Part shown: positions 1-64,000 of the stretch, in pieces
How the letters are laid out: each line of letters opens with the position of its first letter
Numbering within the stretch: position 1 is the first letter of the stretch
Assembly (NCBI GenBank): GCA_002105175.1
Contig: MCGE01000034.1
Coordinates: 314,001-378,000, forward strand
DNA length: 64,000 bases
Source: Absidia repens
Taxonomy: Eukaryota; Mucoromycota; Mucoromycetes; Mucorales; Cunninghamellaceae
Direction of reading: 5' to 3'
Notes under the pieces: generated by a model
Told to the model about the DNA's origin: nothing
What the model saw: only the letters and a program-made list of their open reading frames with translations
Database searches by the model: none
Made by a program: the position numbers and the translations under genes

Positions 1-2792
1 CTTTTTGCATAAAACATCGGATAAAGACACCATAGAGGTAGACAATGATAGGCATCGAGAGAATCATGTCTATCATTTTTGTAAACGACAGAAACCAGGT
101 GGAAAATCCAATGTTTCTAGCAGCCCGCGTCATTTCAACTTGGTTGTGGAAGGAGGCACGTATATTTCGACTTTGTAATGATTGGAGAGCCCAGTAGTTG
201 GTTGGGATAGTTGCATAGCCTACAGCGTCGGGCTCGAAGCCAAGATGATGATGGGGATGTGAGCGGACTAGTACCGTACTAAAGTACTGATCTTCACCGA
301 GCAAAAGGACGTTTTTCATATGAAGAGTATCAGGTTGTGGTGCGGCAAAACTTCGTAGGACAGTAGGATGAATACAACAAGGTCGTGTGTTTTTGTTGGG
401 AGTGAGTGATAGTTGCGATTCCCTGCCAGTGATAACGGACGGTCGTGCAGAAGATGAGTACCATGTTGGTTGGGGTAAAGCTGCGTCCTTTGGTAATGTT
501 GCAAATGGGTCGTCGTCATCATCATCGTCGTTTTCAAACTGGATTTCGTCGCTGACTTTTGGCCACTTGGTTCGTATTGATTCTTGTGATGTAGATTGAC
601 TTTTGCTGATTCGCTGTCGCATCCTGAGTTGTGATAATTTGCTGTTGCCTCCATTCGCACCCGAATGGGCATCACCAGGGGAAGAGGTAGATGGAGGGGA
701 AGGAAGGTTTTCGGTCCAAAGTTTGTACATCACCAAGCCGCCGTTGATCGTAAGCACATTACCGAGACATGCTTCATAGGCTAAACCTGTAAAGAAGGTC
801 ATATACAATGGGAAAATCTGCAACATGGTGATAAGATTTTGCTCCGGATTGGCAGGACGAACATGACCACTGACAGCGAGCATTTTGCGATCCCGTTCTA
901 GTCTTGCCACCAATTTGTGAACCACATCATTTTGAACTTGAGTATCGGCGTCGGTCACCAGCATGTACTTGAAACGGCGAGGATCAATGCCAAGGATGTT
1001 GTAGCACTGGTTGAAGAGTTCATATTCCAAAGGAGTCATGCGATTGCTGGACAGATTCATACACCGTTCCAAGAAACCCAATATCATAAGCATCGAGTCA
1101 CGCTTGCCACGATTACCAGGAGCACGGCCGACTGAGATTTCACCAGGGGCGCCCACCTTAACAATGACCATAAAAGGCACACGATTTCGGCCTGTTTCAT
1201 AGAACCCGGAGTAGACCTTGGCGAAGTTGATCTTGCGACGATGTTGACCAAGAGATACGTAGGCATGAGCGGTGGTTGCTTGAGCAGTGGAACATCCCAG
1301 GGCCTCCAAGACGCAGAGATAAGATTCCTTTGTATCTTGCGCACTTTGCACCAACCCATCACAAACAAACACCAGCATTTTCCTTGAGTCTTCATAGTTT
1401 GTCCTTGCTAAGGAATTCAGCGTATCACGAATGGTTTCAGCATTTTCGGCGTAGCACGGAATCAGCAATAAGGTGAGAGGCCAGATGCGAGAATTACCCG
1501 TCATGGAGAATTCAGGATTGGATTTGAAAAGGGAACGTTGAATCCAAGGGAGACGAGAAAGATTGGCCAGGTTCATTTTGATCAAAAAGTACAACAAACC
1601 ACACCCCATGGTAGCCCATAATGCTGGATTGACACGTAAGCATTCTTCCACCCTGCCATCAACAGTAATGCCCACTTGAAAGAGTTTCTTCAAACACTCG
1701 CGATAGGTGTCAGGGTCGCTGGTCAAATTGCGTTTTTCAAAGTAATCGGTGATATCCTTGCCAAGTTTGAGGTACAACACAATGGTCAAATCCAAAGGAA
1801 GAAACATACGGTCGGCGGCAAAGGCACGGGAGTGTAAATCACTGGTGACAAGAACGATGTTGCTTGCTGACTCGAGATAGGAGGTCACATCCAATATAGA
1901 GTTGTCCAGAATAACGAATCCTTTTCCGGGAGTTGTGGCTGTGGGTAAAGTGCTATAATTGTTGACGTCCGTTGCATCATAAATGATTTCTACAGAAACA
2001 AAAAGAGTCTAAGTACAAAGTCATTTCATAAAGATATATAATATATATAGTATTACCTCCTTTGGTACCAAGAGAATTTTCATCAATGACATCTTGAGGA
2101 GAATAATAACAGGAAGCACCAGTGATATTGCGTTTGTTTGGGTAAGGACAAGAGATGAGTTTGTTGTTTTCATAACGGTAGCCATGGTCGTTTTTCAACT
2201 TGAAGTCAAGCCATTGGTCCGCCTTGGAAGCCATACCAAAGTTTGCGATACAGTCTTGATAGACAGAATTGGAATAGGGAGGATCTGCACCAAAAGAAGT
2301 ATTGCGTTGAAGACCCATAAATGTTGGAAACATGGGGGACACATCGTAGCCAGAATATTGATTGATTTCGAGCGCCATGGTAGAAGTTGCGTCATGCCAA
2401 TCAATGGCATTATTTCGAAGTGATGACATTTGAGAGTTGTTCTTGAAGATATCGTAGCTGTAAATATATTCGTTTTTATCACAGAAAAGAGTTGAGATGT
2501 ATTCCAACCAAAAGCAAAAAAAAGCTGCACAGGATAAAAAGATGACAACCAAAGTGAATTTTTCACGCCATGCTTGTCTTGTAGCTATTGATCGAATACA
2601 TGAAAATAAAATGAGTAAAAGATGGTATAACTATTGAATGTAGTAGAAGTTATACATACATGGTGTGTTGAGATTAAGTAGATAATGTAAGATAAAGCCA
2701 GGTAAAAAGAATGTGAGTAATATTGATAAAGAAGCCCAAAGAATCCTACTAAGGGTAGGTACATGCATACGGGAGTGTTGAAGAACCCTCAT
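1..2792 (-). CDS. Chitin synthase-like GT2 protein, degenerate active site (3' end outside window)
   Basis: Division-2 chitin synthase architecture. Exons: 2792 (or ATG at 2768)..2660, 2584..2057, 1989..1 and beyond the window; the phases close. The N-terminus has a membrane segment (LTFFLPGFIL) followed by RQAWREKFT and a second membrane helix, as in class IV/V/VII enzymes. Next come a cytochrome-b5-like stretch (PGKGFVILDNSILDVTSYL), a further TM segment and the GT2 core. Conserved parts are IPCYAE, GNRGKRDS and TDADT. Key catalytic motifs are changed: Q-x-FEYY is QIFPLY, CLPGC is TINGG, EDR is EDQ (about 270) and QRRRW is LQSRN (about 160). A low-complexity insert of roughly 120 residues with an acidic run lies just before EDQ. 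No stop or frameshift is visible. The family makes cell-wall chitin at the plasma membrane; this member is probably non-catalytic or has another activity (inference). The start is uncertain. Confidence 0.85.
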
Positions 2793-3365
2793 ATGCACCA
2801 ATAATAGAGTGTGTAAGGAATCATAGACAATAAGAGAAGAGAATAGAAAAAGACAAAAAAGAAATATAAAAAATGGAGAGAAAAAAAAAAGAAGACCCGA
2901 ATTTCTGAATCCAACATTTTTTATTGCCCGCTCCTTAAAAGCAAAGGAATTTTTTTTGAGTGTAAAATTGTGTGGAAAGGGAAGGGGGGGGATATTGATA
3001 CAAAGTAGAGATAAAGAATAAATGTGTGAAGTATGATATGTACGTTTGGTAGATAGATAAAGAAGAGAGAAGCATTGCATGAACATCAGACAAAAAAGAT
3101 ATAAATATAAATAGAGAGAGTAAAAATATAAAGGGATCATATATAATAAATAAATAGTAAAATAGGGAAAGGAAGGAGAATGATAGGGTAGGTGAGACAA
3201 AGAGAGAGAGAGAGCCAGTCTGTGAGTGTTGTGTTTGTGTAAAACGATAGACAAAAGGAAAGGGGAAGTAAACTAACTAGAGTAAATAAAAAGGAATGGA
3301 TTGGTGATAAATAAGAGAGAGTTTGAGGCTTTCACAAAAAAAAAAAAAATTGATAAATATGATTT
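2793..3365. other. Spacer between chitin synthase-like gene and cyclin 3' end
   Basis: AT-rich and purine-rich on the + strand, so pyrimidine-rich on the coding strand. It should hold the 5' UTR and promoter of the chitin synthase-like gene and the 3' end of the cyclin gene. A long open frame crosses it on the minus strand, but its composition is low-complexity and I do not call it coding. An A13 run lies at about 3337-3349. Confidence 0.5.
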
Positions 3366-4623
3366 CTATTTTCGCTGTTTCCATGGTCTTGTGGGCTGCT
3401 GGTTGATAAAAAAGTCATTATCCAATTTCCTTTTTTTGGGTGAAGTCGGTTTCCAAAGCTGACATCGAATAGGAGAGATTTGGGTCGGTGTATGTAATGG
3501 AGATGAATGATTAGAGTTTGGTAAAGAAATCGTCAAGACAGGCATTGGTGTAGATGATGGTGATGTCGACAATGAAGGGGATAACGTATCAGATGATGAC
3601 CTTTGTCGTTTCCTTTTGATGGTTGATTCATAATAATGCTGTTGTTGATGAAGTTGTTGATGATATGGATGGTGATGATGGTGATGATGATGTTGATGAT
3701 TTGAAAAAGATAAAGTAGAAGAAGGTGTGATGGATGATGACGATGATGAAGGTGATGATGATGATGCCGATGATGATGATGATGATGATGATGAATGAAG
3801 GCTATGAGGTAATAAAACCAAAGGATGTTGTTGTTGAGTTTTTGCTTCTACATGTAAATGAAGAAGATGATGCCATTGTTCAAATGTTGGTTGTGAAATA
3901 TAAAGCCGATAATCCACCAAACCCAAAAAGATACGTTCGGCCGCATTGATTTCAGCCACTGGTAATCCCGCAATTTTGGCCCAAGCCGAGTTTCGATATG
4001 TCTTGTCTTGTACAAACTTGGAAGCCACCACTAAACTAGCAAGGAACATACGTCTACCACAGGTAATATAAGCGCCTTCCCATTTATCTTGTTGAGCTTG
4101 TCGCAAATGAGCGGTGATTGCTGGTCGAGATCGGAAGAGATAAAAGAGTGCTGTTTGAAGAGTTGAGTAGGTGGTTCGTGATCGTTTTAAAACCTCTTGA
4201 ATAAAGGTACGTAAAGGAACCACTGCTGCTTGGCGAGTAGTAGACGTATTTGAGCACCACATAGTTTCAATCACAAGAGCATTGGTATCTGTTATATGAC
4301 AGAGAGAATATTAATAAAGAGCAACAATAATAATAGCCAATTATAATAGACTTACCTACGAGTGCTTCAACATATGCTAGTCGGTTGTTCAGAGTGTTGT
4401 TTTTTGTATTTGTACAGGTTTGCCGACCAGAATAGGGTAAAGCCCGGTGGGCTGACAACATGGTACGCAGAGCATGCATTTCAGGATCAGACGACTGTTG
4501 AGTTGAATCGGTGAAGCGTACACTTGATAGGGTTTGTGTTACTGGTGCAGTTGCAGGTAAATAGTGATTGTAATGTAAAGTGGATGCATTGCAATAATCG
4601 GATGTTGGAAGTAAAGAAGTCAT
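3366..4623 (-). CDS. Pcl-type (Pho85-family) cyclin
   Basis: Two exons, 4623..4356 and 4288..3366, with donor GTAAGT and acceptor ACAG, giving 396 aa. Residues about 90-215 are a fungal Pcl-like cyclin box: an FIQEVLKRSRTTYSTLQTAL helix, then GRRMFLASLVVASKF and W-x-KIAGLPVAEINAAE, ending in FLGLVDYRLYIS. Such cyclins bind the kinase Pho85/Cdk5-like and direct it to substrates in cell-cycle or nutrient signalling. The C-terminal third is low-complexity: serine runs, an eight-histidine run and Q/H stretches, from ATG/CAT trinucleotide repeats at about 3655-3795. It ends in a basic, proline-rich tail. The N-terminal 90 residues are not recognised. The exact Pcl subclass cannot be told from sequence alone. 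Confidence 0.82.
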
Positions 4624-4882
4624 CAATGATATAGCGTGAAGGAAGAAGGGACAAATACAAAAAGTGTGAAGGAAAAGAGAGAGGAAAGAAAGAAAGAAAA
4701 GAAAGAAACAAAAGAGAATCAAATAAAAAAGACCAAGAGGAAAAAAAGGAATAAGATCCTCTTTAGGAGAGAGGAGTTGGATATATAAAAAAAAAGGAGG
4801 AGGGAGAGAGAGGTAAAGAGAAAGAAAGGGAGCAATAAGGGGCGAGCCAAGGCGAAGATAGAAATCAAAAAAAACCGGCGTT

Positions 4883-5053
4883 TCAAAACCGAACAATGAT
4901 GAGTTTAGTTGCACTTTGAAAAGATAACCAGGACAAATATCTAAAATTGGTAATCAGACCATCTTCTTTATATTTAGCATACAACGTTCCACATACTCCA
5001 ATCATTATCCCAGCCCCATATGAGGCATCAATCCTTGTGTTGTTTTCATCCAT
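4883..5053 (-). CDS. Possible 56-aa small protein
   Basis: Single-exon ORF (56 aa) between the cyclin start and the FET gene 3' end. The sequence, with DASYGAGIMIGVCGTLYAKY near its N-terminus, has one weakly hydrophobic glycine-rich segment followed by a charged stretch, and looks more protein-like than its surroundings. It is preceded immediately by an A24 tract (5076-5099, poly-T upstream on the coding strand), which could be a promoter element or the end of a spliced leader exon. I do not recognise the family. It could also be a chance frame. Confidence 0.3.
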   Translation of the reverse strand: MDENNTRIDASYGAGIMIGVCGTLYAKYKEDGLITNFRYLSWLSFQSATKLIIVRF

Positions 5054-5195
5054 CTCGTGTATTTTATTAGGTTGTAAAAAAAAAAAAAAAAAAAAAAAAG
5101 TGGCAAAAGTAAAAAATAACAAAACAAATGAATAAGATAAATATATATAACAAAATAACCAAGTAAAACAATCAACTAACTAATAAATAATAATA

Positions 5196-6750
5196 CTAAT
5201 AAGGTCTATCCCTACGGTCACTTCGTTCTTTTCGGTGCGAGTTTTCGTCACGGCCTCCACCACCATGACGGCCATAATCGTCTCGGTGCTTGCGACCACT
5301 ACCAGAACCACGGTCACGGTCACGATCACCACGGTCACCACGGTCACCACGATCACCATATCCATTTCCCCTTTCACCGCTTCCTCGTGTTGATTCCGGA
5401 CGGCTATGGCATTTGAAGCATTCAGTTCTTCTTGCGAAATTGTTTGATCCACAACTAGATTACAAATAATTTAATATTATTTTGTTAGCACACAAACACA
5501 TATTAATACTACCATTACTATTGATTATAAATCCTCGTTCTTGTTTCTTGTTCTTTCTTACCTTTTACATATCCAGTCACCATCTTTCATAGGAGTTGAA
5601 TTTGACCCTGTCATTCCACCTCCTCTTTCCCCTCTATCACGGTCACGGAATCCACCTCCACCTCGGCTACCACCTCGGCCACCCCTTCCACCGCCAGGGC
5701 GTCCACCAAATGATCCACCTACCAAATTAAAATAAAATAATTACGTCAGTTTCATCTATATAGTTCATTTGCTCTCTCCTTTTATTATTACCCGTAGCCG
5801 CTGCTGGTAACTTTCGTTCTGCCTTGGTCACTTGAATGATATTTCCCATAAATTCTTTTCCACCAAACCATTCAATTGCCGCATCCGCTGAAGGAGGATC
5901 ATCATATGTCAGTGTCGCTGTCACATCAAATAAAAAAAATGAGTTCATTATCTTGATTAAGGAACACAATATCCAACCTTACCATCACCCTTTGGCAAAC
6001 TTGTATTCTTATCATAATATATCCAAACTAGAAAAGAAAAAGAGAACATGTTATTATTATTTTTTTTACAAAACTAATTAATATCTACTAGTATCATCAT
6101 CGTCATCATCATCACAAAACTTACTTTTAGGTTTTCTTGTTTTTCGATCCGTTTTCAATATCCCAATAGAGCCAAAGTGAGCAGCCAGGTTTTCCTCGGT
6201 TACATCGGAAGGCAGGTTGTTGATATAAATGGTATCATGAATTTTGTGTATACCGTCTACATAAAAGTTAAAAAAAAATCATCATAAAAAATAGTGAGCA
6301 TAATATCTTTTTGATATATATATATATTCAACTTTTTTTTTTTTTACCCTCAGGTTCTTCACGACGGGAAGAAAACCGGTCGTCACGATATGAGCGACCA
6401 CCACGATCATCTCGATAGGAAGAGGAGCGTTGTTCATCACCACGGTAGGAAGATCGGTTGTCGTTATAGGAAGATGGTGGATATTGTTGATCACGAGTTG
6501 AGTAAGAAGATGCTGATTGATCGTATCCATAGTATTGGTCGGAAGAGGGTGTTTGTTGGTATCCAGAATAGTCGTATTGTTCTTGCCCAGCGTATCCATC
6601 TGGAAGCAACAAGTTGTTCAAAGATCAATAAATACAAAAATAATATAAACTACAACTCTTCCTTTTCTTTTCTTTTCTTTTTGCCCCCTCTCAGTCTTTA
6701 CATTGCTGGTCGTTGTAGTTTTTGTCTTCTTCTGGTGCTGGTTGCGACAT
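5196..6750 (-). CDS. FET-family (FUS/EWSR1/TAF15-like) RNA-binding protein
   Basis: Seven exons: 6750..6702, 6599..6348, 6256..6125, 6027..5983, 5917..5792, 5718..5562, 5454..5196; all phases close to 339 aa. The N-terminus is a Tyr/Gln/Gly/Ser prion-like region (YDYSGYQQ, DQYYGYDQ). An RRM follows: IYINNLPSDVTEENLAAHFG, then PKGDATLTYDDPPSA and AIEWFGG. Next are an RGG stretch, a RanBP2-type zinc finger (GDWICKSCGSNNFARRTECFKC) and a GDRGDRD-repeat RGG tail. This order is that of FUS/TAF15/EWSR1 proteins, nuclear RNA-binding factors linked to transcription and splicing that can phase-separate. The DNA coding for the GDR repeats (about 5290-5370) is itself a minisatellite. The gene is divergent from mL41 with only 190 bp between the starts. 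Confidence 0.9.
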
Positions 6751-6940
6751 TTGAAATAAAGTTTTTCTTTACAAAAAAAAAAAAAAAAAAAAGAAACAGA
6801 AATCACTCTTTGTCGTGGCACTTGGTTTGTTTGTTTTTTTCGTGCGTGACTCGACTGACTTTGAAACCCATTTCTTTTTTGTATTTATTTTATTTTATAT
6901 TTTTCTTGCAGACTATTTTATTCTCAAACTCACTTACAAC
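6751..6940. promoter_or_regulatory. Compact bidirectional promoter, FET gene / mL41
   Basis: Only 190 bp separate the two divergent start codons. The interval holds an A20 run (6773-6792) and pyrimidine-rich stretches, with no obvious TATA box. Long poly(dA:dT) tracts exclude nucleosomes in fungi, so this is a likely shared promoter (inference). Confidence 0.6.
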
Positions 6941-7367
6941 ATGTTTGGTGTCGTTAAATCTATTTCAAGAGGTGCCAAGCGTATTCAATTGACTGCTAAA
7001 CAAGGTCACCACTTTTACAAAGGTAAATATAAAAAGTTGACTATGTATGATCATTGTAGGGCTCATTCTGTCAAAATGTCACTCACACAACAATTTGTTT
7101 AGGTACTGGTTCGGGTGCCATGGGTCGTCATACAAAAAATGGTGGCTACAAGGTTGATTGGAATAAGGTACGAACATTTGTTGTTCCTGATCTTGAAGGA
7201 TTCTCGGTAAGCTCTCTCTCTTTCTTTCTTTCTTTATGAATATTAAGCCACAGGGTAGTTTGATTACACTAAACGATAGACACTCACTCTTCTTCGCTTA
7301 CCATCTCGTATATATCTAGCTTGCACCATACGTATCACGAAAAACACCATTTGCTTCCAAAAAATAG
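6941..7367 (+). CDS. MRPL27: Mitochondrial large-subunit ribosomal protein mL41 (yeast MRPL27 family)
   Basis: Three exons, 6941..7022, 7103..7206 and 7320..7367, giving 77 aa. Family signatures are GTGSGAMGRHTKNGGY, then KVRTFVVPDLEGF and LAPYVSRKTPF at the C-terminus, matching the mL41/MRPL27 pattern of a basic N-terminus, G-x-GRHTK and VPDL-x-x-F-x-L-x-PYV. It is a component of the mitochondrial 54S/39S large subunit. The length is near the short end for the family. The third exon codes for only 15 residues, but the splice sites are good and the reading frame closes. An AATAAA-like signal follows at about 7546. Confidence 0.88.
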
Positions 7368-9482
7368 ATTTTCCCCTTTATACTTCATACTTTAGTTTAG
7401 TTTAGCTTAGTGATTGTCTTTTTATCTCCTTCTCTCCCTTTGTTTTGATTTTTATGACTATCCTGCTCTTTGCCTATACATCCCTTCATTTTTATTATAC
7501 ACCGTCTTTTTTTTTATTGACTTTATTGTACATTATTGATATCAAATAAAAATAAAAAATAACATTACATATGCATATATTTGTCTTCCCCTGTCTTTAC
7601 AAGTGACTGAGTGTAGGGTTTCTAGAGCAGTATTGAGGGGGCAGGAATCTCCATTTTGACTCTGATGATAGTTGAGGGGTGCTATATTGATTATGTTTTT
7701 TGAGCATAGTATTAGTTTATTATTTAGTGATATGATGATTACTCTTTCCCTCTCTCTATCTCTTCTCCTATTTATGCCACTGTCAATAAACCAACAATTC
7801 GGGTTATTTAAGCGAACCTGTCAAGTACTGGAATTGGAAGGGAGAGATATGGGGAAGATTGGGGCAAAATTAGCAGCCAAATAATATTATAACAGTGATT
7901 GCCACCTTCGCTCGTTGAGCAACAAGGCACCAGTGATCTACCAGCATTAGATATTCTTATTTTGATAAGCAAAAACTGCAAGTAGTTTAAAACCATGCTA
8001 GGACCTGTTTTCATTTTCATTTTTGCCAAATGTATTGCAATTCCGGAAACTTGCATTTATAATTTTGTGCAACATGCAACAATACCATATATCCAGCAAG
8101 TTGGTTTAAGAAGACAAACTTGAATTCCGCTAAGGAAACGAACCGCAGTTTAGCAATCAATTTCCTTTCAACTCTTCCACTGAAATTCCCATGATTCTAA
8201 CATATAGCATTTGCCACCATTCAAGCTTCCCTTTAGAATTTTTATTTTCTCAGTGTTGTTTGAAACTAAAAAGTTAAATCATAAATATTGAATTGTTTTC
8301 TATATTTGAGGTTTATCAAATTGTTAAGGGACTGTCATTCATCGTATATTCTAAAAAAAAAAAAAAAAATGCAACTAACAGCACTAACAACATACGATAT
8401 ATACAGAAGATAAATAGTAAATATGTTGGTTTTATTTGAAGAGAAGATAATAAATAATACATGAACTATAACTAGGGGGTGTATCGATGATGAACAATAA
8501 ATTAATGAATGTGTACTGAAGGGGACTACTGCACTGCATACAATAAAGTGATCAACGCTAATAAAACAAATTGTGATGACTTGTTACAAACTAAACCATC
8601 TCCACTAAGCCAGTAACATGTCTTCGCTGCCAAAGTTCTATAAATATATGACAGTATCATCGATAGTAAGTCTAGTTCCCAATAAAATCTTCATACGTGA
8701 TTTAATATGCAATACATTACCTAGTCATATTCTTGCTCAGCTCAATCAAAATAGATTAGTAGCTTGTTCGTTCTTCCTGCCTCTTCGCTGCCAGTCTGTT
8801 TTATTTTTTCAACTACGCTTACACCGTATCCACAGTATATTGAATTGTACCTATCAAAATTAATTGAAACAAAGCGTTTCATATGAAAAGGGTCTCTTTT
8901 TTTGGATAGCCACCCGTCTCCCCTCCAACCTTATTTTAAGTAATTAATAGCTTACCTTCTTTCTTTTACTTGATAATACATTAATCAGTAAACTACAAGG
9001 TCATAAATATTCTAATGTTCAACAAAGCAAACCTGAAAAAAGAAATGGTCAGTAAGTGCATATCTACCTTCAAGAATGATTAGTGATAATCCTACCATCC
9101 TTTCTTCTTCCCATATCACCGTTCATGCTGTTGCTTTCGTTATATAATATCTCTGTTGCATTGATTCTACAAGAAGACAGAGAGCTATCTTCAATATCAA
9201 GTAAGGTACGAAATAAAGACCAACGTATACATATTTGAATAATTTTCTTTATTGAATATTATATGTATTATACATATACAAATAAATCAAGAAGTGTATG
9301 TAATAAGGGGAGCTGACACGCTGATGATACTAAGAATGCAATGACTATATGATTGAGAGGGGAGTAAAATACATATCATATATAAAGAATAGAAAGGTTG
9401 ATATAAAGAGGTAAGGTAGATGGGGATGGGAAGAGAGAGCTAGAGAGAGAGATATATACTACGCCAACTACAAAACGGATGA
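7368..9482. other. 2.1-kb spacer without a supportable gene
   Basis: AT-rich, with stop codons in all frames. It contains the mL41 3' UTR with AATAAA-like sites near 7546. Short open frames at 7672-7884 and 8618-8863 lack codon bias, introns or recognisable motifs. An A17 run lies at about 8353. No terminal repeats or similarity to the dispersed repeat of this window were noticed. Confidence 0.5.
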
Positions 9483-9579
9483 CTACCTACGACCATAATA
9501 ATCATCTTGTACAAGTCCTTCGTCATGAATGGAGCTATCGTCCTCATCATAAGCACTATCATAGTTGTAATCATCATCG

Positions 9580-9611
<32 letters not shown>

Positions 9612-10601
9612 TTCATCAGGTCCTTCATCGTCATCTGTATTGTCATCTGCTGGCCGACGCATACGTATTCCAGAATTAAGTCGCAGTCGATTCATCGTCA
9701 TACTAAATGATAAAGCATGGTCAATACAACACTCTTTTTCTTGCCTTTGTATCTTTCTTACCTTATATCATCTTCAAGATCATGTCCATTCCTTGGCTTC
9801 AGATTTCGTAATTGTTTCCTGAATCCTTCTTCTTTGATGCGGTCCCGTTGATGATCCTGTAGTCGTACCGATTCTTCCAAACTTATCATGCGGACTTTGG
9901 CCTAATAAAAAAAAAAAAAATAGTATTAGTACTATGAACATCTCATCATCGCTTTCGTTTTGCACATATATATAGAGAGAGTGTGTGTGTGTGATTCTTT
10001 TTTTTGGGGAGGGGCTTTACTTTTTGTCTGTCATCCATTTCAGTGGTTTCATCCGTAGATCCAATGCCTCCACTCCCACTAACAGGGCCATGAGCTTGTA
10101 ATAAGTTGCTAGACAAATTAATCCGACACGCTTCCAAGTTGGCATCAGCGACGGATTTTTTGCGGATATTGGGTCGGTTGTTGTTTTCCAGGGATAGTTT
10201 GGACACTTTTTCAGAGACAGAGTCAGGCGTATCATTAGCTGAAGAGTTCAATAAGGTGTCAATCAAGATAAGCTTTTCCTTCAACTTTGAACCTTTGTCG
10301 GGTAATGTGGCGGTAATTGTCCTATTGTTGTTGTCATTTTTAATAAAAATCAAGTTAGTCATAATTCGCTTCTAGTAACTACTGGTAGACTCTATTATTT
10401 CGAAAGAAGGAGGGGGGCGACTTACGGATTGTTAAGCATAGTTTGTGTCTTGTCACGCAAGTCCAGTAGATCTTGTTTGCCGAGGCTTTCAATAGGTTTC
10501 GTTTTATTTGACCCGAACCCATCCAACAGTCGACTGGCTTCACGTTGAGATTTCGATAATCTTCGTTCAGCTGGTTGGTTTCCTGGAATATGGCGATTCA
10601 T
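9483..10601 (-). CDS. Gdown1/POLR2M (GRINL1A)-like RNA polymerase II regulator
   Basis: Four exons: 10601..10426, 10321..10021, 9901..9762, 9702..9483; phases close to 278 aa. The N-terminal block has SLGKQDLLDLRDKTQTMLNN followed by ATLPDKGSKLKEKL. This parallels the animal Gdown1 block in which a leucine-rich 'x-LLR' helix precedes the LPDKGKKI motif. Near the C-terminus AKVRMISLEESVRLQDHQ matches the LSIEESLALQ block, and the protein ends in a long acidic tail (14 consecutive Asp), as animal Gdown1 ends in an acidic segment. Gdown1 associates with Pol II, competes with TFIIF and imposes Mediator dependence. The same motifs in the same order make chance similarity unlikely, but overall identity is low. 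The middle is Ser/Asn-rich and probably disordered. Confidence 0.65.
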
Positions 10602-11174
10602 TGATAAAGTAACTTGAGAAGAAGAAGAAAAAAGGCTTTGTGTTTAAAAAAAAAAAAACTGAGTGAGAGAAAAAAAAAAGAAATGTAAAGCGAGAAAAAA
10701 TATCACCCACAATAAAAAAAGAATTGAACCACCGCCTTGGTGCAATTTTGTAGCTCGCTCTTTTTTTTTTTTGGCCTCTTCTCTTTCATTTTTCTTCACA
10801 ATGGACGACCTCATCCTCCTCTCCACTGACAATTGATCGTGCCTTTATTTAGCCAGCTTTTAGTTTATGAATTATTTGTTGTTATATTCTGTTTCACTCT
10901 TTTCCTGGAACTACATCAAGACGTCGGACAAAGACGGCTGTGTGTAAGTATAATTACAATAAGCAGCATAGTTTTACCTTAACTGATCACTTACGCTTTT
11001 TGTTAGCATTAAAGTCAACTGTCGTTTATTGTCGTTTTATTGTAACTGAAACACGTTTTATCAATCATAGAGGTGTCACTCACCTAAACTGGTAAGACGA
11101 TACGAATAGTTGCCCCAGAATAATATACCCAAAATGAACACTCTCTTTTTTTTCAATAATATTTGTCATAGGTC

Positions 11175-11318
11175 ATGACATTTCGATATCGATTATTTTC
11201 GAGTGGAACACCAACCATTAGTGTGCTTAGTCGTCACTGTGTAGACATACGGAATTACTTTCGTGTAGATGTGAGTTTTTCTGTTTTGCATATACAACTG
11301 TCTCATGTTGTATTCACC

Positions 11319-11352
<34 letters not shown>

Positions 11353-11455
11353 GCTATAGGCAAATGAAGTGGCCATGGTTGTTGGATCTATGGTATTCAC
11401 CTTGTCCTCCTCTGGTGATTTCTGTGCTAGTAGTATGAAAATTGTCGACTACTAA
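11175..11455 (+). CDS. Tentative small two-exon gene (unrecognised)
   Basis: Exons 11175..11270 and 11360..11455 join in phase 0 (donor GTGAGT; acceptor CTATAG after a T30 tract) and give 63 aa. The second half (EVAMVVGSMVFTLSSSGDF) is mildly hydrophobic. A possible 21-nt upstream microexon (AGG..CTG, about 11071-11091, bounded by ATAG and GTAAGA) would extend it in frame, and a spliced-looking exon lies near 10870-10940, but I could not close the phases to a convincing upstream start. No family recognised. It could be a pseudogene or the tail of an alternatively spliced transcript. Confidence 0.3.
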
Positions 11456-12378
11456 CGATTATAAGGCACTGCCTATTGTTTTTCGGTCCATCCCTTTTTT
11501 ATTCACCCCCTCTACTGCCCCACTCAGCATCCGAAAATTTCAACAATGCTGATTGATACTCAACAACCATACTTCCACCGGAATTTTTGCAACTTGGTCT
11601 GGAAACAATAACAGCAATAGCACTACTGTCATGCATGAAGAAGATGAAGGATGTGTTTTACAGGACGTCGTAGTGGAATGCGGATTGTCAAGGTGTATTG
11701 ATGGCTCTTCTGCAAAATACGTGAACGATCAAGAAACGCATGCTTTGCCTCACCCGTCCTGATATCAAAGATACCCATGTCATTCACTCCCTTCTCGTCT
11801 CTTCGAGGAGGAAAACAACAAGGCTGCCGATTATGTCTCGAAGTCTTCTGCTGGTGTCACTGGAATTAATAGTTTAATATTATGTTTTTAGATCAGGTTA
11901 TTTTATTACAGTATGATGAAGTTGAATAAAAAACCACTATTGTCGATTAGTTTTTTATGCATTGTTGTACCTTTGAAATAAAATTAGACTTAGGATGAAG
12001 TAATGTGAAACTCTTGAATGATTCTTTATTTCTATTCAAATGTATTGTCTTATTTATACTAGTGTGTTAATACAGTATGTGTGTATGTCAAAATAGGGGA
12101 AAGATGAATATTTTAAAGGAATTTGTGTGAAGGGTAATTCGGAGTCTGAACTACATATTGTGGAATGGTCGCAAGTGCATGAACTAGGATATAGGACTAA
12201 TTGTATAGATAAATATATACATATAAAACAATGGATAGGTAGATAGATGATAAATGGATGTATGTGCTGGTATACAACATGCAGGCCTTTTTTCGATAAA
12301 AGAGATTGACGGGATAACCGGGCGGGAATTCCGGCGCTATAGCATTAAATATAAGGGGTCAATTTTTTTTTCATAGAA
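11456..12378. other. Spacer upstream of tRNA-Val
   Basis: No supportable gene. A 60-70 codon frame at about 11560-11762 has no recognisable start context or motif. AATAAA-like sites occur at about 11927 and 11980. The rest is AT-rich. Confidence 0.45.
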
Positions 12379-12452
12379 GTCTTCGTGGTGTAGTTGGTTA
12401 TCACGTCTGTCTAACACACAGACGGTCTGCGGTTCGAATCCGCACGAAGACA
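12379..12452 (+). tRNA. tRNA-Val (anticodon AAC)
   Basis: The cloverleaf can be read directly. The acceptor stem GTCTTCG (12379-12385) pairs fully with CGAAGAC (12445-12451), and the discriminator is A at 12452. The D-arm contains GTAGTTGGTTATCAC. The anticodon stem TCTGT/ACAGA encloses the loop CTAACAC, giving anticodon AAC. The T-arm TGCGG-TTCGAAT-CCGCA is perfect. There is no intron and no encoded CCA. A TTTTGC...TTTTT stretch downstream would serve as a Pol III terminator. It reads GUU valine codons, with A34 presumably modified to inosine. Confidence 0.95.
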
Positions 12453-12964
12453 TTCTCTTTTGCTGTTTTTCACGAAACAGCGGAGTCGGAGTCGTTGAGG
12501 TTTGCATCAATTTCCCTTTTATAGACATTTGATTCATAGAGAAAAGAGCCACAAATGTCCATATCCTGTTGTTTTTTTTTTTTCTGATATATTATTGCAA
12601 GGGGCGTTGGAGATTATTTTAAGACACTGAAGTTCATTTTCATATGAGATACATTACCATGAATATTACCTGAACTGTGACAAATGTTCCTCATGATAAC
12701 AGAAAAAAAAATCTTCTACAAATCGTATACATCATATATTATCACAATAGTACGGTAGCTACAAATAATAGCGAAGATGAGTGATATAAGAAAGAATGTT
12801 GCAGTTCAGAAAAAAGGTTAAAGGAAAAAACTGTGCCTCATGAAATATTCAAAAGAGGTTTATATATATATATATTTTTTTTTGTGTGGATATGTTTTTT
12901 TGTCATCGTAATGAAAAATGGTATCGGAAAAAATCAGGGACAGCTTAGCTGGAGGCCACCAGCA

Positions 12965-14070
12965 AACACATTTCAAATCCCGCGCCCGCTGAATTTTTTA
13001 TTTTTCGCTCTTTTCCGTTTCTCTTCCTTTTTCATTCTTCTTTTTTTCTTTGCCATTCAACTTCTATGGGGTTATTTTGGACTTAGATTAATATCAGGAC
13101 TAGCTTAGAAGGGGTTTCAGCTCAGGGATCACAACATGCATGGGGAAAACCTTTTATTTTGGATTCAGGATCTGGAACCATCGTTAGTTGGCTTTTTGGA
13201 GTCTTCAATAACTTAGTTTAGTGTTAGTTTGTCCATAGGTGGAATCTATATTGAATAAAATATGTCTCTTTTTACTTCCTTCAATGAAAAATGAGCCAGT
13301 TGTCTCTTTCATGTTTTGTACAAGGAGCCCTTTTTTACTGCATCCTCTTCTGTTGATTGGTGTTAGATGTTGGTGCTTAAATAAAACATACCATTTCAGT
13401 CTTCCTCAAATCATGTATAATATATTAGTTCCCCTTTTTATAATTTTTCCTATGATTCAGTGTTGACCATTCTTCAAGTCTTACATTAGTCTCCCCTCTC
13501 ATAGATCCTTCCATGAAACCCTTTTCTTGCAATGACTCTCACCCTCTCCCTTAGGTAGTATTTATTATATTCTGTCAAATAAAATATAATTAAATAAATA
13601 ATGTCGCTATTGTAGCGGGTTAGTCAGTGTGCTACCAAATACCAGCTCTCTAATTCATACACTATGACTGCTACTGCACCTCGCCGTTCCCAAGGAACTG
13701 TTTGGCAATCTTTGCTCACTTACGATTAAAAATAGCCACATTCCTGCTAGATTAGTCATGTAAATAACTCTAGGCCATGATGTGTGTGTGTGTGGTCGTC
13801 GCTATAGAGCATAACGTCCCAGTTCTAGCTTATCTTTGATTACTTATCACCTTTCCTCCTAGACATAACGGCTGAATATCAGTTCTAAATTCACTTGCAA
13901 TAATATAAACCATGGCCCTATTCTCGTTCTATTCTTCATATTAATCAACGTAGACCGGGTCCCCAGCGCACCCTCTGCTAGACTGGACATACTGTTTATA
14001 TCCAGCTCGTCATTTTTTATTTATTTATTTATTTGGTTTATTGCATGTGGTATAATAAATCCCCAAACTG
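12965..14070 (+). repeat. Dispersed ~1.1-kb repeat, copy A
   Basis: Non-coding element shared with copies at 29, 46.6, 55.4 and 60.6 kb. Order of conserved blocks: a CCCGCGCCCGCTG GC-rich patch, a T/C-rich stretch, CATTCAACTTCTATGGGG, a TTAGATTA-x-x-TCAGGACTAG box, TTTCAGCTCAGGGAT, an ATGCATGGGGAAA box near 13136, TTAGTTGGCTTTTTGGAGTC, TTGAATAAAATATGTCTC (first poly(A)-like signal, about 13252), a second AATAAAAT near 13579, then a GCTACCAAATACC box and a TATATCCAGCTCGTCATT end block. No long ORF. Divergence between copies suggests an old or fast-decaying family. It could be a solo LTR, another non-autonomous element or a repeated non-coding transcription unit. Confidence 0.8.
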
Positions 14071-14305
14071 ACGGCAGTTGAATCTACTGGATTTGTACAC
14101 CAAGTATTGTACATTAAAAATAGGTTTGGCGCAGTTGCTTAGTTTTGCAAGCTAAGCTAGTGACAGTGTGCTACCTCCCCATCTAGGAGACATATCGGAA
14201 TTTGATTTACCCGCAAGTTTTTTCGGAGAATCATGAGCAATTTTCGATTTCGATTTCGACTTTTTTTATTTTTTCTCTTTTCTACTTCATACCTATCAAA
14301 TAGCC

Positions 14306-15925
14306 ATGCCAGAATATGAAGACCAGCCCTCTTACAGGGTACTGAGTATCCAATCGCACATGGTAAGAACAATTGCTTGTGTTATGACTATAAATTACTA
14401 ACTGAACTTTTTGTTCTTAGGTCTCTGGATATTGTGGTAAACGGGGACTGACAGCAACCGGCGTGACAATTTTGTCAATTTACCTCTCTTCACTTCACTG
14501 ACTGATATATGCTATCTTTTTTTTTTTTTTTTTTTTTTTTTGTTTTTTTTTTCTGTCTCCTTCAGGAAACAAGGCAGCAACTTTTCCTCTACAAACCCTC
14601 GGATTTGATGTCGATATTCTGAATACAGTGCAATTTTCAAACCATACAGGTAATGAAGAGATAAGCATATCAAATGACACCGATATTTATGGTCGAACAA
14701 TAAACGTTAACCGCCTTTCTTTTGTTTAGGTTATTCTTCTTGGACAGGTGGTCGCCTTAGCTCTTCCGATGTTCAACAGCTCTTTGATGGCATGGAAACC
14801 AACGGTTTGATGGACCATTATACCCATGTGTTGACAGGTATTGTATTGTCCAACATTGATTTTTTTTTTTTCTCTCTCTCTCTATGTTTTGTGTAAAAAT
14901 GACTCAAGACTCACTCACCTCACTCTATATTTTGTATAATAGGCTACATTGGAAACTTTGATATTTTACGAACGATCGAAGACAAGGTCAAGCAACTCAA
15001 AACCAAAAGCCCAAAGTTGATTTATGGTAAGGAGAGCTGGTAGTTGACATTATAGACCTTCCCCCCAAAAAAAGCGGCAATTTTAATATATATTCTATAT
15101 TACAGTATGTGATCCGGTGATGGGAGATGGTGGTCGTTTATATGTTGCGCCCGAAATTGTGCCTTTGTATCGTGACATCTTATCAGTGGCGGATGTGATC
15201 ACTCCAAATCAGTTTGAAGCAGAGTAAGTTTATAAGAAAAAGGGCGATTCTTTTGGTTGGGAATGGTGTGTGTGTGTGTGTGTGTGTGTGATGCGAGCAA
15301 GTGATTGGTTTTATTCACTTTTTTCTTTTTCTTTCTTTATTTCAGGGTTTTAGCTGACATGAAAATCACTAGTGTCAAATCGGCAAAGCAAGTCATCCAA
15401 AGAATTCATGACTTTGGCGTGGACAGAATTGTGATCACATCTTTAGCTTTACCTAGTCAAGATATACCGGCATCTATCATTTTATCACCTGGGAACGACC
15501 CTCTGGCGAAAAAGAATGGAACCGCCGCTCATGATGCCGATGCTCAGTCTGAACAACCACTTTACTGTTTGACAAGTCAACGTCTCCCTGACGGTACACT
15601 ACAACAACACTTGATCTCATTCCCCACATACGAAGGCTATTTCACTGGAACGGGCGACTTGTTCTCGGCGTTGACGGTGGCTAGATTACAGGATTACCCA
15701 CATTCATTGGCTCATGCGATCTTCAAAGTCGTCTCTTCGGTGAATGCAGTAACACGCTTGACTTGGGAACATCAACGTAGATTACAAGGAAATGGGCCAC
15801 TGGTGACAAGCAAACCGGATGACGCCAACCTTGTGCGTGCGTGCGAATTACAAGTAATCAAGGGCAAGAAGTATATCGAACATCCAGATATGATTGGACA
15901 TGATGTTTTGATGGTAGAATTGTAG
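14306..15925 (+). CDS. Pyridoxal kinase (Bud16/PdxK family)
   Basis: Seven exons: 14306..14362, 14421..14436, 14566..14649, 14730..14837, 14943..15026, 15106..15223, 15346..15925; phases close to 348 aa. It phosphorylates pyridoxal, pyridoxine and pyridoxamine with ATP in the cytosolic vitamin B6 salvage route. Signatures: [19 protein letters not shown] at the N-terminus, then [41 protein letters not shown] and [10 protein letters not shown]. Near the C-terminus is the [11 protein letters not shown] ribokinase-fold motif with the catalytic Asp of GTGD. The second exon is only 16 nt and codes for VSGYC plus one base of the next codon. Length is typical for fungal members. It is convergent with the BICRA-like gene. 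Confidence 0.95.
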
Positions 15926-16673
15926 TTTTAGTATTAGATTTGTAGTTTTAGGTAGTATAGAATCTTTTTAAAAATATATTTTTTTATCTTGTCAATATAT
16001 CAAATATTTATATATACATATTACGTCTACATTTTTGTCTTTATAGTATTTATTATGTGCGAGTAGTCTTGGGCATGTTCAGGGAATAATCACAATGAAA
16101 AAAAAAGGACATAATATATCAGCAAAATAAAAATGAATACTGTGCAACTATGGCTCAATGCAAATTAAAAGAGTATTCAATCATCACAAAAACTATTGGG
16201 TGCACTTATATAATTTTACTTTTTTATTTTTATTTTGGAACAAAATATATTTCTGGGGTGTATAATTTGGGTGGGAGATGCAAACTTTTATATTTGTGGA
16301 AGACTAACTCATGACTTGATAGACATACTATGATTATCATTAGTAATATTGAACATCCAAAAACGAACAAACAAATTAAAAGGTACGATCATCATTGTTC
16401 CTCAATATCACAGCAATAAAAAACAACTGATCAACCGCAAAACAAATCAAGATATCTGATCATCATCATCATCACTTTTAACAATGTATAGAACCCTACA
16501 GCAGCCTCACAAATACGCACGTCAAGACAAAACATGAATAATTGTATAAATATTTTTTATTTGAAGAGATGAATAGGGAAGAAGGGAGAGAGGAGGAGGA
16601 GAAGGATGAGATTATAATACATGAGGGAAGAAACTAAAGATGAGGTAGATCTATCTAAAAAAAAACCAGAAAA
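15926..16673. other. Convergent 3' spacer
   Basis: AT-rich spacer between the pyridoxal kinase stop and the BICRA-like stop. No ORF or structure stands out. It carries several AATAAA-like sequences on both strands, as expected for two facing 3' UTRs. Confidence 0.5.
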
Positions 16674-18324
16674 CTAGGAGGATCGTTTCAGGAATTCGGC
16701 CACCTTGTCATGATTGAGATTTCGCAAAAACTGTTGTCGAAGATCCGGCGTCAATTTTTGGTACTGTTCCGCGAATTCTTTGTTTTGCATCAACGCATGC
16801 AGTGTTTGAGCATATTTGACGTCTATAGAACAGGGTATGTAAGTAACTATGCGTTGTTCATTTTCACTAGATCCCTTCTGTGTCTATATCTTTCTTCACT
16901 CACCTAATGGCTGGTCAGATTGTGGTAACTGTAGAGGCTGATCGGAAGGCATTGACTGTTGCTGTTGCTGTTGTTGTTGCTGTTGTTGATACTGATATTG
17001 TTGTTGATATTGTTGCTGTTGTTGAAGTAATTGTTGTTGTTGCTGTAACTGCTGCTGCTGCTGCTGCTGTTGCTGCTCTTGTAATGCGCGTGCCTTTTCT
17101 GCTTCCGCCTGTATCCGTAATGCCTGTTGTTGTGCCCGTTGTTCTTCTCCAACCCGTGCTTGTTCTTCATTGATCCTTTGTCGCATGTCCATTGATACAA
17201 GTCGTTCCAATAAAATCTGATGTTCCGTACTGTTTCTTTCCTAAAGGTCAGTATTAAAAAAAAAAAAAAAAAAGGAGGAACAAACAAGTCAGTGACCCAA
17301 GTTTGGTTGCCCCAGGGAGGGGTTTCATTCACTTACTTCAAGTTTCTTGTTGATCAACTTTCCATGTTTTTCAAAGACTTCTTTTTGACACTTGTATATA
17401 TCAAGCATGGTTTGATCTATAAAAAAATGAGTCACCAAGTCAGTTTATCGAGATTTTATCCGTGTGTGTATATAAGGTACTTTGTTTACCTTGACGTTCA
17501 ACGGGTACTTTATTGGCGTCCAGATCAGATGCTGGGTATTGGTATATGTGATAAGGAAGAAGTCGGTCCATGGCGTCTTCAATCGATCGAAAAGGTGTAA
17601 GATAATCAGGTCGTGATACTTTTTCGTGATCCTTCGCGAGCGCTTCCATGTATCGTTTTTTGACTTCTATATGTTGTTCATCTACGTCGCTACTTCGTTT
17701 CATACCAGTGCCGCCATCCAATGTCAATAATCGTATCATGGGATCGTTTGCAGTGTTGAGATTTGATGCGGCTGCCATAGCTGGTCCGTTGTTACTAGTG
17801 GCGATGGCGCTAGCAGTGGCAGCAGGCGTGTGTAAAGAAGATAACTGAATATGCTGTTGATTTTGCAGCAGCATCTGGTTCTGTTGCTGCTGTTGTTGCT
17901 GCTGTTGTTGCTGCTGCTGCTGTTGTATCTGTTGGTTCTGTATGGCGGCGACTGTAATATCAGGTCCATTAGTTTGTGAAGCTGGTGTAATGAGAGTGGA
18001 TGAGTTAACCAAGGTCTGAGGAGAAAGCGCCGATAGAGGTAATGATGCTATTGGTGATTGAGTGCCAGAAGCTGTATGAATTGTTCCATTGGCAGCAGCA
18101 TCTTGCAAAGACTGCTGTAAAGCCAAGATCTGCTGGGGTGTCAAAGGTTGTTGGCGTTGTTGTAAAGTTGCTTGGATTTGCTGTTGAATTGCTGCCTGAA
18201 TTTGTTGTTGTTGTTGCTGCTGTTTCTTTTTTGAGTATTTTCCAGTCTTGACATATTTCCTGGTTGATTTATTTTCAGAATAATTGGATGATTGAGAAGG
18301 TGGAGGTGAAGGATCAGGTTGCAT
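16674..18324 (-). CDS. BICRA/GLTSCR1-domain protein, probable SWI/SNF subunit
   Basis: Four exons: 18324..17490, 17416..17337, 17240..16904, 16822..16674; phases close to 466 aa. The centre (residues about 235-305) carries the GLTSCR1 domain: RPDYLTPFRSIEDAMDRLLP, then YHIYQYP and DQTMLDIYKCQKEVFEKHGK. In animals this domain defines BICRA/BICRAL, which nucleate the non-canonical BAF complex with BRD9; fungal homologues are thought to be in SWI/SNF-type remodellers. Polyglutamine runs flank the domain (CTG/TTG repeats at about 17880-17925, 18195-18225 and 16960-17080). A charged coiled-coil-like segment (residues about 306-335) precedes the last Q-rich part, and a short helical tail (LTPDLRQQFLRNL) ends the protein. 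It is divergent from the LCL3-like gene. Confidence 0.82.
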
Positions 18325-18543
18325 CGTCTGAAAAAAAATGAAAAAAAAAATTAAGCAAGTGGGGAAGTGAGAAAATTAAAAAAGAGACAAGAAGCGGGCG
18401 GTGTAAAGACATTTTTTTTTTTTTTTTTTTTTGTGAAATTGCTCGTGACTTTTTTGGAGGCGGGAATCAAAAAATGTCAGGTCTCGCTTTTTTGCCGTCT
18501 TTCCCCTCTTTTTCTCTCTTTAGTTTCTTTTTTTTTTCTTTAA
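18325..18543. promoter_or_regulatory. Compact bidirectional promoter, BICRA-like / LCL3-like
   Basis: The 219 bp between divergent start codons hold a T21 tract (18412-18432) and pyrimidine-rich DNA running up to the LCL3-like ATG. No clear TATA box. The arrangement parallels the FET/mL41 and DHFR intervals. Confidence 0.55.
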
Positions 18544-19689
18544 ATGTCCAAATCCCACAATACTATATATTTACAGCAACACGTCCAAACGCCAACTTAT
18601 TTATCTAGTCTATTATACCCATTCCTTTCTAAAGTACATTGTGACAAGAAACGGACTTCAAATGATGATGATCTTGACTGGGCCGATTCTTTGGTGCAAT
18701 CTATATGGCGACCTGTGATGCTTGGCCTATGTGTTGGTGCCCCTACTGCTTATATTATTTATCGTTTTGTAGTTGGAAAAAGATTCCCCACAGCTGGACA
18801 TATTCCCCCAGAGGCATTTTCAAAACGAACCGTGATACGCGGAAAAGTCACTTCTGTTGGTGATAGCGACAATTTTCGGATATACCATACGCCAGGACTT
18901 GGATGGGGTTGGCTCCGCAATGTACCAACAATTCGAAAGGGTAAGGATGATATGATTATGGTTACTGTATATTTATTAACACTTTATGTATATTGATAGA
19001 ATTGAAAGATCAAACCATTCCTATTCGTATTGCCGGTGTGGATGCGCCTGAGGTAAGTATATTAGAATAATCAAAAACTCAAATCAATCCAACCTTATAT
19101 ATATATGTATATATTTTGGGTGGCGGTGTATATGAATTAGGGTGCTCACTTTGGAATGCCTTCTCAACCATACTATGCTGAATCAAAAGCACATTTGACC
19201 TCCATGGTTCTTGGCCGATATGTCAAGGTGGAGCTTCTGTCCCGGGATCAATACAGTCGCATTGTTGGCATGGCATATATACGAAGACCCCCATTTTACC
19301 GTAAAAAAAATGTGTCTGAAGAAATGCTGAAATATGGATGTGCAAGTATCTATGTGGCTAAAGGCGCGCAGTATGCTGGTCAACTCAAGAGGCTGGAAAA
19401 AGCGGAATCTAGGGCAAAGTAAGAAAATAACGGGGGGGGGGGTGGGTGGGTGGTGGTGGTGACAGGCAAAAATGGACTTATAGTAAATGACTTGATGAAA
19501 TTATTGACCACAATTAATAACAGATTATTGAAGAAAGGCATATGGGGACTCAAGAATTATGTATCGCCCGGCGATCATAAAGCAAGGTAAATTAAAATAG
19601 TAAGAGGAGAAAGGCGAAATTTTATTGTAGACAGACACTCACGATATATTTTATCACATAGCTACTTACGTGGTGAAGGTGGAAAATAG
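18544..19689 (+). CDS. LCL3: LCL3-like membrane-anchored thermonuclease (SNase family)
   Basis: Five exons: 18544..18940, 19000..19052, 19141..19418, 19524..19586, 19662..19689; phases close to 272 aa. An N-terminal hydrophobic segment (residues about 58-76, PVMLGLCVGAPTAYIIYRFV) anchors the protein. The staphylococcal-nuclease fold follows: RGKVTSVGDSDNFRIYHTPG, IPIRIAGVDAPE with the catalytic-site Asp and Glu, SRDQYSRIVGMAYI (the D-x-YGR motif has Ser for Gly) and KGIWGLKNY. This is the pattern of yeast Lcl3, a mitochondrial-membrane putative Ca-dependent endonuclease. The protein ends in a short basic tail coded by a tiny fifth exon. Confidence 0.88.
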
Positions 19690-20173
19690 GTTAGATTAGA
19701 TTTAAATAGAAAATAGAATAGAAATCAGTTTGATAGATGGTATAAATAAACTTCTTTATTCTCTCTCAAACTTTTTGGTGTAATTTTTGGTATTGGAATT
19801 TTATGAACTTAGGGGGCGCTGTATGATCAATGCTGATACCTGATTGAACATCCGATCAGTCCTTGGTATCTTGTCTCACCCGGTAATGCCAAAAAAAAAA
19901 AAAACCAGCCCAACTCGGGAAAAACAAACAAGCTTTATTCAGCGTATGATATATACTCGTTATGACGTTTTTTTTTATGACCCGATTGAACAGCCAGGTG
20001 TGGATTAAATCCTCGGTCAAACAAACAAGTGATGTTTGGTAAGGAAAAAACAAAACGATTTCAGACAATTTCAGAAAGTCACCTACAAATAAATATAAAT
20101 ATTAATTTGTTATTCTTTTTGTTTGTTTGGATTGTTTACAAACATTTATTACAAACAATACAGTAGTACAACA
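19690..20173. other. Spacer between LCL3-like gene and GT2
   Basis: Contains the LCL3-like 3' UTR and the GT2 promoter. AT-rich with an A14 run near 19890. No gene seen. A 17-codon in-frame extension upstream of the GT2 start begins at 20123. Confidence 0.5.
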
Positions 20174-21412
20174 ATGTTATATCTAACAGCCGACTTTTTC
20201 CCAGTGTTTGTTCCCCTTGGTGTCATTGGCTTCTATCGCTACCTTATATTCCTCGTTAAACTATGCGGCTGGTTTGTTTATCGACCCATCCGACCTATTG
20301 CCAATCCCTTATATCAAGCCAAGAACGATGTGACAATTGTGGTACCCACCATTGACGCTGGCGAAGAATTCTGTGAAGCCGCTCGCTCATGGCTTGCCTG
20401 CAACCCCAAAGAAATCATCGTGGTGACCGAAGCCTGTATGATGGAACCCATGGTGGCACTGGCCAAATCCATTGATGCTGATCGGATCCGAGTGCTCTCT
20501 GTACCACGGGCAAGCAAACGAGTACAAATGGTGGAAGGCGTGATTCATACTAAGACGGACATTCTAGTATTTGCTGATGACGATGCTATTTGGCCACCAA
20601 CCATGCTGGAGTACATTTTGGCCTGCTTTGAAGACGAATCCGTCGGTGGAGTGGGAACATCGCAATCAGTCAAGTCACTGGGCCGGCATCAATCGATCTG
20701 GGAAATTTTGGCGGGATTTCGATTATCGGTGCGCAACATTGAAGTGGCAGCATCGACGCACATTGATGGTGGTGTTTGTTGTATCTCTGGTCGAACGGGC
20801 GCTTATCGTACTGTCATTCTCAAAGATCCGTCGTTCCAAGATTCGTTTATCAATGATTATTGGCGCGGCAAATATCAACTGAACTCTGGCGACGACAAAT
20901 TTTTGACCCGGTGGATGGTATCACATGGATGGACGACATATATGCAGGTGTGCAAGGAAGCCTTACTTTTATCTACCTTCAAGAACAATTGGCGGTTTTT
21001 AAAACAAGTGCTGCGTTGGACAAGAAATACATGGCGATCTGACTTCCGGTCCTTATTCATGGAACGGTGGATTTGGCACCAACACCCATTTGTAGCCTAC
21101 ACGATGATCGACAAGTGCCTCAATCCATTGTCTCTCCTCAGCGGACCTGTCTCTGTTATGGTATTGTGTAATTTGGACTATCATTTACCCAATTGGAATA
21201 TTGCCGCCTCTTATTTTGCTTGGCTGTTGATCACCCGTTGTGTCAAATTACTCCCTCACCTGGCAAAACGACCGCAAGATATTTGGGCTCTTCCCGCCTT
21301 TTTAATCTTCAATTTTTATTTCGCTGTCATGAAATTGTATGCTTTGGTCACTCTTCATCAAACTGGTTGGGGCACAAGAAAGGAAGCAGTAGTGGAGGAT
21401 CAGCATTATTAG
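20174..21412 (+). CDS. Cps1-type family 2 glycosyltransferase (hyaluronan synthase-like)
   Basis: Intronless, 412 aa from the ATG at 20174 (an upstream in-frame ATG at 20123 is less likely, since ACAACAATG is the better context). An N-terminal membrane helix (FVPLGVIGFYRYLIFLV) precedes the GT-A core: TIVVPTIDAGEEF, then FADDDAIWPP (DxD), GGVGTSQSV, SGDDKFLTRW and QVLRWTRN, a canonical QxxRW motif. Three or more C-terminal membrane segments follow. This is the family of Cryptococcus Cps1 and the filamentous-fungal GT2 required for hyphal growth on surfaces. The product polysaccharide is unknown. All catalytic motifs are intact. AATAAA lies at 21448-21453. It is one of few intronless genes in an intron-rich window. 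Confidence 0.85.
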   Translation: MLYLTADFFPVFVPLGVIGFYRYLIFLVKLCGWFVYRPIRPIANPLYQAKNDVTIVVPTIDAGEEFCEAARSWLACNPKEIIVVTEACMMEPMVALAKSIDADRIRVLSVPRASKRVQMVEGVIHTKTDILVFADDDAIWPPTMLEYILACFEDESVGGVGTSQSVKSLGRHQSIWEILAGFRLSVRNIEVAASTHIDGGVCCISGRTGAYRTVILKDPSFQDSFINDYWRGKYQLNSGDDKFLTRWMVSHGWTTYMQVCKEALLLSTFKNNWRFLKQVLRWTRNTWRSDFRSLFMERWIWHQHPFVAYTMIDKCLNPLSLLSGPVSVMVLCNLDYHLPNWNIAASYFAWLLITRCVKLLPHLAKRPQDIWALPAFLIFNFYFAVMKLYALVTLHQTGWGTRKEAVVEDQHY

Positions 21413-21705
21413 ATTAGATATCAACTTCCAAGCATCATGCTTGTATGAATAAAAATATATATATATATTTCTCGCCTTTGTTATTTTAGACTCCGTCTTT
21501 TATTTTTCAAGCTTCTCTTCCTTTTTTTATTTTTTACAAGAAACAGACTTAAAAAAGTAAGTGCTTTGTGATTGATTTGATAGAAAGAGGATGGGCATAA
21601 AGTTGGGGAAAAGGTTATATGATTGTACAGACATTGAAAACTAATGGATATTCCTTTGCTTTTCAATTTCATGGATAAGTGGATAATTTACGAAAACCAA
21701 TCAAG

Positions 21706-22296
21706 ATGCCCAGTGGCGAGGACGACAATAGGGACTCGAAACGACAAAAAGTTGAACGACCCTCGCAGAAATATACATTCCGGATAAAAAACTATCAGAA
21801 CACTTCATCACCGTGGAACGTCGGCAACAAAAAACAAAAGAAAAGGTCGCGTCCGCCGCCACCAGGCACCTTTAAGTTTGCGCCTTCAATCACGACACCT
21901 GACATGCAAAAAATGGTGGAAAGCCGGAAAAAAGCAGCCAAAGAACGAGTAATCAGTGGAGCGACATCCAAAGAGGAGGAACAAGTGAAAGAACTGGCAC
22001 CAGAGGAACGACACAACAAACGGACCGAATTGCAACTGGCAAGACTTGTTCACCTGGATGACAATGCCAAGCCCAATGAGCTGTTACGTAGCACCATCGA
22101 TTATATCCACCACCTCCAAGGCAAACGTGATTATTATAAAGAATTGACCCGCACCGCCAACGACAACTCCAACCGAATTATTCAGAGACTACAGAAACGA
22201 ACTCACCACTGTCAACAACGATACGAAGAACTACGCAGGATCAATGAATCGTGGACTGCCACCGTATCAAAAACAGACGACTACTCGCTTCCATGA
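21706..22296 (+). CDS. bHLH-like protein (putative transcription factor)
   Basis: Single exon, 196 aa from the ATG at 21706; the frame is also open upstream without a further ATG nearby. The first 100 residues are basic and proline-rich (KKQKKRSRPPPPGTFKF). Residues about 105-150 read EERHNKRTELQLARLVHLDD, then KPNELLRSTIDYIHHLQGK. This looks like a degenerate basic helix-loop-helix in which ELLRSTIDYIHHLQ fits helix 2 well. A coiled coil (residues about 150-185, RIIQRLQKRTHHCQQRYEELR) follows directly, as in bHLH-zip proteins. The basic region is weak, so DNA binding is uncertain. A dimerisation partner or another coiled-coil protein is the alternative. Confidence 0.6.
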   Translation: MPSGEDDNRDSKRQKVERPSQKYTFRIKNYQNTSSPWNVGNKKQKKRSRPPPPGTFKFAPSITTPDMQKMVESRKKAAKERVISGATSKEEEQVKELAPEERHNKRTELQLARLVHLDDNAKPNELLRSTIDYIHHLQGKRDYYKELTRTANDNSNRIIQRLQKRTHHCQQRYEELRRINESWTATVSKTDDYSLP

Positions 22297-22611
22297 ATCC
22301 CAGCCCCACCACCCACGGGATATTCCCTTTTCGATGGCAGATATGATAGTGGCAGTTAAGTGGCAGAGGATATCAGTGTTCGGATGGCCTTTTTTTTTCC
22401 CACTCTTGCGCGTTTGGACTAACAGAATAGCAATGATAGAAAGATCATAGTATAGCATTTAGCACGAAAAAAGGATTCTTATAGTTTAGTTTAATGATGA
22501 TCTTTTATTATATTGACTTGAAATAAAAAAAACAAAACTTGCTGTTAATATTGTTTATTATATTTATATTGACTCTCTATTTGATTATGAATATGTGTAT
22601 ATGTATATATA

Positions 22612-22642
<31 letters not shown>

Positions 22643-23018
22643 ATGTAGTGTATCAATATTTTGAATATATGAAGGCAAGAAGAAGTAAGCTTTTATTTGA
22701 ATGATTTTGAATGAACATGAAGAGAGTACTGGTTTAGATGTGGTAGAAAAAAACAAACTAACTAATCAAAACAATAAAAAATTCAGGCTGTAACAATCAA
22801 GCTGGAAATGTTGGGGGAGAGGTACAAAAAATAAGAATGATAGTCATGTATTGTACGAATATGCTAGTTTGAAAAAACGGCGTCGATCACTTGATTATAA
22901 AAAACAAAACAAACACAAAAAACATGTGAAATCCATATAAAACAATAACAACAAGGATATGTGTGAGATGATGCGTGTGGATGTATTAAATCGTAGCACC
23001 TACAACAAATAAAGAGGC

Positions 23019-23052
<34 letters not shown>

Positions 23053-23336
23053 GGAGTGACAAAAGCCCACATCATATCAACAAATAGGGTGAACCAGTCA
23101 AATATTTTATTATTCATAAGTATGTCATAAGGGCGGGAGATGATATATCAGGTTCAAAATACATAATAATAACTAAGAGGGGTTGGGGGTTGGGGGTTTG
23201 GAGGAAATATAAAGGGATAGGGTGTAATAAAATAATATGTATATGTATATAAATATAACAAAGTCAAACTACAACTACAAATAGCTAGTATAGATATAGA
23301 ACTAAACTACCAAGGGCATGTTTGATGAGACACTGT
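22297..23336. other. Spacer with GT microsatellite and long poly-T
   Basis: No gene seen. It includes AATAAA-like sites (about 22523), a (GT)n microsatellite of about 30 bp at 22613-22642 and a T31 tract at 23021-23051. The right end is the 3' region of the FYVE gene. G-rich runs lie near 23180-23200. Confidence 0.5.
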
Positions 23337-25735
23337 TCATATTTTCACCAAGGAAGCGCCCACTAGATCATAGCAGCAAGAGTCACACACACGCGACCAT
23401 TTGATTTGATTTGGGTGATTTTTGGTAAAAAGTGGTAATCGGTTGGAGCTATGTGTCTTGCAAAATATATCCCCGCAGCTAAAAAAAATAAAAATAAAAT
23501 AACAATGAGTGAAATGAACACATCTTTTTTCAAAAAAAAAAAAAAAGTACCTTCTGCAGTGATGGCGACGATTCATCCAATCAAATTCACAGTCGCATTG
23601 AACTGATGTGTTTTTGTTTTTAAATTGACACCGATCCACTTGATCATCAGGGGTCCAGCAATCTGAGGAGGAAGATGCCATGGCAGAAAACGCATGTTGT
23701 CGTTCTTCTTGTCCAAGACACAGAGTGTAGCGATGTTGTTGGATGCTCTTTTCATCAACCAAAGAAGATGATGAAGATGATTGTTGGATCTAGAAAAAAA
23801 AAAAAAAGATCGGTTGTATATAAAATAGATGCATAAGGTAGAGAGAGAGAGAGAGAGAGAGAGATTGAGTTAGAGCCTATTTTTTTTTGTTTGTTTTCTA
23901 ATTCTTTGTTCACAATTTTTTTTTGTTTTAAAATTACCAAATCGGGTTCCACGGTGATCACATAGCCAGTGATAGTCATTGTTGTAATAGATCCATCGGC
24001 ATCTTTTTCATAGTGTTCCAAATGACCATGGTTCAAGTCTGTAAACCACCGACCAAGGGTCAACCGTACCATTTCTGTCCACTGTTCTAGGTCTGACAAT
24101 ACTGATGATGGTGCTGTTGGTGATTGTGGTGGTAGCACGAAGGATGACTGCTGCTGGACCATTTTTGTTGTCGTATCATTAGAAGAATCTTGAAGATGCA
24201 AAGACATATCTGATAATGAGGATGAGGATAAAGACGATGAGGAAGAGGATGACGACGAGGTACATTGTGCTGCATCGGACGTATCTTCAGACATCAAGGA
24301 TACTGGTGGAATTTCAAAGTCGGTCTGTTGATGATTCTCCTCCTCCTTGGTGTATGCTTCTGATGTTTCTGTGGCCGTAGAATCCAAAAGCGCATGTAGT
24401 TGTTCAAAAGAGCCCATGGCTTGTTGTTGTTGCTGTTGTTGGTGCACTTGATCACCATCACCACATCTGGCAACATCATCATTGGTCAGCAATGGCAAAG
24501 GAGATGGTTGAAGTCGAAGTAGACCAGGTTCATTCAATATGTTGTGTGTTTCATCGGAGTAGCCATCACCATTACCATCATCAAGTGGTTTGAGATAATC
24601 CGATTCCAGTAACTGACCTGCCTGGTGCTTGATATCAATGGGCGTTGACGGACGAGATTCATCTGCTGTGGTAGGCGATGGGTTCGACGATGAGGATGAG
24701 GTGGTGTCCATACTGGCTTCATTCAATGAAGAGGAAGAAGAGGGCGAGTGTGTAAAATCCTTGTCCAAAACCGGGGTGTCAGGTGATGATAATTGTTTTC
24801 GAGTCTTTTTTGCTCTCGGTGCCACCATCCGTTTGTTGTTGCTGCTGCTGCTGCTGCCGCTGCTGAACCGATGAGTAGTACTGTGATCCGTGGCCCCAGT
24901 GACGGTCCCTTTGTTGTTGCTGTTGTAGAAGGAGGACCGCTTTTCCATAACTAGCTTCTTTGTTGATGGTCTTGAATTATCCATTGTTGCATTTCCAGGG
25001 TTGGGTAATGATAAACGTCGTCGCTGGTCCATCCTCGCCATACCATCAATATAAGAAACGGTGTTCTTGCTTCTGCTATTGTCCACCAAGGCCACCGAGG
25101 AGGAAGATAAGCCGAATGATTGTCCATGCTTGCTAAGTTTTTCATAAACAAGACTATTTCTTGAGGAGGATCGCCGTTCAAGACCATGTTTTGGCGTTGT
25201 AGTGGTGGTTGCAACGCCACCAGCACCCGTAGTAGTGGCAATAGCAGTGGCAGTAGGAGTAGTTGTGGTAGTCTCAGGAGGAGGAAGACCAAACTTGGGA
25301 ACACCCATACCAGCAGGAGGAGTGATCACTGATTTCTTTGGAGGAGGAGGATGACAAATTGAGCATTTGGATGGGCGCATGAAGCCCGCTGAATCCAACC
25401 AAGACGGATGACGAAGATGAGATTGAGAGGGTCGTATGGCTTGTTGTTGGTGCTTGTTTTCCTGATCATTTTGTTGTTGATGATGGTGATGATGGTGATG
25501 GTGCTGGGGTAGTGCTGTAGATGCCGATGGAGCCAAAGAAGAGCGAGGAGATATATCAGCCAAGGATCGACGACGCACCAAGGTAGAAGAAGAAGATGAC
25601 GATACTCCATTTGGACGAGGTAAAGGGGAGAGCGATGCAATACTTGTTCGACGTTGATGAAGAAGAAGAGGATCGTTTTGGGGCTGGATAGTTTGATGCC
25701 GAAGATGATTGGATCGCCGAGAATGTTGAGCTCTG

Positions 25736-25767
<32 letters not shown>

Positions 25768-26836
25768 TTGTTGTTTCACATGGTATTGTTGTTGATTGTC
25801 CATTGTTGCGACAGCATCATCTCCGTCGGAGCCAGAATCTGATGTAACTGTGCCAGCCGGATGTGCACCGAGAGGGGTCTTCTTTGCGTTTTGTAATTTC
25901 GTTGGTGAAGGTGGCGATGCGAGTGTTTCAGTTTTGTTTTGTTTGGCAATACCAGCAGCAGATGGTGGTGATGATAGGCGACGGTGCTGAGGAAGAGCTA
26001 GTTGGGGTGATGAAGAAGAAGAAGTACCACCACGAGATAGACGACGTTGCTGCTGTTTTTGTTTTTGTTTTTGTGCTGATGCTGGTACTGCCGATGATAC
26101 TGTTGCTGCTGATGCTGTTGGTACCGTTGGGTTCAAAACAGATCCATGCTTGTTGCTGCTTTGAGAAGAACCTGTCTCATCATCTTTTCCAGTGGTAGCA
26201 TGATAGGAATGTGGTCGTGGAGAGGTTTTCATCAAAGACGAGCGACGGATTGGTGCCTGCTGATTTTGGCGGGCTGATGTAGAGTCTCCAGGATCGGTCG
26301 AGCACGGTTGTTGTTGTTGCTGTGGTTGTCGCTGCTGCTGCCGTTTTTGACGAAGTAGTCCATTGCTTTTGTTGTTTGTTGTAACAGAGGCTGATGGTGG
26401 ACTGGTTTTAATGCTACTGAGTTGTCGCTGGCGATTGTTGACTTTCTTCAGTGACGAATCAGAGGTATCATTTTTGTCGTTTATTTTTTTGGATAAAGAA
26501 GGCATTACTTTGGCAAGAGATCGTCTGTATGAATAACTTGGTGTACGGGTCTGATAAGTGTTGTTTGTTTGACTAAAAGAAGGAAATAAAACAATCGATT
26601 AGGATCATCCTTTTTTTTTTTTTGTTAGTCTTTTATTCTTACCATGATTTGCTTGCTACCGGTTTTATATTGCCGTTCGTCATTAGTGGTAATTGAGTTG
26701 CCAAAGAGGAGCTGTCAGTGGTGGTTAAAGCGCTGCGGGATAATGTAGGAATTCGTCCAAAATCCATACTAGTGGATATAGGAATAATTGTGGTAGGACA
26801 AGACATGGTTGAATATGTATCAGTGTGAACCGCCAT
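23337..26836 (-). CDS. Large disordered protein with C-terminal FYVE zinc finger
   Basis: Four exons: 26836..26643, 26572..23938, 23789..23551, 23478..23337; phases close to 1069 aa. The last 80 residues are a FYVE domain: WTPDDQVDRCQ (WxxD), C-D-C-x-FDWMNRRHHCRSCGD (RRHHCR) and WSRVCDSC (RVC), with eight Cys/His ligands. FYVE domains bind PI3P on endosomal and vacuolar membranes. The remaining 980 residues are mostly low-complexity Ser/Thr/Gln with poly-Q (from CTG repeats at about 25735-25775) and poly-His. Short conserved-looking islands occur, such as RRRSLADISPRS and SLPNPG. A helical block (DLEQWTEMVRLTLGRWFTDL) precedes the FYVE exon. Most like fungal PI3P effectors such as Pib2, but without a C-terminal tail beyond the FYVE domain. 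The exact orthology is not established. Confidence 0.85.
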
Positions 26837-27587
26837 AAAGAAGAAGGATGATGTAATGTAAAATAAAATAAACAACAAAAAATAAGTAAGGGGTGGGGTA
26901 TAAAGTAAAAAAGAAAGTGAAAGAAAGAGTAAAAAAGAAAAAAATAAAGAGCGACGTTTTAAAATAGAAATGCAGGTAAAAATAATGCAGCACTCTAATT
27001 GGCTGAGAAGAAAAAGGGAAGTAAGGAGCTTGATCTTAGGTGTATGATATGATGTGTTTGGTAAATGTAGAATACAAATACTTGAACCAATTATAATTAC
27101 TATGCTCACCCCCTTATTGTAAATAAAATATCTTTCTACAGGAATAAGAATGCCCCCACCCCCAAAAGAAAATTCTGAAAGCACATGACGTAGACAGTTA
27201 AAAAGTCTAACTTGTCTCCTTTTTTTTCTTTCTTTCTCCCATATATTCCCACAAGTCATCAAGTCACGACATGACAATCGACTCTTTGCATCGCCATAGT
27301 TCAGTATTTATACATATTGAAAAAGTGGACACTCATCATATGAGTCCTCTTGGCTCATAACTCGCGCGTTTTTGACTTGGTTTGAGATTGAAAAGGCTTC
27401 ACATGTGGGTAAAAGGCACTACTTTTGGATAAGGTATTGAAGTTTACATGTCATTTCATTGAACAAGACTAACAAACCCTACTATTTTGTATCGTAGCAG
27501 AAACTTGGACGACTCACAGGAACCCGTCACTCACTAGAAGTAAAGCATGTATTTGATATCCCATCGACACAGGCAGGCAGTGAGACA
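26837..27587. other. Spacer upstream of the FYVE gene
   Basis: Holds the FYVE gene promoter and 5' UTR. Pyrimidine-rich on the minus strand near the start codon. No gene seen. Confidence 0.45.
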
Positions 27588-28092
27588 ATGGAATATATTT
27601 TATACTTGTATAGAATAGTTAGGGAAATCAATTGTTTACTAGGTGAACGGCATTATTTAGATATGGGAGCTGATGAACAGCCCTCTTTCAGCCATGGAAT
27701 AACTGACAACTTTATCGACCAACGGACAGAAAAGGCGCGTGGGCGTGCACTTTTGAGATGCCCAAAAAACAACCAAATAGAATCGATCAATGTAAGTAAT
27801 GCAAATATGGAATGAATGCATTGATGTTGTTTATGTTTACTAATTCATATGTTTATGATAGATGAAACCAAACAGGCCTTTGTGGCTCCCGTTGACATCA
27901 TTTGATTGGAATGAAACAGATCCTTCAACATCTCTTTGCAAAGCTTTGACACGGCATGTGTTGTTGTTTGGAACGTGGAGGGAGGACAAATCAAGCCTAC
28001 TGACTGCATATGACAACGATGCCTATGTAATTGGCTTCATGCATAGACCTGCAGTGTGTGGGCGCAAATCATTCGGTATTACAACTCTTTAA
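27588..28092 (+). CDS. Hypothetical two-exon protein
   Basis: Exons 27588..27791 and 27862..28092 join in phase 0 across a 70-bp intron with a consensus GTAAGT donor and GATAG acceptor, giving 144 aa. No family, signal peptide or membrane segment is recognised. The second exon is rich in Trp and Leu (RPLWLPLTSFDWNETDPS). A second GTAAGT lies just after the stop (28099), followed by a CTGTAG (about 28165), so another 3' exon in an alternative frame is possible. Support is only the open frame and the good splice sites. It could be a relic. Confidence 0.35.
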
Positions 28093-28959
28093 TCTAAGGT
28101 AAGTAATATGGCTACATGATTGGTTTAAATGAAGGCTGGCAAACTAACGTAAAAAATTCTCCCCTGTAGGCTCTGAAATAAACCATCATATTGCGTCGGC
28201 GTTGGATTTGGAATGGCTGTAGAATAGACTTATTTAGGAAGAATATACATGTAGCTTAGTTTTACTTTTATTTTGATGATAGTGTAAATAAAAAACAATC
28301 CAAATCTTATTATTTTTATATTCAACATTTTGGGATTGTGCCTTGTGTGTTTTGATGTGTTTTTGACTGTGATGATGATAGCAGGACTATGTTTTCGTTG
28401 TGACAGGGATGGGATTTTCATTAAAACTACATATTATGGAACCGTATTATAAATATATATGTTATGTTATACTATTGAAAGAATGATGTAGCCAATAAAA
28501 GGTTGACAACAAAGTACTGTACAGTACAGTACAGTAATAGAAAATCCATACAATAAAATTTGCTTGTCCACGTTAGTCTTAATGTATGCCGCCAAATTAA
28601 ATGACAGTTGCCAATATGGTAATTCGACATTGATTGCCAATACATTTTTGCCCAATATGTTTTTATTGCGATGCTTATGATATATTTTTTATATGGAGAC
28701 TGTATTGTACACTATTTTTGAAGTAAAGGGGTAACATCTACTTATCGCCCTTGATGAACGTGATCCTTTTAATTTGACATTCAGTTATCAACTTAATACA
28801 TCGCCTGCTAAAACCAGAACCTTTTATTCATTTTTACCTTTTTTTTTCCAACTCTTTAATCCTTTACATTTTTTATACACTATTGTGTCATAACTCTATT
28901 GTGGTCTTAGTATTCAATTTATCAGATATAGGATAACTAAAGTCTGTAGTCTAATCAGA
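28093..28959. other. Spacer with short palindromic ACAGT repeat
   Basis: No gene. AATAAA-like site at about 28287. A palindromic tandem run (AGTACTGTACAGTACAGT, about 28513-28536) stands out from the surrounding AT-rich DNA. Confidence 0.45.
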
Positions 28960-30200
28960 TCGGGTAAGCTATTCTATGGTGAATTACAAACTATTTTATA
29001 GTGTAGGGGTGTAAGCTAGGCGAGACCAAATTGCTCTAAGGTGAATTCAAAGTCCTTGATAGAAGAGAAGCACCATGTCGCCAATGTTGAATGATGGTGA
29101 TTGCTTTAAAAGGAAGGCAAAGCCACGATGCTGCGATATTGACTGCTGTAAAAGGAAGAGGGAGTCACTACGCCGCTGTTATTGAACGGTAACGACTGCT
29201 GTATTGAAGAGAGAATTGAAACGTTCGTCAGATTGTATAGCGTTGATAGTTGTAAAATGAGAAACTACAAAAGTGGATACCCAAAAATCTTACAAACGAT
29301 GGAAAAATTTTAAATCCCGCCCACGTGGATATTTTTTTTCTCCCATTATAATTTTTTTTCCCTCTTCCTTTTTTATTCTTCATCATTCAACTCCTATGAA
29401 AATAGATTGGACTTAGGTTAGTGTCAGGACTAGTTTAGAAGGGGGTTCAGCTTAGGGATTACAAGATGCATGGGGAAACCCTTTCATTTTGGTTCTAGGA
29501 TCTGATTACACCGTTAGTTGGCTTCTTAAAAGTCTTCATTAGCTTAGTTTAGTCTTAGCAATCGTTTATTATATCTGAATAAAATATATATATTTTTATT
29601 TGCTTCAATGAGCAATGTCCCATTAGACTCTATTATGTCTTGTGCAATAGATTCCATTTTTGTTTTGATCAATGTTGCCCGTTGTTGTGAGTCAATATTA
29701 GATATGCCTTTAGTCATTCCTACGACTTGCCTAGTATACTAGTTCACTGTATACAACTATTTATTTATATTACGTTGACATTCTTTGATCTCACATTAGT
29801 CTCCCTCATGCTCCCTCCAATAGATCCTCCTTACTGGATCTGCTGAATCTCTCACCTTTAGCTGTAATGTCTACCCATATGCTTCAATAAAATATGTCCT
29901 TTTATTAACCATATTCTGACTCATCGTATATTAATCAATGTCGTTATTGTAATTGCATTCTGAGCGTCCTACCAATACATGTTCTCTCATTCACCCTCTT
30001 TCCACTCCCCTTGCCCCAATAACTGGTTGGCAGTTTTAGATCACTTAATATCAAATCTAGCTATATCCTTGCTCTATCAATTCATATAAATATTATAGAT
30101 TGTACCCTCAGCGTAATCTCCGCTAGACTTGTACATATTATATATATCCAGTTCATTACTTTCTTATTGCATGCCGTATAATAATAGTAGTAATAATAAA
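28960..30200 (+). repeat. Dispersed ~1.1-kb repeat, copy B
   Basis: Same block order as the copy near 13 kb. The GC-rich box is CCCGCCCACGTGG (about 29314), followed by the T-rich stretch, CATTCAACTCCTATG, a TTAGGTTAGTGTCAGGACTAG box (split here by mismatches), and CAAGATGCATGGGGAAACCC at about 29462. Then come TTAGTTGGCTTCTTAAAAGT, a GAATAAAATATATA signal near 29576, CAATAAAATATGTCC near 29886, TTTTAGATCACTTA and TATATCCAGTTCATTA near the end. Upstream DNA back to about 28960 contains TATTCTATGGTGAA and GACTGCTGTAAAAGGAAG motifs also found upstream of other copies, so the element may begin earlier than the GC box. No coding frame. Confidence 0.8.
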
Positions 30201-30670
30201 GACGCCCAAACGGAAGCTAGCTGGGTCCAATTACAACAATTAAAATTTACCATTACGTTTTCGCTGAACTATACCAAAGTGGTGAAAAGAAAAAGGAGCG
30301 GCAATTTGCAGATAATTACCGCAGTATAAAAAAAGGAAGGCTTAGTATTAGTTATTATTTGCCTATAGCAACTATACCCTTTGTTTCTTTGGCGTTGTCG
30401 ACATTTGCCAAAAAAATTAGGAAGGTCTTCTGAATGGTCTTGCGAGAATTTCGGCTAAATATTTATGAGTGGTGGTAAAATCAATTAGATGTCTGGTAAA
30501 ATCTTTATGCAGAATTTAGATGTGTCCGAGACAAGACACTCGAAAATTATTCTACGAGGTCAATAATATCATCCATTTATCTTCTAGAAAAATAGTTATT
30601 ACCAAACAAAAAAAACCAGCAATTGTGGTCGGTTTTCTTTCTTTTTTCACAAACAAACAAACAAAACATT

Positions 30671-31222
30671 ATGGCGCAAACGAAGCACGATCCCAATTGC
30701 ATTACCCGACCCAATCAAGCCTATACAAGACAACAAGCATACGATTCGGACACAAACACCTTGCACAGCAGTGAATGTTCCCCAACCAATATGTCGTCTG
30801 CCGCTACTTTATCGAGCAAAGACGAGAAATCACTCGATAAAAAGTCTGCTGCCACTTTCTCTTCTTCTTCGGCGTCCTCTGGCTGGCTATACAAACGTCA
30901 AAAAAATAATCAGCGTAATCGTGCTATGCTGGGATGTATTGGTCTAATTGTTTTCATGGTATTATTGGGAACGGTTGTCCTATGGGTAGGAAGTGCATTT
31001 ATTTTGCCACAAAATAAATACTCCACCACTCTGTCACAAGTACCGCTCTCTTCCTCTTATTCATTTAATCATCATCGTGCCATTTCTTCCCACCACACAA
31101 TCAAGTCCACAAAAACATCCGCCCCCACTAATGCCACTACAAAAAAACCAAAAGCCACGTCTGTCAAACCGCATCACCAAAAATATCAGGATGATGATGA
31201 TTATGACGATGACGATGAATGA
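30671..31222 (+). CDS. Single-pass membrane protein of unknown function
   Basis: Intronless, 183 aa. A Ser-rich N-terminal region of about 95 residues ends in a basic patch (KRQKNNQRNR). One strong membrane helix follows (AMLGCIGLIVFMVLLGTVVL, residues about 98-120). Then comes a Ser/Thr/Lys/His-rich tail ending in an acidic run of Asp and Glu. The positive-inside rule suggests a cytosolic N-terminus. No signal peptide and no known domain. The Ser/Thr-rich outer part could be O-mannosylated (inference). A poly(A)-like AATAAA occurs at about 31241. Confidence 0.65.
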   Translation: MAQTKHDPNCITRPNQAYTRQQAYDSDTNTLHSSECSPTNMSSAATLSSKDEKSLDKKSAATFSSSSASSGWLYKRQKNNQRNRAMLGCIGLIVFMVLLGTVVLWVGSAFILPQNKYSTTLSQVPLSSSYSFNHHRAISSHHTIKSTKTSAPTNATTKKPKATSVKPHHQKYQDDDDYDDDDE

Positions 31223-32025
31223 CTAATTTATACATATAAATCAATAAACAGCTAGTTGATATATCTTTTTTATTTCTGCAATGTGATAAGACTTGACTAA
31301 AATAACTAATAATTTATTACTATATATACCATGCTACAGAATATCTAACGAAGCGTAAACTAAGGGAGTAAGAAAATTGGGGAGGGGTTCAAATAGGGAG
31401 TGTGCATTCATGCATACGCGGATGTTGTTTCCAGACTTTTACTACCAGCTATCGCTCTGTCCCACAATATATGCCTAAGGGATAATTGCCATGAACCCAT
31501 GAGATCGTTTCAGTTGATCCAAATTAGAGAACCCTCCCCGCAGAAGCAGCCACCACCATTACAGATACAGTTGCCAATGCAGTATATTTCTGCTGTCGTT
31601 TTCCATCAGTGATTTGTTTTCTAGCGTTCCAATAATTGCTATAAAAGATATAAAAAGATCAATGCACCCGCTATACTATCAATGTCAATAGCACTCCACA
31701 CTGTCCAAGTACAGAAGCACTACTAAGCGTTAGAGGTTGTTAGCCTTTTCACAGCAAGTTTCAGCATGATCAGGGGGTTGTTTTTTTATTTATTTTATTT
31801 ATTTTTAAAAGCAGTATAATTATGTGTGTACAGATTTTTATTGTTTGACATGGTGGAGAAATAACGAAAGAAGTGAAAGCAAAAGTTTTGCCCTTAAGAA
31901 AGCACGGGCCTTTTAATCTCCGTCGTTGAGATAAAAAAAAATACCAATTTTCTCTTCCGTTGTTCCTTTTCTTCTCGTTTTTATTTATTATATCAATATA
32001 TATTATTTATTTTATTCTCAAAGCG
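31223..32025. other. Spacer upstream of Sip3/Lam1
   Basis: No gene seen. It carries the membrane-protein 3' UTR and, in its last 150 bp, a T-rich promoter-like stretch before the Sip3/Lam1 start. Confidence 0.45.
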
Positions 32026-32064
32026 ATGGTCCATAATGACATTAGCATATTCCACTCAATCTAA
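32026..32064 (+). promoter_or_regulatory. Overlapping upstream ORF at Sip3/Lam1 start
   Basis: The ATG at 32026 (context AAGCGATGG) opens a 12-codon frame that ends at 32064, overlapping the main start (ATG at 32036) out of frame. Unless transcription starts between the two, the main protein must be made by leaky scanning or reinitiation. Confidence 0.5.
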
Positions 32065-35000
32065 TATCATTACCTTACACGATGCAATTACCGATTCACC
32101 TGTATACAGAGCATCCACCCTTCATTTTGACAAACAACTGGATGTGTTTTCTCAATGGATCAACGATCTCGCTCGACAAACAAAAGCATATGCTGAAAAA
32201 CTAAAGCGTAAGAAACAATATTGCAGCATTTACTGTCTTATATTACTCATATTAACATATTTTCATTTATTTTATCAGAACTCAATACAGAAACGATTGC
32301 TCTGGCGGCTAAGCTCAACCCCACTAATATGGTGAATTATCAACTTTTAGGTAACACAAATTGATGAAGGCAATCAAAATACCACGACACCACATGAGTA
32401 CATAGCGTGAATAGTATGCCCTAAATAATGTCCCTCTTATTAGATTCCAAAATCGCTGATATAGCTGCTAACAATTTTGGGGATGCACTGAAAACAAACC
32501 TGACCTTCAAAATGAAAACAGTAAGATAGAAAAATCGGTAGTGCGGCGGTGATATCGGGCGGCAGATTATCCGAAAGCTTTTGTCTGACACAAAAAAAGA
32601 ATCTCATTAACACGATTGATTTCCTTATAGGTGTCCGACCTCGAGGGCAAATTTACTGGACCTATTGAAAAATTTGTTGATGAACATATTCGTGCCTTCA
32701 AGGTAAGTAACAAGGAAACACTTACACATTGTAGTTGTGCGGTTTTACTGATGATAGACAATTTTTTTTCTTGGTTAGAAATTCCGGGAACAACATAAAC
32801 ATGCATTGACGGAATACGAAAGTGCTTTAGCAAACTATGCGACCCTTAGTAATACTAGAAAAGACTCTGCTGCGACTATCAACACTACCACCCAACAACT
32901 ACATCAAGCAAGGAAAAAATACATTGAAATGTCAAGTGAACATATCACCCGCATTGCCAAGCTTCGACATGATTTAGAACATACTTTGGTGGAACAATAT
33001 TCAACAACAATATCGTCTAGAAAGGACTTTTACAACGATGCTCAGGTCTGGAAACAACTGAACTCAATGCTCTTCTCCTGGGCGGATTGGCTAGCAGAAG
33101 TAAGTCTATAAAAAAATAATTGGCGAGAGGGGATGTTTATATTTATTTCACTAACTCACTCTTCTTCTCGACACATCAAAGGATAAACGAACATACCAAG
33201 TAGAAACACGTAAACAACAACTTGCTCAGCAAACCTTGGAAAAGGAATATTTGGATGACTTGCAACTCAAACATGGGACAGCAACTAAAATCAGGACTAA
33301 ACTTTTGAGTCACTCTACCAAATCGGGGTACTTAATGACAAGATTAACGAACGACACATCATCACCTTGGAAGCGACAATGGTTTTTTATACATGGCGGT
33401 TATTTTGGCTCTTGTAAGGTGACCGACCCTGAAGTAAGCCCTAGTATCACTCTGGACGACTGTGTCCCTCTGCAATTCTGTCAAATCAAATTGCTGGATT
33501 CTTCCGATCGACGATTTTGTTTCGAACTGAATTCAAATCAACATCCTCAAAAGTAAGTGGTGAATGGTGTTACAAAATAAAAAAAAAATGTTATTGACAG
33601 ATCCTCTTTTTTGAAAACAGGGCATTCTTTATACTGCAAGCGGAAAGTGAACAGGATTTGCAAGATTGGGCATCAGCATTAACAGCAAAATCGCCAAACC
33701 CAACGTCACCAAGTTTTGACACAGCCACCCGAAACCATCCTTCTTCTATCATGATTGGCAAGACTTACGATCCAAACAACGATCTTTCACAACCCCGCTC
33801 TCCAGCATCATTGATCAGCAAGTCTAAGTCAACCACCGTGGTATCAACACCAACTGATATTCCTGTCACTCTTAGCACCAATTCAGATCTTTCCATCTCC
33901 AGCAGTTCGCCAGGAAGTACTATGTTTTCGAATTTATCGGGATCTCCTCCTCCTCTTTCTGCATCATCATTATCGCCTGTGGCGTTTAAAATGACATATT
34001 CTTCATTGGATCGACAAAATGATATTTCAACAGCTCCTTCAATGACTCCTTTACTGCTAGAAGAAATCACTCACGGATCACATCAGGAAACTGTATTGAA
34101 CGACAACAAAACTAAACTATGGGGTACACCACGGACTATTCTTCCTTCTCCAGGTTCAACACAGCGACTTACTGTCAAACATGGCGAAAGCTACAAGTCA
34201 ATGCATGGGAAAATTGTTTGGCCAATCAACCTAGACTCTCATCAACAATCACATGTAGTACCTGATCTTCCTGGCTATACAAGCCATCTCAAAGACAAAA
34301 CTCAAAACCTGCGAAGGTTATTTAATGGTGTCTCTCCTCAAGAAGCCGTTCTGGATGGTAAGAGCGAATATATACTTGTGCGGCATAGAGAGAACTGACT
34401 GACCTGATGATGATTTCACTTTTGAACTTTCTGTAGTTTTAACTGTATCATTCCTCAAGAAACAAGATGACATGGCAACTTCTGATTACCAAGACAGCAT
34501 CAAGGATATCAAAACGCCATCCAAACTAGGCAACTATTACTGGGGATCGGTCTATGTGACGCAAGATACCTTCTGGTTTTACAGCAACCTCTCATGTAGT
34601 TGCATCACCACCGTAAGTTTTTTATTTTATTTTTATTTTTATTTTTAGAAAAGGAAGCATATGAAAGAGGCCCATTAAAACTGATCAAGCTCACTGTTTT
34701 CCTTTTATTTTCATTAGATTGCACTGAAGCTGAAGAACATTGAAGATATTCAAGTAGCCCAAGATACACACCTCGTTATTCATATGATCGATAACGGAGG
34801 CGACGATACCGCGCCATCTCCTCTGGTATTTTCTGTCATTTTGGACGATACAGAAACGATTGTTGATAAATTGCGCTTCTTGATATACAATGCCAAGCTC
34901 GCCGACCCAATGCAACTTCGTAATGTTTACCGGAAGGTCGCCGCCATGTCATCAACTCAATCGCCATCACGCTCGCCTTCCATATCAACCCTCGACAGTT

Positions 35001-37144
35001 TATCCGATGATCAATCGTACATGCTGAACCATCATGGTACTACCCCTCATCATACACCATCTTCAAGAATGGTCTCGACAGACACCGCAGCAACTCTTGT
35101 GACACCATTATCCAACAGCAGTCATCCTACACCACCGACAAAAATCAAAAAAGCACCAGCGAAGAAAAAGAAGGTTATCAAGAAACCCTTTGTTGACCGT
35201 AAGTACTTTCCCGTCCTCAAAAGAAAGAGAAAAAGATATTCATCTTATCTGCATGGTGTACCTGATTTTTTTTTTTACACATATCTTCATATAGCCGATA
35301 CACTGCCTGATCATATCACCAAGCCATCAGGACCATTGGACTGCCACTGTGATGACCATTTGGATCGACGTGATGCGGAAATGGAGTTACCAATTTCGGC
35401 AAAACGATTGTATGAATTGATGTTTTCGGACGAAGCCACTGCGCCGCCAGCCAACGGTGGTGTCTGGAATAGTAAAACGGAAGGCATTGATGGACATGAT
35501 CTACGCGTATCTCACTGGGCACCTTTAGACGGCCAAGAGGATGGCCAAATGAAACGAACACTCAAGTATTGGATGCCTGTTGCCAATCCTGTGGTGCGGA
35601 TGAAAGAAGCTGAAGTGGTGGAAACTCAGATTCTTTTACGAAAAGACGATTATTTGTAAGTCATGCATGTCTCCAGCATTTTCTTTTCTCTTGTTGAATA
35701 CTGATTCATACACCTTTTTTTCGTTTTATCACACTTATAAAAGGTGTTACGTTGTTCAAATTTCCACAAAAACGGAAGCATTACCCTTTGCCGATGCGTT
35801 TATTCCTTCTGTGCGTTACTGTATTACCTATATCGATGATTCTCGGTGTAAGTTGACATGTCATTTGGGTGTCAGATGGACAAAGTGGGTGATGGCCAAA
35901 AGTAAGAACATGAATAAGAGAATAAAAAAGAAGAGTACAGTGGCAGATGATATTGACTTTCTCCTTTTGTGGCATAATTTTGTAGTTATTGTGACAAAAG
36001 CAGCTTTGGCAGGTATGTCTGACAGCGTTAACATCTTTGTACCTATTCTGAAGGAAGCTGCCAGTGCCATCCAAGTGACAGTGGAAAACCTTCGACAGTC
36101 GGAACAAGAATCAGCGACACAAACTATTAGCGAATACGAAGATGAAAGTGATAAAGACAACGGTGACAACGACGACAAGGGCGTGTTTGAAGCGAATGAC
36201 AACAATGTAGGCAAAGGACATGAAAAAACTACAACAATACCGGCATTGGATATGGATGTTCATGTGAAAGCAACTACTACACCCCCAGTGCACACGCAAC
36301 GAAATCTGAATGGCGATCAAACGACTGATTTGCAGCCACAACCGAAGACCCCAGCAACAACTTCATCTAAAAACAAGCAATCTACAGCTACAACCGCTCC
36401 CACTCGTACTGAATTATCAACCACAACCACCACCACTACATCTGAAACATCGGCCGTCTTCAAGTCAAAGACGACAAAAACGCATCATAAGTTAGTCAAG
36501 GAAAAACTCATCGATTCATCTGGTCAAGAAGCACCTTCATTGGTGAAAGCAGCTCTGGATTCCATTTGGCCACCTGGTGCATGGACATCGGGTACTTTGG
36601 TGATTATGTGCCTATTTTATATCATTTGGACGTTTACTGCCTCCTCTTTCGTGACAAATGGTATGGATGGTCAACAGCCTGTTATACATACTCAAGTGGT
36701 ATCTCATGCTGTTTATCTTCGTGATTTGGACGATGGTTTTATAAAGAAATCATTGCGACCACCCTATATTGATTCCCAATGGTAAGTCACATGTTGTGTG
36801 TGTGGATGGTCAAGAGATAGATACTAATAATTTATTTTTATAGTTATACTCTCTTTTTACAAGCAAGACAAGATGAACGAGAATATACATGGTACGATAC
36901 ACAACACTATCGATTAGCATTGGAGTACGGGTCGAGCCGTGAAAAGATTGGTATACAACGACATGATATCATGACCACATTCCACGCATTGAATACCGCC
37001 GATACAGATCTGTTAGAAACTGAGTATTTGAACTGGCTTCTGGATAATCGCCAACGCTGTCGTGGTGAACAACAACATCAATTCAACGATACCAATTTCA
37101 ACATGTGTGATCAAATTAATACTCAAATTGGAACCTACTTTTAG
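32036..37144 (+). CDS. Sip3/Lam1-type BAR-PH-VASt sterol-transfer protein
   Basis: Thirteen exons: 32036..32207, 32279..32350, 32444..32520, 32631..32702, 32779..33099, 33182..33552, 33621..34357, 34437..34612, 34718..35198, 35295..35655, 35744..35901, 35986..36781, 36844..37144; phases close to 1364 aa. N-terminal BAR-like coiled coil (about 1-250); PH domain (SGYLMTRL...WKRQWFFIHGGYFG, then AFFILQAESEQDLQDWASAL); a Ser/Pro-rich linker; a GRAM-like segment (GSVYVTQDTFWFYSNL); a VASt/StART-like domain (ISAKRLYELMFSD to CHLGVRWTKW); and a C-terminal membrane helix (LVIMCLFYIIWTFTA). This is the layout of yeast Sip3/Lam1, an ER-anchored sterol transporter at ER-plasma membrane contacts. A Thr/Lys-rich low-complexity segment separates VASt from the membrane anchor. 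Confidence 0.9.
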
Positions 37145-37624
37145 TCCCGCTTTCCCCTCCTTCTCCTTTTCTCTAGATACAAATTTATTTTATTTTATTT
37201 TATGTAGTTTATTACTTATTATTTTACGCTTTATTCTTATTATATCATCCATTTCTTTTTAATACTTTAGTTCTCCCTCTCCCACTCGCTTCCTCTCGAC
37301 CAATAAAAAATTGTCTTTTTGTCTCAGCTATCAGCTATTGATTGTGCCATATGATGGGTTGCTTAATCAATGTTTTAGTTTATATATAGTGGATGTAGTT
37401 AATACTGTATGCAAGAAATGAGCACAAACTTTGTTTTTTTTTATGCTATAATGGTTATATATCCATTGTATTCCTTATTTTGTTTGCCCAAAAAAAAAAA
37501 AAAAAAAAGATGTAGATGTGCGGACCGCGAAATTTAGTTTAAAAATGGTCAAGACTTTTTCTCTCATTTGTTTGTACTTTTTTTTTCTTTTCTTTTTTCT
37601 TTCAAAAAACCTCAAGATCAAACC
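37145..37624. other. Spacer between Sip3/Lam1 and APRT
   Basis: Holds the Sip3/Lam1 3' UTR and APRT promoter. It includes an A18 run at about 37491-37508 and a T/C-rich stretch just before the APRT start. No gene. Confidence 0.5.
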
Positions 37625-38341
37625 ATGCCCAACCACGATATTGAACGCATCAAGTCCCTCCTCGGTACTCATGAAGATTTCCCCAAGAAGGGTATTGTCT
37701 TCAAGGATATGTTCCCTGTGTTCCAAGATCCTACTGCTGTGGAAGCTTTGATTGCCAATATCGTCCAACACATCAACTCGACTTATCCTGAAAAGATTGA
37801 TACTGTTGTTGGTAAGTCGGGTCTTTTGTCTCTCCTCCCCCCCCCTTAGAGGATAGAATGGAAGAAATTTAGAATCAACTGATATATGTTTTCTTCTTAG
37901 GTTTGGATGCTCGTGGCTTCTTGTTTGGTCCTTTGGTTGCTCTTCGTCTTGGTGCTGCCTTTGTGCCTGTTCGTAAGCAAGGCAAATTACCTGGAGAATG
38001 TGTCAGTGCTGTCTACGAAAAGGAATATGGACAGGTAAATTAACAAAAGTGAATCTCTTGGTGGTAGTATACTGTTAGCATAATGATTTGCTCATTTACT
38101 TTTATATATATATATGTCATATTAGGACGTCTTTGAATTACAAAAGGATGCTGTCAAGCCTGGCTCTCGTGTGATTGTGATTGATGACCTTATCGCCACC
38201 GGTGGATCTGCTAGCGCTGCTGGTGAACTGATCCGCAAATGTGATGCCAAAACTGTTGAATATGTCTTTATCATGGAATTGGACTTCTTGAACGGTTCCA
38301 AGAAATTGGATGCCCCTGTCTACTCCCTTATTCATTTGTAG
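37625..38341 (+). CDS. APT1: Adenine phosphoribosyltransferase
   Basis: Three exons, 37625..37811, 37901..38034 and 38126..38341, closing to 178 aa, the usual APRT length. It converts adenine and PRPP to AMP in purine salvage (cytosol). Signatures: [18 protein letters not shown] at the N-terminus, [31 protein letters not shown], and the PRPP-binding [20 protein letters not shown]. Codon use is biased like that of GAPDH, which suggests high expression. AATAAA at 38445-38450. It is convergent with DHFR, another nucleotide-metabolism gene. Confidence 0.97.
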
Positions 38342-39218
38342 ATTTAGTTGGTTATCCTAGATTAGATGTTGTGTGTACTCTTAGTGATTAGCTTGTATCG
38401 TTTTTTTTTTTTTATATTTGTTCAATGTATATCTCTTCCAACCAAATAAATAATATTTATTTTGTTGTCATTCATATTACTCATCATCTTCTCAATGTTT
38501 GATTTCACCTGTCTTGCGGGTAAAGCTGGAAAAAATAGCGGCAACTTAAAAAAACCAAGCCAGTATGATTGATATCCTGCTTTGATATGATGGGGATAAG
38601 GACTGTGTGTATAGAGTTCAGAATTTTATTGTTGTATGGGTATATATTCAACATTTTATTTTTAGCATATGTAACTTGATCATTATAGCCGTAATTACAA
38701 ATCCACTTTTTTTTTTTTTTAAATCAACGGTTCAAGTATGACATAAACGACCCTTTGACACGAGTATCCAAAAGATACATCGTTCACCAGGCACACATTG
38801 ATCACCATCTTTATTTTTATTGAATATTGTACAGATAAACCAACTAAATAAATTATATCATTGACATAATTTGTTTAATATTCTTGGCATTGACATGTAA
38901 ATCAACTCTGACTGTCACGGACAACACTTTATATATGACTGGAAACATGCCTAACTCATGATTCGGTTCACCATGCTCAATCCTCTTTTCTTATTTATTT
39001 TATTTGCATGAAGCCCTACTCCGCATCATACTTTGTTTGCGCTTCACGCAACATAGTTTTGTCCAGCTTAAAAAATACACCCCACAACACCGTCAAATAA
39101 AAGATCAAAGACAAAAAGTATTATTTTTCAAAGATTTTTTTATTATAGTATATCTAGACTAGTTTTTGAAGAAGGCACGGAAAAGAGGAATTGAAGAAGG
39201 GGGAGGGAAAAGGGAAAA
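38342..39218. other. Convergent spacer APRT / DHFR
   Basis: AT-rich, with poly(A)-like signals on both strands and a T14 run near 38707. No gene seen. Confidence 0.5.
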
Positions 39219-39859
39219 CTATGATCTAACGTATAATAAAAATTCATATTCTAAATCCTTGTGTGTCTGAATGCCTTGGGGGACAACCTGTTCTACATAA
39301 GTTTCCAATTCTTGGTGTGACGCGCGATGGAATTCTTGGTCATTGATCGCGGGGAAGAAGGTATCACATTCAATGTTCGATTCGATACGAGTCATGAGGA
39401 TATGAGAGCAATGTTTTTCGCCCATGGCAAGGCGATACATATGTGCACCACCAATAACAAACACTCGTCCGTGTCGTTCGTCGTCCACCAAAGAAAGAGC
39501 CTTTTCGAGCGAATCCACTAACACTGTGTTAGGGGCACCTTGTCTATTCAAAGCAAAAGAAACAGTTCAATAACAACAACAATTACTATTACTACTGCTA
39601 CTTACAAATCATAGTCAGGATTTCTTGAGATGACGATATTGAAACGGCCAGCTAGAGGGCGAAACTTCGGTGGTATAGATTCCCAAGTGACTCTGCCCAT
39701 GATAACGACGTTTTGAAGGTGCTCTGGTGAATTGGTGGGGATCAATGTTGTAACGTGCTTGAAGAAGGCCATGTCCTTTGGAAGACGCCAAGGTAGTCCG
39801 CCTCCTATCCCAATACCAAGCGTTTTTGTAGCTGCAACGATTAGGGTGTATGGTTTCAT
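39219..39859 (-). CDS. DFR1: Dihydrofolate reductase
   Basis: Two exons, 39859..39606 and 39543..39219, closing to 192 aa. It reduces dihydrofolate to tetrahydrofolate with NADPH. Signatures: LIVAATKTLGIGIGGGLPWR with the conserved Leu-Pro-Trp, DMAFFKHVT, NVVIMGRVTWESIPPKFRPL, NIVISRNPDY, and VFVIGGAHMYRLAM for the cofactor. The usual acidic active-site residue occurs as the first Asp of KDMAFF. Length is standard for fungi. The single intron has GTAAGT and AATAG sites. Confidence 0.96.
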
Positions 39860-39965
39860 GACAAGCAAAATGAAGAAGGAAAGGAAGGGGCGATGCGGCT
39901 TTTTTTTTTCTTTCTTCTTGCTGGTGCGATAAACCAGAAATTCAAACGCCGCAGCGAGCGCACAG

Positions 39966-40001
<36 letters not shown>

Positions 40002-40049
40002 AAAAAGAAAAAGTCTCCTTGCCTTTTTCTATTTTATTCAATACAAGTC
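39860..40049. promoter_or_regulatory. Compact bidirectional promoter, DHFR / unknown gene
   Basis: The 190 bp between the divergent starts contains an A32 tract (39968-39999) and a T10 run (39901-39910). No TATA box is obvious. Confidence 0.6.
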
Positions 40050-42194
40050 ATGTCCATAGTTGCCCATAATATTGAACAGGTAATAAATCTATCATATTAC
40101 ACTTCGTTTGCTGTAGCCGTTACTAATTTATATTGACTTGATTAGGATGGAACGGTCAAGTTTATCGTCTCATCGTCTCTCCACAACTTCACAGAAAATA
40201 TGACAACACGACAGATACTCGCAGCACAACCTTTACAACCTCAATCGCATTTACAAGTCTACCATTGTCTTTATGAATCGCCCATTGTAACACCAAAATC
40301 CAAAGAAGCTCTTTTCCCTCACAAGCTAGAAACTATGCTTTTAGATTACATTGACGTCGGCCACAGTATGTATACCCCTTTCTTCCCAAATTTGACGATC
40401 ATCACCAAGGCACTGACATTCATCCGCTTGTATTTTTAGTCCAAGCAGCTCAAGAAATTATTGAAACATGTCTATCTTCTGGATATTACCCATCAACGTA
40501 AGTACCCTCCACCGCAAAAAAAAAAAAGAGCATCTATTATAATACGATATGTGGTTGACCGCCCTATTGCCTGTCTGTCTTTTTTTTTTTCCGATAGTAT
40601 GGTCGTACTGGTATTGATGGACACCCTTCTCAAACGTACAAAGAACAAAAACAAGCAGCAACGCAAAGACAAGATCGAACAACACTACAAGTCTCATGCG
40701 TTATTACTACATATATTGAAGGCGTTTGGCCCTGACGTTTTGGCTCCGCTATGGACAAAAATGGGACTCACTCATGCAGGCAAAAAACGACGAAGGCATC
40801 ATTATCAACGTCGAAGCACCAGATCCACCAGTCGTACGATCAGCACGACTACTCAAGACCACGGCGATGAAGGGGACGACGAAGAGGACGATGATGACGA
40901 TGAGGAATTTGACCATGGCATGCGCATTGCTCGCTTTGATGATTTTTGGCATTTGACGCGGCGTTGTTTTACTGAACCTACCAACAAATTATCAGTGAAT
41001 ACTCTAGTAAGCACTTCTTCCGGCCCTCCCTAAAAAAAAAAGGTATTTGATACTGATCTTATTCTATGATGCTATTATAGGGTTGTCGTTTAGCGTTGGA
41101 TGTGCTGATCCAGTTAATATCGGAAGACATCCGATCAAGGAGAGGTAAGTACTGGAAAAAAAAATAAGGGGGAGGGGTGGACGGGGACAGATATGACATC
41201 TGAACCTGACTTTTATTTTATTTTTAATGATGATGACTACGTAGATAACAAGAACACCTTGTCCAAGTGCTTACTATTGTCTTCAATTCCAGCGAACGCC
41301 TATGGTGAACGATCGAACTTTCATCGCTGTTTAGACATCCTCTTTTGTGGCATCATACCTAGTGAAACGGGGACGTCGTCGTCTTCTGGGCTATTACAAG
41401 CGCAAAATATGGAACATGCTATGACACTATTGAATCAGGTAAACCCCCCCCCCAAACTCACCACTAGTTTTTGTTTTGAGTATTTTTTATACACGAAACT
41501 AATCGTTTTCTTTTTTTTTGTCCATATATTTGTTAGTTGATCTTGTTATCTTATTGTGGTCAAAACCTTATGAAAACTGCAGATTTGGTAGAACAAACGT
41601 ACCGACGAATCATGGGACTGGAAACAAATACTTTGCAACATGTCATATCAGTAAGTCAATCCCCCTACCCCATCAACAACAACGACAGCGTTAGTAACAT
41701 GAGATTCATCTCTATCTCTCTTTTTTTTTTCTTTTCATGCAAAGGGCATACAATTCCCGGCGTTTATCTCTTCGATGTGCGATATTTATTTTGAAGACGC
41801 TGACGATTCGCATGTGGCTCAGGAACATCTTAACTATCGAAATAGGTGCATGTTTTCGGTTTCCAAAATGAAGCATTATATACTCAAAACAAGACCAAGG
41901 AAAGCAACACTGACCATGGCGGCTGTTCGCGTGCACGCCTTCATGGTGATGTGGCGATGGAATGCATATCTTGGTACCTTCAGCTACCGATACGATACAT
42001 CCGCAACAACAACCAAGGTCGAAATTGCAAGGAAAAGGGCGGACGAAAAAGGGATCAGTGCCGACGACATAATACAATTCAAAAAACATCTCCTAGCTAT
42101 GATACAGGCTTGCAAAGACAATGATAGGCACGGGCAATGGAAAATGGATGTCATTGGTATTGCGGATATGATGATGCTTAGTATAGATGTTTAG
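40050..42194 (+). CDS. Unrecognised helical protein with acidic insert
   Basis: Eight exons: 40050..40079, 40146..40365, 40440..40497, 40598..41006, 41081..41144, 41245..41438, 41537..41650, 41745..42194; phases close to 512 aa, which makes the gene credible. I do not recognise the family. It appears largely alpha-helical and soluble, with no signal peptide or membrane segment. A basic region (KKRRRHHYQRRSTRSTSR, residues about 165-185) directly precedes an acidic run (DDEEDDDDDEEFD), a pattern typical of nuclear proteins. Short sections include FDDFWHLTRRCF and LLLSYCGQNLMKTADLVEQ-like helices. A scaffold or genome-maintenance protein is possible, but this is a guess. Confidence 0.8.
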
Positions 42195-42552
42195 ATTAGT
42201 TGTATTTATAATCCTATTGCAAATAAAATGATCTTCTCTCCCCCCCCCCTCATCTTTGATGGTATGTCTCTGTGATGCTTATTTATTCTTGACATCTGGG
42301 AACCACATATTTATTTTGCGTCGTGCATAGGATAAGGGAAAACAGTATTGAGCGGGTAAAGGGGTCTCTTTGAAATATGTAGTTTAGAAAAAAAAAAAAA
42401 AACGAAAACAAAACAAAACAACCTTATCGTGTTCAAAGTTTGTGCACGGTATTGGATTTTATGGGAATGCAATGATGTGGGGAACTTTTGATTATGGTGA
42501 TGTGGGGAATCGAAGGCTATTCGTCTCTTAAAATGATGATGATGGGACGTAT

Positions 42553-42592
<40 letters not shown>

Positions 42593-43216
42593 GAAAAAGG
42601 GTTTTATGGTGATAAAATCATGACTTCCTCAGACTGTTACAAATAAATCACCTTGATGCTGTGTCGTATTATATCCCATACTAGTAGCTGGATCATCAGA
42701 CTGTTTTGCAGCAATAGTCAAAGGAAGGTCTTTTTTATTTAGAGCGGGATTTCAAACTGGTGAGGGTGGGTGATAAGGTCCAATGTCAAAATATCATTAT
42801 GCAGCAGTAATACATTTTTGTTATCCTCAAAGGATCTGCTGATGATTATATAAGGACATGACCATGATGGTGATCAAAAATGACAGAATATGTGCGAATA
42901 ATATAACATAACATTATAGATATTGATGGTTGTTGCGAAGCGTTAAAGAAAAGAGTCGAGGAGGATTTTTCTCAAAGGAAACATAAATAAGAAAAGAAGT
43001 GTGTGTTTGGATGTGTGTAATGATCACCAACGAAAAAGCAAAACAGAGATAATCCTCTTTGAGAAAAATAGCAACAACAACAATCAATTTTCTCGCGTGA
43101 TAAAAGGGCGTTCTTATAAAAGATTGACAGCCACTTATTTATCGTTTCCTCTTTGTTTTGTTTTGTTGGGGACTGAAAAGGTCAATGAAAGGGCAGAATA
43201 GGACTCACAGATTCGT
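42195..43216. other. Spacer upstream of GAPDH
   Basis: No gene. It holds an AATAAA-like site (about 42222), a C10 run (42241-42250), an A14 run and a T35 tract (42557-42591). The open frame near 43001-43201 lacks any recognisable feature. Confidence 0.5.
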
Positions 43217-43438
43217 CCAATAAGAATTCAGTATGCTCTCCGATTCGAATCCGTGCCTAAAGTTGGGTGAGGGTTCCGAGTCGACGGGCTTGAATTTTTT
43301 TTTTTTAATAGTTGTCATCGTCAGTGTGCAAAAAAAAAAAAATTATAAAAAGGTCCTTTTTTTCTGGCCTCTTCGTTTTACCTTTTTCTTTTCTTTTCTT
43401 CTTTAATTTTTACACTCTCTCTACTTTAAAAATATATA
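43217..43438 (+). promoter_or_regulatory. GAPDH promoter region
   Basis: A CCAAT pentamer at 43217-43221, a TATA-like ATTATAAAA at 43342-43350 (about 90 bp before the ATG) and a long C/T-rich tract (about 43355-43430) into the start codon. CCAAT, TATA and a pyrimidine tract in this order are typical of strong fungal housekeeping promoters. Confidence 0.6.
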
Positions 43439-44867
<1,429 letters not shown>

Positions 44868-46329
44868 ATCGGATAGTTTATAGTCACCCCCTTTGTATAT
44901 GAACCAAATCCCCTAGCTTTACTATTTTTTATCTTGTACATTCTGACCCTCATCTTGTGAAAAAAAAATATTATGATAGATGATTTATCTTGATCCCTTT
45001 TTATGAAATTCAAGTCAATAAAGAACTTTTATTTGTCCTATATTTTGTTATGTCTTATTTGTTTTATGTTGTATATCCATCAGAAAACATTGGTTTTCTA
45101 TATATGTCTCATGTTAGGTGTTAGTTATACTTCTCACGATGAAAATCGACTCCGACCGAAATAATACGTAATAATAGTGTATACCAGTTCTTCTCCACTT
45201 TTTTTGCCACTACTGGATCGGCATGAACCCTATGTTGTCTTTCTTTTCACGTGTACCGTTTTATTCCGATCCCTTCCAATGCCACCGTTTTATTCCGTTA
45301 GTCATTATTTTATTTCCATGAATCTCAATCCATCATCAGTCAGCATCACTCTCTATTACTCCTTGCAAATTATATATTACCATCGTCATTTTGCTATGAC
45401 CCGATCTTTCTATTTTGGGCCTGTCATTTTTTTAGGCTGGAAATGAGCACGAAGGGTCTCTTATTTCCATGGAAATCATATGTAATAATTCCAAGACGGA
45501 GAAGCATGAACTAGTTTGTTCTTTCTTTCCTTGTTTTGACCGTTCCTATTTGTTTTTTGTGCCTGATTTTGTGCAACTCACCCCACCCCCGCAAAAAATA
45601 ACATCCACCCCCTGCCTCTGGGATTTAAAAAAGAAACCTAATATTGGTTGATTGAATCGAGAATGACATAATATAACTGCCCTCCATTAACACTATCAAT
45701 AAATAATAGGTGTATGTTAATATTATTGCGCTATTAGAGATCCGTGATAGATATAAATGTGCGTGAGTGTGTGTATGATGACCAAAAAACAAAAAAAACC
45801 CCAGGAGATCTATTACCACTAAGTGACCTGTGATTATTCTGGAAAGAAGAGAATATAAATAATCATGGAGCAAGCTGTAAGATATGCGTAATTGACGTTT
45901 CCATCAGACAAGTACCGTATATTATGATCTCCTGTTTTCAATTGATAAATCCGGCTGCAATATCTGTCAGATTTAAATCATGATAATTTTTAAACGCAGA
46001 AACTCAGAAAACGATTTATTGAGTAAAACCTTTTGCTTGAATTTTTTTTTTTTATCGTGGCCAGTAGATCTAAAGGGCAACAAACATTCCAGCAATAGAT
46101 AGTAATCATATCAATAACGAAACGGAAAGGCAAAATTGAAATACACACATCATGTAAGACATTCTCATAAAAAATATGTGTTCGCTATTATAATATGGCC
46201 GTCCAGCATCCCCTTCGTTTTTATTTTATGTATAGGTGAATCACACCATATTTTAATATGGCAGTCAAGAAGATAATAGCATGCAACACTTTAATGCATT
46301 TACCATGTACTGAAAATTACATTGTTATG
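44868..46329. other. Spacer downstream of GAPDH
   Basis: No supportable gene. The first 180 bp are the GAPDH 3' UTR. Short frames at about 45177-45651 are AT-rich without motifs. The motif AATATGGC occurs twice near 46193 and 46256. Confidence 0.45.
45017..45022 (+). terminator. GAPDH poly(A) signal
   Basis: AATAAA in TCAATAAAGAAC, about 150 bp after the stop, followed by T-rich DNA. Confidence 0.6.
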
Positions 46330-47410
46330 AGCTAATAGAGTATAGAAACTATGATAACTAATACACCTATTCTACAGTGAAGACGGTGAACAAAACTAGG
46401 CCGAGTTGTTTCATGTTCAGTCAGAGGCATCATGTAAGGAGAATTGCAATGTCGATTATGCTACATGGTATTGACTGTTGTGAAAAAGAAGAGAAACAAA
46501 AAAAAGGGGGGACGTTCCTGGTTTTTCACTGAAGTAATAGTAATCGCAAATCAAATCCTTACAAGAGACCAAAAAAATACGAACTTCAAATCCCGCGCAT
46601 GTGAAATATTTATTTTCCCTCTCCCCGCCTTTTTTAATTTTTGGACTCTTCTTTCCTTTTCCTTCCATTTTTTCTTCACCATTGAACTTCTATAGGGTTA
46701 TTCTGGACTTAGATTAGCGTCAGGACTAGTTTAGAAGGGATTTCAGCTCAGGGATTACAAGATGCATGGGGAAACCCTTTCATTCTGGATCTAGGATTTT
46801 GGACCCTCCATTGAATGACTTTGGAGTCTTCATTAGCTTAGTTCATTGTTAGTTTGCCCGTAGTTTGTATAGTATCTCAATAAAACATGTCTCTTTTTTA
46901 CTTGCTTCAATGAAAAGTGTTCCGTTAGTCTTTCTCATGTCCTGTGCGATAGATCCTTTTTTTTTTTTTATACTAGCCTCGCCGCTTTTGATTAATGTTG
47001 ACCGCTGTTGTTCTTCAATAACAGGTGCCCCTTTCGACAATCTCATGCCTTGTAAAATATCCTAGTTTACATTTTACAATTGTTCCTTTAGAATAGCACT
47101 GATCAGTTTTTAGATCTCAATCTAGCCTTCCTCTTGCGTCCTCCAATAGATCCTTCCTTTACTACAATAAACCCCTCTGGTTCAGTTTTAGTGTCCATCA
47201 ATATGTTTCAATAAAATGCTCTTTTTTTCTTGACTACCCTCTGACCCTTAATATAGTAAATGTGGCTATTATCACTGTTTTGTGAATGTCCTAGCAATTA
47301 TCTGCTGTTTGGTCCAACTTCTAGAATTATTCTCTCCCCGCACCCTAGGAACTGGTTGACCGTCTTAGATCACCCACTGCCAAAGATAGCCGTCTGCCGA
47401 TCAAAATGGG
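46330..47410 (+). repeat. Dispersed ~1.1-kb repeat, copy C
   Basis: Upstream motifs TATTCTACAGTGAA (about 46371) and ATTGACTGTTGTGAAAAAG (about 46468) match DNA upstream of copies B and D. Core: TCCCGCGCATGTG (about 46590), T/C-rich stretch, CATTGAACTTCTATAGGGTT, TTAGATTAGCGTCAGGACTA, TTTCAGCTCAGGGATTACAA, GATGCATGGGGAAACCC (about 46761), GACTTTGGAGTCTTCATTAG, CAATAAAACATGTCTC (about 46878), CAATAAAATGCTC (about 47210), CCTAGGAACTGGTTGACC and TCTTAGATCACCCACTGCC. It ends near 47410. The best-preserved copy along with D. No coding frame. Confidence 0.82.
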
Positions 47411-48578
47411 CTGCAATTGGACTTGAGGAGGAAGCGTGAATAAGGTAAATGTAAAAATCTATAGGGGTGTAATTAAGAGTGATAGAGGCTAAAATATATG
47501 GTTTTCTATTTAATCACTTACATAGATGGCATTACTGCAGGCAGCCTACAGATCCACTCCTATTATGGCGAAGGACAAGGCGCTCACGGTTTTACTTCCG
47601 GTACCATCTTCTTCAGAGAATAGAAAAAGCACAATGTGGTGTGCCTCCTAGTTTTAGTTGGATATGTATTATTTACCCCACTTTTTTTTTTATTCTATCG
47701 TTTTTTTTTATTTATTTTTTATTTATTTTTACATTGTTTTCTCATCATACTACATCGTCCTCACCTATTAATTTATTCTTCGCTGCTGTATTGTTTTTGG
47801 TATGACTTGTCTGTTCGGTATAATTTTTTATAGTTTAGCTTTGTATTTATTAGAGTAGTATCATTTAGTTTTTAGTTCCTATTCTTATTACTTGGTCAAA
47901 CGAACAAAAAAATGTTGTATAAGAGGTCAAATGATGATTTGACTGTCTTTGTATTTTTATTCTATTGTAACTTTTGTTCCTGTAATTTATGTAAAGTGAT
48001 GCATATGATAGGTACTGTGAATGCAAGCTACCTTAATGACCAGTGGTGAAATTCAGGAGTCATTTATTGATGGCCATAGAAAATCGCTATTAAGGTTTGG
48101 TTGAGATTAAACGGTCAGAGGTTTACCTTTTTTTTTTTTTAATTTTACTGTCGTCACATCACAATGGTACGAATTTTAAATCGTTATTGGTTTACTGTCA
48201 TGACTGACTTTCGGTATGGTTGTGATTTACTGTACGACGTTTTCAAGTTTATGCAATGATTAAATACCGCTTCTTAGGGTAGAATACAAAATAAAGTTTG
48301 GTGCAGAACGTTCAGTTAAATTTCCGTAATGATTATATTTGGTATAAAAGATGGTATATAATGAGAAATGAAATAAGGGATATTGGCTCACAAAAAACTA
48401 AAGCTATGAACGCAAACTCGAGGTCAACATCTTCTTTCGGTTTTAAGGATTTGGTCAGATGGGAGTAGATGGGAACATGATTACTAAATGTGAAGTCATT
48501 ACATATTGTCATCATTCAAGGAATATAAAACGTGAAATATGAAGCATTGAAAAAAAGGAGAAGAGCCATACATCCCTT
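47411..48578. other. Spacer upstream of GH3 beta-glucosidase 1
   Basis: T-rich DNA around 47680-47850. A 40-codon frame beginning near 47526 has no motif. No gene can be supported. Confidence 0.45.
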
Positions 48579-48658
48579 GTATAAAATATCTGACCCTTAC
48601 TATTATTTCTGGCTTTTTCTTCTTCTTTTTGCTTCCCATTTCGTTTTTTTTTTCTTTA
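48579..48658 (+). promoter_or_regulatory. Core promoter of GH3 beta-glucosidase 1
   Basis: GTATAAAATAT (48579-48589) is a good TATA box about 75 bp before the start codon, followed by a T/C-rich stretch. Confidence 0.55.
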
Positions 48659-51652
48659 ATGAAATTTGTATCACTCTCTCTTCTAATTTTCCTTTTTGCT
48701 GGAATCAAAGGACAAACTGATCAACAAAATGAAAAATCGTCGTCATTATCATGGGATGAAGCATATCAAAAGGCAGACGTACTAGTAAAAAAAATGACGC
48801 TGGAGCAAAAGGTCAGCATTATGACTGGTAACGGTATCGGAAAAGGACCTTGTGTTGGTAATACCGAGGCTGTAGATGGTATTTTTCCAAAAATATGTTA
48901 TCAGGATGGTCCTATTGGGGTAAGTGCAGTATAGTTTACAAGGAGGAAAAAAAGAAGGGGTAGGGGAGAGAGTATTTGGCAGAATATGCATATATAAACT
49001 CCGTTTTTTCAGGTACGAGGAACATCCGGAGTAACTGCTGGGGTCTCTGGCATCAACACCGCAGCGTCTTTTGATAAAGAAGCCATTCGACAAAGGGGCG
49101 AATATTTAGGCGAAGAATTTAGAGGAAAGGGCGCTAATGTATATTTAGGACCGGACGTCAATATGGTCAGGACACCTTACGCTGGAAGAAATTTTGAAAC
49201 GTTTGGTGAAGACCCATATTTAAGTGGCGTGGCTGGTGTAGAAACTCTTCTTGGTGTACAAAGTCGAGGAGTGGTATGAAAAAGCAAAACCCTTTCTTCA
49301 AAATCACGATGATTATTTATTTAACTTTGCTTTTATTTATTCTGGTAGATCGCTCAAATAAAGCACCTTATAGCCAACGAACAAGAAACATGGAGAAATT
49401 CGGTAGGTGGTTTTTTTGAGATTCCGCTTTTTTTTTTTTTTTTTTTTGCCTAAATCTTTTTCCTTCTTCCTGATAGTACTCTGCCAATCTTGATGATAAG
49501 ACACTCAATGAGGTGTATTTGTGGCCATTTGAAGAAGCCATAAATGTAAGTGACAATATAGTACAGATCTGTTTCTCAGTATATTTTAACTGTTTTTCTT
49601 CAAAGGCTGGTGTTGCCTCAATTATGTGTAGTTACAACAAAATCAACGGGACACACGCTTGCGAAAACGAGTATATTCTCAACAATGTCGTCAAGAAACG
49701 ATTGTCCTTCAAAGGTTTTATTACTAGCGATTGGCTCGCGACTCACTCCACTGTCGATAGTGCTAACCATGGACTTGGTAGGCAATTGAAGAACAACGCC
49801 CTGTCAAACTTACCTGCCGTACTGACTACTTTATGTTTATATTATTTAGACGTCAATATGCCAGGTCCCTACCACTACGGAGATCGTCTTGTGAAAGCTG
49901 TGAAGGATGGTCAAGTGACGGAAGCAACTGTAAGTCAGATTAATATGGAGGTATGATGGTTTATCTACTAATACAAAACCTTTTTTCTATTTCTACCAGA
50001 TCAACGACAAGGCTCTTCGCATAATTTCTGCGTGGTACAAGGTAGCACTCGAAATTTCAAAAGTATACATATTTTACTCACTTTCTATGCTATATATGTT
50101 ACCTTAGCTTGGTCAAGATTCGGGATACCCAGCTGTGAATATGGATGCAATCCGTTCATCCAAAGATCAAAAGGTGGACGTACAAGGAAATCACAAGCAA
50201 TATGTCCGCTCTCTTGGTGCTGGTAGCACGGTCTTATTGAAAAACCAAAATCAAGTACTTCCTCTACTACCAGGCAAAGTCAAAAGCTTGGCAATCATAG
50301 GCACGGATGCTGGTGATAGCATGATATTGTAAGTCATTCTGGTTGTACGAATGTTTGGTTGATGGTCTCTTTCTCATCTTTGAATTATATTTGTAGGGGC
50401 AACAAGCTCTGCGGTACCGCTCCTTGTCTTACTGGAACTGTAGCAATGGGTGGAGGTAGTGGATCTGCAAATTATCCTTACCTAGTCACTGTAAGTTGTC
50501 AATATAAAGCAAACGCTACGATTATCATTTTTCTTTCTTTTTGCTCACACACATATCATTTATCTGACTATATTCAGCCACTGGAAGGAATCAAAAACAG
50601 GGCAGGAAGCAACGTGACAATCCATCATGGCGCTACTGATATTGATCTTGTTGGTGCTTCCAGCAAAGCCAAGAAATCTGACGTGGCCATTGTATTCTCG
50701 AATGTTTTTACCATGGAAGCTTTCGATAGGCAGAATCTCAAATTGAACCGTAATGGTGACGCACTCGTAAGTCAAACGTTTTTATTGGTTCTTCTTCCTT
50801 TTCTTATCATTATAATTGACAAGACACATTTGATTGATTTTTGCTGTTCTTTTTTTTTTTTTTTATTAGATAAAAGCCGTGGCCAGAGCAAACAAAAACA
50901 CAATTGTGTTAATACATTCACCTAGTGCCGTGTTGATGCCTTGGATCGATCACCCCAATATCAAAGCAGTTGTGTGGGCAGGATACCCTGGTCAAGAAAG
51001 TGGAAATTCTTTGGCAGATGTACTATTTGGTGATGTCAATCCGTCCGGACGGTTGCCGTACACGATTGCGAAAAACAAGGAAGATTACCCTGTGGATATC
51101 TCTCTGGCTCAAAGACAGGTAAGAAAAAAAAATATGCAGAAGCTAAATGGGATAGGATGAATCGTTTACGCTCTAATTTTCTTGACGTAGGTGGACTATA
51201 CCGAAGGTGTGTTTGTAGGCTACAGGTACTTTGATCAGCACAAGATTGACCCTCTTTTTGAATTTGGGTTTGGTCTCTCTTACACAACATTTGCCTACAG
51301 CAATTTGAATTTGAAGAGTGGTGGCAAAGACACGACTTCATCATCATCATCGTATTTAGTGGAGGCTTCTATCAAAATTGAAAACACTGGTGATAAGGAT
51401 GGTGCTGAAATTGTACAAGCTTATATTGGATTCCCTAGTGCAGCTGGTCAACCGCCAAAGGTGTTGCGTGGATTTGAAAAGGTGTTCCTCAAACATTCTC
51501 AATCGACCACTGTGAATTTGACTTTTGGAAAGCGTGAACTCAGTGTATGGGACTCTGGGAAAGGCAACTGGGTATTGACCAGTGGGGTATACACTCTTTA
51601 TATTGGGGCAAGCAGCCGTGATATTCGTCAGTCAACAACATTTAGTATTTGA
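48659..51652 (+). CDS. Secreted GH3 beta-glucosidase paralogue 1 (shortened catalytic loop)
   Basis: Twelve exons: 48659..48919, 49013..49273, 49349..49402, 49477..49545, 49606..49777, 49850..49929, 50000..50041, 50108..50328, 50397..50490, 50578..50766, 50870..51118, 51191..51652; closing to 717 aa. Signal peptide MKFVSLSLLIFLFAGIKG. GH3 N-domain: GPDVNMVRTPYAGRNFETFG, KHLIANEQE, MCSYNKING and the nucleophile motif TSDW (ITSDWLATHS). C-domain: [28 protein letters not shown] and YRYFDQ, ending in a fibronectin III-like domain (GFEKVFLKH). It hydrolyses terminal beta-glucosyl residues. The acid/base loop is eight residues shorter than in the paralogue at 56-59 kb (VFTMEAFDR), which may alter activity. 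Convergent with that paralogue. Confidence 0.93.
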
Positions 51653-51798
51653 TCGCCTTATTTACATTAGAACTGCTCCCCCTCCACTTTAGTTTAGATT
51701 AGCTATTTATCTTAGTTTTTATTTATATCAACGACTACTACTAATAAACGCACTGATGCCACACAGGAACCTTCAAAGATTTGATTTTTACATAAAGT

Positions 51799-51843
<45 letters not shown>

Positions 51844-52044
51844 GAAGCGCGTACCAACGAAAATGAATGGGTCAGGGAAGAATCTCGGTATGGCAATGCT
51901 TGCAGAATGGGGGCGGGGGCGGGATAGTATATTCAAAAAAATTTTAAAACTGGAATCAGGGGTATCTTTTTAATACAGCAAGGACTCCATTTTTTCTTTT
52001 TCTTTTTTTCAGCTTTATATTATTGAATTGATACATATAACAAA
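51653..52044. other. Spacer with T39 tract
   Basis: Short AT-rich spacer containing a T39 tract at 51803-51841 and a GGGGGCGGGGGCGGG stretch near 51908. No gene seen. Confidence 0.5.
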
Positions 52045-52625
52045 ATGATTGTACCATACAATACTCAGCATGGTAATAAGTATGAGCTACCGACAACAAC
52101 ATCTTGTCGATCACGATTTGCATGCCGGCGACAAATATCCACACTTCTCATATTTTTATTCCTATTTTGTTTTGGCGTTCTTGCTTGGCTAGGGTACAAG
52201 AAGAACGGTGACATTTCTCCAGCCGATACTGCTGACAGTGCTACAACGGCCTCTACAAATGCAACCATCATGTCATCATCATTAACATCGTCCCCATTTA
52301 TTGTTGCCATGAAAACTAGCCTAGGAACTTTGGCTGTTTCTTCTCCCGCGATATTTCATTCCAATGCACACCACCCGTAAGTCTATCTACCCACGTAAAA
52401 TAGTACCTCCCACTCACCGTCATAGTATTTTGCCTTCCCAATAGAAGCACAATAAAAAATAAGGCCAAATCAACATGGAAGGTCTTGAACCATAGTAAAT
52501 CACAATACCATACCATGGATACGCTACCGGGAAGCAAGTATAAAATTTTATCATTTATTTGTCACTTAACCCGCTAATCCAATATTTATTCTAGAAGACG
52601 ATCCCTACAAAGCACAGCATCCTGA
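52045..52625 (+). CDS. Putative small single-pass membrane protein
   Basis: Exons 52045..52376, 52445..52537 and 52595..52625 close to 151 aa. A membrane helix (STLLIFLFLFCFGVLAWLGY, residues about 32-52) follows a basic cytosolic-type N-terminus; the outer part is Ser/Thr/Ala-rich. The start and first exon look real; the third exon is less sure, because a different frame right after the last acceptor (beginning DDPYKAQHPDTTYPTF) is also open for about 40 codons and looks protein-like. Unrecognised family. It sits between the two GH3 genes, beside the arrestin. Confidence 0.4.
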
Positions 52626-53046
52626 TACTACATACCCGACATTCAGGACATTAATGCAAGGAAATTCCATTGGTGCTGACTCGAATAATCAGGACGCACT
52701 CTCAGATCCCGAAGGATAATACTTTAGCACAAAATTCACTTCCCTCTTTCGTCATTATCATTCATTTGTCCCTTAATTCCCTTATTATTCTTTATTTTTG
52801 TAGTCAGCTTTTGCCCCGCTTAGTGCTCCGCAGCCATCCCCTCCCTTATATTCACATTTTTAGCCTCTTTTTTAAATAAAGTCCTTCATATTTGTACATA
52901 GTAATACTTTTTTTCTTCTTCTGCTTCTACCTCCCAAATTTTTCTTTTATTTAAAATCAAATCACAAAATCAAATAACAATAAAATATATACTACACATC
53001 CGATTCTATACTAGCAAACTATTCTAAACTATATGCCTATAAAACT
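52626..53046. other. Spacer upstream of arrestin gene
   Basis: T/C-rich with an AATAAA at about 52876. The DNA at 52626-52717 is the alternative frame noted for the upstream gene. Nothing else seen. Confidence 0.4.
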
Positions 53047-54564
53047 ATGGGATATAATATTTGGCCAAAGATCATTAACAGCAGCACGCTGAGTCAGTCA
53101 CAAAAGCAACACCGGGAGTATCCTTCCATCTCCATTCAACTTCTTGAATCTGTCCTATATAATCACCACACGCACAATCCTGTCCTTCGAGGTGTCGTCG
53201 AATTGCGGTTCAAAAAACCAATTGTAGTTTCCTCCTTGAGACTTGAATTCCATGGTTACCTCGATTACCGCCTTGCCGAGCCAGGTAACAACAAATGCTG
53301 TGTTCCACTTGTGGAAACAAAAAAAAAAAAAAAAAAAAAAGAGGCCTAATTAGTGATTTGGTCCGAATAAATAATAGATGTATCTTGCCAAAAAAAATTT
53401 GCAGAGTGTTCCTTACCATTATATCCTGCATCACCTGCATCATCATTGTCCAACCCATTGGTAATACAAGATCAAGGCGATAAGCCAACCAGATTTTTTT
53501 TTGAAATGCCATTACAGAATAATACCAGCAGCAGTAGCAGACAATCGACCTTGATTCAATCCATCCAATGCAACGAAGTCCAAGTCAATTACCAAATCAA
53601 AGCCGTTATCGAATACCACCAGTATTACGACACATCACAACACAAGGAGACCTACATCAAAAGAAGAAGTAGAAAGTCAGCGATAATCCAGCTATTAGAA
53701 TCACCCTCATACCCAGTGGTTATTATACAAATACCTACCTATGATGATGGAAGCACATTTTTCACCAGTGATAATATGTATGCGTCAATTGATTCCCGGA
53801 AACAGTCAAATCATTGGTGTCAGTACCGTGTTAAGATTGATAAAAGATTTGCCGCCATTTCATCCATGCTGTCGCTATCAGTTCGCATTGCTCCGCTGAT
53901 TCATGGGTTGAAACTTGCCCAAGTATCCATGCATATCGTCCAACGATTCATCATAACTCCAACGTCATCATCACCATCATCACCACAAACGTTTTCACGT
54001 CCACCGATTCAACTCGAATGTCATCATCAATCCATGCCATACCCATCATCTTCATCCAAGGAACATACAGGGGGCACTTTATACGAAGGCGAGTTCCAAT
54101 ATAAAATACCAAGCTCCACCAATTCCACCGCTACTTTATTCGACCAAGACAATGCAGGCGGTCTTGTCCCATCCATCCAGACAAATGATGTATCCAATAT
54201 CAAGGTCGAGCATCATTTGTTAGTGTATTTGGCCTTGACGTATCCCAAAATGTCGCATGATGGTGTCCTTCGACGTGCAAGGCGATTGTTTACCTTCCAA
54301 TGTGATTTTGATTTGTTGCACCCATGTATGGATGATCACATCTCCAACGAGCTCTTGAGACTTCCAGCCTACGACGACGACGGCACCTTGTCCACCCATG
54401 CCAGAGTTTCAACAAAAGTAGCACAACCACCACCGCCACCACCACCACCACAACAGTGTCATGATTCAGTCACACTTGTCAACGAGTTCCTCCACCACCA
54501 CGCATTGACGTCAACGCCGCCAATGTACGATCAAGCTATCTTGCTACCACCAGCTGTACTATAA
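53047..54564 (+). CDS. Alpha-arrestin (ART-type trafficking adaptor)
   Basis: Exons 53047..53284 and 53405..54564 close to 465 aa. Arrestin-N-like strands at residues about 20-75 (VLRGVVELRFKKPIVVSSLR, then LEFHGYLDYRL), and an arrestin-C-like part with CQYRVKIDKRFAAISSML, VSMHIVQRFII and LLVYLALTYPKM. Near the C-terminus is a PPxY motif (TPPMYDQA), and an LPAYDDD just upstream resembles a second, LPxY, ligase-binding site. Such adaptors recruit the Rsp5/NEDD4 ubiquitin ligase to membrane transporters for endocytosis. A proline run (eight Pro) and Ser-rich linkers are present. An alternative start a few codons upstream is out of frame. Confidence 0.8.
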
Positions 54565-55299
54565 ATTAATAGAAAAAAAAAAGAGACGTTAGTTTGATGT
54601 AATTTCCTAGGCACGTATATGTATATATAATCCAACGTTTTTTTTTTATATGAATAAATAACAAAATAATGAAACAAAAACTTACATTGTTACCGTCATT
54701 GGCTCCATTCTATGGATGAACCATAGGGAAAAATTGAAACAATAATCCAAGTCCTTTGAAACAGCTTGCTGGGGCGACTATATTGTAGTTGTCACTTTAC
54801 ATATTGGTCGGATCGGCTAAAGTTGTTGCGTTGTTTTCTTATTATCGTTTTCAGGCTGCTATAGTTCTGATGGTCGAAAGCTTGAGAGGACAAAATAGCT
54901 AATAAAGCAAAAAAGGAGCCAAAAAAAAAAAGCATATGTAAGAAAAAGACAAATAATGCAATCCAAGGAAAGGGAAAAAAAACAAAATTTTGAATCCCCG
55001 CAGTTCACAAAAGAAAAATAAATAAATGGGGATGGGGCAGCTGCAAACCTGTCCCCAGGAATTTACATTAGCTATCATGTATTGATTATGTAGGAATTGC
55101 AACTGCCTTTCCATCGGAAGATAAAACGAATACGCGAATTATGTTGGACTACGGAGCATTATGGTAATTATGACGATTGCCCCTTCCTTTAATTTTTATT
55201 CGCATTTCCCTGATTTTTTGACATAAAAAAAAAAAAAGGCTAGATGATTCAGGCTCCGCATTTTGCTTTCTATTTTTTTTGGACCCTTTTTTTTTGCCT
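54565..55299. other. Spacer downstream of arrestin gene
   Basis: AT-rich, no gene. AATAAA sites at about 54655. A GAATCCCCGCAG patch near 54993 resembles the GC-rich box that opens the dispersed repeat, but the usual downstream blocks do not follow at once. Confidence 0.45.
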
Positions 55300-55600
55300 C
55301 TCTTTTTCTTTTTTTTTTTTTTCCTTCATGATAGTCTGAATGATATGATGGCAAGGCTCATTGGGGCACTGGTGATCTAGGATTAGTGTTAGAACTTGAA
55401 TTAGGGGCGTTTTAAAAAACGAAAAACAAACATCATGGGAAGACCCTTTCATTTTGGATGTAGGATTTGGGGACGTCAGTAGATTAGCCTTCATATTAGA
55501 ATAGTGCCATTGGCTTAGGTTAGGTTATTGTTAGTTGTCATAGTTTACACAGTATACATATCTGAATTAAACATGTCTTTTCTTTCTACCATTTATCTCT
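55300..55600 (+). repeat. Dispersed repeat, degraded copy E
   Basis: A short, more diverged copy. Recognisable pieces in order: CTAGGATTAGTGTTAGAACT, CATCATGGGAAGACCC and CTTTCATTTTGGATGTAGG at about 55431-55466, a CATTGGCTTAGGTTAGGTTA segment, TTGTTAGTTGTCATAGTTTA and CTGAATTAAACATGTC (about 55561) in place of the poly(A)-like signal. The second half of the element is not evident. Confidence 0.6.
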
Positions 55601-55951
55601 TTCATGCCTTTTATTATCTCGTTGAATGGGCATGAGTAAAATCCGGTGTGTGTATTGTGTGTGTATGTAGAAAGCTATGTGCTTGTGCAAAAAAAAAAAA
55701 AAAAAAAAGTGCACTACATAATATTTTTGTTGTCTGCCTCCTTTGCATTTCGCAATTGAGTGGATTATATAGAGTCAGTGCTAACGCTAATTATTCTGGG
55801 CAGGATTAAATGCCGGTGGCTCATAAGCAAAAAAATAAAAAACCATTCATAACATAGCGAAGGACACAGTTTTATTTGTTTGACAAAGTGATAAATAAAA
55901 AATAATGGGAAGACAATACTAGAATTTTACTACTATAAAATATAACTATCA
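55601..55951. other. 3' spacer of GH3 paralogue 2
   Basis: Holds an A19 run at about 55690 and the downstream region of the minus-strand GH3 gene. No gene seen. Confidence 0.5.
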
Positions 55952-58900
55952 TTACAATTGGAAAGTGGCAGATTGACGAATATCCCGGCTAGAGGCACCA
56001 ATATGAATTTCGAATTCACCATGAGGAATAACCCAAGATTGAGAAGTAACATCCCAGATACTGAGTTCGGTCTTGGTGAGTTCAAATTTAACAGATTGTT
56101 TGTGATGACCACCAGCCTTGATAAATACTTTTTCGAATCCACGTAAAATCTTGGGGGGTTCACCGGCATCTTTGGGGAAGGAGAGATAGAGTTGGACCAC
56201 TTCAGCACCATCGACATGACCAATATTTTGCACCTGCAATTGAGCGCTGACTTGATTCTTCTTTCCATTGACTTTGACCTTCAACTTTCCATAGTCAAAC
56301 TTGGTGTAAGAGAGACCATAGCCGAATGGGTAAAGAGGTTCAATGTTCTTGTGATCAAACCAACGATAGCCGACATTAAGTTTTTCAGAGTAATCGATCT
56401 ACAATGAAAACAAGAACAATTGTAAGTATATTATAGTATTACCATAGTGCATTATATAATAGTACTTACTTCCAAATCAGCAGTTGCAGCGGCAGGGTAG
56501 TCTTCAATCTTCTTGGCAATTGTGTATGGAAGACGACCACTAGGGTTGACGTCGCCAAACAAGACATCAGCAAGGGAATTACCACTTTCTTGCCCAGGGA
56601 GACCTATCATATTGATAGTAAATGAACTACACTTAACAAAAGAATACAATCCTATTTCATTTCTTTATCTTCACTTACCAGGCCAGACAATAGCTTTGAT
56701 GTTAGGATGATTAGCCCAGGGCATAAGGACGGCACCGACAGCATGAATGACAACAATGGTATTCTTGTTTGCGTCGGCTACGGCTTGAATCTGTTGTTCA
56801 GAAGTTAATGAATAATTAACTATACAATATAATTCCGTACTGCTTTTTTTCACCTACCAAATTATCACCGTTGTTCCATAAGGTCAAGTTCTTGCGATCA
56901 CCAACATTTCCATCAACAGATATATATTCTTCACCAGCGTCAGCATTAGCAAACACAATAGCAATATCGGAAGCCTGAGCAATCTTCTTGGCGTTTTCTA
57001 GATCGTAATTATCGTTGGTCGATTGGATCTTGACGTTTTTTCCAGCACGCGCTTTAATACCGTCCAAAGGCTATAAGAGAAGTATTTTTGTCAGTACAAA
57101 TGATATAGCTATTCGCCATCTATTACGCATATCTACTTACCGCAACAATGTAGGATGGGAAAGACACTGTTCCACTACCCCAGCCTATGATATGTCAAGA
57201 ATAACAGTAGTTAGACAACCACTTTCCCCTGTTACGCCTTATGCGTTACTATATTGTATCTTACCTTGAATCAACGTAGCAGGATCACAGCCAAAGTCAC
57301 CGCACTTTGAACGATCGAATAGCCTAAAAATAAACATATGAGCATTTTATGTCGTAATAATAAGGAGGAGTTGATTACTTACAAAGGATCGCTGAAAGCA
57401 TCGCTGCCAATAATAGAGATGCTTCTATCGGCTTTAGTGAGAGGAAGGATATTCTTTTCATTTGAAAGCAGGACGACAGATGCAGCACCCATTTCGCGGA
57501 CGAGTTCTTTGTGGTTAGCTTCTACATTGACTGAGCCTTTTGGAGTGGGATTAAAGCTATCAAGAGTGGTTTTAGGGAAATTCTAAAAGAAACAAAATAA
57601 ATAAATAAAATTTACTAAAAATGCCTTTTTCTACCACAAAGTGAGCTCGTCGGAGATTCATTAACATACCTTGTCTTGACCCATTTTATAATAGGCACTA
57701 GCGATTCTGACTGCCATATCAGTCACCCGACTTTCTTTGACTTTGCCTTCTTTGACAGCATTGACCAAGTTCGCACCAAAGTAAGATGGAGAGTGGTTGT
57801 CACTTTGATCCATATTACCAGGCATCACCATATCTTTAATCCGAAAATAAAATAAGAAAACATATCAGCCTTCCATGATCGTACTATACATGTCATTGCT
57901 AGTAACGTACCTAAACCGTTAGTTGGGGAGTCAACAGTGCTCAGGGCAGCCCACCAATCAGTTTGAATAAAACCATTGAAACCTTTAAGAGAAAAAAAAA
58001 AGAGATGGGTGAGCCAAATTAAAATAGATCGTTTTGATTCCTTACCGAGCTCTTCTTTCAAGAGACTATTCATGATTTCATTTTCACAAGCAGTTGTACC
58101 GTTGAGCTTGTTGTAGGAGCACATGACTGAACCAACGCCTGCCTTTAAAAAATTGGGTTTGCGTTGGTCATTATAATAATCGACTTTTTTTTTTTTTTTT
58201 GTCCTATACTTACTTCAACGGATCGAGCAAACGGCCAAAGATAAACTTCATGCATGGTTCGATCGTCAATATTGGAGCTTTCCTGGAGTTTAAAAAAATG
58301 AATTAATACAATGTTTCACCTTTTTTTTTTTTTAGTATGAATTCCGTACCTCGTGACGATTCTTTTCTTGATCGTTGGCAATGAAGTGCTTGGAAGTGGC
58401 AATAACTCCTTGAGATTGAATACCTGTAATTGTTTCGGCAGCGGCCACACCAGTCAGGTAAGGATCTTCTCCGAATGATTCCCAACCACGACCACCTTCA
58501 GGGCTGCGCATGAAATTCATTGCTGTTAAAAAAAAAAAAATTGAGTTATCGGTTCATCTACTCTACATCTTTTTTTTTTTTAATAATAATAATTACCTGG
58601 ACCAAGTTGAATATGCACCCCTTTTCCTCTGAACTCTGCTCCCATATACTCGCCACGCTGTAAAATGGCTTTCTTGTCAAAAGAAGCAGCAGCGTTGACT
58701 CCAGAAACACCAGCAGTGACATTATATGCAAACCTATTTAAGAAAAAAAAGTTAGTTCTGTGTTCAACCACCTGTTTTTTTTCGTTTGTGGTACTTACCG
58801 CATCCCAAGTGGTGCGTCTTGTAAACAGAGACTGGGGAAATCAGGGTTGGTAATAGGGTAAGTGTTGCCAACACAAGGAGTAATATTGAATCCCATCCCA

Positions 58901-59082
58901 GTGGTCATATTGACTTTTTGTTCCAGAGACATTTGGCCAACCAGTTCTTTGGCAAGGACTTTAGCCTCATCCCACGAGCGAAGATTCACATGCGAAGCAC
59001 CTTCCACAGTGGATGTTGAAGACGCTCCAATGATCACCATCAGTAACAAAGATGATGCCTTTGATATAGATGATATAAGCAT
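55952..59082 (-). CDS. Secreted GH3 beta-glucosidase paralogue 2
   Basis: Fourteen exons: 59082..58799, 58733..58597, 58522..58350, 58282..58214, 58142..58046, 57982..57911, 57833..57670, 57582..57383, 57323..57265, 57184..57141, 57070..56858, 56790..56679, 56603..56470, 56398..55952; closing to 734 aa. Signal peptide at the N-terminus ([12 protein letters not shown]). GH3 features: [37 protein letters not shown], the nucleophile motif QTDWWAA, the acid/base loop [43 protein letters not shown] and a fibronectin III-like C-terminus. All expected residues are intact, so an active beta-glucosidase acting on cellobiose or other beta-glucosides is likely. Convergent with paralogue 1; the last 250 residues of the two are very similar, as expected for duplicated genes. 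Confidence 0.95.
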
Positions 59083-59186
59083 ATTATTAAAAGCAAAATG
59101 AAAAAATGAAATAAAAGGTAAATTACGCTACTATCGTTCACGACGAAAGCCAGGGAGGGGTATTTTTTTTTGAGCACTTTTATATG

Positions 59187-59190
<4 letters not shown>
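59083..59190 (-). promoter_or_regulatory. Core promoter of GH3 beta-glucosidase 2
   Basis: On the minus strand a CATATAAAAGTG TATA box (about 59177-59187) lies about 95 bp before the start codon, next to a T26 tract at 59189-59214. Confidence 0.5.
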
Positions 59191-59217
<27 letters not shown>

Positions 59218-60299
59218 GCTGTATGCATTTTCATTTGGTAAAAAAAAAAAAGAGTGTTACCACTCAAGGTTGTTTGGGTTAACCTAAACTCCAGCGGGAA
59301 AAATTGACAATGACTTCTTCATAGATGCCTTGTCCAATCATTCGACGTCCATGATAAAAACTGAGATAAATCGAAGGTGGGTGGAATAATCCCGAATCCC
59401 ATTAATTTGGCAGGATTTTGAAAGAAGGACGGTAAACGATCATTGTAACGTACGACGTTACATTTAGCGTGCTTGGTATGGGGAAATTTAACTTTCTGTA
59501 TTTCTTTAAAGTTAAATTACAACGGAAAAAAAGATGCCCCGCTTTATGATATGCTACATATACTGAGATTATAGAAGCAGTAAAATTCATTACGGTAGAG
59601 CATGAAAATTAAATCACACCCTCTTACCTAGTACATATTCATAATTCGAGTCGTCCCGTTCTATTGATTAAACCCTTTCAAACCCCGCATTCAGGGACAG
59701 GGTTTTTGGGAAGGGAACAAAAAAGGTTCCATTGTGTAATAAGAGTAGCGTCATGAAGGTAATATTTTCCCATGAAATATACTGATCGAAAAAATAAAAT
59801 AAAACCAAAAACATGGGAAAAATAGTAGGATTTTGAGAGACAGTTTGAGACATACGTTTTTTCTGGCGGAAGTTTTCCATTCGTTCATGTTTTTTACCAG
59901 CGGTGATCCAGACCCAGATGATAAAAGATGATTAGATAATTAATATTTTGTTCGCACCAACGGAATAGCGGGTCAAATTGAAGAACTCAAAAAAGCATTA
60001 CGGAATTTTAAACAAAGCAAACTTTATGGATTTTTATTCCGTTCTATCGGGCAGAGCACGGGACACCATCTTCATTATCTCGTAGACTCGCTTCCCTTTG
60101 CGTCCATCACGACCTCTTTTTTTTTTTTTAAAAAAAAAAAAAAAACCGCTCAGAGAACTTATTCTATGCATTTTAAGATCTGTACGCTATAAACTATTGA
60201 AAGCATTCATTGGAGGTATATATACTGTATGTATAAAGTTTTTGTTTTATTGCATAATTGTATAATATCGTAAGCATAATACATGGTAAATTAAAAGAG
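59191..60299. other. Spacer upstream of GH3 paralogue 2
   Basis: No gene. AT-rich. A poly-T run followed directly by poly-A at about 60118-60145 could fold back on itself. Short frames at 59402-59880 have no motif. Confidence 0.45.
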
Positions 60300-61310
60300 G
60301 AATAAATTCTACGACGAATGACATACTATTCTATCTGTAAAAGAGTAAATGGGATAACGTATTCTATGCTCTGGCAAATGACGAATTATTCTACAGCGAA
60401 GGTAAACTAGACTGTCCAAGTTGCTCCCTGTTAATCGCAAAAGGCCGTTTGAGAAGAGAGTAACCATTCTGCTAATGTTAAATTACTATCATGAAAAAAT
60501 AACCGCGATGTTGTAGTCACAAGAAAAAAGAACAGGACGAAAAATCATTTCAATTTCCGCCCACGTGGATTTTTATTTTCGCCAATTTTTTTTTTCCTCT
60601 CACTCTCTTCTTCTCATTTCTTTTTCTTCATCATTCAACTTCAATGGGGTTATGGTAATCTTAGATTAGCGTCAGGATTAGTTTAGAAGAAGTTTCAGCT
60701 CGGGGATTACAAGATGCATGGGGAAACCCTTTCATTTTGGATCTAGGGTCTACAGCCACCATTAGTTGGCTTTTTGAAGCTTTCATTAGCTTAAGCTTAG
60801 TGTTAGTTTGTCCATAGTTTGTATCTATATCCGAGTAAAAATATGTCTATCTTTATATGTTTCAATAAAAAGAATTTCCCATTACTCTCTTTCATATCTT
60901 GCGCAATAGATCCTTTTTCTACAATCATCACCCTGGTTGATTAGTGTAGAACTTGGTAGTGCTGTACTTGTCCCTTTAGTCTTTCTCATAGAATGTATAG
61001 TATATTAGTTCCCATTTTACAATTGACCCCTTTAGCTTAATGTCGACCTTTCCTTCAGAACAGCTAATAGTTTCCCTCATGTTGCTTCCATTGGTTCCGT
61101 TACTCTAATGAACCCCACAGTTCTCACCATATCCCTCCAAATAAATTATATCTTTTTATTATCTACCGTCTGATCATTATATCATGAGGAAATATGTTGT
61201 TTTAGCTATATTATGAGCGTCCTACCAAACACCTGTTCCTAGCTTACTCACTATGACTACGTGTCGCCACCCTCAGTAACCGAGCCATAGGTTTACGGTT
61301 TCTCGGTCGC
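60300..61310 (+). repeat. Dispersed ~1.1-kb repeat, copy D
   Basis: Upstream motifs TATTCTATCTGTAAAAGAG and ATTATTCTACAGCGAAGG occur at 60327-60402. Core: CCGCCCACGTGG (about 60557), T/C-rich stretch, CATTCAACTTCAATGGGGTT, TTAGATTAGCGTCAGGATTA, TTTCAGCTCGGGGATTACAA, GATGCATGGGGAAACCC (about 60713), CACCATTAGTTGGCTTTTTG, a GAGTAAAAATATGTC variant of the first signal (about 60834), CAATAAAAAGAA, CCAAATAAATTATATC (about 61138) and GAGCGTCCTACCAAACACCT (about 61217). It ends near a T28 tract (61311-61338). The CACGTG palindrome in the GC box is shared with copy B. Confidence 0.82.
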
Positions 61311-61769
61311 TTTTTTTTTTTTTTTTTTTTTTTTTTTTGAAATGTGAAGTGGTAAGAGTGTTCCCGGATATCGCCCTTTCTATCTATCCCGTATTTCATC
61401 CACATTATATTTAACATCAGCTTCAGAGTTACACAATAGATAAAAGATGTATCAAGAAAATTGCCAAAATGAGATATATGGCTCGCTTATTCCTTTTTGC
61501 TATGTAAAACCAAGATCTATTCCATAGTTGTAATACAGTAGCCTCTTAATTCCACCAGTACTGAGTACTTTCCTAATGTATGGCAATATGCCTTTCATTA
61601 AGTTGTCATTATACTGTATCATATCATAGCTTCAATCTGTATACACTGCACACAAAGACAATATCATAAATAATATAAACGAGATAATTCTTTTATTGAT
61701 CAAAAGCAAAATAAAGAAATAAAAACGACTAAAACAATGCTGTACTATGATATACTAAAAAAATATGAA
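61311..61769. other. Spacer downstream of Ypp1/TTC7
   Basis: Starts with a T28 tract directly after the repeat. AT-rich, no gene seen. It includes the 3' region of the minus-strand TPR gene. Confidence 0.5.
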
Positions 61770-64000
61770 CTAAACCATCCGCGGGAGTATACTGAAGGGT
61801 TGAATAGGTCGAGAAGATTCCAAATCTAGAGCATAAAACAAAGAACCTTTGGTTTGCTGTTGTCTATTGGTTTGTCGGTAGAGTTGTCCAAGTAAGTACC
61901 TAAAGAGAAAGAGTGATACAGAATGAGAGCGTTTGAGTGTCATGACCAAACTTCTCTTTTTTTGTTCCTGACGGTATAAGACTTACCATGCTTCGGACGA
62001 TTGCCAGCCAAATCCCTGTGTTAGTGAGGTCAAAATACCTTCCGCCAGACATAGATCTTGTTGTTCCATATACAATTTAGCCAAGCCTAACTGACAACCC
62101 ACATGATTGGGATCAAGGAGTAAGCCCTTTTCAAAAAATTGGATGGGTGACGCTGAATTTTCCAGTTTCCTTTCATTTCCAAAGAGCCCCGAGGGTTGTT
62201 TTTGAGCATTGAGTTGACCTACAAGGCACCATATATCAGGGTGGTCGGAGCAGGCTGTTTGGGCTTCGGAGATAGCTTTGATAGCTTCGTTCGATTCGGA
62301 TAATTCCAAATACCATTCAGCCGACATGAGCCATAGTTCACATAAACGTGCATGTTGCCTTTGGTGTCGAAGATAACCTCGAGTCGTCATTACAGGTCGT
62401 TGTTTTTTAGGGATGAGAAGAGAAGGAAGCGTTGTCATGGGTAACGATGCTGTTTGAACGGTGTTGATTGAATCGTGTAGAGATGATGGAGTGGCCGTAC
62501 CAGTTGGACCAGTGGAAGTGCTGCTTTGAATAGAGTATGCTGAGTTGTATCTAGAATTCGGCTTACCTATCCCAGGTTGATGATTAAAAAAAGAAAAAAA
62601 AAAAGGAGAAGCATTTAGTAAGTATTTCATAATTTGTATGATTATTTCTAAGCTTACCGTTGACTAAGAATGATGTTTGTCTGCTGAGCGAATCGTTACT
62701 AACACTTATATTCATTGGTGTGGTTGTTGTAGAATGTGCATCGTTGTCATTGTTTTGAGCTACTGCATATTTACGATTCGTGCTACGTGACGGAAAGAGG
62801 TGGATGCCATGCCAATGATGATGCGAGGATTGCCCAGATCCGGTAGGTTTGAGGGTTGAATTTGAAGCATATTTACGAAGAGAGGGATTTCGTTGAGGTA
62901 TAGTGGAAGGGGTGCTGCCGTTTGGTGATTTAAGATCCAGGGTATCGTTTTTGGAAGTGCTGTTGTCGCTGAGGGATGGTGTATATACCGAAGCTGACTC
63001 AGTGTTCGTCAAATTGGTTTCGCTGCCATTTCCAGAGACAGTAAAATTGTTGATCATACTACTGCTAGCACTGCGTCGTCGTAATGATTTGCTGGTCGTG
63101 TTTGTAGATGGTACCTGTAGGGTGGAATGAGTGGATGTTGTGTCATGATTGTGCGAAGAAAATACAATAGACGGAGAATTCCCAAAAGACCCAGATACTA
63201 CTAATTTTCGGGGCACCTTGTCATCGTCACCATAGGAGGTTCGCCCATGCCATGCATGCTCGCTTTCATCAACACCACCGTTTACACCATAATCCACTAA
63301 TGCAAAGTCTATGGGGTCCGTAGTTGATCCTTCTACCAGCCATTTTCCGTATAATTTAATAAGAGATGCATGTTCTTCCAAAGCCTTTTGCGATCCTTTT
63401 GTAACGTTCACAAGTTTGCTGTATGTCATATTCAATAAAAGTTGTTGTTCATGCTGTTCGTACAGAGATATTCTTGAGTTTGTAATGTCGTTCCCACTTT
63501 CAAGGCCAATGGTTGCAATTTCGAGCGCTTGTGAATGATCTTTTTGCCCAGAACAAGACAGAGCCAAAGCCAATAAATGCCATGACGCCACATGAGACAT
63601 GTTGAGATCCAAGGAGTGTCGAATTGATTGAATAGCAAGATCTATGTTTCGTACGCTAGCATACTGATAAGCCAAATAATAATGGGTTTCCCAAGAATCA
63701 GGTAGAATTGAGTTCGCTTGCTGAAGAAGAGATAGTGCCTTTTCATGGTATTTTGGACGCTGTTCACTGTCTACTACTGATGAATGATAAGACACACACG
63801 CACACACAGAAAAATAAAAAGGGATTTAGTAAAAAGCCATTGAATGGTGTGAACATATGTTTCTACTTACTTTGTGAAGCCAATAATCCATATGCAGCAC
63901 CAGATGAGCGATAAACTTGCGATTCCAGTTGGGGATTGAATGCTACCAGTTCAGAGGTTTGTATCAAAGCCAAAGCCATATTTGCCATATCCACAGCCTT
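61770..64000 (-). CDS. YPP1: Ypp1/TTC7-family TPR protein (5' end outside window)
   Basis: Four exons visible: 64000(beyond)..63871, 63776..62658, 62566..61987, 61899..61770; phases close. The visible C-terminal part is about 650 residues. TPR helices: ALSLLQQANSILPDSWETHY, YQYASVRNIDLAIQSIRHSL, then SAEWYLELSESNEAIKAISE, ANA-type pairs and FFEKGLLLDPNHVGCQLGLA. The final segment (EAWYLLGQLYRQ, ending PIQPFSILPRMV) matches the TTC7/Ypp1 C-terminus. The first repeats are split from the last by a Ser/Thr/Asn-rich linker of about 250 residues. In yeast and animals this protein with Efr3 brings the PI 4-kinase (Stt4/PI4KA) to the plasma membrane. Confidence 0.85.

What the first reader, a model, noticed from the sequence alone, without database searches (positions are those of the whole stretch)
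12965..14070. Undescribed-looking dispersed repeat family, all copies in one orientation
Five copies (near 13.0, 29.3, 46.6, 55.4 and 60.6 kb) share blocks in the same order, the clearest being CAAGATGCATGGGGAAACCC. All are on the + strand, intergenic and non-coding. Each begins with a GC-rich box and a T/C-rich stretch ending in CATTCAACTTC, then about 250 bp of conserved DNA to an AATAAA-like signal, then a second conserved half with another AATAAAAT. The first half thus looks like a Pol II promoter, start site and poly(A) signal. Solo LTR, a TRIM-like element, or a repeated non-coding gene are options.
Basis: seen in the sequence. Interest (0 to 1): 0.82.

Follow-up and report, generated by a model that had tools for sequence, protein, structure and literature searches.

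The report
Fossil transposons keeping their RNA signals
The repeat is an old, cut-down 'jumping gene' present about 4,000 times in the genome of the mould Absidia repens, and although the copies have otherwise decayed, nearly all of those checked still carry the signal for ending a short non-coding RNA, which suggests that such RNAs may still be made and matter.

Summary
The repeat is real, but it is not local and not an LTR. The genome is Absidia repens (Mucorales). The core 20-mer occurs 3,893 times at up to 3 mismatches (1,925 +, 1,968 −; control 1). Four window copies are the old 'A' type, the fifth is type C. Young relatives ('B', ~0.9 kb) have 29-nt terminal inverted repeats and TA target sites; they are internal-deletion derivatives of a 3.2-kb element with a transposase-like gene. 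The predicted fold of a relative of that gene matches the mariner transposase Mos1. A shares the first bases of these termini. A, B and C carry one module: T/C tract, start-like region, ~50-nt conserved block, and a poly(A)-type signal ~120 nt after the 20-mer. The A copies form a near-star phylogeny, each ~21% off consensus in the tail. Yet AATAAA lies at the expected place in 28 of 29 modules chosen only by the 20-mer (control 12 of 63), while in the element's own left arm the same signal reaches at most 10 of 27 in any 80-nt window. So this is a Tc1/mariner-derived non-autonomous family whose embedded Pol II-type unit appears constrained copy by copy. Transcription was not tested. The single orientation in the window is chance.

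The parts
12971..13708 (+). A-type copy c13: conserved right arm (box, T/C tract, start-like region, core, two poly(A) signals)
   Evidence: HMM 2-797, 551.7 bits
12795..12823 (+). probable left terminal inverted repeat of c13 (AATGTTGCAGTTCAGAAAAAAGGTTAAAG)
   Evidence: 4 mismatches in 19; local score 34, wrong-orientation control 16; letters
12971..12990 (+). promoter-like box of c13 (consensus TTTCAAATCCCGCCCACGTG; 4 mismatches here)
   Evidence: 2,816 genome matches at <=3 mismatches, control 0
13132..13151 (+). core 20-mer of c13
   Evidence: 2 mismatches
13254..13259 (+). AATAAA, poly(A) signal 1 of c13
   Evidence: kept in 45 of 49 aligned copies
13578..13583 (+). AATAAA, poly(A) signal 2 of c13
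   Evidence: kept in 43 of 49 aligned copies
14041..14056 (+). right subterminal motif TTGCATGTGGTATAAT, 0 mismatches; right TIR itself not found in c13
29308..30034 (+). A-type copy c29, right arm
   Evidence: HMM 2-798, 511.8 bits; AATAAA at 29578 and 29886
30251..30278 (-). probable right terminal inverted repeat of c29 (CATTACGTTTTCGCTGAACTATACCAAA)
   Evidence: local score 32, wrong-orientation control 14; letters
46584..47363 (+). A-type copy c46, right arm; TIRs not found
   Evidence: HMM 2-798, 656.4 bits; AATAAA at 46879 and 47166
55265..55608 (+). C-type copy c55 (no box; ATTAAA instead of AATAAA)
   Evidence: HMM 44-371, 80.2 bits; type C; upstream DNA resembles L076 (read by eye)
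60548..61291 (+). A-type copy c60, right arm; TIRs not found; AATAAA 1 is lost at its place, another lies at 60864
   Evidence: HMM 2-790, 500.1 bits

Best explanation
The repeats are the oldest and most numerous branch (A) of a family of non-autonomous DNA transposons of the IS630-Tc1-mariner group in Absidia repens. They were spread as DNA: a mariner-type transposase recognises terminal inverted repeats (TATGGTGC...) and inserts at TA. Each element carries a passenger module: a T/C-rich promoter-like stretch, an initiation-like site, a ~50-nt conserved block and one or two AATAAA signals, so it should make a polyadenylated non-coding RNA of roughly 0.2-0.55 kb. In the one coding element read that holds it, the module lies between the left TIR and the 3' end of the transposase-like gene and points at that gene; loss of the gene gave the B elements. 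A amplified in one old burst, or nearly so. Since then most of each copy has drifted, but the core block and the right-hand poly(A) signals have been held by selection acting on individual copies, most simply because the module is still transcribed and failure to terminate harms the neighbourhood. Shown: copy number, TIR/TA structure of B, module shared by A, B, C and the coding element, near-star phylogeny, retention of AATAAA. Inferred: A moved by the same kind of transposase; the module is transcribed by Pol II; selection rather than another cause explains the retention.
Against: No transcript data. No coding element with A-type termini was found, and at score 26 no right TIR is seen in 29 of 41 A copies and no left TIR in 32 of 41. 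The transposase elements L080-L082 lack the module, so it is not part of the transposon's core machinery. In B the module is only mildly slower than two flanking stretches (23/1,446 against 98/3,532 deviations, p = 0.015) and its core block is not (12/525), so constraint is not plain in young copies. The star is not perfect: spread of tail distances 0.033 against 0.022 permuted, closest pair at 0.19 where permuted data never fell below 0.246, strong linkage pairs 0.028% against 0.007%. 34 of the 49 aligned copies were picked by BLAST similarity and all 49 had to reach past the second signal. The two unkept AATAAA may be weaker consensus calls (one reads AATAAC). AATAAA-2 is found in only 13 of 29 by the alignment-free motif (control 2 of 63). 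The hairpin in the core shows no covariation.
Confidence: 0.7

Rival explanations
1. Ordinary old MITE-like family: the module is kept only because it was fixed in the active sources (cis-acting or hitch-hiking), and today's copies decay neutrally; the slow core is an effect of the sources or of gene conversion between copies.
For: B copies show little extra constraint in the module; origin by deletion is plain for B; the star is slightly imperfect; gene conversion could favour the most alike stretch.
Against: A near-star phylogeny with linkage close to permuted data means most of the 21% tail divergence arose after the burst; the slowest tail site is hexamer-sized (AATAAA-2) and the retention is one-sided (left arm decays), which neither a slow region nor conversion predicts.
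Confidence: 0.25
2. A dispersed, dosage-dependent non-coding RNA gene family of the host, kept by selection on total RNA output; its carriage by transposons is secondary.
For: Box, start-like region, core block and right-hand poly(A) signals are better kept than their neighbours; the module is absent from the transposase-bearing relatives L080-L082; the stretches 131-470 and 235-800 fold 4-5 sd below column shuffles.
Against: No covariation in the stem tested; the 235-345 core folds no better than column shuffles; no Rfam match in the repeat above threshold; TIR carriers explain the spread.
Confidence: 0.15
3. Solo LTRs or a TRIM element.
For: Promoter-to-poly(A) order resembles U3-R.
Against: Inverted, not direct, terminal repeats; only TA common to both flanks; transposase-like gene in the same TIR frame. 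A search for reverse transcriptase next to copies was not run.
Confidence: 0.04
4. Retroposon (SINE- or LINE-tail-like) that entered the TIR elements by nesting.
For: Poly(A) signals are kept; some A right ends carry TATAATAATAA-like tails; two modules sit in tandem in L076 and L077.
Against: The box and upstream arm are copied too; no poly(A) tail or longer target duplication was seen by eye next to the modules read.
Confidence: 0.08

Closest known systems
Tc1/mariner (IS630-Tc1-mariner) DNA transposons; reported as the largest TE group of Mucorales (PMC7928374, passages and section 6)
   Same: TA target, terminal inverted repeats, DDE transposase of mariner fold predicted in the relatives L080-L082
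   Different: window copies have no transposase; they carry a conserved promoter-to-poly(A) module, and A has two head-to-head arms around a CCCGCCCACGTG box
Stowaway-like MITEs (carrot DcSto1, ~5,000 copies per diploid genome, PMC3695323, listing and start of abstract only)
   Same: non-autonomous, thousands of copies; TA target of Stowaway recalled
   Different: longer (0.9-2.1 kb), other TIRs, conserved internal transcription module, star-like age with retained poly(A) signals
Promoters of Tc1-like elements ('blurry promoters', PMC6446368, listing and start of abstract only)
   Same: promoter-like sequence carried by a Tc1/mariner element
   Different: here the module points at the 3' end of the transposase-like gene and ends in its own AATAAA; that the known ones drive the transposase is recalled
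SIDER retroposons of Leishmania (recalled, no call)
   Same: thousands of very old copies with one conserved signature block and a proposed regulatory role
   Different: those are retroposons without TIRs; a likeness of behaviour only

Membership tests
Tc1/mariner non-autonomous element (B subfamily) | terminal inverted repeats | tested here: met
   29-nt TIRs, 6 of 6 copies read, one with a damaged left TIR; 180 ends genome-wide, control 0
Tc1/mariner non-autonomous element (B subfamily) | TA target-site duplication | tested here: met
   only TA is common to both flanks in the 6 copies read
Tc1/mariner non-autonomous element (B subfamily) | coding relative with mariner-type DDE transposase | tested here: met
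   L078 has B TIRs and an ORF 53% identical to L080-L082; the L081 model matches SETMAR/Mos1; Pfam hits, DDE_3 among them, all below cut-off
Tc1/mariner non-autonomous element (A, window type) | terminal inverted repeats | tested here: met
   both ends in 4 of 41 copies, left in 9, right in 12, wrong-orientation control 1 and 0; weak in single old copies
Tc1/mariner non-autonomous element (A, window type) | TA target-site duplication | tested here: inconclusive
   the better TIRs begin and end in TA, but copies are too old to show a duplication apart from the TIR
Tc1/mariner non-autonomous element (A, window type) | coding relative with the same termini | tested here: inconclusive
   none found among the four loci read; only TATGGTGC.G.TCA shared with L078/B
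MITE in the strict sense (definition recalled) | short (under ~0.6 kb), internal deletion derivative, high copy | tested here: not met
   copy number and deletion origin fit for B, but size is 0.9 kb (B) and 1.1-2.1 kb (A)
solo LTR / TRIM | TG...CA ends with 4-6 bp duplication, direct repeats | tested here: not met
   ends are inverted TATGGTGC repeats with TA
structured non-coding RNA gene | conserved secondary structure with covariation | tested here: inconclusive
   one stem tested, no covariation; 235-345 folds like column shuffles, 131-470 and 235-800 fold better than them; no covariation test on those
Pol II transcription unit | capped, polyadenylated transcript | not testable with these tools
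   no RNA data; only signal retention

The most novel reading that the evidence does not exclude
Several thousand fossil mariner-type elements of Absidia repens are kept, one by one, as functional non-coding transcription or termination units: one ancient transposon burst installed a promoter-RNA-terminator module about every 11 kb, and the host now depends on it locally (termination, insulation between genes or chromatin marking), so that core and poly(A) signals are under purifying selection at most loci while the rest of each element decays.
Probability: 0.3. Interest if true: 0.85.

Novelty: new variant of a known kind. Interest (0 to 1): 0.58.

Why it matters
Non-autonomous DNA transposons are normally thought to need only their ends; internal sequence drifts. 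Here an internal module with promoter-like and poly(A) signals is shared by several element types, and in old copies specific signals are kept while neighbouring bases and the element's other arm decay. With about 4,000 copies and internal controls this is a natural experiment on whether a genome can domesticate a whole transposon generation as transcription units or terminators, and it can be tested directly with RNA data and a sister genome.

Tried and rejected
Solo LTR/TRIM: rejected on TIR/TA structure. Structured RNA: hairpin GGGTTTTC...GGAAACCC looked striking, but the 5' arm drifts without compensation; RNAalifold no better than column shuffles for 235-345, though 131-470 and 235-800 lay about 5 and 4 sd below the shuffles, not followed up. 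Rfam: gathering scan of the window gave only a tRNA; a lax scan of 46000-47600 gave two sub-threshold hits taken as chance. Coding: a 44-aa frame through the core looked protein-like, but no candidate shared three words with it and column conservation shows no codon-position pattern (by eye). B-box/SINE reading of TTTCAAATCCCGC: its first base is not the G that a B box needs (by eye, recalled consensus). Strand bias: an all-plus run on contig C1 looks like an artefact of how places are listed. Link to genes: of 47 copies, neighbours were found on 22 upstream and 20 downstream sides; 29 of these 42 show their 3' end to the element, but short first exons are easily missed, so not used. Viral-contig scan for a 30-mer: none. 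Literature: 0 papers for 'miniature inverted-repeat' + Mucorales and for mariner + Mucorales + non-autonomous; the listings (8 of 2,013 listed) and 102 named nothing on this repeat; of these papers only PMC7928374 was opened (passages and one section). Subscription papers are not covered.

Full report
Check of the observation. The window is contig C28:314001-378000 of a 47.4-Mb, 79-contig genome. A window ORF (20174-21412) is 100% identical to polysaccharide synthase of Absidia repens on a contig of the same length as C28, 432,467 bases, so the organism is this Mucorales mould. The five copies exist; a profile built from 38 copies finds them at 12971-13708, 29308-30034, 46584-47363, 55265-55608 and 60548-61291, all +. 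The core 20-mer matches four of them, none expected by chance. In six further 10-kb stretches taken blind there are six more matches, one weak (14.7 bits) and one stretch without any: about one module per 11 kb. The whole genome holds, at up to 3 mismatches, 3,893 core matches (1,925 +, 1,968 -; pattern read backwards: 1), 2,816 of the box TTTCAAATCCCGCCCACGTG (control 0), 988 of a tail 20-mer (control 3) and 992 of the type-C core (control 5). The common orientation in the window is therefore chance (p = 0.06).

Anatomy. In 38 aligned copies the right arm runs from the box through a T/C tract to CACCATTCAACTTC, a ~230-nt block with near-fixed TACAAGATGCATGGGGAAACCCTTTCATTTTGGAT, AATAAAATATGT, a more variable second part with a second AATAAAATATG, and fades out about 1.1 kb after the box. 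Upstream of the box many copies have a degenerate left arm (27 of 44 by a loose profile criterion). Read leftwards its consensus matches the right arm over 72 nt including CTGAATAAAATATGTCT (E 2e-11). A is thus two head-to-head units around the box.

A belongs to the same kind. A motif TATGGTGCAGTTCAGCAAG lies at the left of A copies and its reverse complement at the right, at varying distance from the box. With the 28-nt form, 9 left and 12 right flanks of 41 reach score 26, against 1 and 0 in the wrong orientation, and four copies have both (L004, L013, L015, L018). The genome has 544 matches to the 19-mer, control 10. In the window c13 keeps a left and c29 a right end; c46 and c60 show neither. 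The first bases agree with B (TATGGTGC.G.TCA). No coding element with A ends was found, so the transposase of A is inferred.

Age and constraint. 49 copies reaching from the box past HMM position 690 (34 chosen by BLAST, 15 from the window, the blind stretches or the 20-mer list) differ from the consensus by 0.209 per site in the tail, with little spread between copies (sd 0.030). The tail tree is nearly a star: internal branches 4.9% of length, 4.0-5.0% in five column permutations; mean linkage 0.0213 against 0.0208. It is not perfect: tail distances spread a little more than permuted (0.033 against 0.022) and one pair is clearly close (0.19). One burst followed by mostly independent change fits. 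Against that background, deviation in the 15 less selected copies is 1.0% in AATAAAA-1, 5.9% in AATAAAATA-2, 12.8% in the box, 14-15% in most of the core and 17-25% in the tail; in the four window copies the 20-mer deviates by 2.5%. AATAAA-2 is the best kept of 435 tail hexamers (43 of 49; mean 0.27); AATAAA-1 is kept in 45 of 49; two further AATAAA in the same consensus, perhaps weaker calls, are kept in 15 and 3. Without alignment, among 29 modules (27 A, one B, one C) found only by the 20-mer (up to 4 mismatches) in the window, the blind stretches and 20 places taken from the exact-match list, 28 have AATAAA 95-175 nt on (control windows 12 of 63); in c60 this is a neighbouring AATAAA, its original one being lost. 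The second signal is found in 13 of 29 by a stricter motif (control 2 of 63). In the left arm the equivalent signal shows in at most 10 of 27 copies in any 80-nt window. Six of seven C-like modules held have AATAAA or ATTAAA. Against: in B the module is only mildly slow (23/1,446 against 98/3,532 in two flanking stretches, p = 0.015) and its core not (12/525); B is young, so power is low.

Mechanism. Spread by a mariner-type transposase through the TIRs is shown in form for B and inferred for A. That the module is transcribed by Pol II is inferred from its layout and from the retention of its poly(A) signals, which DNA transposition does not need. The simplest account of copy-by-copy retention is that the copies are still transcribed and that ending the transcript matters to the locus; a function of the RNA or of the core as a binding site is equally open. 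No covariation was seen in the one stem tested; longer stretches fold better than column shuffles and were not tested further.

Novelty. The kind (Tc1/mariner-derived non-autonomous elements) is known and Tc1/mariner is reported as the largest TE group of Mucorales (PMC7928374, section 6). The family, its size, its shared module and the retained signals were not met in the searches made, which cover open-licence papers only and of which listings were seen.

Noticed in passing
L081, L082 and C14:477522 in the same genome; L080: Near-identical (99.3-99.8% for L080-L082) 2.93-kb mariner-type elements; L081 has an open 714-aa frame and C14:477522 a 750-aa open stretch: probably recently active.
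   Followed up: partly
C35:143319-144458 and C48:30689-31757 in the same genome: Further relatives of the L078 transposase-like gene (up to 92% and 77% identical in the best pieces), some pieces with stop codons; not read for TIRs or module.
   Followed up: no
window 12379-12452: tRNA-Val (AAC) gene about 0.35 kb upstream of the probable left end of copy c13.
   Followed up: no
window 14307 onwards, +: Start of a gene that reads like pyridoxal kinase with short introns (by eye, MPEYEDQPSYRVLSIQSH...), just after copy c13.
   Followed up: no
L076 and L041:3800-4520: C-type modules share a further upstream stretch (GAGCTTTTGGAAATC...GCGCGTCGTCAAT, by eye), so C is probably a transposon family of its own; its ends were not determined.
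   Followed up: no
B copies L070-L075: A (CATCTA)n microsatellite of varying length sits close to the junction where the transposase-like gene is missing.
   Followed up: no
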